IMG/VR virus record: IMGVR_UViG_3300047562_001971
Span: 1 to 44,956 of that record
Length of the DNA stretch: 44,956 bases
Strand: one strand, 5' to 3'
Origin: a virus
The notes under the pieces were generated by a model. It was not told where the DNA came from. It did not search any database and worked only from the letters and a program-made list of their open reading frames with translations. Each line of letters starts with the position of its first letter. Position 1 is the stretch's first letter. The position numbers and the translations under genes are program-made. This document shows positions 1 through 44,956 of this stretch, in pieces.

Positions 1-93
1 TTCAGAAATAAAATTTATAAAAAATACTGGCATAGAAGATCTTTTAGCATTTATAAAAGCATCTTTTATTTCGTTTTCGGAATAATTTATCAT
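1..93 (-). CDS. Partial hypothetical protein, N-terminus only
   Basis: An open frame starts at an ATG at 91-93 and runs off the left edge after 31 codons, beginning MINYSENEIKDAF. I do not recognise it. A TACAAT -10-like box (102-107) lies 8 nt before the ATG and an overlapping TATAAT at 97-102 is also possible, so it probably has its own promoter. It shows that phage-like minus-strand coding continues beyond the surface-protein gene. Confidence 0.5.
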   Translation of the reverse strand, partial: MINYSENEIKDAFINAKRSSMPVFFINFISE

Positions 94-119
94 ATTATTA
101 TATTGTAAAGTTTATATAT

Positions 120-146
120 AGGTGTATGGGAATTTCCCATACACCT
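120..146 (-). terminator. Perfect 13-bp inverted repeat downstream of the surface-protein gene
   Basis: AGGTGTATGGGAA (120-132) and its exact complement (134-146) flank one base, so the RNA folds into a very stable hairpin (11 bp or more). It begins 6 nt after the stop codon at 152. No clean U-tract follows on the minus strand (ATATATAAAC), so it may act as an intrinsic terminator, a 3'-end stabiliser, or both. It separates the surface-protein gene from the partial gene at the window edge. Confidence 0.65.
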
Positions 147-151
147 AAATA

Positions 152-1312
152 TTACTTAATCAAATTAACCTTTGCAGAAGGGTTTTTCTTATTCCACTTC
201 TTTGCTAATTTATTAAATGCCTTCTTTAGATCCGCAATTGCAGAATCATTATCAGCCTTAACCTTAGCCAATTCTGCAACGTGTGCAGCAGTAGCGTCTG
301 CCAGAGCCTTGTCAGCAGCAGCCTTTGCAGTTACTGCTTCAGCTTTTAGCTTTGCAACTTCAGCATTTGCAGTTACAAGTTCTGCAGCAGCCTTAATCGC
401 AGCAGCGTCAGCCTCAGCCTTAGCATCTGCTAGAGCCTTATCGGCAGCAACCTTATCAGCAGCACGTGCTGCCTTTTCTGCAGCAAGATCTGCTTCTTTA
501 GCGGCTAGTTCTGCAGCAAGATCACGAACTGCAATCTCTGCATATGGTGCTAGTGTACGAGCAGTTAAACCTGCTACGTCAGCAGACTCTCCATCGCCAG
601 CAGTTGTCAACGAGAACTCTACAAGAGAACGTGTTGAAGTTGTTGGAAGGGTTAGCTTAAATTCTGCTACTCCAAAGGTTGAAAGAGTTGCACCAGTTGT
701 AGCGGTTGTTGTTTCAAGCGTTCCACCTGATCCAAATACACGACCAGTAATTGACTTTCCAGAAACCTTGTTTCCGAATACGTCAGTTGCTGTAATTGTG
801 ATGGTCTGCTTTGTTCCAGCGGCACCATTTGCGGGAGCTGATACAGCAAGAGTATTAATCTTGCCGACAGTTCCTTGTACATAATATGTTAGGGTTGTTC
901 CCTGATTTGTCACAACAACAGTACCAATGGCTGTCGTTTTAGTATATACATAAAACGTTGCAGTTGTTCCTGTGCCAGTTGCAATTGTAAGGCTTGATGA
1001 GCCTGAGCTTGCAGTAACTGGTGCAGCAGCAGCATGCAATGCTGATACGATAGTTGCATTTGTAGCAGTTACAGTAACGGATGTTCCTGTATCTACAGTT
1101 GCAACAAACTTCAAAGCATCAGCAGCATCTACTGTGTTGTCAGAAGGTACTGGTAATTGTGCTGGCGTAGCGAGAGCGGAAGCAGTTGTATTCGCAGTTC
1201 CGTTAACGTCTAGCGCAACAGTCATTACAGCAGCACTTGCAGGTGTTGCAATAAGTGTACCCGTAGTCATGGCTGCAACCAAAACTAGAGCGATTTTCTT
1301 GAATGATTTCAT
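152..1312 (-). CDS. Secreted surface (S-layer-like) protein with C-terminal Ala/Lys coiled coil
   Basis: The 386-residue protein has a Sec signal peptide: basic MKSFKK, a hydrophobic stretch, then TPASAA. Residues about 29-260 are rich in Thr, Ser, Ala and Val, as in beta-sandwich surface domains, with one Ig-like segment (TITATDVFGNKVSGK). Residues about 262-368 form a long Ala/Glu/Lys/Asp coiled coil, and the end is KKWNKKNPSAKVNLIK. From memory this layout and tail resemble abundant surface proteins of freshwater acI actinobacteria. Codons are GC-richer (GCA, GTT, ACT) than in neighbouring phage genes, which suggests fairly recent capture from a host. An AAAGGAG site precedes the ATG by 12 nt. 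A role as surface mask, receptor decoy or superinfection exclusion is speculation. Confidence 0.7.
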   Translation of the reverse strand: MKSFKKIALVLVAAMTTGTLIATPASAAVMTVALDVNGTANTTASALATPAQLPVPSDNTVDAADALKFVATVDTGTSVTVTATNATIVSALHAAAAPVTASSGSSSLTIATGTGTTATFYVYTKTTAIGTVVVTNQGTTLTYYVQGTVGKINTLAVSAPANGAAGTKQTITITATDVFGNKVSGKSITGRVFGSGGTLETTTATTGATLSTFGVAEFKLTLPTTSTRSLVEFSLTTAGDGESADVAGLTARTLAPYAEIAVRDLAAELAAKEADLAAEKAARAADKVAADKALADAKAEADAAAIKAAAELVTANAEVAKLKAEAVTAKAAADKALADATAAHVAELAKVKADNDSAIADLKKAFNKLAKKWNKKNPSAKVNLIK

Positions 1313-1362
1313 TCTTTTTTATTTCTCCTTTTATATTCTACAATCTATTGCGATTGAGAATT

Positions 1363-1533
1363 CTATTCTAATTCCCACACTCTTACTTGAAAAGAACAGG
1401 GGTCTCCGCCTTCGTTCCACTCATATTCTTCTTCTGGAAGCATAGGTGGTCCGTCATGTGTATTGCAAAAAACATCTGATATCCAGCCTTTGTCATAACC
1501 AAATTTAATCCAATCATCAAAGTTTAGATCCAT
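1363..1533 (-). CDS. Small acidic hypothetical protein (56 aa)
   Basis: An ATG at 1531-1533 opens a 56-codon frame starting MDLNFDDWIKFGYDKGW and ending FQVRVWELE. It overlaps the end of the thioredoxin gene by about 10 nt, the tight packing seen across this phage. A GGAGGAG stretch lies 10-17 nt upstream. It is rich in Asp, Glu and Trp, with two Cys. I recognise no domain. Confidence 0.65.
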   Translation of the reverse strand: MDLNFDDWIKFGYDKGWISDVFCNTHDGPPMLPEEEYEWNEGGDPCSFQVRVWELE

Positions 1534-1826
1534 TCTTTAATCTCCTCCATCATAATATGTTTAGGCTTGGCACCAATAATTTTTTTTACTGGCTTTCCGT
1601 CTTTAAACAATATGGTGGTAGGGATACTTGTGACATGATGTTCGACAGACTTAATAAGTTCATTGTCGACATTCAATTTTCCCAACCATATTCCAGTTTC
1701 TTGAGAAACTTCTTCAATGATTGGAGAAAACATTTTACATGGCCTACACCATTCGGCCCAAAAATCTATCATTATCAACTTATGTGTTGCTATAATGTCA
1801 TCAAAATTATCATCTGTTACAATCAT
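1524..1826 (-). CDS. trxA: Thioredoxin
   Basis: This is a 100-residue single-domain thioredoxin, a cytoplasmic dithiol-disulfide reductase. The active site FWAEWCRPCK places the redox cysteines at 27 and 30, with the buried Asp equivalent at 21. SIPTT supplies the cis-Pro at 69, and TILFKDGKPV is the typical central strand. The second active-site residue is Arg instead of the common Gly (WCGPC). It overlaps the upstream dimer-glycosylase gene by 4 nt. It could reduce the phage GPx-like protein or a host ribonucleotide reductase, or serve as a polymerase factor as in T7. Host thioredoxin reductase would be required. Confidence 0.93.
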   Translation of the reverse strand: MIVTDDNFDDIIATHKLIMIDFWAEWCRPCKMFSPIIEEVSQETGIWLGKLNVDNELIKSVEHHVTSIPTTILFKDGKPVKKIIGAKPKHIMMEEIKEWI

Positions 1827-2293
1827 AACGCCTCAACATGAGTTGGCCAATAATAGCTGCAGGACACGCAGCAAGTATATCCTAGTTGTCTATAATCCGC
1901 AAACTCTGAATAAAAATAATACTTATCTGGGTCTTTTTCATATAATCTACCCTTGTGAGAGTAATGAAGGCGCTCATCTCCTAGCCACCAAGGAGCTTCT
2001 GATTCAAGCATCATGAAGTTATCTTGATAAATTTGTTCGAACTGTTCCATTGTGCTGTTTTTATAGCCTCTCATGATGATCTCTTTAACGATAGACTCAT
2101 TATATAAGAATAGCCAGTCTTCATGCCCCCGCCACATTTTTACTGCAGGATGATTTTTCCATGCACCAGAACTATAAAGCCCAGCTAAAGACTTTAGCAC
2201 TTGTAAATTTTCAACACTTTGCTTGATTAATCTTTTTCTGTCTAAGTGTTTAGCAGTTTTTGCGAAGTTTTTATGAGGTAAAAAGGTTTGCAT
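1823..2293 (-). CDS. denV: Pyrimidine-dimer DNA glycosylase (T4 endonuclease V type)
   Basis: The 156-residue protein begins MQTFLPHKNFAKTAKHLDRKRLIKQ without a long N-terminal extension. This matches the Pyr_excise family, in which the N-terminal region and an early Arg/Lys cluster contact the UV lesion. In T4 endonuclease V the N-terminal amine is the nucleophile, and here that would be the residue exposed after Met removal. A central HPAVKMWRGHEDWLFLYN segment is typical of the actinobacterial branch. It would excise cyclobutane dimers, so it belongs with the stress genes nearby. A near-consensus promoter with its -10 ending 6 nt before the ATG makes the mRNA probably leaderless. Confidence 0.82.
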   Translation of the reverse strand: MQTFLPHKNFAKTAKHLDRKRLIKQSVENLQVLKSLAGLYSSGAWKNHPAVKMWRGHEDWLFLYNESIVKEIIMRGYKNSTMEQFEQIYQDNFMMLESEAPWWLGDERLHYSHKGRLYEKDPDKYYFYSEFADYRQLGYTCCVSCSYYWPTHVEAL

Positions 2294-2299
2294 AAGTGT

Positions 2300-2328
2300 A
2301 TTCTACTAAATTGATATTATCTAGTCAA
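2300..2328 (-). promoter_or_regulatory. Sigma70-type promoter, leaderless, for the dimer-glycosylase gene
   Basis: On the minus strand TTGACT (2323-2328), a 17-nt spacer and TAGAAT (2300-2305) lie upstream of the ATG at 2293. Only 6 nt separate the -10 box from the ATG, so transcription should start at or within a base of the start codon. No Shine-Dalgarno sequence fits between. Confidence 0.75.
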
Positions 2329-2533
2329 TAGACTTTAATTCTTCAGCAGCGTCATTAAACTTTTGCATAAATAGCTGTATCACAAAGAATGTGGTTTCAC
2401 CTGCATTTTTTGCCATTGCTTCAGAAGATTCTGAATTTTTTTCATTTTCTGGTAAAGCGTTGTACCATTTTTGATAAAGAGAAGCAGAAACCTCTTTAAT
2501 AATTTCTTCTAAAACTGTCATATTATTACCCAT
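2321..2533 (-). CDS. Small helical hypothetical protein (70 aa)
   Basis: The protein is rich in Glu, Lys and Ala and predicted mostly helical, ending FNDAAEELKSID. It overlaps the subtilase stop by 8 nt (ATGGGTAA), so it is probably translated by coupling. An internal Met at codon 5 (2521) is an alternative start. I recognise no domain. The promoter of the next gene lies in and just beyond its 3' end. Confidence 0.6.
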   Translation of the reverse strand: MGNNMTVLEEIIKEVSASLYQKWYNALPENEKNSESSEAMAKNAGETTFFVIQLFMQKFNDAAEELKSID

Positions 2534-3440
2534 TTATAATTTTATCCATATCTATTACTTTTCCTAACATCCCTTTAGAGTTAGTTATTTGATACATGTT
2601 GCTATAAATTAATTTATTTATATCCTTTACATTATATTCTGGATATCTATTTAATATTTTTATAAAATTTGCTGCTGCAATTTGAGTAGAAATAGAGGTA
2701 CCCTTTTGCTTCTCCTCTACCCCTCCTGGGCTAACAACATTGTAGTTTATCTTTTCCCACACGTCTATTAGAGTCTTATCATAATTACTATATTCAGAAA
2801 CCGTACCGTCATCTTCATAACCTCCTACTGCTACAGCCTCTGGTATGCAGGCTGGCCAATCTATTCTGCTATGATCAGACTGATTGCCAGCTGGTAAAAA
2901 TACTGGTATGCCTCTAGCCAGTAGGTACTGAATATAATAATTATTTACAGTAAAAGGGCAATAGTTTTTATATTTTTTACCAAAGTTGTGGCTGCCCTGC
3001 GACATAGAAACAGCTTTTATATTATATTGTTTGTGGTTATCTAATACCCACTTAAGTGCATTAGGTAGGGTTTTAGAGGTAGTAGGTCTTCTTGAACCAT
3101 TGTTATAGTGTCCTATTATTCTGATAAAAACTATATTTAAATCACTATTTGACTTTATGGCAACAGATGTCATTTGAGTTCCATGTTTAAACCCATTAGA
3201 TCTTATTATTTTGTCTGGTAATGAGGCTGCTTTAGGCCCCTCCATAAAAGATTTACCGTTTGAACAGTATGGTCCATCTAGTATGCATACTTCATGAATA
3301 ACTTTTTCTTTAATATCTAAAATAGAGGTATCCAACGCTGTATCTATAATAGCTAAAGATCCAGTATTAGAACTTGCCTTTGAACCATATTGAATTGGAA
3401 ATAGTAATATCAAAATAGTAATAACAAGTATCTTTTTCAT
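2526..3440 (-). CDS. Secreted subtilisin-like (S8) serine protease
   Basis: This 304-residue protein has a signal peptide (MKK plus a hydrophobic core to about residue 20) followed almost at once by the catalytic domain. The S8 triad is visible: Asp33 in AIIDTALD, His86 in NGFKHGTQMTS and Ser249 in KGTSISTQIA. The oxyanion Asn is at 186 (PAGNQSD). No separate inhibitor prodomain fits between signal and Asp33, which is unusual for secreted subtilases. The cluster before His86 contains Cys52 and Cys59, which may pair. Exported to the wall or medium, it could process surface proteins or aid lysis; the substrate is unknown. The promoter is a near-perfect leaderless one. Confidence 0.87.
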   Translation of the reverse strand: MKKILVITILILLFPIQYGSKASSNTGSLAIIDTALDTSILDIKEKVIHEVCILDGPYCSNGKSFMEGPKAASLPDKIIRSNGFKHGTQMTSVAIKSNSDLNIVFIRIIGHYNNGSRRPTTSKTLPNALKWVLDNHKQYNIKAVSMSQGSHNFGKKYKNYCPFTVNNYYIQYLLARGIPVFLPAGNQSDHSRIDWPACIPEAVAVGGYEDDGTVSEYSNYDKTLIDVWEKINYNVVSPGGVEEKQKGTSISTQIAAANFIKILNRYPEYNVKDINKLIYSNMYQITNSKGMLGKVIDMDKIING

Positions 3441-3446
3441 AAGATA

Positions 3447-3475
3447 ATATTACTAAATTATGCGATTACTGTCAA
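3447..3475 (-). promoter_or_regulatory. Consensus leaderless promoter of the subtilase gene
   Basis: TTGACA (3470-3475), a 17-nt spacer and TAATAT (3447-3452) stand upstream of the subtilase, with 6 nt (TATCTT) between the -10 and the ATG. The -35 matches the consensus fully and the -10 at 4 of 6 positions. There is no room for a ribosome-binding site, so the mRNA should be leaderless, as is common in Actinobacteria. Confidence 0.8.
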
Positions 3476-3478
3476 TAG

Positions 3479-3649
3479 TTATTGTTGTGGTGGCAGTCTA
3501 CGTGGATACCATTTTCCAGCATCCATATTTTGTGACTTTAATTCTTGTGCTTGAACAAATCCGTGCATAATTTCATGCATTAAATCTATTTCTATTCTAA
3601 GCTTATACAATTCAAGTTCAAGCTGGTTTATTCTATCTCTGTTTCTCAC
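3479..3649 (-). CDS. Small coiled-coil-like protein (56 aa), GTG start
   Basis: A GTG at 3647-3649 overlaps the upstream TGA in the arrangement GTGA, giving a 56-codon protein that begins VRNRDRINQLELELYKLRIEID. Leu/Ile at heptad spacing suggests a short coiled coil, followed by a Pro-rich end RRLPPQQ. Translation is probably coupled to the zinc-ribbon gene. Its function is unknown. Confidence 0.6.
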   Translation of the reverse strand: MRNRDRINQLELELYKLRIEIDLMHEIMHGFVQAQELKSQNMDAGKWYPRRLPPQQ

Positions 3650-3870
3650 TCTGATCCGTCTCTATCAATAGGCGTTGGTGCCGTTGCAAGTGTACCGCAT
3701 TCGGCACACTCCATGTCTAAGAAATAACTTGCTATCTCAAAGTTATAAAAAATTACTTTTAAGTTCCATACTTCACATCCGCATGGGCATATATGGGTTG
3801 GGACTCCTCTAACATCCATTGATCTACTATAATCTGGATAAAGATCATTAATGTCTTTAGGTTCTTCCAT
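3646..3870 (-). CDS. Zinc-ribbon-like small protein (74 aa)
   Basis: Four Cys in two knuckles, HICPCGCEVW and MECAECGT, separated by about 24 residues, suggest a single zinc ribbon. The N-terminus MEEPKDINDLYPDYSRSMDVRGV is acidic. Such small proteins are common among actinophages with unknown roles. The gene has a likely leaderless promoter at 3877-3905, embedded at the 3' end of the preceding gene. Confidence 0.68.
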   Translation of the reverse strand: MEEPKDINDLYPDYSRSMDVRGVPTHICPCGCEVWNLKVIFYNFEIASYFLDMECAECGTLATAPTPIDRDGSE

Positions 3871-3876
3871 AAAAGA

Positions 3877-3905
3877 ATTATACCTTATACCTCTATTATT
3901 GTAAA
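3877..3905 (-). promoter_or_regulatory. Leaderless sigma70-type promoter of the zinc-ribbon gene
   Basis: TTTACA (3900-3905), N17 and TATAAT (3877-3882) end 6 nt before the ATG at 3870. The -35 box lies inside the 3' end of the Ntn-hydrolase gene. The geometry is the same as for the glycosylase and subtilase promoters. Confidence 0.75.
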
Positions 3906-4451
3906 GGGAGGTTTTACGCTCATAATAAATTTTGATGCCGCTTCTAGCGCTATTCTGACACGTTTACGTGGGGTTTTAATAGAAGATGTTGAGGCAAGTG
4001 ATCCTAGCGCTATTTGCTGTCCGCTTCCTTCAGCATAATAATCAGTACTTAACTCTGATACGTGATAGTCTACATCCATAGAAAATATTCTTCCTGTGTT
4101 TTGAACAGCAATTATTATAATTCCACCCTCATCCCCATCTTCGGTGTTTGAGCCAAATTTTCCGTATCCATTTTCCTGGTAAGCTTCTTTGACAGACTCT
4201 ACAAATTTGGTACGCATGAACTTGTCTAAGTTTTTAAATCCTGCAGTAGGCTTATAAATTGGTGGAGTCCAGTTGTACTGCAATATCTGTCCCATTCTAA
4301 AACTATCAACAAACCCTATACCAAATTGACCTACTTTAAAAACTTTTGGATCTGTTACTTGTAAAACAAGTCCAGACTTATCATCTGATGCGGCGGAGTC
4401 TCCGCCAAGATATACTTTATTTCCATGAGATAGGGCTACTATGCAGGTCAT
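3885..4451 (-). CDS. Proteasome beta/HslV-like Ntn-hydrolase
   Basis: The 188-residue protein begins MTCIVALSHGNKVYLGGDSAAS. This is the N-terminal nucleophile pattern of proteasome beta subunits and HslV: Thr2 becomes the N-terminal nucleophile once Met is removed, and Asp18 occupies the Asp17 position. A Lys in the segment DPKVFK could be the Lys33 equivalent. GIGFVDSFRMGQ and GSGQQIALGSLAS match strands of the fold. Length is close to HslV (about 175). No ATPase partner is nearby, so it may use a host unfoldase, act alone, or not be a protease; related phage proteins are unassigned. Confidence 0.72.
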   Translation of the reverse strand: MTCIVALSHGNKVYLGGDSAASDDKSGLVLQVTDPKVFKVGQFGIGFVDSFRMGQILQYNWTPPIYKPTAGFKNLDKFMRTKFVESVKEAYQENGYGKFGSNTEDGDEGGIIIIAVQNTGRIFSMDVDYHVSELSTDYYAEGSGQQIALGSLASTSSIKTPRKRVRIALEAASKFIMSVKPPFTIIEV

Positions 4452-4458
4452 ATACCCT

Positions 4459-4487
4459 ATTTTACTATTTTAAATATTCCGAGTCCA
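4459..4487 (-). promoter_or_regulatory. Probable promoter of the Ntn-hydrolase gene
   Basis: TGGACT (4482-4487), N17 and TAAAAT (4459-4464) lie upstream of the ATG at 4451 with a 7-nt gap. The boxes are weaker than in the other cases but the spacing is the same. A GGG in the gap is too close to the ATG to be a normal ribosome site. Confidence 0.5.
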
Positions 4488-4788
4488 GCTCCTCGTGCAT
4501 TTCTATATGATTAAGCATTGTCAGGGCATTTTCTAATTCCGCCTTAAGGGCAATTAATTCCTGAATTGAAGAATAATATTTATCCTTCCATTGATTTAAT
4601 TCTTTTTCTAACTGATATAATTCTATTTTTAGGTCTTTTACCTCTAATTTTAGATGGTCTTTTTCTCGCTCTTCCCGCCTTATTTTTTCTTTTTTAGAAT
4701 CTCTAAGCCCTGCAATTACAGCAGTTCCCATACCACTTAAAACAGCCGCTAAAAGCGACAAAACAATTGTCACATAATTAATTTCCAT
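4465..4788 (-). CDS. Membrane-anchored coiled-coil protein (107 aa)
   Basis: One N-terminal transmembrane helix (residues about 5-27, VTIVLSLLAAVLSGMGTAVI) is followed by a basic patch (RDSKKEKIRREEREK) and a long coiled coil to the C-terminus. The positive-inside rule puts the coiled coil in the cytoplasm. The shape resembles small phage membrane proteins, including some spanin-like or Rz-like ones, but the lysis cassette lies elsewhere. A TATAAT box 9 nt before the ATG suggests its own promoter. Confidence 0.6.
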   Translation of the reverse strand: MEINYVTIVLSLLAAVLSGMGTAVIAGLRDSKKEKIRREEREKDHLKLEVKDLKIELYQLEKELNQWKDKYYSSIQELIALKAELENALTMLNHIEMHEELDSEYLK

Positions 4789-4797
4789 TATGTAACA

Positions 4798-4803
4798 ATT
4801 ATA
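4798..4803 (-). promoter_or_regulatory. -10 box upstream of the membrane coiled-coil gene
   Basis: TATAAT within the recurring string AAGGTATAATTG, 9 nt before the ATG at 4788. I see no convincing -35 at 16-18 nt spacing. The predicted leader is 0-3 nt. Confidence 0.45.
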
Positions 4804-4816
4804 CCTTATAATTAAA

Positions 4817-5053
4817 CTAAATTAATAATTCAGACGCTGTAATTTCATTTCCAAGATATCTTTTTTTCTGAATAATATCTTTTACAGTGTCATGTCCGTT
4901 TGATCTTCCTGCTAAAATTACCGCCCATCTTGGTTCGTATTTAGCGTCTATGCATGTCTGGCATAAAAATAAATTAATATTTAAAACAGTTGATTGTTTT
5001 AACGATAGTTTATTTTTACTTTTGTTGCAGGAATAGCACAATATTTTTTCCAT
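4817..5053 (-). CDS. Zinc-finger-like protein (78 aa)
   Basis: Two Cys pairs, ILCYSCNKSK and LFLCQTCIDAKYEP, separated by about 23 residues, make a four-Cys zinc site. The remainder contains a conserved-looking RWAVILAGRSNGHDTVKDII segment. The ATG directly follows the stop of the upstream gene (TAAATG), so translation is coupled. I know no function. Confidence 0.66.
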   Translation of the reverse strand: MEKILCYSCNKSKNKLSLKQSTVLNINLFLCQTCIDAKYEPRWAVILAGRSNGHDTVKDIIQKKRYLGNEITASELLI

Positions 5054-5212
5054 TTACTCTCCTATAAAAAGCAAATCGTCATTTTCCAATAGCTCCTCGT
5101 ATTGGATTCCATCTATTTCATATTTTACCATTGAGGCAAAGGCTCCCATCTTTTCGACAGTGCCGTATACTTGTTCTGATTGTATATATACATTAATTGA
5201 TTGATTTTCCAC
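5054..5212 (-). CDS. Small hypothetical protein (52 aa), GTG start
   Basis: A GTG at 5210-5212, preceded by a strong ribosome site (GAGGGGG, 7 nt upstream), opens a 52-codon frame beginning VENQSINVYIQSEQVYG and ending LLENDDLLFIGE. It overlaps the 3' end of the upstream gene by 20 nt. It looks like a small beta-strand protein rich in Glu and Asp. I recognise no family. Confidence 0.6.
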   Translation of the reverse strand: MENQSINVYIQSEQVYGTVEKMGAFASMVKYEIDGIQYEELLENDDLLFIGE

Positions 5213-5513
5213 CAGGAACCCCCTCAAGTTCGCATCTTACACCGTATGATTCAATCATCTTTTTTACCTTCATAACATAATCTATAACTTCTTCTTTTTT
5301 ACTTCCAGTAAACTGTATAAAGTTATCCTCATATAATCTTAAGGCGAGAAAATCTGGATATTTAACTACATCCATCATGAGAAGCAGTGGCTTCTTTATT
5401 TCTCTAAGTTTCTTTTTCATTTCTTCGTTGTAAAATACTGGCTTGTTAGGTTCACCAGTCCACAGGTTTACTCCATGTTTAAAATGACCTTTGTCATATA
5501 AATTAGAATTCAC
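5193..5513 (-). CDS. Hypothetical protein (106 aa)
   Basis: The sequence is an alpha/beta mixture with the segments KPLLLMMDVVKYPDFLALRL and IDYVMKVKKMIESYG. I recognise no catalytic motif. It overlaps the WhiB gene by 11 nt and the next gene by 20 nt, so it belongs to the operon started at 6095. Many small phage proteins beside WhiB regulators look like this. Confidence 0.62.
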   Translation of the reverse strand: MNSNLYDKGHFKHGVNLWTGEPNKPVFYNEEMKKKLREIKKPLLLMMDVVKYPDFLALRLYEDNFIQFTGSKKEEVIDYVMKVKKMIESYGVRCELEGVPGGKSIN

Positions 5514-5817
5514 TGTGCCTCTTTTTTAATTCTGCCCAAATTTGTTTAGTCTTATGAGAATTTCTCATTTTATCCAATGAACCAGAGCTCAAATATACTC
5601 CGCCCCAAACTCCGTACTCATTATTTTCTATTCCAGATTCATAACACATGTTGATCACTGGGCAAGACAAACATGCTTGATCTATATTTTTAGCTATATT
5701 AATATCTAGTTCATATTTATCAAAAAATAAATTAGTATCTATACCTCTACAGGCAGCTAGATGCCACCAGTTAATAGACTCTTCATCTGTATTTAAATTA
5801 TTTAAAATATTTGACAT
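5503..5817 (-). CDS. whiB: WhiB-family [4Fe-4S] transcription regulator
   Basis: The 104-residue protein has the four WhiB cysteines, Cys23 (AACRG), Cys49 and Cys52 (ACLSCP) and Cys58 (NMC), followed by the G[VI]WGG turn (GVWGGVYL, residues 69-76) that contacts the sigma factor. A basic C-terminal tail (RNSHKTKQIWAELKKR) would bind DNA. WhiB proteins are confined to Actinobacteria and their phages, sense oxygen, NO or redox state through the cluster, and bind sigma-A region 4. Phage copies can dominate the host WhiB2 and affect septation or superinfection. It sits 3' of a consensus promoter. Confidence 0.93.
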   Translation of the reverse strand: MSNILNNLNTDEESINWWHLAACRGIDTNLFFDKYELDINIAKNIDQACLSCPVINMCYESGIENNEYGVWGGVYLSSGSLDKMRNSHKTKQIWAELKKRHSEF

Positions 5818-6031
5818 ATTTTAGCGGAAGAGACCATGTCCCTTTATCGTTAATTGAGATAGTATTTGCTATTCCCCAACTATTATTTCTAAATACACCA
5901 TCTGTATTTGAATATCCGCCTATATCTTTTTTCCATATAATAAAATTATAGTTATCCCAATAGGTATCTACATTTTTATTTGATATTTTTTTACGAAGTA
6001 TCTCTACCCCATTTTCATATAAGTGCAGCAT
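5798..6031 (-). CDS. Hypothetical protein (77 aa), first gene of the WhiB operon
   Basis: The protein contains many aromatic residues (DTYWDNYNFIIWKKDIGGY and WGIANTISINDKGTWSLPL) and looks like a small beta-rich domain. Its gene starts about 28 nt downstream of a predicted TSS and overlaps whiB by 20 nt. I recognise no family. Confidence 0.6.
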   Translation of the reverse strand: MLHLYENGVEILRKKISNKNVDTYWDNYNFIIWKKDIGGYSNTDGVFRNNSWGIANTISINDKGTWSLPLKYVKYFK

Positions 6032-6065
6032 TGGTCCAATTTGTATTGTTTTGTACCTATATACT

Positions 6066-6095
6066 ATTATACAGGAATTAAATAGCGGTTGTCAA
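6066..6095 (-). promoter_or_regulatory. Consensus promoter of the WhiB operon
   Basis: TTGACA (6090-6095), N18 and TATAAT (6066-6071) match the primary-sigma consensus at all 12 positions. Predicted TSS is near 6059, giving a leader of about 28 nt without a strong Shine-Dalgarno sequence. Confidence 0.8.
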
Positions 6096-6103
6096 CTATT
6101 TTA

Positions 6104-6940
6104 TTATTTCCACTTAAACCCAAAGGCTGGGTTTAATTCTGAAATTCTATTTTCAGATAATTCTTTTATTAAATTTTTTGTATATGCGAGTTCTTCTTCA
6201 AATATCTTTGAGGACCTAGCAAAGTGCGAGAATCTTTTAAATTTTCTACCGTCCTGCTCATGTGATTCTTTAATTGTTTTTTCTGCATCATAATTTAATG
6301 CATTACAATGTAAATGTCTTACAAGGTATCCGTCTTTGTCAAAAAAATACTTTTCGTAGTTCCCACCCATATTTATTCCAGAATCTTTTTGGTTAAGCCA
6401 CCATGAATAATATTGATCTGTATCGGATTCGTAGTCATCGCCTTCAGTTTGTTTATGATATGAGTAAAGCCATGCAGCATGATTAGAAGCTTCAACATAA
6501 AGGTCATGTGGCTCCCCAAGGTCTTGGCCAACACCATTTTTCCCTGGGTGGGTGCTTACTTGAGCAATAACTTCAGCGTTAGGGTTAGAAGAAATCATTT
6601 CAGAATACTTAAACGTAGTTCCGTAAACATCCTCTCCATACTTTTGAGAGTCCATTCCGCATGTGATGCCCTCTGACCACTTGCCCTTAGTAATTCCAGG
6701 TCCGCAATAATCGTTAGTTGGTATGCCAACTACTTGAAATTTGTCTCCACCAAACTCATCTTGCAACCACTGTAAAACTTCTAACTGATTAGCGTTTCCG
6801 CAACCAACTGTTGTGTTTACAAGCATTATAGCCTTGCCTTTAAACTGCTGTAAAAAATTTGGGGTTCCGTCTGCGGCGTTTAAATCTATATCATAGATAG
6901 ATTTGATACCCGTCATTGCTTCCCAAGAAAACTCTTTCAT
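6104..6940 (-). CDS. Glutathione-peroxidase-like thiol peroxidase
   Basis: The 278-residue protein aligns by eye with the GPx fold. SIYDIDLNAADGTPNFLQQF is the first strand pair, LVNTTVGCGNANQLEVLQWL holds the peroxidatic Cys47, and VVGIPTNDYCG replaces the usual FPCNQFG. YFFDKDGYLVRHLHCN is the C-terminal strand pattern. The Gln and Trp of the classical tetrad are not conserved, so activity is uncertain. It is longer than normal (about 160-200), with an insert around residues 75-195 and a helical C-terminus. I chose the ATG at 6940, which has AAGGAGAG 9 nt upstream. An in-frame TTG at 6976 is the alternative. Family members mostly use thioredoxin. Confidence 0.75.
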   Translation of the reverse strand: MKEFSWEAMTGIKSIYDIDLNAADGTPNFLQQFKGKAIMLVNTTVGCGNANQLEVLQWLQDEFGGDKFQVVGIPTNDYCGPGITKGKWSEGITCGMDSQKYGEDVYGTTFKYSEMISSNPNAEVIAQVSTHPGKNGVGQDLGEPHDLYVEASNHAAWLYSYHKQTEGDDYESDTDQYYSWWLNQKDSGINMGGNYEKYFFDKDGYLVRHLHCNALNYDAEKTIKESHEQDGRKFKRFSHFARSSKIFEEELAYTKNLIKELSENRISELNPAFGFKWK

Positions 6941-7003
6941 ACTTTTACTCTCCTTAAAGGCTTCTACCTCTGCCAATACCTCTATTTTACAGTATATTTA
7001 TTT

Positions 7004-7009
7004 ATTATA
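7004..7009 (-). promoter_or_regulatory. -10 box upstream of the GPx-like gene
   Basis: TATAAT overlaps the end of the endolysin gene, about 63 nt before the preferred GPx start. The -35 region (GGTGG-rich) is poor. A leader of about 55 nt would carry the AAGGAGAG ribosome site. Confidence 0.45.
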
Positions 7010-7622
7010 CAGTCTTATTATTTGACCCACCACCAGAAGGTTTAATTACCTTATATCCATTTCCTTCTAGCAAGCTAATAGCAGATTGAATCTCTGGAGA
7101 TGCTGGGGTTTCAGCTTTGACCCCCTTAAATTTAGGTCTTCCAAAGCCTACTATTGAAACCATTACACCTTTTTTATTCTTTTTATATGCACGAAGTTGG
7201 CGACAAACCTCTCCACCGTTTCTTTGGCTGCCAGATTTTTTGCTAGTTGTATTACCTTCAATGCACCACACAGTTCCGTCTTCATTATCTTTAACAACAA
7301 TGCCAACATGTGAGATTCTCTCAACTCCATCTCCAGGGAAATCAAAATACGCTATGTCTCCAGGCTCTGGATCTGCAATCTGAGGATCGTGCCAGCGACC
7401 AGCCTTTTTAAATGCTGCTGCTCCAGAGGGTGTATAAACAGTATTTGGCACTTTTACTCCAGCTTGGTCTGCACACCACATGACAAAAGATCCGCACCAT
7501 GGCTGAAAGTTAGCTTTAGTAAATTTTCCATACTTAGTTTCATTGTCACGAGGACCTTCTACGGTTCCAATCTCTGCTTTAGCAACTTCAATTAACTTTT
7601 CTGCTGTACCCAAATCAGCCAT
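7005..7622 (-). CDS. Endolysin with CHAP amidase/peptidase domain
   Basis: The 205-residue protein is a CHAP-domain (NlpC/P60-related) cell-wall hydrolase. The catalytic Cys43 lies in QPWCGSFVMWC, His105 in ISHVGIVV, and Glu122/Asn124 in CIEGNTT. The N-terminus AEKLIEVAKAEIGTVEGP is the usual opening of phage CHAP lysins. Residues about 170-205 are a short linker and tail ending SGGGSNN. I see no full cell-wall-binding domain. It would cut peptide links in peptidoglycan at lysis. Holin candidates are the adjacent small membrane proteins, with one-base stop/start overlaps linking the cassette. Confidence 0.88.
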   Translation of the reverse strand: MADLGTAEKLIEVAKAEIGTVEGPRDNETKYGKFTKANFQPWCGSFVMWCADQAGVKVPNTVYTPSGAAAFKKAGRWHDPQIADPEPGDIAYFDFPGDGVERISHVGIVVKDNEDGTVWCIEGNTTSKKSGSQRNGGEVCRQLRAYKKNKKGVMVSIVGFGRPKFKGVKAETPASPEIQSAISLLEGNGYKVIKPSGGGSNNKTV

Positions 7623-7882
7623 TATTTACCCCTTCCAAAAATTCCTTTTTTAACTTTTGGTACACAATTTGGTACCTTTTTACCGCCCTTTGTTTTCCAA
7701 CCAACTTGCTCATAACCATCCCAGCAAGGGTTAGCCTTATTCACTTCGCTAGCATAAAGAGCACGTAGCTGGGCTTTTGCCTTAGTTTCACTTTCATGGC
7801 AACCAACCAATTCATTTGTTCCTTCTTTTATAACAGCATAACCTTTACATCCAGCTGCGCCTTGTTTAATATTCCATGGCAT
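7622..7882 (-). CDS. Stand-alone Cys-rich domain found fused to phage prohead proteases
   Basis: I place the start at the ATG in MPWNIKQGAAGCKGYAV (86 residues); the longer frame overlaps the next gene. GCKGYAVIKEGTNELVGCHES, then a helix AKAQLRALYASE, then NPCWDGYEQVGWKTKGG and VPNCV are motifs I recall from C-terminal parts of phage capsid-maturation proteins. Here the module stands alone within a lysis cassette. It overlaps the endolysin by one base (TAATG). Four Cys and a His could bind zinc. Its role is unknown. Confidence 0.62.
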   Translation of the reverse strand: MPWNIKQGAAGCKGYAVIKEGTNELVGCHESETKAKAQLRALYASEVNKANPCWDGYEQVGWKTKGGKKVPNCVPKVKKGIFGRGK

Positions 7883-7886
7883 ACTA

Positions 7887-8270
7887 TTACTCTTTATCCC
7901 AATCTTCATCAATTTCTGTTTCTTCTGGCATTTCGTCATTTGGCTTTCCAGTTGGCTCTGGATTAGTTGGAGCTGGTACTGGAGCTTCTGGTGCCTCTGG
8001 CTCATCAAATTTAATCTGGCTTTCATTTCCGCCACTCTTGCCAATTAACAATCCCGCAAGGGTTCCTGTAATAAATGTTGCTACCGAACCTAAAACATTA
8101 AAGAACATCTTATCATTTTCAGACTGCTCTCCAATTGGCTGTGTAACAAAAATAAGAGCATAAAGTATGCCCATAGTTGTAAATAATAAAATAGTTCCAA
8201 GGATTAGACCAAGGGTGAATTTTAATCTTGCGTCTAAGTCCGATGGAGTTAATCGTGGTCTTTTGGCCAT
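7887..8270 (-). CDS. Two-helix membrane protein, holin candidate (127 aa)
   Basis: A basic N-terminus (MAKRPRLTPSDLDARLK) precedes transmembrane helices at about 17-42 and 56-77 (GSVATFITGTLAGLLIGK). A Pro/Glu/Asp-rich cytosolic tail ends EIDEDWDKE. The topology and position beside an endolysin fit a class II holin or antiholin. Its stop and the next start lie 4 nt apart. Confidence 0.65.
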   Translation of the reverse strand: MAKRPRLTPSDLDARLKFTLGLILGTILLFTTMGILYALIFVTQPIGEQSENDKMFFNVLGSVATFITGTLAGLLIGKSGGNESQIKFDEPEAPEAPVPAPTNPEPTGKPNDEMPEETEIDEDWDKE

Positions 8271-8491
8271 TACTCGTTACCGTTCTGTTGTATAGTTGGT
8301 GCTTCCCCCGTCTTGGGGTCGAATCCTAGTATATCTATTGTACACTGTCCCTCAACCTTACACAAGGGTGGGTTGCACTCTGGATTATCGAAATTGGCAG
8401 GGTCCTGACATGGATATCTGAAAACTCCATCATATCCACATCCTGACAGCATAAATAGCCCTGCAAGGGCAAGTCCAATTAGTCTTACCAT
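8270..8491 (-). CDS. Small Cys-rich lipoprotein (73 aa)
   Basis: A signal with lipobox FMLSGC (Cys18) predicts lipid attachment. The mature part begins GYDGVFRYPCQDPANFDNPE and has several Cys (PPLCKVEGQC) that may pair. I recall similar short lipoproteins with a CQDPANF-like motif in other aquatic phages. It may be exclusion-related or lysis-related. The -10 box TATAAT ends 7 nt before the ATG. Confidence 0.7.
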   Translation of the reverse strand: MVRLIGLALAGLFMLSGCGYDGVFRYPCQDPANFDNPECNPPLCKVEGQCTIDILGFDPKTGEAPTIQQNGNE

Positions 8492-8498
8492 ATTGGTA

Positions 8499-8504
8499 AT
8501 TATA
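8499..8504 (-). promoter_or_regulatory. -10 box before the lipoprotein gene
   Basis: TATAAT lies 7 nt upstream of the ATG at 8491, again in leaderless geometry. I see no convincing -35 at 16-18 nt. Confidence 0.45.
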
Positions 8505-8508
8505 TCAT

Positions 8509-8702
8509 TTATTCGTCTTTACGAAGAGGGATAGTTGCGAGCCAAATAATAGTTGCAGCTATTGTTGCCACCCCTACTACTTGCTGAGCTGTCCCTGTAA
8601 GGGTTAACCAAGCAATAAAAAAGCCCAATAGAGTCCAAACTTGAGCAATGCTTTCTTTAACTGCCTCCCAGAAATAGTTCAGGATAGCCTTAATTATTTT
8701 CA

Positions 8703-8703
<1 letters not shown>
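8509..8703 (-). CDS. Small hydrophobic protein, holin candidate (64 aa)
   Basis: An amphipathic N-terminal helix (MKIIKAILNYFWEAVKESIA) is followed by two hydrophobic segments (about 22-38 and 40-57) and a short charged end PLRKDE. Two short helices and a charged tail fit a class II holin. An AGGAGG site 5 nt upstream of the ATG overlaps the end of the PA14 gene. Confidence 0.68.
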
Positions 8704-10805
<2,102 letters not shown>

Positions 10806-10816
10806 CTAGATAACCC

Positions 10817-10839
10817 CTTGTTACAAATATTATAACAAG
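10817..10839 (-). promoter_or_regulatory. Inverted repeat over a -10 box upstream of the PA14 gene
   Basis: CTTGTTA (10817-10823) and TAACAAG (10833-10839) flank 9 nt that overlap the minus-strand TATAAT at 10829-10834. A second TATAAT lies at 10843-10848. A 7-bp palindrome over a -10 box is a classic operator layout. It could also be a 5'-UTR hairpin from the upstream -10. No U-tract follows, so a terminator is less likely. Confidence 0.5.
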
Positions 10840-10856
10840 TTAATTATATCATTTAA

Positions 10857-11039
10857 CTATTTTGAATTATCTGTTTTGTAAAACCCTGTACCTTTAAACT
10901 GAACGCCAACTGTTCCATAAACTTTATTCATTGCGTTTCCACATTTTTCACACATCTCAACAGAATCAGCTTCTGAAAAAGATTTTGTTATCTCCATGCC
11001 AAAATCACATTCGATGCAGGCATATTCATATCTTGGCAT
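10857..11039 (-). CDS. FmdB-type zinc-ribbon protein (60 aa)
   Basis: I start the gene at MPRYEYACIECDFG (AGGAG 5 nt upstream), which is the canonical FmdB/CxxC_CxxC_SSSS opening. Cys9/Cys12 and a second pair in MCEKCGNAM form a zinc ribbon, followed by the family's VQFKGTGFYKTDN motif. Such small regulators are widespread in bacteria and phages, some linked to transcription. The 5' UTR of about 90 nt is structured. Confidence 0.82.
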   Translation of the reverse strand: MPRYEYACIECDFGMEITKSFSEADSVEMCEKCGNAMNKVYGTVGVQFKGTGFYKTDNSK

Positions 11040-11057
11040 ATTTCTCCTATATGTTGG

Positions 11058-11093
11058 TGAGCAGTTTATACACATGCTCAGGTGTATCCTAAG
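11058..11093 (-). promoter_or_regulatory. Mutually exclusive hairpins in the FmdB 5' UTR
   Basis: On the transcript, CUUAGG can pair with CCUGAG (11077-11093). AUACAC can pair with GUGUAU (11068-11087, perfect 6 bp). UGAGC can pair with GCUCA (11058-11080). These pairings share bases, so only one or two can form at once. The last is about 10 nt before the AGGAG ribosome site. That is switch-like, but I cannot name a known riboswitch class. Confidence 0.4.
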
Positions 11094-11111
11094 GCGTAAC
11101 TATTCGGCCCG

Positions 11112-11129
11112 TGTCCATCTTCATGGACA
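11112..11129 (-). promoter_or_regulatory. Hairpin at the predicted 5' end of the FmdB transcript
   Basis: TGTCCAT and ATGGACA pair perfectly (7 bp, 4-nt loop). The hairpin starts 6 nt after the -10 box TATAAT at 11135-11140, so it begins at the predicted +1. It could cap and stabilise the mRNA, or terminate the upstream hsp20 transcript, though no U-tract follows. Confidence 0.55.
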
Positions 11130-11134
11130 TAACC

Positions 11135-11140
11135 ATTATA
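11135..11140 (-). promoter_or_regulatory. -10 box for the FmdB gene
   Basis: TATAAT in the recurring string AAGGTATAATGG lies just before the hsp20 stop, in the start of the intergenic stretch. The -35 at N17 is AAAGCA, which is weak. The predicted leader is about 90 nt. Confidence 0.45.
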
Positions 11141-11142
11141 CC

Positions 11143-11565
11143 TTATTTGATTTTAATTGCTTTTGGCTTTTTTTCTTCTGGGACGATTCTTTCAATATTA
11201 ATCTTAAGAATTCCATCGGCCAATTGTGCACTCTGCACCTCCATATATTCAGATAATGCAAATGTGCGAACAAATTTTCTTGCTGCAATACCTTTGTGTA
11301 GATAAGATTTTGGAGCCACAACTGACTCTTTTAATCCTTCTACAATTAAAGATCCATTATCAATGTGTATTGATAAATCATCTTTAGTAAATCCTGCAAC
11401 TGCGAGAGAAATCTCATAAGAATCTTCATCCACCTTTAATACATCATATGGCGGATAAGATTGATTAGTTGCTTCACGATATACATTATTAATACGCTCT
11501 AACTCTCTGTTAAAGCCAATAAAAAAAGGATCTTTAAAAAGATCCATGGCAAATTGTGTTACCAT
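11143..11565 (-). CDS. hsp20: Small heat-shock protein (Hsp20/alpha-crystallin)
   Basis: The 140-residue protein has the alpha-crystallin domain at about 38-130. YPPYDVLKVDEDSYEISLAVAGF opens it, LIVEGLKE is the central strand, the segment RKFVRTFAL follows, and GILKINIERIVPEEKKPKAIKIK ends it with an I-x-I-like tail. It acts as an ATP-independent holdase that binds unfolding proteins. It has its own promoter (TAGACA-N17-TATAAT), a 5' hairpin and a strong AAGGAGG site. Hsp20 genes occur in cyanophages and some other aquatic phages, where they may protect virion assembly. Confidence 0.92.
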   Translation of the reverse strand: MVTQFAMDLFKDPFFIGFNRELERINNVYREATNQSYPPYDVLKVDEDSYEISLAVAGFTKDDLSIHIDNGSLIVEGLKESVVAPKSYLHKGIAARKFVRTFALSEYMEVQSAQLADGILKINIERIVPEEKKPKAIKIK

Positions 11566-11595
11566 TTATTCCTCCTTGAGCGAATAAGTTAAATT

Positions 11596-11614
11596 AGGTC
11601 CCATTTGGCGACCT
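11596..11614 (-). promoter_or_regulatory. Hairpin at the predicted 5' end of hsp20 mRNA
   Basis: AGGUCGCC AAAU GGGACCU folds into a 7-bp stem with one bulged G. Its first base (11614) is the seventh after the -10 box, the predicted +1. A second weak pairing, UUAUUC with GAAUAA, would enclose the AAGGAG ribosome site in its loop next to the AUG, so temperature-sensitive folding is conceivable. Confidence 0.5.
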
Positions 11615-11620
11615 ATTTAT

Positions 11621-11649
11621 ATTATATCAAATTATGTAAACTTTGTCTA
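11621..11649 (-). promoter_or_regulatory. Promoter of hsp20
   Basis: TAGACA (11644-11649), N17 and TATAAT (11621-11626). The -35 differs from consensus at one base and the -10 is perfect. The -35 overlaps the gene end region of the SDR. Confidence 0.75.
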
Positions 11650-12321
11650 TTAATTAAATATTTTACTATATGTAGGAGCAATCTCAAGATAGTTTATATT
11701 ACATCTTTTAGGCATAGAAGAAATCCACAATATTGCACTTGATAAATCTTCAGACTCTAAAGCTACAGGCTTTATTTGGTCACTATGAGTGTTTATCGAA
11801 GCTGGGCAAATCTCCGTTACCTTTATCCCATAACCAGAATATTCAAGCCTGAATAACTCAGATAATCCACTAACAGCCTTTTTTGAATTACAGTAGCTAG
11901 CTTGTCCAATATACGGATATCTACCCGCAAATGATGTTATAAATATAACAGTAGAGTTTTCTGAATTCTCTAAGTTTTTAGTGAACATCCTAGTTAAATA
12001 CATTGGCCCACTTACATTCAAGGCATAAGCTAAGGTAAAGCTTTCTGGATCTGAATTCACTAAAGTTTTTGGATCTACCCCACCTGCAGCATTATTAACT
12101 AATAAATCTAAAGTTATATTCTTATACTTTTCATAAAAAAATTTTATTTGCTCAAAATTAGTTAGATCTAATTCTTCTATGCTGACATTTTCAGATTCTA
12201 AATCTTTTATGTTACTGATATTTCTTGATGTAGCAATAACCTTATATCCATTATCAACTAAATCAATTACTGTTTTTCTTCCGACACCATGTCGAGTTCC
12301 AGTTACTATTGCTGTTTTCAT
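11650..12321 (-). CDS. Short-chain dehydrogenase/reductase (SDR)
   Basis: The 223-residue Rossmann-fold oxidoreductase has the classical SDR motifs: TGTRHGVG (cofactor glycine motif), DLTNF (adenine-ring contact), NNAAGG (central strand), Ser in FITSFAG, and YCNSKKAV (YxxxK catalytic pair). The Arg after TGT and the ATSRN segment suggest NADP(H). Substrate cannot be told. I start it at MKTAIVTG, preceded by AAAGGAGATAAA. The longer in-frame start would fall within the tRNA 3' end. Its ribosome site begins right after the upstream tRNA, so tRNA processing would leave a leader of about 13 nt. Confidence 0.88.
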   Translation of the reverse strand: MKTAIVTGTRHGVGRKTVIDLVDNGYKVIATSRNISNIKDLESENVSIEELDLTNFEQIKFFYEKYKNITLDLLVNNAAGGVDPKTLVNSDPESFTLAYALNVSGPMYLTRMFTKNLENSENSTVIFITSFAGRYPYIGQASYCNSKKAVSGLSELFRLEYSGYGIKVTEICPASINTHSDQIKPVALESEDLSSAILWISSMPKRCNINYLEIAPTYSKIFN

Positions 12322-12334
12322 TTTATCTCCTTTG

Positions 12335-12407
12335 TGCCCCAAGTTGGGATCGAACCAACGCTTGTACGATTTTAAGTCGCATGCCTCTACCGCTGGGCTA
12401 TAGGGGC
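12335..12407 (-). tRNA. tRNA with anticodon UAA (Leu codon UUA), short variable loop
   Basis: The 73-nt cloverleaf has acceptor GCCCCTA/TTGGGGC (one U-U mismatch at 6-67), T arm GTTGG-TTCGATC-CCAAC, anticodon stem TGCGA/TCGTA and loop CTTAAAA. Anticodon UAA reads the codon UUA (Leu). The variable loop is only 5 nt (CAAGC), whereas normal bacterial tRNA-Leu is class II with a long variable arm. A73 fits Leu. CCA is not encoded. It lies 3 nt from the tRNA-Asp. Confidence 0.85.
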
Positions 12408-12410
12408 TTG

Positions 12411-12484
12411 CGATCCGTATCGGACTTGAACCGACGGCCTCTACCGTGACAGGGTAGCGCTCTAACCAACTGAGCTAACGGACC
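12411..12484 (-). tRNA. tRNA-Asp(GUC)
   Basis: The 74-nt cloverleaf has acceptor GGTCCGT/ACGGATC with one G-U pair, anticodon stem CTACC/GGTAG, loop CTGTCAC (anticodon GUC), T arm GTCGG-TTCAAGT-CCGAT, and G73, the expected Asp discriminator. It lies 6 nt downstream of ahpD. Confidence 0.94.
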
Positions 12485-12490
12485 ACTTAA

Positions 12491-13000
12491 CTAAGAATTT
12501 AATATCTTAGCTAATGCATTTATTGTTGCGGCAATTCTTCCAATATCTCTTAATTGCTCAACACTAAATCCTTCTTGTTTTAATGTTTCATAATGTGCTT
12601 TAACACAAAAATGACATTTGCCAATTATTGAAGAGGCTAATGAGTATGCTTCAAAATTAGCTTTTGTAGTTCCTCCATGAGAAGCAATTGCATTCATTCT
12701 TAATTGTGCAGGAAGACCTGAAAGATTTGGATCGTCCGCCATTTCAAGATATGGATACCACACATTATTTTGAGCCATTAGGGCGCCAGCTGTCATTGCT
12801 GCATTCTTTTCGACTTCGTTTGTAGAAGAAGCGGCAATAAACCCAATAAGCTTTCCATTTCCAGTAGCAAATGAGGCTGCCAAAGCTAGGTGGGTCGCTA
12901 GCTCTGGATCAACCGTACTACGATTAATGACAGCATCAAGGTTTAATTTTATATCTTTGGCATATTCTGGCAAAGATTCTTTTAGCTGTTCAACCCACAT
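12491..13000 (-). CDS. ahpD: Alkyl hydroperoxidase AhpD
   Basis: The 169-residue all-helical protein has the AhpD CxxC centre: Cys129 and Cys132 in IGKCHFCVKAHYE, with His136 and the upstream Glu117. In mycobacterial AhpD (about 175 residues, motif EX11CXHCX3H) a His sits just before the second Cys. Here Phe131 takes that place and His moves one residue earlier. AhpD reduces AhpC and itself takes electrons from lipoylated host proteins (dihydrolipoamide acyltransferase and Lpd in Mycobacterium). The gene overlaps ahpC by one base, so the two are coupled. Confidence 0.9.
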   Translation of the reverse strand: MWVEQLKESLPEYAKDIKLNLDAVINRSTVDPELATHLALAASFATGNGKLIGFIAASSTNEVEKNAAMTAGALMAQNNVWYPYLEMADDPNLSGLPAQLRMNAIASHGGTTKANFEAYSLASSIIGKCHFCVKAHYETLKQEGFSVEQLRDIGRIAATINALAKILNS

Positions 13001-13575
13001 TATAGAGTTTCTCCGCCTAGGCTTCTGTTACACGCACAAAGTTCTCCTGTTTGGAGAGCATCTAAAATGCGTAATGTTTCTTCTGGGCTTCTTCCAACAT
13101 TAAGGTTGTTTACTGTTACATGCTGAATAACATTATCTGGATCAACAATAAATGTCGCACGAAGAGCAACACCATCATTTGTAAGGATTCCAAGCTGTTC
13201 TGCTAGACCAGTATACGATTCATCATCAATTTCTGAATAACTCCATTCACGAATTTGATCTGCAAATGACCATGAATTTGTCTTTTTTAAATCTTCATGT
13301 GCGTTACGCCATGCAATTTTACAGAATTCATTGTCGGTTGATCCTGTAAGCAGTACTGCATCACGATCATTAAAATCATTTACAAGCTTGTCATATGCAA
13401 CAATTTCTGTTGGGCAAACAAAAGTAAAATCTTTTGGATAAAAAACAATTACCTTCCATTTTCCTGGAAAAGATTTTTCATTTAATACTTCAAAAACATC
13501 GTCAGAGGCATCTAGTCTTCCTGGCTTTACGCCAACAATTCTAAATGGACTTAGTTTATTTCCTACTGTTTTCAT
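13000..13575 (-). CDS. ahpC: Peroxiredoxin AhpC (mycobacterial type)
   Basis: The 191-residue typical two-Cys peroxiredoxin has peroxidatic Cys54 in FYPKDFTFVCPTE. The C-terminal resolving pair is Cys180 and Cys182 in GELCACN, the three-Cys arrangement known from Mycobacterium AhpC. SSDNEFCK-like STDNEFCKIAWR and GVALRATFIVD are further family segments. It detoxifies peroxides and peroxynitrite in the cytoplasm, reduced by AhpD. The ribosome site AGGAG precedes the ATG. An upstream tRNA pair and promoter suggest one tRNA-ahpC-ahpD-tRNA-SDR transcript. Confidence 0.95.
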   Translation of the reverse strand: MKTVGNKLSPFRIVGVKPGRLDASDDVFEVLNEKSFPGKWKVIVFYPKDFTFVCPTEIVAYDKLVNDFNDRDAVLLTGSTDNEFCKIAWRNAHEDLKKTNSWSFADQIREWSYSEIDDESYTGLAEQLGILTNDGVALRATFIVDPDNVIQHVTVNNLNVGRSPEETLRILDALQTGELCACNRSLGGETL

Positions 13576-13608
13576 TTATCTCCTATATATAGTTTGGGAT
13601 TGTTCCCG

Positions 13609-13681
13609 CTGGACCACCAGGGCTCGAACCTGGGACATTAGAGTTAACAGCTCTACGCTCTGCCAGCTGAGCTATGGTCCA
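13609..13681 (-). tRNA. tRNA-Asn(GUU)
   Basis: The 73-nt cloverleaf has acceptor TGGACCA/TGGTCCA, anticodon stem TAGAG/CTCTA, loop CTGTTAA (anticodon GUU), T arm CCAGG-TTCGAGC-CCTGG and G73. U1-A72 is characteristic of bacterial tRNA-Asn. CCA is not encoded. It lies 5 nt from tRNA-Arg and upstream of ahpC. Confidence 0.95.
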
Positions 13682-13686
13682 CTGTG

Positions 13687-13759
13687 CGCCCCTGAAAGGA
13701 ATCGAACCTCTGACGCAGGCCTTAGAAGAGCCTCGCTCTATCCGCTGAGCTACAAGGGC
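13687..13759 (-). tRNA. tRNA-Arg(UCU)
   Basis: The 73-nt cloverleaf has acceptor GCCCTTG/CAGGGGC (one G-U), anticodon stem AGGCT/GGCCT, loop CTTCTAA (anticodon UCU, codons AGA/AGG) and T arm AGAGG-TTCGATT-CCTTT. AGA is frequent in the AT-rich phage genes and rarer in most actinobacteria, which would explain its presence. It sits 5 nt after a TATAAT box. Confidence 0.95.
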
Positions 13760-13764
13760 TTATA

Positions 13765-13794
13765 ATTATATCTAATTTAATTCGAATCCGTCAA
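13765..13794 (-). promoter_or_regulatory. Promoter of the tRNA-Arg/tRNA-Asn/ahpCD unit
   Basis: TTGACG (13789-13794), N18 and TATAAT (13765-13770) lie upstream of tRNA-Arg with 5 nt between the -10 and tRNA base 1, so transcription starts about at the mature 5' end. The -35 overlaps the end of the upstream gene. Confidence 0.75.
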
Positions 13795-14107
13795 TATCTT
13801 CTATTGGAATAATTCCTTTTTCTTTAGCTATTTCAAAACCTTCTGGTGTAAAATGCATTATTGCTTCCAGATTTTCATCATATTCAACTTCCATTAAACC
13901 CTCTTTATAAAGTTCGACAAGATTATTGTCTACATATTCCATATGAGCCTCCCATAACTCTGGTGCCAAATTCTTTGTTATTGACTCATTTAACTCAAAC
14001 ATAGCCTCGCCATTTTCATTATATCCTGCAAATCTAATTGCACCTATCTCTAGATAATGTTCCATTCTTTGAAATGCAAAGTGATCTTCTTCATCGTCAT
14101 CAAACAT
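13772..14107 (-). CDS. Acidic hypothetical protein (111 aa)
   Basis: I start at MFDDDEEDHFAFQ, with AAAGGAGATAAG upstream; the longer frame enters the tRNA. The protein is strongly acidic, with HTH-like helices (LVELYKEGLMEVEYDENLEAIMHFTPEGFEIAKEKG) that resemble the winged-helix half of small regulatory proteins. I recall relatives in other actinophages but no function. The string GCACAAAGGAGATAA before its ATG is shared exactly with the SDR gene. Confidence 0.66.
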   Translation of the reverse strand: MFDDDEEDHFAFQRMEHYLEIGAIRFAGYNENGEAMFELNESITKNLAPELWEAHMEYVDNNLVELYKEGLMEVEYDENLEAIMHFTPEGFEIAKEKGIIPIEDIDGFELN

Positions 14108-14120
14108 CTTATCTCCTTTG

Positions 14121-14194
14121 TGCACCAGGTAGGACTTGAACCTACGACTACCCGATTATGAGTCGGGGGCTCTAACCAACTAAGCTACTGGTGC
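14121..14194 (-). tRNA. tRNA with anticodon CAU (Met, or lysidine-type Ile)
   Basis: The 74-nt cloverleaf has acceptor GCACCAG/CTGGTGC, anticodon stem CCCGA/TCGGG, loop CTCATAA (CAU), T arm GTAGG-TTCAAGT-CCTAC and A73. The three G-C pairs of an initiator stem are absent, so it is elongator Met or Ile2 (TilS-modified, codon AUA). The stretch GACTCATAATCG resembles Escherichia tRNA-Ile2. AUA is common in these genes. Confidence 0.92.
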
Positions 14195-14204
14195 TTAGTT
14201 GATA

Positions 14205-14234
14205 ATTATATATTTGAACTATTGGTATTGTCAA
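14205..14234 (-). promoter_or_regulatory. Consensus promoter of the tRNA(CAU) unit
   Basis: TTGACA (14229-14234), N18 and TATAAT (14205-14210) match consensus in all 12 positions. The gap to tRNA base 1 is 10 nt. The promoter lies inside the 3' end of the zinc-protein gene. Confidence 0.78.
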
Positions 14235-14454
14235 TAGAAGACTCCACTATGCCTTGTACATAATCTGAAAAATGTTTTCTAACACTTCCTGGAGGTCTTT
14301 TACCCAATTCATTCCATATTCTTTTATATTCAATTATGTTGTCAAATGTGGTGGGGCAGACCTTAATTCCATTAAACTCTTTTAGTCTAACTGGAAGCGG
14401 TACATGTTTTCCACAACATTTGCATTCTTTTGCTTTATCTTGATATATGCTCAT
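14206..14454 (-). CDS. Zinc-binding protein downstream of TerL (82 aa)
   Basis: AKECKCCGKHVPLPVRLKEF followed by IKVCPTTFDNII shows Cys residues suited to a zinc site and a helical middle (KRIWNELGKRPPGSVRKHF). It overlaps the terminase stop by 4 nt. Similar small zinc proteins lie by actinophage terminases. A role in packaging is a guess. Confidence 0.68.
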   Translation of the reverse strand: MSIYQDKAKECKCCGKHVPLPVRLKEFNGIKVCPTTFDNIIEYKRIWNELGKRPPGSVRKHFSDYVQGIVESSIDNTNSSNI

Positions 14455-16241
14455 ATTATTTCCATTCCGTCTAGTGCTTCCGCCAAACTTTTAGGCATCG
14501 CTGATGGAGCCTTAATTAAATTGTGACTTTCTTGCTGAGATTGTTGTTTTTCCTGCTTTTTAATTGAGCTATATGTATGAACTTCTATTGCTCCAAAATC
14601 TGGTCTGGTTAAACTTATAGCATTAAATATTGACCCGCATACGGCATCAGCTAAGTCTTTAGAACCTTTTCTTGGGTGATCTACTTTATCCCTTATAATC
14701 CTAAGCTCTAATAATTCATCTATAAGTAATTTAATATGTGGTCCAGACAACCTTTCTTCTAAAACTACCATAGCCATATCGTCATAATGCTTTTTTGCGA
14801 CAGACAATGTTTCTGTATTAATTCCGTATTGTCTTAATTGCTGCATCATATCATGAGAATTCCATCTGTCAAAAGTACACGTCCTTATGTTAAATCCTCT
14901 AGACCTTAAAGATAATATATAGTCTTTTACTTCAGTAAAGTCTACAGATTTATCTGAAGTAGGAGTCCAATATCTTACCGCATCCACTTCAATTATTGGG
15001 GCTGGCTGGGAATAATTATCTGTAACTTTAACATTTACCCACTTATTTATATGAGACATAGCTACTGCACAATGGTCATGTTTTTGCGCTAAGTCTACGT
15101 GTATAAAATATTCTTTATCTTCAATTGGTATAAACCATTCTTCAAATCTTCCAAATTGATCCACGCCTATTGCCATATTACTAAAAGCTTTTTCTATCTT
15201 TTCACGAGATTTAAAAAAGGCATCAATTGCTTCTGGAGGCATACAAGCAAACCTTCCTAGCGCATCTACTGTATCTCGATAGAAAGCAATTTTAAAATCA
15301 TCAATACTTCTAGTAGGATTCACTTCCCAAGTTGGTCTTTTAATGGCATAAACTTTTGGATATCTATACGAAATAATATGATCCTCATCCCAATAAACTT
15401 CAAACTCGTTGCCATCTGTGTTGTCTGGTAAATCTGGGTCTACCTTAAATTTATGAGATCTTTGTATTACTTCTTTTTCAGCCACAATCTCATCATACCT
15501 TTGTTGGATATAGTCCTGCTTAAATCTAGGGAATGAAAGTAATATTACTTTCCCATAGTCTGGAAAACGAGAATCAACAGAAGCTCTATACATTTCATAG
15601 ATACCGCTTGCAGTTTTTGCTTGGTCATGACCTGTTGTGCTTTCTAATGCAAAACCAGAGATTTCGTCTAGCACTGCAACCAGTACGTTATATCCTTCAA
15701 ATGCTTCTCTTTCTGAGTGTCCAGAATAAACTGTTACATTTTTATTAAATTTAATTTCAGATGCTTTCTCAAAATACTTTCCAATAAACCATGGCGACCC
15801 AACAATTCTATTTCTAAAACCTTTAAAGAAAACATTGTTTGCTTGCTGTGCGTTGATAGCAATATTAATAATATCTATTGAATCTCCAGGAGGTTTGCCA
15901 TAATATGTAGCTGGATCTTTAAGGCACAATAGGAGATAAACTATATATGCTACTGATATTGTTGAGCAGTAGTCTTTTCCACTACCTTTACCTAACTGCG
16001 CTACTACTTCGTTACAGGTTTGCTTGTAACGATCTTCGCCTTCTCTTTCTCCAAATAATTTGATAAGAGTGGATTGTTTATAGATTTGTGAGCTTTTTTC
16101 GATAAGCGTATATTGGTACTCCGAAAGTGGGGGTAATCCGAGATACTCTTTTCCTGTAACAAATGTTCTGAGATCGACTGGTCTTTCATCAAACTCCTCT
16201 CCATCTAATATATCAATGAGGTCATTAAAATTTAATTCCAT
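14451..16241 (-). CDS. terL: Terminase large subunit
   Basis: The protein (596 residues from the coupled ATG at 16241; a frame from 16256 adds five residues) has ATPase Walker A AQLGKGSGKD (81-90) and Walker B LVAVLDEISG (187-196). A downstream RNase-H-like nuclease has IHVDLAQKHDH, the segment RTCTFDRWNSHDM, and DLADAVCGSIFNA. It packages the genome into proheads through the portal and cuts the DNA. The ATG overlaps the preceding stop (TAATG). The tail ends KAPSAMPKSLAEALDGMEII. Confidence 0.92.
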   Translation of the reverse strand: MELNFNDLIDILDGEEFDERPVDLRTFVTGKEYLGLPPLSEYQYTLIEKSSQIYKQSTLIKLFGEREGEDRYKQTCNEVVAQLGKGSGKDYCSTISVAYIVYLLLCLKDPATYYGKPPGDSIDIINIAINAQQANNVFFKGFRNRIVGSPWFIGKYFEKASEIKFNKNVTVYSGHSEREAFEGYNVLVAVLDEISGFALESTTGHDQAKTASGIYEMYRASVDSRFPDYGKVILLSFPRFKQDYIQQRYDEIVAEKEVIQRSHKFKVDPDLPDNTDGNEFEVYWDEDHIISYRYPKVYAIKRPTWEVNPTRSIDDFKIAFYRDTVDALGRFACMPPEAIDAFFKSREKIEKAFSNMAIGVDQFGRFEEWFIPIEDKEYFIHVDLAQKHDHCAVAMSHINKWVNVKVTDNYSQPAPIIEVDAVRYWTPTSDKSVDFTEVKDYILSLRSRGFNIRTCTFDRWNSHDMMQQLRQYGINTETLSVAKKHYDDMAMVVLEERLSGPHIKLLIDELLELRIIRDKVDHPRKGSKDLADAVCGSIFNAISLTRPDFGAIEVHTYSSIKKQEKQQSQQESHNLIKAPSAMPKSLAEALDGMEII

Positions 16242-16438
16242 TAAATTGACCACCATCCTCTAATAGTGCCACCTTCTACAGGGCAAATCCACTGAAGGTG
16301 TTTACCGCTTTCATAATATTCTTTAAACAATTTACTGTCTAATTCTCTGTCTGGCTCATGCGTATCTTTTCCGCAATCTGGACAAATATAGGAATAAACA
16401 TATTCATACACATGTCTACAATGCTTCTTGTTCGTCAT
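16241..16438 (-). CDS. Small zinc-finger protein (65 aa) between terminase genes
   Basis: A YSYICPDCGKDTHEPDRE knuckle plus a C-terminal WICPVEGG Cys suggest a zinc fold. The Cys-x2-Cys plus His content is typical of small phage zinc proteins. It overlaps the small terminase by about 23 nt and terL by one base. Confidence 0.65.
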   Translation of the reverse strand: MTNKKHCRHVYEYVYSYICPDCGKDTHEPDRELDSKLFKEYYESGKHLQWICPVEGGTIRGWWSI

Positions 16439-16952
16439 GTATTACTACTGGCTCAACAATACCTGTTATTTGCGATAGTCTTTTAGCGACTTCCATCTTG
16501 CACTTAGGGCAAGTAGCAGTCACCTCTTTTAATATCTTTACAAGTATCTCTTGCTTTCTTTCTGTTTCCGCCAACTGTGTAGCCAACTCTGCATTATCGA
16601 GTAGGCCAACTTCTTGAAGCATTCCTATTCTTTTGCCTTCAATATCGGCAATAAGTTTTAATGCTGTAGCCTTTACATTTAATTGACCAGCTTGGTCAGC
16701 ATCTTCTACGGTCTTCCAGGCTTCTTTAATAAGCATGGCGTAATGCTGATCTGCTCCAGAGATGGCCTGCTTTGCCCTCTCACGAGCTCCAGAATCGTTT
16801 TTAACGACCTCTTTCCACTCGTCTATATACCCAATGACCTCTGCTCTCTTAAAGCCCGTCAGGGTGGCAATCTGGGTAGGATTATTACCTTTAAGTAATT
16901 CCTCTACCACCTTATTCATGCGATCAAAGTGATCAGCTAATTCAATATCCAT
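16416..16952 (-). CDS. Probable terminase small subunit
   Basis: The 178-residue helical protein has an N-terminal HTH (NPTQIATLTGFKRAEVIGYIDEW, about 23-45) and then long helices (YAMLIKEAWKTVEDADQ, KATALKLIADIEGKRIGMLQ). This matches small terminases with HTH-like N-termini that recognise packaging DNA. A TCPKCKMEVAKR pair near the C-terminus may bind zinc. Position just upstream of terL supports the call. Confidence 0.72.
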   Translation of the reverse strand: MDIELADHFDRMNKVVEELLKGNNPTQIATLTGFKRAEVIGYIDEWKEVVKNDSGARERAKQAISGADQHYAMLIKEAWKTVEDADQAGQLNVKATALKLIADIEGKRIGMLQEVGLLDNAELATQLAETERKQEILVKILKEVTATCPKCKMEVAKRLSQITGIVEPVVIHDEQEAL

Positions 16953-16960
16953 ATATAGGT

Positions 16961-16966
16961 ATTATA
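16961..16966 (-). promoter_or_regulatory. -10 box before the packaging genes
   Basis: TATAAT in ATGGTATAATACC lies 8 nt upstream of the ATG at 16952. The -35 (GTGATT at N17) is poor. This may start a short-leader packaging transcript. Confidence 0.5.
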
Positions 16967-16985
16967 CCATCTTAGTTGACTAAAA

Positions 16986-17318
16986 TCACTCAGACCAAGA
17001 TTTGGCTATTTTTAATAATACTAGATATCCAATTAAATCATCAATATCATTATCTCCTGGATATTCTGTACCCTTCATTAATCTATTTAATTTATCATCA
17101 ATACGAACATGGAGCTGTTCTCTTGGTCCCGCTTTAGAAAATATACGCACTGGCTCTAAAGCTGAGTTGCCATAGGCAATATTTTTTCTAATAAGCATAT
17201 GAGCAATTTCATGGCAGGTTTTCCAAATTTCTTGACCTGCTTCTGTGCCTACTGTTAATAGATATAAATCCTGGCATTCAAATGTTCTTGAATCTGGAAA
17301 TACTGGCTCTAAGTTCAT
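16986..17318 (-). CDS. DUF1599-like (nucleotide-modification-associated) protein (110 aa)
   Basis: KNIAYGNSALEPVRIFSKAG and VRIDDKLNRLMKG, then the NDIDDLIGYLVLLKIAKSW ending, match the Nmad1/DUF1599 pattern (K..YGNS, RxxDKLxRL, D.xDLxGYL). Such proteins are linked with modified-nucleotide metabolism in phages and may act on dNTPs. Start overlaps the HTH gene by 4 nt (ATGA). Confidence 0.7.
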   Translation of the reverse strand: MNLEPVFPDSRTFECQDLYLLTVGTEAGQEIWKTCHEIAHMLIRKNIAYGNSALEPVRIFSKAGPREQLHVRIDDKLNRLMKGTEYPGDNDIDDLIGYLVLLKIAKSWSE

Positions 17319-17455
17319 TTAATTATACCGTGCTCTTTCAATGATCTATGTATGGTCATAACAGTTACGCCGCACTCTTTTGCTATTTCTTCCATAGTTT
17401 TTCTTTGCACTACATATCTTCTATATAGCCAATCTTTACTTTTATATAATTTCAT
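17315..17455 (-). CDS. Small helix-turn-helix protein (46 aa)
   Basis: The 46-residue frame begins MKLYKSKDWLYRRYVVQRKT and continues MEEIAKECGVTVMTIHRSLKEHG, a resolvase/Hin-like HTH (second helix TVMTIHRSLKE). Such HTH modules occur alone in phages and at the end of homing nucleases. The start overlaps the methyltransferase stop (CTATGA), and the stop overlaps the next ATG, so it is translationally coupled on both sides. Confidence 0.7.
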   Translation of the reverse strand: MKLYKSKDWLYRRYVVQRKTMEEIAKECGVTVMTIHRSLKEHGIIK

Positions 17456-18033
17456 AGGTGATCCCATTTAAAATATTTCCTATATTCCTGCAATGGAATA
17501 ACTTTAGGATCAATCCACCAATCTTCGTGCTCTGTTCTAACAACAAGAGAGTAGCCAAGAGAATCTAATATTTCTCTCTGCACATTTCTCATTTCAATAT
17601 TTCTCCAATACATATTAGCATCATGTTCAAATGTTATTATTGTAAATCTATATTGGTTTAATGGAACTGCTAGTAGTCCATGTAGTGTCAAGTAAGGATT
17701 TCCAACGGGCCTTCCGTTTTGATCATAACCAGCATCTATATCAACTTGTAAATAATCAATTTGTTTTGGAAAATTATTTTCTTCAAAGTACGATATGTAA
17801 TTAAAATCTAAAGCATCTCCCATACATGGATTAGACCTATTTTCGTTAAACTCATTTCTCCACTTATCTATAATTTCAAATGACACTCCCTTCCAGTTAT
17901 ATTCTTTTTCTAAAAGGTATGTATTACTTCCATCGCTAGAATGAAAGGCTCCCAGCTCAACATAGTATCCTCCTTTTTTTTCATTTAAGATACTTATTAT
18001 AAACTGTTCTTGATTAGTTATATTGTGTGTCAT
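17452..18033 (-). CDS. FkbM-family methyltransferase
   Basis: The 193-residue protein has the FkbM motif set: GGYYVELGAFHSSDGSNTY (SAM binding), WKGVSFEIIDKW, DYLQVDIDAGYD and ITFEHDANMYWRN. The family methylates sugars or small molecules, and the substrate here is unknown. Overlap with the RuvC gene by 4 nt. Phages may use it to modify host glycans or their own structural sugars. Confidence 0.82.
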   Translation of the reverse strand: MTHNITNQEQFIISILNEKKGGYYVELGAFHSSDGSNTYLLEKEYNWKGVSFEIIDKWRNEFNENRSNPCMGDALDFNYISYFEENNFPKQIDYLQVDIDAGYDQNGRPVGNPYLTLHGLLAVPLNQYRFTIITFEHDANMYWRNIEMRNVQREILDSLGYSLVVRTEHEDWWIDPKVIPLQEYRKYFKWDHL

Positions 18034-18596
18034 CTTTTTGTCAATACCTCATTTGCATAGTAAGCAATTCCAAACGAATCTGCTACATCGAAGTCATCTA
18101 ACTCTAATTTATATTTTTTATTAAAATAATCTACTGTCCTTTGTTTCCTAATCTCCCGCATTTTTGCCTTATACCAGGAATCAGCATAGCCAGGATTTTC
18201 AACCCTAAGTCTGTCTTTCTCAAATTTTGTCGGGTTTTTATTTCCAATATGAGCCTGCCAAGATGAAGGAGATATAGTAATAACACTAGCGCCACTAGAC
18301 ATAAGCTCAGCAATGACAACCCCATATACATAAGATAATTTTATCACAGCATCAGCAGATTTGACAAGTATTGCTCCTTCTACTGCAATGTAGTCTGACT
18401 TTAATTCACCTATCATTGCAAACACTTTGCACTTAGCATCATAAATCTTTTCATATATATCGTTTCCAGTTAAATTAATCTTACCCCATTTAATCGGAAT
18501 ATTATTTTCTAAAAGGCAAAATGCAATTGAATTAGTGGATGCATCTATTCCCAAAACCCTGCTTGCTTTAGTTTTAACTAAACTAGCCAATGTCAT
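18030..18596 (-). CDS. RuvC-like Holliday-junction resolvase
   Basis: The 188-residue RNase-H fold has acidic Asp18 in LGIDASTN, Glu73 in IAVEGAILV and the Asp pair in LDDFDVADSFGIAYYA. GASVITISPSSWQAHIG is the central strand and loop. It would resolve recombination junctions before packaging. The lysine-rich helix at about 145-160 suits DNA binding. It overlaps the zinc-protein gene by 14 nt. Confidence 0.85.
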   Translation of the reverse strand: MTLASLVKTKASRVLGIDASTNSIAFCLLENNIPIKWGKINLTGNDIYEKIYDAKCKVFAMIGELKSDYIAVEGAILVKSADAVIKLSYVYGVVIAELMSSGASVITISPSSWQAHIGNKNPTKFEKDRLRVENPGYADSWYKAKMREIRKQRTVDYFNKKYKLELDDFDVADSFGIAYYANEVLTKR

Positions 18597-18861
18597 TTAT
18601 AATTCCTAAAATATTTTTTCTATTTTTAATATTATTATTTTTTTCACACTTAGAACATAGATTAGATTGATTATATCTGCTTAATTTAGATTTACATATC
18701 TTGCATTCTCTGTGCTTGCCTTGCCTAATTGCCTTTTTTTCATAATACTTTTCCATAATTTTTTTATTTGTTGCAATTCTACAACAATCATCAGAACAGT
18801 ATTTTTGATTATGAGTTTTAGGCTCAAATTCTTTTTTGCATTCTGTATTAAAACACTTCAT
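18583..18861 (-). CDS. Zinc-finger protein (92 aa)
   Basis: MKCFNTECKKEFEPKTHNQK, YCSDDCCR, and ECKICKSKLSRYNQSNLCSK give about eight Cys in two zinc sites. The first is a His/Cys cluster similar to those in homing-nuclease or replication-associated fingers. The C-terminus is Asn/Lys-rich. It starts within the nuclease stop region, with 4 nt overlap. Function is unknown. Confidence 0.68.
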   Translation of the reverse strand: MKCFNTECKKEFEPKTHNQKYCSDDCCRIATNKKIMEKYYEKKAIRQGKHRECKICKSKLSRYNQSNLCSKCEKNNNIKNRKNILGIINDIG

Positions 18862-19634
18862 AGTTTAGGTGGCTCAAAAGCTTCTATCTGTACTGTGCCA
18901 GTTTCTCCAGACCAGCACTCTTTTTTAATTTTACAATTTTTACATGCGGAACTTGATTTAACAAAAGGCCTCATTGGGAGTCCTCCGTTTTTAAAGTTAT
19001 CATATACCTCGCACATCCAAGTAAATAGATCTTCAATTATCTTTGTATTCTTTTCGTTCATGGTTATAGGTATAACCAACACTTCTTGAGTATTTTTATT
19101 TTCATAAAGGAAAAATCCTTCTTTTACATTTTTTAACTTCATGTAAGAAAGAAGCTGCAAAAGGTGGTTGGGTGCTGGAGACATTCGTGATTGATATGTG
19201 TCCCACGACTCCTGCTTGGCTGTTTTAATTTCTCCAATAACCTCTTCATTATTCCAGTCTAAAATTACATCTATAAATCCACGAACTGGAGGATATTCGT
19301 TGATTATTTCATATTCTTCATGCTTCAGTACACCCATTTTTTTAATAATAGATTGTATTCTTTCATGAGCCTGAGTTCCCTGAGACATGTTAGCTATTGC
19401 TTGAGAGTTATTATTATCTATAAACATAACGCCACTAAATGCTAAATACCAATATCTGGGACAATTTCCACTTCCATATCCAAGAGAGCTTGGACTAAAA
19501 CTTGTCTTTGTTTGTTTTTGATCTGCTTTTTTTGTAGACAAATATGCATCATCTAACATCTTGGCAAAAGTAGATGGATCAAAATTACCTACTACTTTTT
19601 TAAATTTTAAGTTTGCTACTATCTCTTTACCCAT
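18858..19634 (-). CDS. Cas4/RecB-like PD-(D/E)XK exonuclease with Fe-S cluster motif
   Basis: From the ATG at 19634 (258 residues; the longer frame would overlap the upstream gene further) the PD-(D/E)XK core is GFIDVILDW (Asp122), EVIGEIKTAK (Glu135, Lys137) and HLLQLLSYM (Gln160). Cys58 with three C-terminal Cys in ACKNCKIKKECW fits the 4Fe-4S latch of AddB/Cas4 nucleases. It probably resects DNA ends for RecA recombination. The gene sits in the recombination set with RuvC-like, SSB and RecA genes. Confidence 0.82.
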   Translation of the reverse strand: MGKEIVANLKFKKVVGNFDPSTFAKMLDDAYLSTKKADQKQTKTSFSPSSLGYGSGNCPRYWYLAFSGVMFIDNNNSQAIANMSQGTQAHERIQSIIKKMGVLKHEEYEIINEYPPVRGFIDVILDWNNEEVIGEIKTAKQESWDTYQSRMSPAPNHLLQLLSYMKLKNVKEGFFLYENKNTQEVLVIPITMNEKNTKIIEDLFTWMCEVYDNFKNGGLPMRPFVKSSSACKNCKIKKECWSGETGTVQIEAFEPPKL

Positions 19635-19962
19635 TATACCTAACCACATATTTGAGAGCATCTACAAGCTTGTCTATAGATTCCTTAGCTGAATAATAAA
19701 TATTCTTTTTATTATTATTTACTGTCCCCGCCTTATCCTTAGCTATAGTTGAATACACAGAAGCCATCATAGAGAATTTAGTTGACATTGCCTGAAGCTC
19801 TATAATCAATGTAGGAGCTTTTGATGCTGGCACATCTGGGTTCATTAATAGTTTTACTACAATTGCCAGGGCCTTATCAAGCTGATCGTCTTTCATGTAT
19901 TCATGAAGATCGTTAAACTCTGTTATGCTATTAATAAGCTCTAGTGTATTCAACTCGCTCAT
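19627..19962 (-). CDS. Helical hypothetical protein (111 aa)
   Basis: The protein is a predicted helical bundle with segments EYMKDDQLDKALAIVVKLL and PTLIIELQAMSTKFSMMASVY. I recall similar proteins in other phages next to recombination genes. No motif is visible. It overlaps the XapX-like gene by one base and the nuclease by 8 nt. Confidence 0.6.
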   Translation of the reverse strand: MSELNTLELINSITEFNDLHEYMKDDQLDKALAIVVKLLMNPDVPASKAPTLIIELQAMSTKFSMMASVYSTIAKDKAGTVNNNKKNIYYSAKESIDKLVDALKYVVRYNG

Positions 19963-20117
19963 TATATCAACCTAGTTACAAGCGCATAGCCGATCCATAA
20001 TCCAACTATTCCCATTAGGCCTGCAAAGACAGGAGGTGCAGGAATTGGCAATTTAAATGCACTAAATATTCCACCAACAATTGCACCAACTAAGGTTGTT
20101 AGAAATACTTCTCTCAT
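19962..20117 (-). CDS. XapX-domain membrane protein (51 aa)
   Basis: The small frame begins MREVFLTTLVGAIVGGIFSA, continues FKLPIPAPPVFAGLMGIVGL and ends WIGYALVTRLI. The PAPP between two hydrophobic helices is the XapX (DUF1427) hallmark, known from bacteria near xanthosine genes. It is a two-helix inner-membrane protein of unknown role. TAATG overlaps link it to SSB upstream and to the helical protein downstream. Confidence 0.78.
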   Translation of the reverse strand: MREVFLTTLVGAIVGGIFSAFKLPIPAPPVFAGLMGIVGLWIGYALVTRLI

Positions 20118-20494
20118 TAGAACGGGGCCTCTACTTCTTCAAAAAATCTGTCTTTAGCATTTTCTTTTGAAATACTATATGTGGTTAGCCCAACGCTATC
20201 AGCACGAACCTCATAAGAAGTTCTTTCTACGCCACTCTTGTCTGTCCATCTATCTTCATAGATTGTGCCAGAAACGACAATCTCTTGCCCCTTCTTTATA
20301 TTATTTCTTGTTTGATTAGCTAGATTGCCCCAAACTTTTACTGTCCACCAAGATGTCGCAGCATCTTCGTACTTGCCAGTCTCTTCGTTTTTACGACGAT
20401 CATTTGTAACCATCCTAAGTCTAATACCATTTTCTCCAATTGGAGCAGGCTCTTGACCCAGTCTACCTATCAACATAATGTTAGGATTTGGCAT
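20117..20494 (-). CDS. ssb: Single-stranded DNA-binding protein (SSB)
   Basis: The 125-residue protein is an OB-fold SSB: MPNPNIMLIGRLGQEPAPIG, WWTVKVWGNLANQ, GQEIVVSGTIYEDRWTDKSG and RTSYEVRADSVG all match bacterial SSB. The C-terminus is short (EEVEAPF), with the acidic-F end of SSB that docks partner proteins. It lies with RecA and nuclease genes. A second, gp32-like protein is encoded at 25836-26498. Confidence 0.9.
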   Translation of the reverse strand: MPNPNIMLIGRLGQEPAPIGENGIRLRMVTNDRRKNEETGKYEDAATSWWTVKVWGNLANQTRNNIKKGQEIVVSGTIYEDRWTDKSGVERTSYEVRADSVGLTTYSISKENAKDRFFEEVEAPF

Positions 20495-20795
20495 TATTAC
20501 TCTCTTCCCAGGCTTTCACTAACTCTTCCAGAACAGCCCATTCGATAACTGCGAGTCTCACTTTTGATTCCTCGCCTATAATTACTTTTAAAGCAGGATG
20601 CATATTCCTATTTACTTTAAAAGTATCTGTGCAGATTTTAGACCATACATCTTTATTTAAATTAAAAGAAGATGCAGTTTCTTTATAATCTACGACAAAC
20701 TGGTACCATTGAGCGTCACCTTTTTGGTATTGCCCACGTCCAGAATTCTTTTGTTGCCTAGCGCCATCACGCTTTGCTTCTCCACGCTCTGTCAT
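20481..20795 (-). CDS. Putative PD-(D/E)XK nuclease or Holliday-junction protein (104 aa)
   Basis: SGRGQYQKGDAQWYQFVVDYKET has a G-D-x8-D-x-K arrangement (Asp27, Asp36, Lys38), similar to small archaeal-type resolvases and VRR-like nucleases. KVIIGEESKVRLAVIEWAVL is a strand-helix segment. The N-terminus is basic (MTERGEAKRDGARQQK). Placement between SSB and RecA supports a recombination role, but the fold is not certain. Confidence 0.55.
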   Translation of the reverse strand: MTERGEAKRDGARQQKNSGRGQYQKGDAQWYQFVVDYKETASSFNLNKDVWSKICTDTFKVNRNMHPALKVIIGEESKVRLAVIEWAVLEELVKAWEESNNAKS

Positions 20796-20986
20796 CCATT
20801 AACCTTTATTGTATTTAAGTGTCCAGCATCACAGGTCCAACTCATAATAAATTGTACTGGATCCCAGTAATATTCATTCACATTTAAATCACACTTAAAA
20901 CATGGCTTAACCCCAACAACAGTTTCTAAATTAGAAATATTTTCTTTTGTTGGTTTTGGACCTATGAACTCATTAATGTTTGGCAC
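20792..20986 (-). CDS. Small Cys-containing protein (64 aa)
   Basis: PCFKCDLNVNEYYWDP and SWTCDAGHLNTIKV give a possible Cys3/His zinc site. It overlaps recA by 14 nt and the nuclease-like gene by 4 nt. I recognise no family. Confidence 0.6.
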   Translation of the reverse strand: MPNINEFIGPKPTKENISNLETVVGVKPCFKCDLNVNEYYWDPVQFIMSWTCDAGHLNTIKVNG

Positions 20987-21977
20987 TAATTTCCTCTCTA
21001 AGTTTATTAACTACATCTGGATTATCTCTTAAATATTGAACTGCCTTTGCTCTACCTTGAAACCTTTCTTCATTTACGGTATACCAGGCTCCGCCTTTTT
21101 CTATAACACCGCACATTTCTGCAACATCCAGTGTCTCTCCAACTGAATCTACCCCTAAATTTTCTCCTTGGAAATAGAAATCGTATTGCCCTGATAAATT
21201 CGGGGGCCCAAGCTTGTTGTAATCAATAATCCAATTGACTGGTCTTCCGACCCTCTGCTCAATAATCTTGTCGCCAACTTTAACGCCAGCCTTAATAGCG
21301 TTAGCTTCAGCCTCTGAAGACCAGAGCTTGATGACTGTAGAGGAAAAGAATTTGACTGCCATTCCTCCAGTTGGGATGTGGCTGGCATGCATAGATCCAA
21401 ATTGATTTCTTTGCTGTGAGATAAGAACAAGTAGTGTATTTTTGTTTGCATAATTTAACATTTTGACCGCATGGGTCATATCCTTTGCTTCTGCTCCAAT
21501 TTGCTTGGTGTCTTCAAGCTTCTTTAATTCAGATGAATCTTTTTCAAAATATATTGCTGGTAATAATGCTGATATGGAATCTACAACAATAATATCAACT
21601 TCTGCTTCCATTAATTGCGTAGCAACGTCTACCATATCGTTTACTGTTTTTGCTGATGAATATATTAACTCCTCAGAATTAACTCCTAACTTTTCCGCCC
21701 AAGATTTATCGTAGGAGTGCTCTGCATCTATCCAGGCACATGTCTTTCCAGCTTTCTGTGCCTCTGCTATCATTTGCAAACAAAAAGATGATTTACCAGC
21801 AGACTTATTGCCCCAAACCAAAACCTGTCTACCAAATCCAAGACCGCCTCTGAGGGCAAGATTCAATCCTATGCTAGGTGTAGGTTGCTTTTCAACAGTA
21901 ACCTCAACAGCAGACTGAACTCTATTTCTAGTTTTAGGGTCAAGCTTTGCCAATATATCATCTATTTGTATAGTCAT
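20973..21977 (-). CDS. recA: RecA recombinase
   Basis: The 334-residue protein is a phage RecA. Walker A is GNKSAGKS (56-63), AWIDAEHSYD carries the catalytic Glu, Walker B is DIIVVDSISALLPA, and L2-like NQFGSMHASHIPTGGMAVKF follows. A short C-terminal end replaces the host's longer tail. It promotes strand exchange and may trigger host LexA cleavage. A TATACT -10 with a TTCACG-like -35 precedes it. Confidence 0.92.
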   Translation of the reverse strand: MTIQIDDILAKLDPKTRNRVQSAVEVTVEKQPTPSIGLNLALRGGLGFGRQVLVWGNKSAGKSSFCLQMIAEAQKAGKTCAWIDAEHSYDKSWAEKLGVNSEELIYSSAKTVNDMVDVATQLMEAEVDIIVVDSISALLPAIYFEKDSSELKKLEDTKQIGAEAKDMTHAVKMLNYANKNTLLVLISQQRNQFGSMHASHIPTGGMAVKFFSSTVIKLWSSEAEANAIKAGVKVGDKIIEQRVGRPVNWIIDYNKLGPPNLSGQYDFYFQGENLGVDSVGETLDVAEMCGVIEKGGAWYTVNEERFQGRAKAVQYLRDNPDVVNKLREEISAKH

Positions 21978-21996
21978 TATTCTCTTTCTTTACATA

Positions 21997-22025
21997 AGTA
22001 TAGCATTAAAACAAATTTCCGTGAA
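21997..22025 (-). promoter_or_regulatory. Possible recA promoter
   Basis: TTCACG (22020-22025), N17 and TATACT (21997-22002) precede the ATG at 21977, with AAAGAAAGAGA as ribosome site. The -35 overlaps the MazG-like gene. No SOS (LexA) box is visible to me. Confidence 0.5.
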
Positions 22026-22347
22026 GTCTTGGACGTAAATTATTTTTGTTCATTTTATTTTGTAGAGATTCATCTAGGCTATGAACCACATGTTCTTGAT
22101 TTCTCATAGCGGCATACAGATCTAATATTCTAATAATTATGTCTGCTATTTCTTCTACAATTTTTTCAGACCCTTGATCTTTGCGGATAGCCTCCAAAAC
22201 CTCAGTAACTTCCGAATGTACAAGAGCAAGTTTATTGCCAACCTTGTCATGCGAGTATTCTCCATCCCAAAATCCTTTTTTCAATGCAGTTTCATGTAAA
22301 ACTGCAGCAAGGGCGTCTAGTCCGTAATCAGTCATTAACGAGTTCAT
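22006..22347 (-). CDS. MazG-like NTP pyrophosphohydrolase
   Basis: I start at the ATG at 22347 (113 residues; MTDYG at 22335 is the alternative). KLALVHSEVTEVLEAIRK and IVEEIADIIIRILDLYAAM form the MazG/all-alpha NTPase helix pair, with acidic EVTEV and EEIAD metal ligands. It probably hydrolyses dNTPs or (p)ppGpp-related nucleotides. Overlap with the preceding gene is 20 nt. Confidence 0.78.
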   Translation of the reverse strand: MNSLMTDYGLDALAAVLHETALKKGFWDGEYSHDKVGNKLALVHSEVTEVLEAIRKDQGSEKIVEEIADIIIRILDLYAAMRNQEHVVHSLDESLQNKMNKNNLRPRLHGNLF

Positions 22348-22552
22348 ACTCGCCCTGTTCTCCACCTTCACGCAAGCTAAACTCGAATGATAAAGTTTCA
22401 TCATTATATGTTACAGACAATTCTTTATCTTCATTATTAGCAGACATAAAAAGCTCTGTAGGTATTTCTACACTACCTAATTTAGCCAATATGGCTACTA
22501 AAATTCTAGAAGCATTCATTGCTTGAAATACTTCTTCTGGATTTTCCGTCAT
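22328..22552 (-). CDS. Acidic hypothetical protein (74 aa)
   Basis: The acidic protein begins MTENPEEVFQAMNASRILVA and has a beta-rich second half (ELSVTYNDETLSFEFSL). It overlaps dnaE by 4 nt and the MazG-like gene. I recognise no motif. Confidence 0.6.
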   Translation of the reverse strand: MTENPEEVFQAMNASRILVAILAKLGSVEIPTELFMSANNEDKELSVTYNDETLSFEFSLREGGEQGEYELVND

Positions 22553-25500
22553 TTTATTTCCTTTATCATTAAAGTGCCATCCTCTAATTTCTTTAGAATT
22601 GGCTTACATATCATTCCTTCACGCATTTTAGCCAGTGCTATTGGATACATGCTAGAGAATGCAATTGCTCTCGTTAGATTTTTATCTTTATCAGACATAA
22701 CTACGTGAGCCATAGTCTTACCCTTACTTGTTCTATAAGGACTGAAGCTTACCACAAACTGCTGGTTATCGTCAATATCATATCCGCTAGAATATAAATA
22801 CTGTACAAACAGGTCTGGAGAATCTTCTTTAATATCGTCTATCTTTACATATCTTGCTATTCGATTATCTCCTACTAAAATAAAATACATCTTGCCAGCT
22901 TCTATTTGTGTTTGTTCATTATGAAATAACCCAACTGATCCGCTTTCATCAACTAACTCTATTCTTGCCCACCCTGAACCTCTTTTAATGTTCTTAACCA
23001 TTCCAAACATGGGGAAGGATCCTAGGTCATCAAACTCTGCTATAGGTTTAGCCTGCGCCTTTATCTTTGGGTTCATTCCAACATTAAACTGAGGTATGTT
23101 TAAATACTCATAATAATTCTGTTGCTCTTTGCCTGTCCTGGGATTATCATCAAAGGTGGCACCGCCTACTGCATTTAATGCAGCTATTGCCCTAGAATTA
23201 ATTCCACTTCCCTTTTTTGACGCCTTTGCAATAAAATCTGAGTAATCAGCATAAGGTCTTTTATCAATAATCTTATTAGCAATATTATCTGATATGAATT
23301 TAACTTCTGCCAATCCAAATCTAATTGAATTATCTTGTAGAGAAAAATAAACATCTGATTTATTAATGTGTGGAAGCTTTATGTCTAGGCCAAGTCTTTT
23401 AGCTTCAATCAAGTATTCCGTTCTGGCGTCTTTATCGTTTTCGTTTTTAAGGATCGAGAATAAAAATTCAATAGGATAATGATGCTTAAGCCAAGCGGTA
23501 TAATAAGAAAGCATAGAGTAAGCAACAGCATGAGACCTATTGAACGAATAACCTGCGTGGGCTTCAAAGGTTTTCCAGAGATGCTCTGCTTCGTCTCTGC
23601 TGATATGCTGCGTAGCGCCTTGAATAAACTTATCTTTGAATGGACTGAGTTCTTTTGCATCTTGTTTCTTTCCAATTACTTTTCGAACCTTGTCTGCTTC
23701 AGACCAGGTCATTCCACCTAAATAAACGCAAGCCTGCATCACTTGCTCTTGATAAATGATAACCCCATATGTGTTTTCAGTAAAAGGCTTCATTATTGGG
23801 TGGATATATTTTACTGCCTCTTGCCCGTGCTTTCTCTTAATATATGAAATACCAACAGTGTCCATAGCCCCTGGTCTTACTAGGGCGTTAGATGCAGCAA
23901 GATCTTCAAATGTTGAGACCTGCATTTTTATCAAGAGGTTAGTGTATGGTGTGGCTTCCGCTTGAAACACACCCATTGTATATCCGTCACTCAAATTCTT
24001 ATATATGTCTGCATCATCTAGTGGTATACTTGAAAGGTTGATTTCTTTGCCGTGTCTCTCTTTTATAGAGGACAGTGTGTCTGAAATAACCGAAAGGGTC
24101 TTAAGTCCGAGAGCGTCTAATTTAATTAGTCCTATATCGGCTACGGTATCCATATCATAAGCAACTACTGGAATTCTTCCAGACACCTTATCTTGTGCAT
24201 CTTCACGAGATTCAATTGGGGCATAGTTTCTTATCTCATCTTTAGCAACAACTACGCCAGCAGCGTGTACGCCAACGCTTCTAATTTTTCCACGTAGTCT
24301 TTCTGCTAGCCATGTGACCTCTGGATACTTCATTCTAAATTCTTGAGTGTTTGGAGATTCTAAATAGTCTTCAAACGTATCTATGGATTTTAGTGCACGG
24401 TTTACATCTGAAAGTGGAACCATGAATACTCGTGCAGCATCTCTGACTACTCCCTTATCCTTAAAATAAGTATATGTAGAAATGGAGGCAACATGTTTGA
24501 ATTTCTGCTTCAGATAGTTCTTGACCTCTTTGCGGCGTCGATCCTCAAAGTCAGTATCGATATCTGGGAAGTCATTTCTTTCTGGATTAATGAATCTAAA
24601 AAACAATAAATCATATTTAATTGGGTCAACGTCTGTAATTCCTAATGAGTAACAAACCAAAGAACCTGCTGCCGAACCACGGCCTGGACCTACCATAATA
24701 GAATTTGTCTTGGCCCAATTAATCATATCAGCAATAACTAAAAAATAAGAAGCAAACTTCTTATCTTTAATTATTTTTAACTCTTCTTCAACACGCTCAA
24801 TATAATTAATATCTTGGTCTAATCCTTTTGCCTTTAGCCCTTGATATGCTAATTCTTTTAGTTTATCATCTGCATTTCTTTTGGGCACAGGCAATAAATC
24901 TAGACCCTTATAAAAATCATATTCTTGAACCTTATCAGCAACTTCTAATGTATTTGAATATATATCTGTGCGCTCAATTCCTGCTTTACGAAAGTCTTCT
25001 GAAATTTCATCAAATGTTTGAATAAATAAATTATAATCCTGAAATGATATTCTTCTGTCTGGATACAAGTAATTAAATCTATCCAACATGTCTTTCATAT
25101 TACGAGACATTTCAAAGTCTGCATCTTTGTCCATCTTAGGGTTTGTAGATAATATTAGCATGGCTTCTTCTAATACCTTATCTTCACCTTTAGCAAAATG
25201 AGCATCTCCTGTTGCCACCGCCTTAATTTTTAATTCATCTGCTAATTCAAGTAGTACTCTGTTGATTTCTGGCGGGTTATGAGACTGAACTTCCACATAT
25301 AGATCCTCGCCAAAAGTTTTACTAAAATCTTTGAGTAAAAGTTTGGCATCCGATAAATCGCCACGTTCGATACATTTACTAACAAGCCCATTGAGGCATC
25401 CAGTAAGAACAATAACACCCTCAGCATAATCTTTTAATATCTCTCTATCAATACGTGGCTTGTGATAAAATCCTTCATTCCAAGCTATTTCTTGTAATGC

Positions 25501-25815
25501 ATTTATGTTCTGTAAACCTTTTTTATTTTTTGCGAGCAAAATTATATGATTGTATGCCTGAATAGATTTATCTGTTTTAGAAGACCTGTCAAACCTATCT
25601 GTTGGAGATATATAAGCTTCAACGCCAAGAATGGGCTTTATGCCTTGTTCTTTGCAAGCTATTTGAAATTCTCTATGTGATGCTAGCGTTCCATGGTCTG
25701 TTATGGCTATGGAGCTTTGACCAGCATCCTTTGCTGCCTTTACGAGATCGGCAGGAGAGTTAAGCCCATCCATTAATGAATAATAAGAATGTACATGCAA
25801 ATGTGCAAATGACAC
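22549..25815 (-). CDS. dnaE: DNA polymerase III alpha subunit (DnaE)
   Basis: The 1088-residue C-family replicase opens with the PHP domain (HLHVHSYYSLMDG, AITDHGTLAS). The polymerase centre holds PDIDTDFEDRRR with the catalytic Asp residues, GPGRGSAAGSLVCY and GVHAAGVVV. YSFNRSHAVAYSMLSYYTAW is the fingers region, and an OB-like C-terminus follows. It is slightly shorter than host DnaE1 (about 1160-1180). It works with the DnaB-type helicase and primase encoded upstream. Confidence 0.95.
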   Translation of the reverse strand: MSFAHLHVHSYYSLMDGLNSPADLVKAAKDAGQSSIAITDHGTLASHREFQIACKEQGIKPILGVEAYISPTDRFDRSSKTDKSIQAYNHIILLAKNKKGLQNINALQEIAWNEGFYHKPRIDREILKDYAEGVIVLTGCLNGLVSKCIERGDLSDAKLLLKDFSKTFGEDLYVEVQSHNPPEINRVLLELADELKIKAVATGDAHFAKGEDKVLEEAMLILSTNPKMDKDADFEMSRNMKDMLDRFNYLYPDRRISFQDYNLFIQTFDEISEDFRKAGIERTDIYSNTLEVADKVQEYDFYKGLDLLPVPKRNADDKLKELAYQGLKAKGLDQDINYIERVEEELKIIKDKKFASYFLVIADMINWAKTNSIMVGPGRGSAAGSLVCYSLGITDVDPIKYDLLFFRFINPERNDFPDIDTDFEDRRRKEVKNYLKQKFKHVASISTYTYFKDKGVVRDAARVFMVPLSDVNRALKSIDTFEDYLESPNTQEFRMKYPEVTWLAERLRGKIRSVGVHAAGVVVAKDEIRNYAPIESREDAQDKVSGRIPVVAYDMDTVADIGLIKLDALGLKTLSVISDTLSSIKERHGKEINLSSIPLDDADIYKNLSDGYTMGVFQAEATPYTNLLIKMQVSTFEDLAASNALVRPGAMDTVGISYIKRKHGQEAVKYIHPIMKPFTENTYGVIIYQEQVMQACVYLGGMTWSEADKVRKVIGKKQDAKELSPFKDKFIQGATQHISRDEAEHLWKTFEAHAGYSFNRSHAVAYSMLSYYTAWLKHHYPIEFLFSILKNENDKDARTEYLIEAKRLGLDIKLPHINKSDVYFSLQDNSIRFGLAEVKFISDNIANKIIDKRPYADYSDFIAKASKKGSGINSRAIAALNAVGGATFDDNPRTGKEQQNYYEYLNIPQFNVGMNPKIKAQAKPIAEFDDLGSFPMFGMVKNIKRGSGWARIELVDESGSVGLFHNEQTQIEAGKMYFILVGDNRIARYVKIDDIKEDSPDLFVQYLYSSGYDIDDNQQFVVSFSPYRTSKGKTMAHVVMSDKDKNLTRAIAFSSMYPIALAKMREGMICKPILKKLEDGTLMIKEIK

Positions 25816-25835
25816 TAACTCTCCGCCTTTCTAAA

Positions 25836-26498
25836 TTACCAGCTTACATCTTGTGATGTAGACTCTGCCTCTTCGGGGTCAGCCTTTCCTGAAAAAAAGA
25901 CTTCTTGATCTTTATAGGGTAACTGACGTACAGCAGATTCTTCTAGCTTATATAATTCCAGTCCAGAAACATCAAATGCCGAATCGTCTTTAGCTAATGG
26001 AATAATGGTATAACTAGTATCTGTCTTTTTCCCAGTTCTTTTCATTCTCCACATTAAGTTACTAATTGAACCCATTTCGTTAGCGTACTCAATTAAAGTA
26101 GGGGTAATTGTTTTACCACTCATACCCTGAGACAATATTGCTACATATGGATCATTTTTGCCATCGTCTACTAAAACGTTAATATAAAGTCTTTGACGTG
26201 CTTTCCATCCAGCCGTATAATCTTTTCTATGCTGTTCACAACCCCAGCATCTATCTTCATCTTCAAAAGAGCAGACCAGTTTCTTTCTATAGTCTTTTGG
26301 ATTTGTATGCTCTACTGCAAAAATACCTACATCTAATTTATCGTTGTATGTTGGAGAATTAGCATCAAGCTCTTGTAAAAATCTTATCTTAACGCTTTCA
26401 CCATCTTCTAATTTAACCCAACGTGCCTTGCTTCCTTCACCAGAATTTACCTGTGGCTTATCTAATTTTAGGTTTGCCAAACCTTTTGCTATACCCAT
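25836..26498 (-). CDS. gp32-like single-stranded DNA-binding protein
   Basis: The 220-residue protein has a zinc-like motif (KLVCSFEDEDRCWGCEQHRKD) in an OB-type middle and an acidic tail (DPEEAESTSQDVSW). The pattern RFLQELDANSP with the Cys/His motif and an acidic C-terminus is the T4 gp32-type layout. It would coat ssDNA at the phage fork. An AAGGAGAT site precedes the start. Confidence 0.7.
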   Translation of the reverse strand: MGIAKGLANLKLDKPQVNSGEGSKARWVKLEDGESVKIRFLQELDANSPTYNDKLDVGIFAVEHTNPKDYRKKLVCSFEDEDRCWGCEQHRKDYTAGWKARQRLYINVLVDDGKNDPYVAILSQGMSGKTITPTLIEYANEMGSISNLMWRMKRTGKKTDTSYTIIPLAKDDSAFDVSGLELYKLEESAVRQLPYKDQEVFFSGKADPEEAESTSQDVSW

Positions 26499-26546
26499 TT
26501 TGTATCTCCTTAATATATTTGATGGTATATATCCATCTGTATTTCC

Positions 26547-26552
26547 ATTATA
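26547..26552 (-). promoter_or_regulatory. -10 box upstream of the gp32-like gene
   Basis: TATAAT on the minus strand, about 48 nt before the ATG at 26498 and overlapping the primase 3' end region. No good -35 at N17. The UTR holds an inverted TGGATATATACCA-like stretch near 26523-26534. Confidence 0.4.
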
Positions 26553-27551
26553 TCATGGGTTCCAAGATCGATATTCGAAATCGGAAATTGCGTTATTTAT
26601 GCATGCCTTAATGTCTTCATCAGACATATCGCCTGCGTCTTTTGCGCCATTAGGATATATCTTACCATATGAGTGCGAAGCCCACAAGATGTTTTTATTT
26701 TTTAATTTAGAAGCAATTGATATTCCTAATTCTCTGCCAGCCTCATCAGCATCTGTCATTAATGTTATTGTATTGAAGTATCTGTTGATTGATTTAATGT
26801 TGTCATGAGAAATGTGGCCACCTAACGTGGCAATAACATTAGGGAATCCAGCCTGATGCACACGGATTGCATCAAAGCTAGACTCCACTATTATCACGTG
26901 GTCGCCAAATTTTTTGGCCCTGTGAATATTAAACATAGTTTTACTACGTGGCAAATTATTACTATTCTTAAACTTCTTTTCTGATATGGATCTACCAACT
27001 AATCCTACTGGAGTTCCATCTGGACTATGTACTGGAACAGTTACCATTCCTAAATTAGACGAATATCCTAATTTAAAATAATGCATAGAGTCTAAGTTAA
27101 TTCCTCTATGTTGAAAATATTCTTGTGCGTGTTTATTCCTACCGAGATTATTGTACAAATCATCAAGTGTTTGCTGTGAAAACTCTACAAACTCTGGCTT
27201 ATCCTCAAACATTGATTTTAATTCTTCATCAAAATTTTCTATAGACTCAGATCTTTTAGACTCAATATATCTTAAAGCTTGATATTCATTTTTACCAAGG
27301 GCTTCTTTTACTAATTCCATAACGGTTCCAGTTTTCCCACATGATGGATTAAAACAAATATATGCCCCTTTAGTTCTACTTATACTAAAACTAGGGGTAT
27401 GTCTATTAGAGTGAAATGGGCAATAAGACAAATAATCATTTGCTGTTTCGCCAGCAATGTCTATTCCAAGACTTTTAATTATAGATTTTATGTGAGCTGG
27501 CGTATATTCCGTTTGACTGGTTTGTTTTGGGTTATACCCTCTAATTGCCAT
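26553..27551 (-). CDS. DNA primase (zinc-binding and TOPRIM domains)
   Basis: From the preferred ATG at 27551 (332 residues) an N-terminal zinc domain holds Cys44, His47, Cys66 and Cys71 (SYCPFHSNRHTPSFS, AYICFNPSCGKTG). A TOPRIM centre then has HVIIVESSFDAIRVHQAG and TLMTDADEAGRE. GMVTVPVHSPDGTPVGLVGRS precedes TOPRIM. It synthesises RNA primers with the DnaB-type helicase. The longer frame from 27602 overlaps the preceding gene more deeply, so the shorter start is preferred. Confidence 0.9.
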   Translation of the reverse strand: MAIRGYNPKQTSQTEYTPAHIKSIIKSLGIDIAGETANDYLSYCPFHSNRHTPSFSISRTKGAYICFNPSCGKTGTVMELVKEALGKNEYQALRYIESKRSESIENFDEELKSMFEDKPEFVEFSQQTLDDLYNNLGRNKHAQEYFQHRGINLDSMHYFKLGYSSNLGMVTVPVHSPDGTPVGLVGRSISEKKFKNSNNLPRSKTMFNIHRAKKFGDHVIIVESSFDAIRVHQAGFPNVIATLGGHISHDNIKSINRYFNTITLMTDADEAGRELGISIASKLKNKNILWASHSYGKIYPNGAKDAGDMSDEDIKACINNAISDFEYRSWNP

Positions 27552-27778
27552 GCTTTCTTCTTTCCCACATAAATTCCATGGATAGTCATTAAGAACTTCC
27601 ATGTCTCGCCCGTGAATTCTACCGAAAAAGCTGGGTCTATGTCAAGCACCCTTACGTAGCCAGAGTCACGCATCTGACTAGTTAATAGATTTTCATATTG
27701 ATTTCTAATTCTGATAATATCAGAATCATCAATAAACTCTACCTCAATTTGAAATCTTTTTATCTTTTTGTGTGTCAT
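27488..27778 (-). CDS. Hypothetical protein (96 aa) between helicase and primase
   Basis: The protein starts MTHKKIKRFQIEVEFIDDSD and has beta-strand/helix alternation. It overlaps the helicase gene by 35 nt and primase by 64 nt. Such overlap is heavy but consistent with the tightly packed layout. I recognise no domain. Confidence 0.6.
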   Translation of the reverse strand: MTHKKIKRFQIEVEFIDDSDIIRIRNQYENLLTSQMRDSGYVRVLDIDPAFSVEFTGETWKFLMTIHGIYVGKKKAWQLEGITQNKPVKRNIRQLT

Positions 27779-29009
27779 TATTTAATTCTGGTAAATTTTC
27801 GTAGATAGGTTTAATAATTCCACGATTTATATCCCAATCAAGGAAGAATCTAAAATCTTGTCCATGACGATTTTTTCTAGACACCACCTCAATCATATCT
27901 GTATTGGCATGCTTATGAATAGCTATAGCCATATCAGCATCATACTCAATAGCTTTAGACCATGCTACCTGACTCATCATAGGCGGCTCATCTTGATCTG
28001 AAATATCATCTGCAGTGGCAGCAGTAATATCTATAATTGGAATATTATTTGTAACTGCTAACAACTTAAAATCTCTTGATATATTTCTATTTCTTTCAAC
28101 TTCTGAATTGCTACGTTTATTATCATTAAATAATTGATGATAATCTAATATTACTAAGTCTGGCTTGTGCTGGTCAATCTTGCCTTGAATGGTTGAAGGC
28201 GTGACCTCCGCTGTGCCCTCATTAGAAACGAGAACAAAGCTGTTCTTGCCTTCTGTGGTTTTTGTTGCCCACGATCTGAAGTCATCTAAATTAATATCTC
28301 CTTTTGATAAATCGCTAGCACGGAACAGGCCTGAACCGAGCATTGTATAAATTCTGTCTCGCATATTTTCTGGAGCCATTTCCAACGATACTATCATTGG
28401 CTTAAAGCCCTGTTCCCAGGCCTTACAGGCTAAGTATGAGGTAAACCATGTCTTTCCTCTTCCTGGCCATCCTATGGCCACTATAAGGTGTCCTGGGGCC
28501 ATTCCTGTGGGGTATGCCTTGTCTATTGCCTCAAATCCTGTAAGGATACCTGGGCTTCCTCCCATGACCGTAGACCTATCTTTTACAGACTGATAATGTC
28601 TTTCTGCAGATTCAATGTCAGTAATATCAACATCTCTCACATTATTTGTATATCTACTAAGAGTAGCTAATTGACTCTGCATCACCCCAAGAACTCTAGA
28701 GGCGGCGTCTTCTTTTAATGAAGATCCTGCCTGCAACATAATTGTTTTTAGCCTAGCAGAAACAAATTCATTTTTAAGTTTATCTAAATAATAACCTGTC
28801 TCAGCCTTAGTCTGTACTGGTTCAAAGTCTTTAAATTTATCTTGCAGCACTCCAGCTTCTGGAACAGCTCTAAATTTATAATAGTAGCTTTTTAACCCAT
28901 CCCAAATATCTTTATGGGAGGTAAATAAATCATCTGCATTATCGGCAAGAAGGGTGCTTATGTCTTTATTTTTACATACGGCAGAAATTAATTCAGCTTC
29001 GGTATTCAC
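27744..29009 (-). CDS. dnaB: DnaB-type replicative helicase
   Basis: The 421-residue protein has a small N-terminal domain (SAVCKNKDISTLL, residues 1-110) and a RecA-like ATPase with Walker A GWPGRGKT (180-187), MIVSLEMAPENMRDRIYTML, Walker B LVILDYHQLF, and a C-terminal RKNRHGQDFRFFLDWDINR with an arginine finger. It unwinds DNA ahead of the phage replicase. N-terminal domain is shorter than in host DnaB. Confidence 0.92.
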   Translation of the reverse strand: MNTEAELISAVCKNKDISTLLADNADDLFTSHKDIWDGLKSYYYKFRAVPEAGVLQDKFKDFEPVQTKAETGYYLDKLKNEFVSARLKTIMLQAGSSLKEDAASRVLGVMQSQLATLSRYTNNVRDVDITDIESAERHYQSVKDRSTVMGGSPGILTGFEAIDKAYPTGMAPGHLIVAIGWPGRGKTWFTSYLACKAWEQGFKPMIVSLEMAPENMRDRIYTMLGSGLFRASDLSKGDINLDDFRSWATKTTEGKNSFVLVSNEGTAEVTPSTIQGKIDQHKPDLVILDYHQLFNDNKRSNSEVERNRNISRDFKLLAVTNNIPIIDITAATADDISDQDEPPMMSQVAWSKAIEYDADMAIAIHKHANTDMIEVVSRKNRHGQDFRFFLDWDINRGIIKPIYENLPELNNDTQKDKKISN

Positions 29010-29320
29010 TCTTCTTCAACCAGTTTCTTTGTTTGTTCAAGCAGACGTGCCCTACTAGCTACGTCTTTATTTACTTGTATCATCATATCTTCAAGCCTAT
29101 CAAAATTATTATAAAAGAAGTTTAATGGATGGCCAGGTTTTCCTGTACGGAAATAATAATTTAAAACATCCTTGGCCTGGTCAAACCCTATGCTATCAAG
29201 CACATCTTGCATAGCCCACTTTTCTCTATATTTATTTATTCTAGGTTTATTTCCATACTTCTGCTCATAAAGTGCCATGTAAATAGTAATCAATATATAC
29301 GGCTCTTTATTTGTTGCCAT
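29006..29320 (-). CDS. Hypothetical replication-module protein (104 aa)
   Basis: A helical protein with aromatic-rich segments EPYILITIYMALYEQKYGNK and PLNFFYNNFDRLEDMMIQ. Its place directly before the helicase would suit a helicase loader, but no AAA motif is present. It overlaps the helicase by 4 nt. Confidence 0.6.
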   Translation of the reverse strand: MATNKEPYILITIYMALYEQKYGNKPRINKYREKWAMQDVLDSIGFDQAKDVLNYYFRTGKPGHPLNFFYNNFDRLEDMMIQVNKDVASRARLLEQTKKLVEEE

Positions 29321-29573
29321 TTAATTCTTCTTCAACTTCTTGAGTTTTAGATATCAATTTAGATTCAACAAACTTATATACTCTGTCAGTTGCAGCATCT
29401 ACAGACTCTCCGTCACGAACATAATCATCCACGCCAATTCCAATTTTAATACTTTCAAAGTTTCCAAGGTTTCTGGTAAATGATAAATCTACTCTGACTT
29501 GAGTGGGTGGTCTCCAGTTAAAATATGGGAGATCTAGTTCACCTTGCTTATCTGGCAATTGTTCAAATCCCAT
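29307..29573 (-). CDS. Hypothetical protein (88 aa)
   Basis: The sequence FNWRPPTQVRVDLSFTRNLG and then DAATDRVYKFVESKLIS suggests beta-alpha structure. Overlaps the next gene by 14 nt and the small C2H2 gene by one base. Function unknown. Confidence 0.6.
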   Translation of the reverse strand: MGFEQLPDKQGELDLPYFNWRPPTQVRVDLSFTRNLGNFESIKIGIGVDDYVRDGESVDAATDRVYKFVESKLISKTQEVEEELNGNK

Positions 29574-29680
29574 TAGTGTTCCGCCTTTCTGTGTCTACTC
29601 AATGTGTCGTGGCCAAAAATGCCCCAACGCAATTCTATTTCCTTCTTACATATCTCACAAACTACAACCCTGCTAGACAT
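29573..29680 (-). CDS. Mini C2H2 zinc-finger protein (35 aa)
   Basis: The 35-codon frame contains CEICKKEIELRW and, 9 residues later, HDTLSRHRKAEH, a Cys2-His2 finger with nothing else. It is linked by TAATG overlaps on both sides, which supports translation. Single-finger proteins of this size are seen in actinophages, often with unknown targets. Confidence 0.65.
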   Translation of the reverse strand: MSSRVVVCEICKKEIELRWGIFGHDTLSRHRKAEH

Positions 29681-30162
29681 TAATCCGCCTTCCATACTGG
29701 CACAAAGTTGCCCTCTGTGGTCTTAGTATACAATATAGTGTTGTGTTTGAGAAGTGCTCTTAGTTCTGTTTTTGAGGGCATGTTTTTAGAATAACCTGAT
29801 TCTAAAATAAACTGATGTATGTCCATTATGTCTGATTCACTATACATAAATTTATACCAACTACTTTCTGTATTTCCTATAGGATATACTTTTTGTGGAT
29901 ATTTTATTTTACCCTCCAAAATATAATCCTCTATTGTGATCTTATGCTTATTTAATAGTTGAGCTACTTGTTTAGTAGAATATGCATTTTCCATATTTTT
30001 AACTACTTGAGAATAAGAATAAAGAACTCTTTTTTTATCTGGATAGCACCAAGCAACTATCTCGTCTTTTGCTCTAGAATAACTTAATACTTTATGTATT
30101 TTATTATTTAAGAAGAAATAGCTAAATCTTTTAGCTTGTCTTTTTCTGTTTGCTCTAGCCAT
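29680..30162 (-). CDS. MerR/HTH-like DNA-binding protein (160 aa)
   Basis: I start at MARANRKRQAKRF (30162), since the longer frame overlaps the upstream gene more. YSTKQVAQLLNKHKITIEDYI (about 79-99) is a MerR-type winged helix. WYKFMYSESDIMDIHQFILES and SKTELRALLKH are further helices. The N-terminus is basic. Likely a phage regulator or DNA-structure protein. Confidence 0.65.
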   Translation of the reverse strand: MARANRKRQAKRFSYFFLNNKIHKVLSYSRAKDEIVAWCYPDKKRVLYSYSQVVKNMENAYSTKQVAQLLNKHKITIEDYILEGKIKYPQKVYPIGNTESSWYKFMYSESDIMDIHQFILESGYSKNMPSKTELRALLKHNTILYTKTTEGNFVPVWKAD

Positions 30163-30296
30163 CGTCCTAGTGGGCTTGTATCCTTGTTTATCATCCATCG
30201 TTTTCCACACATTATGCAAAACATTTCTACGTGTAGTTTTTGAGAGAATACTCTGTCTACAAAAACTCTACCCTTACACTTTCCGCATTTCATCAT
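30108..30296 (-). CDS. Zinc-ribbon protein (62 aa)
   Basis: MMKCGKCKGRVFVDRVF and EMFCIMCGKRWM form two CxxC pairs about 23 residues apart, typical of a zinc ribbon. The second half is helical and basic. It overlaps the metallophosphoesterase gene by 4 nt and the HTH gene by 55 nt. Confidence 0.66.
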   Translation of the reverse strand: MMKCGKCKGRVFVDRVFSQKLHVEMFCIMCGKRWMINKDTSPLGRWLEQTEKDKLKDLAISS

Positions 30297-31099
30297 AATT
30301 TAATCACTCTGCCATCTATCACGCAAGAATAGTCTGGAGAAACTTGGACTAATTGAACATGTGGATATTTTCCATTTTCTATATGAGCAACAGCAAATCC
30401 CTTTTGCCAATCGTGGTGCTGCATATACTTCATTCCTGAACTTCTTGGATCGCACATATGTCCGATTTCATAACCACGAATTGTTTCTCCCTTGCCCTTA
30501 TTTCTTAATTCATAAGTCTGAAAGTGTGAAGCTAGCCTATGCGAATGGCCACGAATTAAAGATACTTGCATTTGATTCATATCTGCTCTAACTGCTCCAG
30601 CATCGGCAACAGACAATCCATGATGAACGTGGATATCTCCATATCTTTTTTTAGGCAAGTCGTCGTAATAAATATAACCGTAGCCCAGGGAATCCAAGTT
30701 CCATAAAGATTCTGGCGTGGCAATATTAAGAAACTCTGGAAGCTTTGCATCCATATACCTAAAAATACGAATGTCATGATTTCCTAGTGCTGTAAATAAT
30801 TCTGCATCCTTTCCAGCAACTTCCCTATTTCTTATATAAAATTCTCTTGCACCTTTAGCCTCATGCTCCATCAACGGGAATATAGATGCTCCATTTTGAT
30901 CTTTATACATCTTTAAAAATTCCGCAGAACGACCTTCTGTATATTTACTATAACATGCCTGATCATCTGTATCCCCAAGAATGTCTACCACATCAGGCTT
31001 AAACCATTCCATTACCTTAAACCATAATTCAATCATTTTGTTATCTTGATAAGGAAATTGTTGATCGGATGAAAGCATCCATTTTAAATCGTTTGTCAT
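30293..31099 (-). CDS. Calcineurin-like metallophosphoesterase
   Basis: The 268-residue protein shows the metallophosphoesterase motifs: SSDQQFP (Asp12), ILGDTDD (Asp43), LGNHDIR (Asn107-Asp109), HVHHG (157-161) and RGHSHR (His185, His187). The first motif is DxQ instead of the usual DxH, so one metal ligand is changed. Such enzymes in phages are near replication and may act as nucleases or phosphatases. It is the first gene after a strong promoter. Confidence 0.85.
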   Translation of the reverse strand: MTNDLKWMLSSDQQFPYQDNKMIELWFKVMEWFKPDVVDILGDTDDQACYSKYTEGRSAEFLKMYKDQNGASIFPLMEHEAKGAREFYIRNREVAGKDAELFTALGNHDIRIFRYMDAKLPEFLNIATPESLWNLDSLGYGYIYYDDLPKKRYGDIHVHHGLSVADAGAVRADMNQMQVSLIRGHSHRLASHFQTYELRNKGKGETIRGYEIGHMCDPRSSGMKYMQHHDWQKGFAVAHIENGKYPHVQLVQVSPDYSCVIDGRVIKL

Positions 31100-31117
31100 T
31101 TATACCCTTAAGTAAAA

Positions 31118-31140
31118 AGCTTAGAAACAGATTTCAAGCT
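31118..31140 (-). promoter_or_regulatory. Hairpin plus U-run at the predicted 5' end of the replication transcript
   Basis: In RNA, AGCUUGAAA and UUUCUAAGCU pair (9 bp, one bulge, UCUG loop), followed by UUUUU. This is the form of a rho-independent terminator, and could end tail-gene transcription. It starts at the predicted +1 of the promoter at 31147-31174, seven nt after the -10, and so would also be a 5'-end hairpin for the replication mRNA. Confidence 0.65.
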
Positions 31141-31146
31141 AGGGTA

Positions 31147-31174
31147 ATTGTAGCATTAAGACGTAGCCTGTCAA
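31147..31174 (-). promoter_or_regulatory. Consensus promoter of the replication operon
   Basis: TTGACA (31169-31174), N16 and TACAAT (31147-31152) lie in the only sizeable gap in the right half of the window. Predicted TSS is near 31140, about 40 nt before the metallophosphoesterase ATG, with AAGGG as ribosome site. Confidence 0.8.
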
Positions 31175-31177
31175 GGG

Positions 31178-31603
31178 CTAGGAAAGTTCTATTTTCCTTT
31201 TTCCAACTGATATGTAATCAACAACTAATTTTTCCATAGTTTTTTTATCTGAATTAGTTTGACTTACATTAATTGTTGGAGACAGTCGTGGACCACTAAT
31301 TGAAACATTTACTTTATAAAATTCTGGTTTCACATATCTTGGAGTAGCAGTAGTATAAACTAGGTCTCCTTCTATAAATCCTAAATCTATGGGCTCAGAA
31401 ACTTTTACTCCATTTTTTAAATTAGAAAATTCTATAGAGTCTGCACGTGTAATAAATTGATAAGTTTCTGTAGTTCCATCAGAAGTTCTATTGGCCAGGT
31501 CTAGCGCATTAGATGCTGTAGCCTTTATTTCAGTTATTTGATCCTGTAAATTTTGTAGCTTAATAGGATCAACTGGTTCACCATCTCTAAAAACTTCAGC
31601 CAT
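31178..31603 (-). CDS. Small tail-associated protein (141 aa)
   Basis: From ATG 31603 (MAEVFRDGEPVDPIKLQNLQ), which overlaps the upstream stop by 8 nt. The N-terminal region is helical (TEIKATASNALDLANR) and a beta-rich C-terminal region follows (FYKVNVSISGPRLSPTINVSQ). It ends the tail gene run and may be a chaperone-like or decorative virion protein. No family recognised. Confidence 0.6.
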   Translation of the reverse strand: MAEVFRDGEPVDPIKLQNLQDQITEIKATASNALDLANRTSDGTTETYQFITRADSIEFSNLKNGVKVSEPIDLGFIEGDLVYTTATPRYVKPEFYKVNVSISGPRLSPTINVSQTNSDKKTMEKLVVDYISVGKRKIELS

Positions 31604-31790
31604 TATTTTCTCCAATTAAAGATTCTATAGATTTAGAATAATCTTCTACAGCTTCCTTTTTATCATTTTGTAGATCAATTAAATTAGTTAATTCTGCTCT
31701 AAGCAATGCAATTTGCATTTCATAATTAGCAGTCATTTCACCAATTCTTTGTTGTAATGCTAAGATAATTAAATTCTCTTTGTTATTCAA
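31596..31790 (-). CDS. Short coiled-coil protein (64 aa)
   Basis: Leu/Ile heptads run from LIILALQQRIGEM to AELTNLIDLQNDKK. Predicted almost entirely coiled coil. It resembles small helper genes that follow phage tail fibres. Its start overlaps nothing upstream. Confidence 0.6.
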   Translation of the reverse strand: MNNKENLIILALQQRIGEMTANYEMQIALLRAELTNLIDLQNDKKEAVEDYSKSIESLIGENNG

Positions 31791-31801
31791 GTTTTTCTTT
31801 C

Positions 31802-32023
31802 TTATGGATTTTGAAGTTGGTTAACTTGATTAACTAACGAATCTATTTTTCTATTTATGTCTGCAATTTCAAGTGTTAGTGAATCTACCGTTGCTTGGTC
31901 AGCAGATTCCGCTGCCATTTCTTCGGACAAAGATACCTCATAATTATACTTAGAAAAAGCTAAACTTCTTAAATGTTGATTAAGTATAGTAATTTTTTCA
32001 TCTGGCGTTAAAGAATATGTCAT
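31802..32023 (-). CDS. Coiled-coil protein (73 aa)
   Basis: Starts MTYSLTPDEKITILNQHLRS and ends DINRKIDSLVNQVNQLQNP. Heptad pattern over most of its length. An AAGGAGGT site precedes the ATG, and TATAAT at 32040-32045 may be its own promoter. Likely a tail-fibre accessory protein. Confidence 0.6.
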   Translation of the reverse strand: MTYSLTPDEKITILNQHLRSLAFSKYNYEVSLSEEMAAESADQATVDSLTLEIADINRKIDSLVNQVNQLQNP

Positions 32024-32039
32024 AAATACCTCCTTAAAT

Positions 32040-32045
32040 ATTATA
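32040..32045 (-). promoter_or_regulatory. -10 box before the small coiled-coil genes
   Basis: TATAAT in ATGGTATAATAT, 16 nt before the ATG at 32023, with AAGGAGGT between. No -35 consensus at N17. It may allow separate expression of the 3' tail genes. Confidence 0.4.
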
Positions 32046-32048
32046 CCA

Positions 32049-32285
32049 TTACCATTTATTCAATGGGCAGGTAGCTAACTTAAGCTTTGTTTTTGCTGCC
32101 ATAAAGCATCCACATTCAGAACATCTTTTAGTAGACTGTATTAATTGAGGACATTCTAGGCATATAGAAAACCTTTTTTCTGCCTCCTCTTTTTCTGCAT
32201 ATTCAGTGGAGGGTTTTAAAAAATCCCATGGCTTAACTTCATTTGAATTTTTTAGCTTTTTAAATTGTTCCCATTTAGTTGCCAT
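32049..32285 (-). CDS. Zinc-binding phage protein (78 aa)
   Basis: Starts MATKWEQFKKLKNSNEVKPW. FSICLECPQL and RCSECGCFMAAKTKLKLATC make a Cys-rich site ending in CPLNKW. I recall similar small proteins beside tail genes in other phages. Overlaps the preceding gene by 11 nt. Confidence 0.7.
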   Translation of the reverse strand: MATKWEQFKKLKNSNEVKPWDFLKPSTEYAEKEEAEKRFSICLECPQLIQSTKRCSECGCFMAAKTKLKLATCPLNKW

Positions 32286-32514
32286 TATTTGGCCTTTCAA
32301 ATCCTAACCCGTTCCAAAGAAACCCGCTAGCTTGCTCTGGTAAATCTTCTATTTCTATATCTAATTCAGAAATGTCTATAATAGTTGGACTACTAGAAAG
32401 AGCTGCTCTTAAAATATATGTTTTTTCATCACCAGTTGGTATGCTAAACCATCCTGCATACTCACCTTTTACTAAAACCATATACACATCGCCATCTATT
32501 TCATTTTTTTTCAT
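32275..32514 (-). CDS. Hypothetical protein (79 aa)
   Basis: Start ATG at 32514, preceded by AAAGGAGAACT, gives MKKNEIDGDVYMVLVKGEYA and then a small beta/helical domain ending RPNNGN. It is beta-rich and acidic. No motif recognised. It follows the fibre gene. Confidence 0.6.
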   Translation of the reverse strand: MKKNEIDGDVYMVLVKGEYAGWFSIPTGDEKTYILRAALSSSPTIIDISELDIEIEDLPEQASGFLWNGLGFERPNNGN

Positions 32515-32565
32515 AGTTCTCCTTTTGTCTAATAATATCATTTACATTAGAATCTGGCAATAGTT

Positions 32566-35500
32566 TTATTGAGCGCATATCCCTGTAGAAGTTACCCAGA
32601 AAAATCCATTACATTCGCACCCAGCCTGAGTTCCTAGTGGTAAACAATTTGGAAAATGCGGTGGGAAAAATGGTGGGAAGAATGGCGGGAAGTGTGGCGG
32701 GAAGAATGGTGGGAAGAATGGCGGGAAGTGTGGCGGGAAGAATGGTGGGAAGTGTGGTGGGAAGTGTGGCGGGAAGAATGGTGGGAAGTGTGGTGGAAAG
32801 AATGGCGGGAAGTGAGGTGGGAAGAATGGTGGGAAGTGAGGTGGGAAGTGTGGTGGGAAGAATGGTGGGAAGTGAGGTGGGAAGAATGGTGGGAAGTGAG
32901 GTGGGAAGTGTGGTGGAAAGAACGGTGGTTGAGATTGACATGTATACGGATTGCTTGTTCCAGTAGTACACACGGTAACAAAAATGCCACCTGCACCTGA
33001 CTGATCGGTATCAAATGGACCAGTTAAAGCACAATATCCATCTTGAGTAGTAGTTTTACACCACCACTGAACGCAAGGAGTCTGACAATTAGGATATGTA
33101 GATGTGCTACAAGATATTGAATATCCAGATCCACTTTGGGAAATATTGCTAGTTTCTATTGAATTAGTGCATCCAGCACAATTTGAGTTTACGCTAGTTG
33201 TACAATACCAAGTTTCTGGACACGGTTCTGTATCTGTACCAGTTTGGGTAGTAGAAACATCTTGATACGTACTGCAGTCTGCATTGGTTCCAGAACAAGT
33301 TCTTGTCCTAGACCAAGACCTTGATCTATTATTATTTATATCGCAGGCAGACCATTCTCCGTATGTATAGACCCAGGGTGTACAATTTTCAACAACGGCA
33401 CAGCAACAATTTTGTGGATCATCATACTGATTTCCAGAAGTATTTTCTACAACTCCTGAATAAGTACTGCAATCAGCATTAGTTCCAGAACAGGTTCTAG
33501 TTGCAGTATATGGCCTATATCTATTTTGCTCACACTCCACACAAGCTCCCCAAGCAGACCACGCTCCATAAGTGTATACCCATGGAGTACATGATTTAGT
33601 AACTGTACAACTGCATTCATTAATATTTGCTGAGCAGCATGTACATCCACTACATGGGGGTGCTGTTGGATACCATGACTGACTACATGAAGTGCATGTA
33701 GAACTTTCATCTGTTGTGCTCGTATAATTATTTGTTGTACCGTCTGCTTCTCTGGCAGTGCAATACCAGGTTGTTGAAGCAAATGTTGCTGATATTGTAT
33801 GATCCGATTGTACATTTGTAAAAGTATAGCTACTAATAGTTCCATACGTAATTCCATCAATTAAAACATTAAGTATAGAATAACCTGAGCTTGGAGTAAT
33901 TGTAAATGATTGACTATTGCCCTGTTGTACCTCGATACTTCCACTTGGGCTAATGGTACCACCAGTACCAGCGCTAGCAGTTATTGTAAATGTAGGAACA
34001 CATTCTTCAGAAAGCTCGCAGCAAACACAGCCATTACATGCTGGGGCTTCTGGATAATTAGCAGATCCACTAGTTCCAGAATTACAAGCAACGCACTGGC
34101 TTGTTTCATCTGTTGTGCTCGTATAATTATTTGTTGTACCGTCTGCTTCTCTGGCAGTGCAGAAATATAAAGTTTGTGTAAAGGTTACTGATATGGAGTG
34201 ATTTGATTGAATATTAGTAAAATTATAGCTAGTTAAGCTTCCGTATGATATTCCATCAATTAAAGTTTCTAGTATTTGATATCCTGAATTAGCTGTAATA
34301 GTAAATGATTGACTGTCTCCCTGATTAACCGTTATTGATCCGCTTGGACTTATAGAACCTCCGCTTCCAGCCGTTGCAGTTATTGTATAAGTTGGCACAC
34401 ACTCGTTTGTAAGTGGACAACACGTACATCCTTGACAAGCTGGTGGCTCTGGATAATTAGCGGATCCGCTAGTTCCTTCTTGACATGCTATACACGCACT
34501 TGTTTCATCTGTTGTGCTTGTATAATTATTTGTTGTACCGTCTTGTTCACGTGCTGAACAATAAAATGTTTTTTGAGAAAATGATACTGAAATTGCGTGA
34601 TCAGTTGTTACGTTTGTAAAAGTGTAAGAAGTTATTGAGCCATATGAAACACCATCAATTAAAACATTAAGTATGTTATAACCTGTATCTGCTGTAATTG
34701 TAAATGATTGATCGCTAAATGTTTGAACTTGCACTTCGCCACTTGGAGTAATTGATCCACCAAATCCAGCCGTTGCAGTTATTGTATGAAGTCCACAAAC
34801 AACACAGTCTTCATTAGCAGCTGAAGCAATTGCCCATTCTATAGTCTCTCTCCATACAATTTTCTCTCTTTGATTAATTGTTCCAGTTATTATATCTTCT
34901 GGCTCATCTCCTGGAGCATAATCTGCTGTTTCTCCAGTATATTCTGGTTCTACTATATAACATCCCTGCTCTGCATTACATACAGACCTTCCCTTATAAA
35001 ATGTTTTTGTAAATGGAAGAACAGTTTGATCTGCTGTGGTATTTGCTGTCTCGCTGACTCCAGCGCAGTTAACGGCATAAACTGCTAGTCTGATCTGATC
35101 TGTACCATTATCTTGTATGTGTGTTTCTGGAATAGTATAACTTACACTTGTGGCTGAACTTTCTATGTATGCCGTACCATTATTTGCCACTACATATTCA
35201 CCGAAAAGTGGATCATAATATTCTAAAGAATAATTATATTGGGTTATAGGGCAAGAGCCTTCGTCCCAATTTCCAGCGTTAAGTGTTATTGTTCCGCCTT
35301 CTTTTATAACTCCACTTATACTAGCGCCTCCAAGCGGTTCTGGAAGCTGGGAAGGTTGCCACATCATTGTTGCAAGCTGTCTTGTCTGGGTTGAATCAGA
35401 CATATGCTGCTCTAAAGAATTACTTGAGTTATAATAATAATCATTTGCTATAGAATATAAGCGTATTGTATAGTTGTCTCCACTATCAATCATAGATTGC

Positions 35501-36357
35501 GTATAATTAAATATATAAAATTGAGGATTCGATGTCTGTACAGTTGCCTCAAATGGGCCAAGTACTCTTATCCCATTTTGATTTACAACTTCTAAAACTT
35601 GCTTTCCTATTAAGTTGATAAACTCTGAAGAAGGTAGCAACGATGTTTCGTATCTCCATTTAACTGCCAACACCTTATTCCCAGGATTAGAAAACTCTTC
35701 ATATTCTACTAATTCTCCATAAAATCCAACTCCAGAAAATGGGTTAAATCCAAACTTTAATCTTGGAGCAATTCCAGAATCTGAAGGTACATGATATTCT
35801 AACTCTCCCAGCTCAACTTCATCTGGAGTTAAAGATTGTGAAACTCTAAATTTTGCTCTAAATACAGATTTATTTTTTATATCATCTAATGAGACACTTG
35901 GCCAATCTGCAGAAGTTGTTGGCCATATCTCTTCAAAATCATTATCACTATAGTCTTGATTTATTAAATATGTAAATTGAGAACTGTTTATTCCTGGTGG
36001 ATCAATTAGAGACCATGTCCCGCTAAAATTTTTCTTTTGTATTCTTACTTCAAAATATACTGGATCATTTTCCCATTTACCTCTTTGCACATACATTTTA
36101 GAATCTTGCCATGCAGCATCTGATGAAGAACTGGCAGTTGTACTTTTATTAGAGCTAGAGGTATAAGGTGATTCTATAAACCACAAATTGACATCTGATT
36201 TTGGAGCAGGAATACCAGATCCAAAAACTCTTTCCCAGGCACTAGTTGTTTTACGCCATGCGCTTCTTATGCGCTCCCAGCCGCCGTCGGTTTTACGCCA
36301 TACGCTTCTTATGCGCTCCCAGCTATTATCAGTTTTACGCCAAAGACTTCCAGCCAT
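32566..36357 (-). CDS. Large modular Cys-rich tail fibre/adhesin
   Basis: The 1263-residue protein is a host-recognition fibre candidate. It opens with three 14-residue WRKT..WERI repeats (1-44), seen in tail-tip proteins, then has Ig/fibronectin-like domains. InlB-type beta repeats ([36 protein letters not shown]) occur from about 518, within three 133-residue tandem modules (about 600-1000). Two thrombospondin-1-like segments ([21 protein letters not shown]) lie at about 919-1040, then a Cys-rich part, then 23 PP[F/H]F units (1143-1236) and a Cys-rich end. High Cys suggests disulfides outside the cell. Confidence 0.82.
32650..32928 (-). repeat. PP[F/H]F tetrapeptide repeat (23 units)
   Basis: A 12-nt unit encodes PPFF or PPHF 23 times in a row, with x in order F,H,H,F,H,F,H,H,F,H,F,H,F,H,H,F,H,F,F,H,F,F,H. 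Identity between units is very high, so slippage or unequal recombination is likely. It gives a polyproline-rich, aromatic and histidine spacer near the fibre C-terminus. Confidence 0.9.
33705..34560 (-). repeat. Tandem 399-bp modules in the fibre gene
   Basis: A 58-bp segment recurs at 33705-33762 and 34104-34161 with no difference, and a diverged copy starts at 34503. Starts are exactly 399 bp (133 codons) apart each time. The segment encodes [14 protein letters not shown]. It points to recent duplication or gene conversion. Confidence 0.85.
36220..36357 (-). repeat. 42-bp repeats at the fibre N-terminus
   Basis: Three units of about 42 bp, sharing the string CGCTTCTTATGCGCTCCCAG, encode [12 protein letters not shown]-type repeats. 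They look like the aromatic W..K....W repeats of other siphovirus tail-tip proteins. Confidence 0.7.
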
Positions 36358-36358
36358 G

Positions 36359-38902
36359 CTACGCCTTTGTGCTCAGCCAGATATCGCCTTTTACAAATGA
36401 TCTTCCTCTAATTGTAACTTTGTCACTTTCTGCTCCAGCATCAGTCGGATACTGATTGCCACCATATTGAAAAGCTCTTCCTGTTGTTAGGTATCCGTAT
36501 CTATCCATTACCACAGTAGAGTCTCCAAAAGTTCCATCTTCATTGCTTGTTATATTTAATTTAATTTTAAAATTTGCATAAGTTTTTCCAGTAGAGTTTA
36601 CTTCAAATACATCTGTTGCCGCATCATAAGTTATAGCTCCACTACCTAAATTAAATGATCCAGCATTTTTAGTAACTCCAGATATAGTAGAATCTTTACC
36701 CAATAAATAACCAGATGAAAATGATTCTGAGCTACCTAAAAATACATTAGAAGCAACTAAATCAGTTTGTACAGATAAGTTGTTTCCATTATAGACTATT
36801 TTACCATTTGCAAGCCTTAGTTGTCCATCAGCTTTTATATAATCTGGAGCATTTGTATAATTATTAGCGTCATATGTTCCAATATAAATATCTGATCCGT
36901 GAATATCACCTTGAACTGATAAACTTCCATTATTCCATACCACCCTGCCATCGCCCAATCTAAAACTTCCAGCAGAAGAAATATAATCGGTATTGTCTGT
37001 GGCACCTGTAGTATTTAAATAAAATATGCCCCCATATAATTTTCCACCTTTTATAGAAGCATTTTCTCCATCCAGCTCTATTGTGCCTATTCCAGCAGCA
37101 GACCCAGTAGAAACTATTTTAGCTGCATCAATTTCCCAACCTTTATCTATAGCAGAAAGATCGCTAGTTAAGGTTCCAAATCCTCCATTACTTGCTCGAA
37201 CGGTTCCCATAATTGTTGCCCCAGTAGCAGTAAGGGCTCCAGCTGAAGTTACCGTAAACTGTCCAGAAGATCCAGCAGTAATAGATCCATCTGAATTTAA
37301 GCTTGTATAATTTTTAGATATTGTATCTGTATTTATTGTCCATCCGCCAATGCTTCCCTTAAAAACTCTTACTCCATTTAAGGTGTCTAATTGAAATAAT
37401 TGTCCCGTAGAGTCCGTTCCTTGAATTCCTATTTCATTGAGCCAATTGCCATTAATATCTTTTAGTCTTCCAACTTCAAACTTATTAGCTCCCGCATATA
37501 GATTTAGCTGACCATTTACTGAAGCAGTGCCTATGTTGACTACACCCGTAAATGTTCCAGCATTTGCATTTATAGTTCCAGTAGCAGTTAAATTACTTCC
37601 GTCCCATATTAACTTATCATTAGTTCCGCCTATTGAAACTCGTGCAGCAGATGACAGTGTTGTATTTCCCTGAATATACCAATAATTTTCGGGACCTAAA
37701 TATAATCCCTTTTGTGCGCTATCTCCACCTATACCGTATCCAAGCTTCATATCTCCAGCGGTAATAGCTACATCTGGCTCCAACTCTGTGTTTAATGGTG
37801 CAACAATATCTGGATATGTTCTCCACTGAGTTTCGTTAGTTGTCCCATAAACATCAAACGTGCTTACTCCTATTTCGTATGTCTGTCCTCCTTTTAATCC
37901 ATAAAGATATGTAGATGTTTTATCTTTTCCTGGAACAGACATGTATGTATATGGATCTGACGACCCACTTATCCTAAATCTTACTCTATATCCAGCAGTA
38001 TCTTCATCTGCATTTTCAGTCCATGTGAATAAAACTTTTTTATCAAAGGAAAACAGTCCGTTAGGATCATCTGAAACTGTTGCGGTTCCTAAAGTAAATG
38101 TATTTTCAGGAGGCGTGGTATCATTTACTATACTGTCAAACGGAGTAAATACTTTTATATTGGAAAAATCAGTGCTGCATCCACTTTCAGAAAAATGTTT
38201 TATTTTTACATTATGATTAGCTATAGAATATAAAGTTACTGAAGCTGGCCCTATGCCTGAGTACTCTCTTGTATAAACTAAAGATACTGGGTCTTCAACC
38301 CAAACTTCTGTATATTTATATGTTGGGTATTCTACAGAACTCGCCTTCCAGGTGGCAATTAATCCATCTACAGATTGTGCTAAAGACCAATCAGAATCAC
38401 CTATAGATAAAGAACATATTGCATCTAAATACTCAGGAACAGTAAATGAAACTCCAGAAGTGGTTCCATCTAAATATGTAGTTTTTAAAAACCCTGTAAA
38501 TGAAGTTCTAAATATACCGCCAAAGTTTGCTCTGTTAGATTCTTTAGAAAGCTTCCAAGATTGCTGAGTTTGATTTGCATCAATTGATTGTGTCCAGCTT
38601 GATGTCACTCCAGAATTAGTTAGATATATTTGATAACCTTTAGCTAAAGCAGAAGTTTTATCCCATGTTATTTTTAGAGTAGTTCCTTCCCAGGTGGCAA
38701 CAACATTTTCAACTTCCTGTTTTACATTTTCAATTGTTTTAAATTCAAAAATATTTGATAGTGGGCTTTCGCCTTTTTCTTTATCTGTAAATATCCAACC
38801 AAATCTAAGAAGGTAGTCTGTATTTGGATCTAAGTCGTCGATTACTACTCTAAAGTAATCTCCGTCTCGAACCTGACTACTAAGGTCTGGATATCTTGCC
38901 AA
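36359..38902 (-). CDS. Tail protein with fibronectin domains and beta-helical repeats
   Basis: The 847-residue protein starts MARYPDLSSQVRDGDYFRVV with two or three fibronectin-III-like domains (about 20-370, e.g. TWEGTTLKITWDKTSA, FTWTENADEDTAGYRVRF). A middle section is Gly/Thr/Ser-rich, and the C-terminus has beta-helix repeats: FRLGDGRVVWNNGSLSVQGD is followed by a similar LRLANGKIVYNGNNLSVQTD. This is typical of siphovirus tail-tip or side-fibre proteins that trimerise. It overlaps no neighbour and ends next to the fibre gene. Confidence 0.8.
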   Translation of the reverse strand: MARYPDLSSQVRDGDYFRVVIDDLDPNTDYLLRFGWIFTDKEKGESPLSNIFEFKTIENVKQEVENVVATWEGTTLKITWDKTSALAKGYQIYLTNSGVTSSWTQSIDANQTQQSWKLSKESNRANFGGIFRTSFTGFLKTTYLDGTTSGVSFTVPEYLDAICSLSIGDSDWSLAQSVDGLIATWKASSVEYPTYKYTEVWVEDPVSLVYTREYSGIGPASVTLYSIANHNVKIKHFSESGCSTDFSNIKVFTPFDSIVNDTTPPENTFTLGTATVSDDPNGLFSFDKKVLFTWTENADEDTAGYRVRFRISGSSDPYTYMSVPGKDKTSTYLYGLKGGQTYEIGVSTFDVYGTTNETQWRTYPDIVAPLNTELEPDVAITAGDMKLGYGIGGDSAQKGLYLGPENYWYIQGNTTLSSAARVSIGGTNDKLIWDGSNLTATGTINANAGTFTGVVNIGTASVNGQLNLYAGANKFEVGRLKDINGNWLNEIGIQGTDSTGQLFQLDTLNGVRVFKGSIGGWTINTDTISKNYTSLNSDGSITAGSSGQFTVTSAGALTATGATIMGTVRASNGGFGTLTSDLSAIDKGWEIDAAKIVSTGSAAGIGTIELDGENASIKGGKLYGGIFYLNTTGATDNTDYISSAGSFRLGDGRVVWNNGSLSVQGDIHGSDIYIGTYDANNYTNAPDYIKADGQLRLANGKIVYNGNNLSVQTDLVASNVFLGSSESFSSGYLLGKDSTISGVTKNAGSFNLGSGAITYDAATDVFEVNSTGKTYANFKIKLNITSNEDGTFGDSTVVMDRYGYLTTGRAFQYGGNQYPTDAGAESDKVTIRGRSFVKGDIWLSTKA

Positions 38903-38903
38903 T

Positions 38904-39764
38904 TTATCCTCCGAATGAAAGGTCTAGCTTATATTCAATAATTAATTCTTTTCCTGAGACCTTTTCTATTTCTGTGCTTAAAACTTTTCTTGATATCAAT
39001 CCATATAGCGGATCAAATGTATCCTCATCATTTATTCTTAACCCGTCCATGACTACAGATGTAGTAGCAACGCTGGGAACAATCACAATTCCAATTTCTG
39101 TAATATTTGCCTTGTCTGGTGATCCAACTGTAACAAATTCTGATAATTCTTTTTCTAATATATTATTACCTAAAGACCCTTGATTAAATGCCATCTCTAA
39201 GTAATCAGTATTTGAGCTGTATAATCTTATTTTTATCTCTGATAAATTTTCATCTAATTGAATAAATGAAAAAGATAGTGTGTCGAAATTGCTATATCCA
39301 CTTACATCTAGTGTTTCTATGGTAGATTTATATTCTTGCTCCGCCGCCCCATCTGACTCAAAAATTAATGAGCTATTACCAACCCTATAATTAGTCTGAT
39401 CAATATTTGGAGTTGGGGACCAATCAAATGGTAGCTCAAAGTCAGTTATGAATTTGCTGTCATAGTTATTTATAGATGACCTTGTTCCAGGGAATATTCC
39501 AACTTCATTTATTTTTCCTGCTAAATCTGCTGGTAGCGTAGCAGAATAAATTACAGTATAAGTATTTGGTGTAACTGTTGTATCTACGTCTACGCCACCA
39601 AACTCTACTGGGAGCCTATAGAATTCAAATCCTAGTCTTGAATTAGTATTAGAAGATGCATACTCCGTTTCATTTGATATTCCTATAGCCATATCCTTTT
39701 TTGCAAAAGAAGTACTGCCTGCTATAAAATTTGTTAAAAATCTTTTTCCGAATTGAGTTATCAT
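38904..39764 (-). CDS. Tail/baseplate protein (286 aa)
   Basis: MITQFGKRFLTNFIAGSTSF is the opening of tail-tip or fibre-attachment proteins. A central segment (FDTLSFSFIQLDENLSEIKI) is beta-rich, probably lectin-like. It sits between an unassigned structural gene and the fibronectin-tail protein. An AGGAGAAA site precedes the ATG. Confidence 0.68.
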   Translation of the reverse strand: MITQFGKRFLTNFIAGSTSFAKKDMAIGISNETEYASSNTNSRLGFEFYRLPVEFGGVDVDTTVTPNTYTVIYSATLPADLAGKINEVGIFPGTRSSINNYDSKFITDFELPFDWSPTPNIDQTNYRVGNSSLIFESDGAAEQEYKSTIETLDVSGYSNFDTLSFSFIQLDENLSEIKIRLYSSNTDYLEMAFNQGSLGNNILEKELSEFVTVGSPDKANITEIGIVIVPSVATTSVVMDGLRINDEDTFDPLYGLISRKVLSTEIEKVSGKELIIEYKLDLSFGG

Positions 39765-39771
39765 TTTTCTC

Positions 39772-40143
39772 CTAAACCTTTGGCGCTATCGCAAATGCGA
39801 ATCCGTCTATTGGCTCCTCACTTGAATTGTATATTTTAAAAGTTACTTTTACCCTTGCCATTCCAGCTGCATCATAATAGATTTCCTGACTTAATATTGA
39901 AACGTCTTCCGTACTAGGTCTTTCATCATTTTCTCCAGAGTCATCTTCTCCACCGTCGCCATCTCCAATGGTCTCTGTTGAACCAAATGGGAATTTGGTG
40001 TTTCTAGATCCTAGGGGTAAGGCCTTGCCACCTTTCCATTTATTGGATAGGTAAAAGTCATCAGTTGATGAAGTATCAACAATAATAGGTGATACTTCTG
40101 ATATGTCTAAAGTGCTTAATTTTTTATCTGATTTTTTGGCCAT
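39772..40143 (-). CDS. Hypothetical structural-module protein (123 aa)
   Basis: Acidic linker GDGDGGEDDSGENDERPSTE in the middle, a Ser/Lys N-terminus and a beta-rich end (ARVKVTFKIYNSSEEPIDGF). It could be a hinge or joint in the tail tip. Its ATG lies 6 nt after a TATAAT (40150-40155), so it may have a leaderless internal promoter. Confidence 0.6.
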   Translation of the reverse strand: MAKKSDKKLSTLDISEVSPIIVDTSSTDDFYLSNKWKGGKALPLGSRNTKFPFGSTETIGDGDGGEDDSGENDERPSTEDVSILSQEIYYDAAGMARVKVTFKIYNSSEEPIDGFAFAIAPKV

Positions 40144-40149
40144 TTATTT

Positions 40150-40155
40150 ATTATA
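40150..40155 (-). promoter_or_regulatory. -10 box, leaderless geometry, inside the tail module
   Basis: TATAAT, then AAATAA, then the ATG at 40143. The -35 at N17 is TAGGCA, which is moderate. It would allow extra transcription of the distal tail genes. Confidence 0.5.
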
Positions 40156-43100
40156 CCACTGGGCTTGATATCTGCCTACAGGTCAACCTAGTAGTCACCC
40201 CCTCTAAATATTGAGTTTCTGCTCTAACGATAATATATTTATTGTCTCCATCTAAACCTTGCAATGGGTAATTTATACTAACTATATCTCCAGCAGATAA
40301 TGCTGGGTTTCCAAATATTTCCATTTCTACATACTTTCCCTTATTTAAAACTGTAGACTTAATCCAATCTCCTAAAGATTTTGCATCTGGCTCAGACTGT
40401 ATCCAATTTGATTCAAATATTACTGGCTCCTTTGTAGCAAGCTCTGAAGGTTCATCGGTGCTATATTCTAATGGGCTTGATTTATTTATCGTGTTTCCCA
40501 AAACATAGAAGCTGGTATAGTTACCGTCATCTAAAGGAACAAACGTAGTTGTATTATTTAAAACGTATGTTTCTGCCTCAAATGGTTGAAGTCTAGTATC
40601 TAAAACAGTTGCATATCTATTTGAAGCGGTTGAAAATTTTAATGGTATTCCAGGTCCTCCATTATATTTAACCTTGGCTTTTCTAATTTCTCTAGCAGTA
40701 GATCCGAACTCAATAAACGACTCATCTCTTTTATTTTCATTTGCACCTTGAGAATATATAAGGTTTCCATGTAATAAAGATATTGTGTCATCAGAAAATA
40801 CTCCATCAAAAAAGAAGCTACTTTTAGAAACTGACTGATCGTAGTCTTCCTTATCTATACTTTTAGCATAAGCATATTCATAATACGCCACACCTTGTCC
40901 GCATAGAAGTCCAAAATTTTTGCTTTTACTAATTTTAGGAACCACCTCATTAGTATTATCTACGGCTTTGATTTTAAATCCATTTATAAAGACTACTATT
41001 TCATTCTGGTCTACTCCAGCTTTTACTCTCACGTCAATATTGTATGCCTGTCCAGCATAAATTCCAGCTAGCCTATTGATTTGTTTTGATTGACTATCTG
41101 ATAACAGCACTACCTTACCATCGCTATTAAACTTCATAATTCTAACTTCTTTATTTGTTTTAGCAGATGCAGTTGTATGTATGGTTATATAATAACCTTG
41201 CTTTCCAGTATCTCCTGTAAAAAATGCCACACCACCTATTTGTGCGGGGCTTTCAAATTGAGTGTCAAAATATAATCTTGTCCCAAACGCAAAATAACTA
41301 TCTGATACATTTACAGAGTCAAATGTCTTTACGGCTATATCGTAAGTAGTTTTATCTTTATCTAGATTGTCCAACACAAGGAAGGACTTGCTGATTGTAT
41401 TTTGATTTGGGTTAGTATCTGGTCTAAAAGATCCGCTATTAGAATCTTTTTTAGTAGAAGAAGATGCTGATAATAGATTTATTTTATATCTATTAAATTT
41501 TCTAGTATCGTTTTCTCCAGATGTATTTATATATGAAGATGGGGATTTTTCATGAACTGAAGGAGTTGTGGTATTCCACAATGCTCTTTCTTTAATTTTA
41601 TATCTGCCTGTTGGTTTAAAATATGCAGTATTAACATCACTTATATTAGAATATCCTGGCTTAGAAAGATATCTGTATTTATAAACATCCGAATCAGATT
41701 TAATTAATACAGGAATTGGGTCTGAAGAAGGATCATCTTTTGGAACATATTGATATTCTATGCCATCATATTCTATGACTTCATCATTAATTAATGTGTA
41801 TCCATTAAAGCTAAATAAGGATTGCATGTTTGTATCTTGAGATATAGTGCTATTATTCAAAAAGAAGTATTCGTCTGTTGACAATAATGGCTCTGCTAAT
41901 GTTCCCGCCCCTAAAAATGTTTCCTCAGATTTCCATAATGGAGATGATGAACCATCATATTGAGAAGTAGAAGCTGCTGACCAAATTACCTTAACAGCAT
42001 TTGCTGAAGCTGATTCTGAAGCCGTAAAATTAATTATATTTGGAAGCACTGCTCCATCTGTTTCGCTTGTAAGTAGCCAATCAGAACTTCTTGTGCTGTC
42101 ATAAATATAATCTCTGCTGTAGAAATTAAGCATATTGTTTTCATCAACAAATGCATTCATCTGTATGTCCCTACATAATTCCTGTAGGCACTCCCAAACT
42201 GTTTTAGACCTATCTGACCACCAATAGGTTACTGATGGAACTGATGTTTCCGTTTCTGCGGTAAAAAACTGATAGTTAGAAAATCCAACAGAATCTAATA
42301 GTACACGTATAACTGCTGTTATTGGATAGTCTTCAATTAATATTTCTGGAGCTAGAGTTTCTTGTAATATTTTAGCAGCGTCTAAAGCTGTTATGTTAGC
42401 ATCTCCAAACTCTCCAACATTCCAGGAGTGCATATAAAAATATCCTTGATTTATTTTATATTCATTGTTATTATCTTTAACTATTATATAAGGCTTTACC
42501 AATGTATCCTTAAACAAATAAACGTTTATAGGATCAATTTCTTCACCACGAATATATTCTTTTAGCTTTAAAGATCCTTGAGTAAATTTGTTTAATGTTA
42601 ATGCCAAGGTGTTGGCTGTTAATGTTCCCACTGGAATTATTGAGTCTGAATCGTTACTTGTTTCCTTTGTAACGGTAAATGTCTGAACATCATTTGTGAC
42701 GTCTATAATAAAAAATGGCGCAAATTCTATTACACCTAAAAGTTTTCCACTAGAAGAATTTGTAGCCTGTAGGCTTATGGATTTAAACTGTTGATATGAA
42801 TTAAAAGAAGATGGAGCTGTTGTTGACCATCCTGTACCATTATAATAAACGGTTGCTTCTCCATTAACCAATTCAGTTCCAGTTACAGTAATTGTAGAAT
42901 CATCTGATTTAGTTGCTGTAATTGTCCAAGACGATGGGACATCATGGCTGTCTTCAAATCTTGCTACAATCTTATTTGCAGTTATTAATTTTGGATTTTG
43001 CTTTGCCTCATCTGAAAAATAAGATATGTTTATGCTGATATCTTCGTCCTTTGGCCCAAGCCAGTACTTATAAGTCATACTGTTTCCTGGATAATATAAT

Positions 43101-43402
43101 CTTGTACCTGTTGGGTTAACTTCACGTGGAGAAATAAATGTGTTGTCTGGAGTATCTGTATTATTAACTGTATAAATCAAATATTTAATCCCAGGCAGCA
43201 TAGGTCTATTAGGCTTATATATTGTATCTATAGGGAAAAGTTTTTTATAACTATTTGTTAAATCTCCATAATCAGCAGTAGATGTAGCATCAATATAATC
43301 TACCATTCTATTCATATTGTACTCAATAAGTGCGCCCGCCGAAGTAGAGACAGTCCTATTTTCTTCTAATATTGTTTTTGCGGCTGGATCTAAATTAATC
43401 AT
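40151..43402 (-). CDS. Tail-hub/minor tail protein with lectin-like insertion (1083 aa)
   Basis: The N-terminal half (to about 470) has hub-like signatures of siphovirus minor tail proteins: QGYFYMHSWNVGEFGDANIT, DYPITAVIRVLLDSVGFSN and WECLQELCRDIQMNAFVDEN. An inserted beta-sandwich (about 665-860, e.g. YFAFGTRLYFDTQFESPAQI, GYYITIHTTASAKTNKEVR) resembles concanavalin-type lectin folds. The C-terminus returns to hub-like sequence. It would sit at the tail tip and contact host sugars. No catalytic residues were identified. Confidence 0.75.
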   Translation of the reverse strand: MINLDPAAKTILEENRTVSTSAGALIEYNMNRMVDYIDATSTADYGDLTNSYKKLFPIDTIYKPNRPMLPGIKYLIYTVNNTDTPDNTFISPREVNPTGTRLYYPGNSMTYKYWLGPKDEDISINISYFSDEAKQNPKLITANKIVARFEDSHDVPSSWTITATKSDDSTITVTGTELVNGEATVYYNGTGWSTTAPSSFNSYQQFKSISLQATNSSSGKLLGVIEFAPFFIIDVTNDVQTFTVTKETSNDSDSIIPVGTLTANTLALTLNKFTQGSLKLKEYIRGEEIDPINVYLFKDTLVKPYIIVKDNNNEYKINQGYFYMHSWNVGEFGDANITALDAAKILQETLAPEILIEDYPITAVIRVLLDSVGFSNYQFFTAETETSVPSVTYWWSDRSKTVWECLQELCRDIQMNAFVDENNMLNFYSRDYIYDSTRSSDWLLTSETDGAVLPNIINFTASESASANAVKVIWSAASTSQYDGSSSPLWKSEETFLGAGTLAEPLLSTDEYFFLNNSTISQDTNMQSLFSFNGYTLINDEVIEYDGIEYQYVPKDDPSSDPIPVLIKSDSDVYKYRYLSKPGYSNISDVNTAYFKPTGRYKIKERALWNTTTPSVHEKSPSSYINTSGENDTRKFNRYKINLLSASSSTKKDSNSGSFRPDTNPNQNTISKSFLVLDNLDKDKTTYDIAVKTFDSVNVSDSYFAFGTRLYFDTQFESPAQIGGVAFFTGDTGKQGYYITIHTTASAKTNKEVRIMKFNSDGKVVLLSDSQSKQINRLAGIYAGQAYNIDVRVKAGVDQNEIVVFINGFKIKAVDNTNEVVPKISKSKNFGLLCGQGVAYYEYAYAKSIDKEDYDQSVSKSSFFFDGVFSDDTISLLHGNLIYSQGANENKRDESFIEFGSTAREIRKAKVKYNGGPGIPLKFSTASNRYATVLDTRLQPFEAETYVLNNTTTFVPLDDGNYTSFYVLGNTINKSSPLEYSTDEPSELATKEPVIFESNWIQSEPDAKSLGDWIKSTVLNKGKYVEMEIFGNPALSAGDIVSINYPLQGLDGDNKYIIVRAETQYLEGVTTRLTCRQISSPVV

Positions 43403-43989
43403 ACTTGCTCCATACTTAAATCAACATTCCAATATGTCTGCAAGCCCCTTTTTACTACTGTAAAATTGCAAGAAGTAAATACTACTGTATATGTATAGTC
43501 ATCTACTAAAACCCCATCTGATTGCTCTATATTAGATACTGCAAAGGGAGTAGGGTTTATTTTAATTCTAAAAGATCCTTGTCCTGTTGAGGATTCATAG
43601 AAGGCTTTTATATCTTCCGCCGCCCATGCTCCGTCTACCGCCTCATTTCTAAATGATGGAAGCATTGACCAGGATACGTTAAATGTCTTTTTGTCAGCTA
43701 CAAAATACTTCCTTAATGACCCATTAGCCATTCTTTGTTGCTGCTCAATCCTAATGGTACCCATATTAAACTCTGACCTGTTATGCTCTGAAACTCTTCT
43801 AAATTTTGTATTTAATTTATCTCCAACAGCTAGGAAATTTCTTGAGGCAGCAGCTGCACTATATTTTTGACCTGGTGCAGTAAATGTAGAGCCACCATAT
43901 GTAAATTGATTATTAGCTGGATCCATAGCTAAAGGATCTGTAGCCTCTATGTATAAGACTGAGCCCTTTGGTAAATTTTCAAATGACAT
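43399..43989 (-). CDS. Distal-tail-like protein (196 aa)
   Basis: Beta-rich sequence with KYFVADKKTFNVSWSMLPSF and YTYTVVFTSCNFTVVKRGLQ. Location immediately after the tape-measure gene fits a distal tail (Dit-like) or tail-tip protein. It overlaps the hub gene by 4 nt and the tape measure by one base. Confidence 0.65.
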   Translation of the reverse strand: MSFENLPKGSVLYIEATDPLAMDPANNQFTYGGSTFTAPGQKYSAAAASRNFLAVGDKLNTKFRRVSEHNRSEFNMGTIRIEQQQRMANGSLRKYFVADKKTFNVSWSMLPSFRNEAVDGAWAAEDIKAFYESSTGQGSFRIKINPTPFAVSNIEQSDGVLVDDYTYTVVFTSCNFTVVKRGLQTYWNVDLSMEQV

Positions 43990-44956
43990 TAATATCTCCT
44001 ACCTATTCCAGCTGCCGCTTCTCTAATTCTCATCTCTCTGCTTATAGCCTTAGCAACATCGTCAGCATTCATGTTTGATCCATTAAGTGTAACATTGATA
44101 TTATATAATGCATTTGAAGAAGAAGCTGGGCCTCCCTGATTATACATTATTCTTCCGCCAGTACTGTATTTAGGAATATCATATCTTACCATCCCGCCCA
44201 TTGCCATTCCATTAATTCTATCTAATAATGGTGTGCCTAGTGCTCTAACGGATGCAGCATTTATAACATATTCTCCATTAGACAGCATTGCTGGAATTGA
44301 ATCTGATGTAGATGTTCCTGGTCCAGATATAAATCCACCTGAAGCTTTTTGTAAATATGCTCTTGCGGTATTCATATTGGATCCAGTTACACGATATAAC
44401 TGATCTCCATACTTAAAGAAATCATTTTTACCTAATTTAAGCCTATCTACAATTTGTCCACGAGCAGCATCTGTTAGTGTTCCATCCTCTTTAGTTTCAT
44501 ATTTTCCTCGTAATACATATGGATTATTTTTACCATAAATATTTCCTTTATCTGGATTATTTTGTTTTGATATTGCATCATATAGATCAGATAACTTCTT
44601 GCCACCAGTTATCAATAAGGCTTCTCTTTCTGCCGCCTTAACATCTTTTGCAGCAAATCCTAAGTCTGGCATGTTTGGACCAGCCACATATTTTCCATTT
44701 ATGACAGATCCAGAAGTTCCTCTTACTGCAGCAGGAGATTTTAATATATCAGCAAATGCCTCTGCAAATGCTTTTTGTTGCATTGCACTTCCACTAGTAG
44801 ATAGCCCTCTAACTATATTTGTAAAGTTTCCTAAGTTGCCAACAGCTCTTTCTATTGCATTAGTTCTTCTAGTATTTTCTTTTAATGTATTGGCTGGCAT
44901 TGCCTGTGCATTAGCAACTTCTTTGACTAACTTCTCATATTCTGCCTGCTGCTTCA
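43989..44956 (-). CDS. Tape-measure protein, C-terminal fragment
   Basis: The frame is open through the right edge (upstream of the visible Met it reads KQQAEYEKLVKEVANAQ), so only the C-terminal 320 or so residues are present. GGFISGPGTSTSDSIPAMLS, GEYVINAASVRALGTPLLDR and GMAMGGMVRYDIPKYSTGG are the standard C-terminal motifs of siphovirus tape measures. The full protein sets tail length and is usually several hundred to over a thousand residues. Confidence 0.9.
   Translation of the reverse strand, partial: KQQAEYEKLVKEVANAQAMPANTLKENTRRTNAIERAVGNLGNFTNIVRGLSTSGSAMQQKAFAEAFADILKSPAAVRGTSGSVINGKYVAGPNMPDLGFAAKDVKAAEREALLITGGKKLSDLYDAISKQNNPDKGNIYGKNNPYVLRGKYETKEDGTLTDAARGQIVDRLKLGKNDFFKYGDQLYRVTGSNMNTARAYLQKASGGFISGPGTSTSDSIPAMLSNGEYVINAASVRALGTPLLDRINGMAMGGMVRYDIPKYSTGGRIMYNQGGPASSSNALYNINVTLNGSNMNADDVAKAISREMRIREAAAGIGRRY

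Follow-up and report, generated by a model that had tools for sequence, protein, structure and literature searches.

In Mycobacterium tuberculosis, AhpC and AhpD constitute a biochemically defined peroxidase linked to Lpd and DlaT; mycobacterial AhpC is also reduced by thioredoxin. An AhpD-type reductase of the actinobacterium Corynebacterium glutamicum prefers Lpd/SucB/NADH over TrxR or mycothiol by orders of magnitude (PMC10460364). Defense against reactive oxygen species (ROS) mediated by phages has already been proposed, and the main text of Kavagutti et al. 2019 (PMC6802176) assigns it to ferritin, superoxide dismutase, glutathione peroxidase, thioredoxin, and glutaredoxin. Phage NCTC 12673 plates at only 3.7% on a Campylobacter ahpC mutant and poorly on a katA mutant too (PMC8540345). 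Do phages also carry a two-gene peroxidase of the AhpC/AhpD kind? The window, by which we mean the whole stretch of 44,956 nucleotides analyzed here, is an IMG/VR virus record (a 45 kb fragment of 36% GC) in which an initial annotation had noted an ahpC-ahpD pair and taken it to be genuinely phage-borne. This proved correct. Relatives of AhpD and AhpC are found on at least 593 and at least 597 IMG/VR contigs, respectively, and both proteins are conserved and under purifying selection, as judged from median dN/dS values of 0.073 for AhpC and 0.058 for AhpD. We consider it fairly likely that the two genes form a working cassette for peroxide detoxification, which a large freshwater actinophage carries as cargo among its tRNA genes and which is powered by the host and was acquired from a Burkholderiales-type source.

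The pair and its setting

An array of phage tRNA genes encloses the pair, and the large terminase gene lies 0.9 kb upstream of it (Table 1). As the initial annotation had described, they are coupled by one base, common to the ahpC stop (TAA) and the ahpD start (ATG) in TAATG, and they are framed by tRNA genes, the nearest of which ARAGORN places 33 bp from ahpC on the upstream side and 6 bp from ahpD on the downstream side. Both open reading frames are intact, and a clear ribosome-binding site, AGGAGATAAATG, stands ahead of ahpC. Host-chromosomal flanks, which had been named as evidence against a phage gene pair, were looked for and not found; the flanks consist of genes for terminase, a DnaE-type DNA polymerase, DnaB helicase, primase, and tape-measure and tail proteins, and the window codes in addition for a single-strand binding protein, a Cas4-like nuclease, a RecA/UvsX-type recombinase, and an endolysin.

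Table 1. Features of the ahpC-ahpD locus and related genes, in positions of the window
Feature	Position	Strand	Remarks
Thioredoxin (PF00085)	1524..1826	-	Possible alternative electron donor to AhpC
WhiB-family regulator	5503..5817	-	Marker of actinobacterial hosts
Glutathione-peroxidase-like protein (PF00255)	6104..6976	-	290 aa; second thiol-peroxidase candidate
Hsp20 small heat-shock protein	11143..11565	-	Frequent neighbor of the pair
Short-chain dehydrogenase	11650..12324	-	First gene beyond ahpCD and its flanking tRNAs on the downstream side
tRNA-Leu(TAA)	12334..12407	-	ARAGORN; downstream of ahpD
tRNA-Asp(GTC)	12410..12484	-	ARAGORN; downstream of ahpD
AhpD	12491..13000	-	169 aa; CxxC disulfide reductase, putative adaptor re-reducing AhpC
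AhpC	13000..13575	-	191 aa; typical 2-Cys peroxiredoxin
tRNA-Asn(GTT)	13608..13681	-	ARAGORN; upstream of ahpC
tRNA-Arg(TCT)	13686..13759	-	ARAGORN; upstream of ahpC
Promoter-like TTGACG-18-TATAAT	13765..13794	-	11/12 consensus bases; just upstream of tRNA-Arg
tRNA-Met(CAT)	14120..14194	-	ARAGORN; same array as the tRNAs flanking ahpCD
Large terminase subunit (TerL)	14451..16256	-	62.6% identity over full length to Streptomyces phage Gilson

Judged on TerL, WhiB, and the local gene order of the 45 kb fragment, the window is predicted to be part of a large Stanwilliamsviridae-like actinophage. WhiB is encoded in 23 of the 30 long records that carry the pair, including all nine of 96 to 120 kb; since the phage encodes this regulator, its host is probably an actinobacterium, and the 36% GC together with WhiB would fit a low-GC one. 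Likely hosts include the acI Nanopelagicales, an order reported to be devoid of CRISPR-cas (PMC10202952) and to possess peroxiredoxins of its own (PMC7527133).

How might the cassette be transcribed? The promoter-like sequence upstream of tRNA-Arg outscores all 20 shuffles of the same stretch, and it could drive tRNA-Arg, tRNA-Asn, ahpC, ahpD, tRNA-Asp, and tRNA-Leu jointly, although we regard this as suggestive only. Some relatives have promoter-like sites of 11 to 12 matches out of 12 at 57 to 82 bp upstream of ahpC; over 68 loci, conservation of a promoter upstream of ahpC is not significant overall, given that 37% of shuffles score as high as the real sequences. A perfect promoter-like TTGACA-18-TATAAT is present at 14205 to 14234, just upstream of tRNA-Met, which suggests that the tRNA array may be served by host-sigma-type promoters.

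Two further proteins of the window deserve description. The glutathione-peroxidase-like protein, found in the window and three relatives, continues for a long stretch past its glutathione-peroxidase match; G011 encodes a similarly long form, while G003 and G032 have ordinary short forms. A 700-aa protein (8703 to 10805) combines a weak PA14 match with a long tract of proline/glutamate-rich repeats and is present in 44 of the fetched viral loci as well.

Catalytic site and source of electrons

Searches of Pfam, NCBIfam, and the PDB agree on the family of each protein. AhpC matches the Pfam family AhpC-TSA (E=2e-20) and AhpD matches CMD (E=3e-10), and among solved structures the closest are those of M. 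tuberculosis AhpC (2bmx, E=5e-41) and AhpD (1gu9, E=2e-25). AlphaFold models lead to the same two proteins: those of AhpD have 1gu9 as their best PDB match (TM up to 0.86, probability 1.00), those of AhpC have M. tuberculosis AhpC (TM 0.74 to 0.83), and the AhpC model shows the peroxiredoxin fold against 2bmx (E=4e-18, TM 0.76/0.81). AhpC scores 99.7 bits against the NCBIfam equivalog cut-off of 272 bits for TIGR03137. Because we take that model to represent the AhpF-linked branch of AhpC, the window protein is not of the enteric type. AhpD likewise falls below the curated cut-off of TIGR00777 (118 versus 191.95 bits), but so does the AhpD of Undibacterium at 113.6 bits, indicating that this model is narrow.

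The active-site residues listed in the initial annotation are all kept, and they are invariant over about 70 distinct full-length phage sequences per protein. In AhpC, the PxxxTxxC peroxidatic site (P47, T51, Cys54) is found in every aligned row, as are both resolving cysteines of the C-terminal Cys180-Ala-Cys182. In AhpD, Glu117, Cys129, Cys132, and His136, which make up the CxxC and the proton relay, are invariant in phages and Burkholderiales alike. Elsewhere in AhpC, a loop insertion at about residues 107 to 120 (window 13200 to 13260) is highly variable in length among phages, which suggests a fast-changing surface.

On this basis, Cys54 of AhpC would reduce hydrogen peroxide, organic peroxides, or peroxynitrite and then form a disulfide with the C-terminal cysteines, which Cys129 and Cys132 of AhpD would reduce in turn. 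AhpD itself would receive its electrons from NADH by way of the dihydrolipoamide dehydrogenase of the host and the lipoyl groups of its 2-oxoacid dehydrogenase complexes. The phage would thus contribute two small proteins only and borrow the remainder from its host. The likely benefit would be to sustain the infected cell and phage replication under peroxide stress in sunlit freshwater, where the catalase capacity of the hosts themselves may often be weak.

Where do the electrons come from? Neither a lipoyl domain nor a flavin disulfide reductase (Pyr_redox_2) was found in any of 15 phage records, nine of them of 96 to 120 kb, while the same families were detected in 14 of 14 control genomes. 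Phage-encoded electron donors of the Lpd, TrxR, or lipoyl type were therefore set aside, and the reducing power is expected to come from the host. The pair probably runs on the metabolic enzymes of the infected host and so shields the infection from peroxide. To this extent the proposal of the initial annotation, that AhpD needs lipoamide partners of the host, is plausible and finds indirect support; as an exclusive route it is less secure, given that thioredoxin is a competing candidate donor.

Thioredoxin, either that of the phage or that of the host, could with host thioredoxin reductase be the main reductant of AhpC, leaving AhpD as a secondary disulfide reductase for other targets such as oxidized host or phage proteins. 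A thioredoxin gene is present in 13 of the 15 records, namely the window and all 12 WhiB relatives searched, and it is this finding that makes the thioredoxin route a serious rival. Because the phage encodes thioredoxin and a glutathione-peroxidase-like protein, AhpD is not the sole possible reductant. We nevertheless judge this route to be unlikely as the main one. The T4-like phages L118 and L134 have AhpC and AhpD but no thioredoxin match, and ahpC is found next to ahpD in nearly every case, an arrangement suggesting that AhpD is the partner of AhpC. Moreover, the AhpD-type reductase of C. glutamicum draws electrons far better from Lpd/SucB than from TrxR (PMC10460364).

An improbable alternative is that the pair serves redox signaling or counter-defense instead of removing peroxide in bulk; it might, for instance, dampen an oxidative abortive response of the host or protect the Fe-S cluster of WhiB-type regulators. 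The frequent co-occurrence of WhiB and the presence of Hsp20 and glutathione-peroxidase-like genes near the pair would agree with such a role. However, the pair also resides in T4-like phages without WhiB (no WhiB was found in L118 or L134). Detoxification powered by the host remains the reading that we favor.

Distribution and ancestry

The pair is a recurrent but patchy trait. In 142 of the 146 fetched loci, ahpC and ahpD are on one strand; the spacing between them is mostly 2 to 8 nt by alignment, and tRNAs, Hsp20, or TerL are usually nearby. Among 45 TerL relatives with informative flanks, only 22 have AhpC within about 6 kb. AhpD was not found in 16 further records, most of them fragments, of which 15 are TerL relatives without AhpC nearby. 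L112, a 24.9 kb contig, has AhpC (8001 to 8570), and AhpD was not found anywhere in the record; it thus offers a ready-made case for asking whether a different reductant can serve AhpC. In L114 (8001 to 10426) and L119 (8001 to 9477), an open reading frame of about 131 aa sits between ahpC and ahpD; its product resembles an SGNH-type hydrolase and has a GDSIAVGT motif.

T4-like freshwater phages also carry the pair. L118, L134, L119, and L112 possess UvsX, DnaB-like helicase, PhoH, DNA ligase, or cytidyltransferase genes of the T4-like type, and the UvsX of L134 is nearest to those of Xanthomonas and Stenotrophomonas phages.

From which cellular lineage did the genes come? We scanned the genomes of 84,980 species, and 79 of the best 80 AhpD relatives belong to proteobacterial loci of the Burkholderiales type, nearly all adjoining ahpC. 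The window proteins are 64 to 72% (AhpC) and 50 to 57% (AhpD) identical to those of Burkholderiales. In maximum-likelihood trees, a branch with 100/100 support separates phages and Burkholderiales from the actinobacterial rows. The AhpC sequences of phages make up a single clade (100/99), while those of AhpD fall into one main group and a second lineage comprising L114 and L148. Cellular sampling covered two motif patterns, so that a closer source could lie elsewhere. From these sequence comparisons, we infer that a Burkholderiales-type operon, and not a mycobacterial-type host gene, was the source of the pair, and a route from betaproteobacteria to T4-like phages to actinophages is possible.

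Descent from an actinobacterial, mycobacterial-type host operon is very unlikely. Mycobacterial proteins are indeed the best solved structures, though few structures of AhpD exist. Yet identity to Mycobacterium, Rhodococcus, and Tsukamurella is lower than to Burkholderiales (47 to 53% for AhpC and 34 to 45% for AhpD), no actinobacterial locus is among the best 80, and the 100/100 branch sets the actinobacterial rows apart, so that identities and trees contradict this origin. The "mycobacterial type" of the initial annotation thus holds for fold and mechanism, where the match is to mycobacterial AhpC and AhpD, whereas in sequence and in trees the pair groups with Burkholderiales operons.

The sole exception among the best 80, L148, is filed as a Bacteroidota bin (AhpC 74% identical over part of its length, AhpD 57%). 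A Bacteroidota origin was rejected because L148 looks like phage: it has seven tRNAs and phage-like open reading frames, and its AhpD pairs with that of phage L114. Its assignment to a Bacteroidota metagenome-assembled genome is probably a binning error.

The claim that no well-studied phage has a complete pair withstood a search of the GenBank phage collection, in which AhpD had no match and AhpC had just 17 distant ones, all below 60% identity and mostly from unannotated short or human-fecal records. Host contamination or an assembly chimera has practically no likelihood as the source of ahpCD, for although unannotated short fragments among those 17 "phage" matches indicate that such error probably does occur in databases, the pair recurs, with terminase on one side and tRNA genes on the other, in dozens of metagenome contigs assembled independently, contigs of 96 to 120 kb among them, and this rules both out.

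Significance and comparison with known systems

Why would a phage of freshwater actinobacteria keep a peroxidase? According to PMC7527133, citing Kim 2019, axenic cultures of Ca. Planktophila (acI) were in the end kept going through the addition of catalase, and in one Ca. Planktophila strain the product of katG was not a functional catalase. It is conceivable, and we offer it tentatively, that a widespread freshwater actinophage clade and T4-like phages took up a complete lipoate-linked peroxidase of the Burkholderiales type, tied to host 2-oxoacid dehydrogenases, which offsets the poor catalase of acI during infection. If true, this reading would concern the most abundant freshwater bacteria, and with acI as hosts it would connect peroxide and phage infection with the ecology of a lineage dominant in freshwater, in a way open to testing. 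The pair also suggests that phages have carried a two-gene enzyme system from one phylum to another. It is intact, occurs on hundreds of contigs, and lends itself to simple assays. Although ROS defense encoded by phages has been published, we found no report of AhpC/AhpD as auxiliary genes of phages in the literature searched, nor of a complete peroxidase-reductase module; we regard the pair as a widespread new enzyme module inside a known theme.

The closest cellular counterparts are the ahpC-ahpD operons of Burkholderiales (Cupriavidus, Caballeronia, Undibacterium), which share with the phages the gene order, the residues, and the C-terminal CxC. They differ in being cellular, in having a larger ahpC-ahpD gap in most cases, in lacking the AhpC loop insertion of the window, and in an AhpC tail that reads ELCPCNR where that of the phages is usually ELCACNR. 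M. tuberculosis AhpC and AhpD (2bmx, 1gu9) have the same folds, the same three-cysteine AhpC, and the same Glu/CxxC/His site in AhpD; they are about 42 to 47% and 38 to 42% identical to the phage proteins and are parted from them by a 100/100 branch.

Among phages, the closest known relatives are the Stanwilliamsviridae, represented by Streptomyces phage Gilson (128 kb) and its kin; the window is related to Gilson through TerL (Table 1), and its WhiB is 47 to 50% identical to those of Streptomyces phages of this kind. The order Cas4-like, RuvC-like, TerL, tRNA array is common to the window and Gilson, where an HNH endonuclease and small open reading frames take the place of ahpCD in the array. 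Since TerL and WhiB kinship and gene order are Gilson-like and the array is otherwise filled in Gilson, ahpCD appears to be cargo in an actinophage tRNA array. PrxU of Microcystis phage MaAM05, annotated in a phage and of the same superfamily as the window AhpC, is 33% identical, is annotated as another type of peroxiredoxin, and, like the GenBank phages as a whole, comes with no AhpD match. In idea and in habitat, the ROS-defense genes of freshwater phages, many of them actinophages, described by Kavagutti et al. 2019 (PMC6802176) are the nearest precedent; the main text of that study does not name AhpC or AhpD, and what the window adds to its repertoire is a two-gene peroxidase with a dedicated adaptor.
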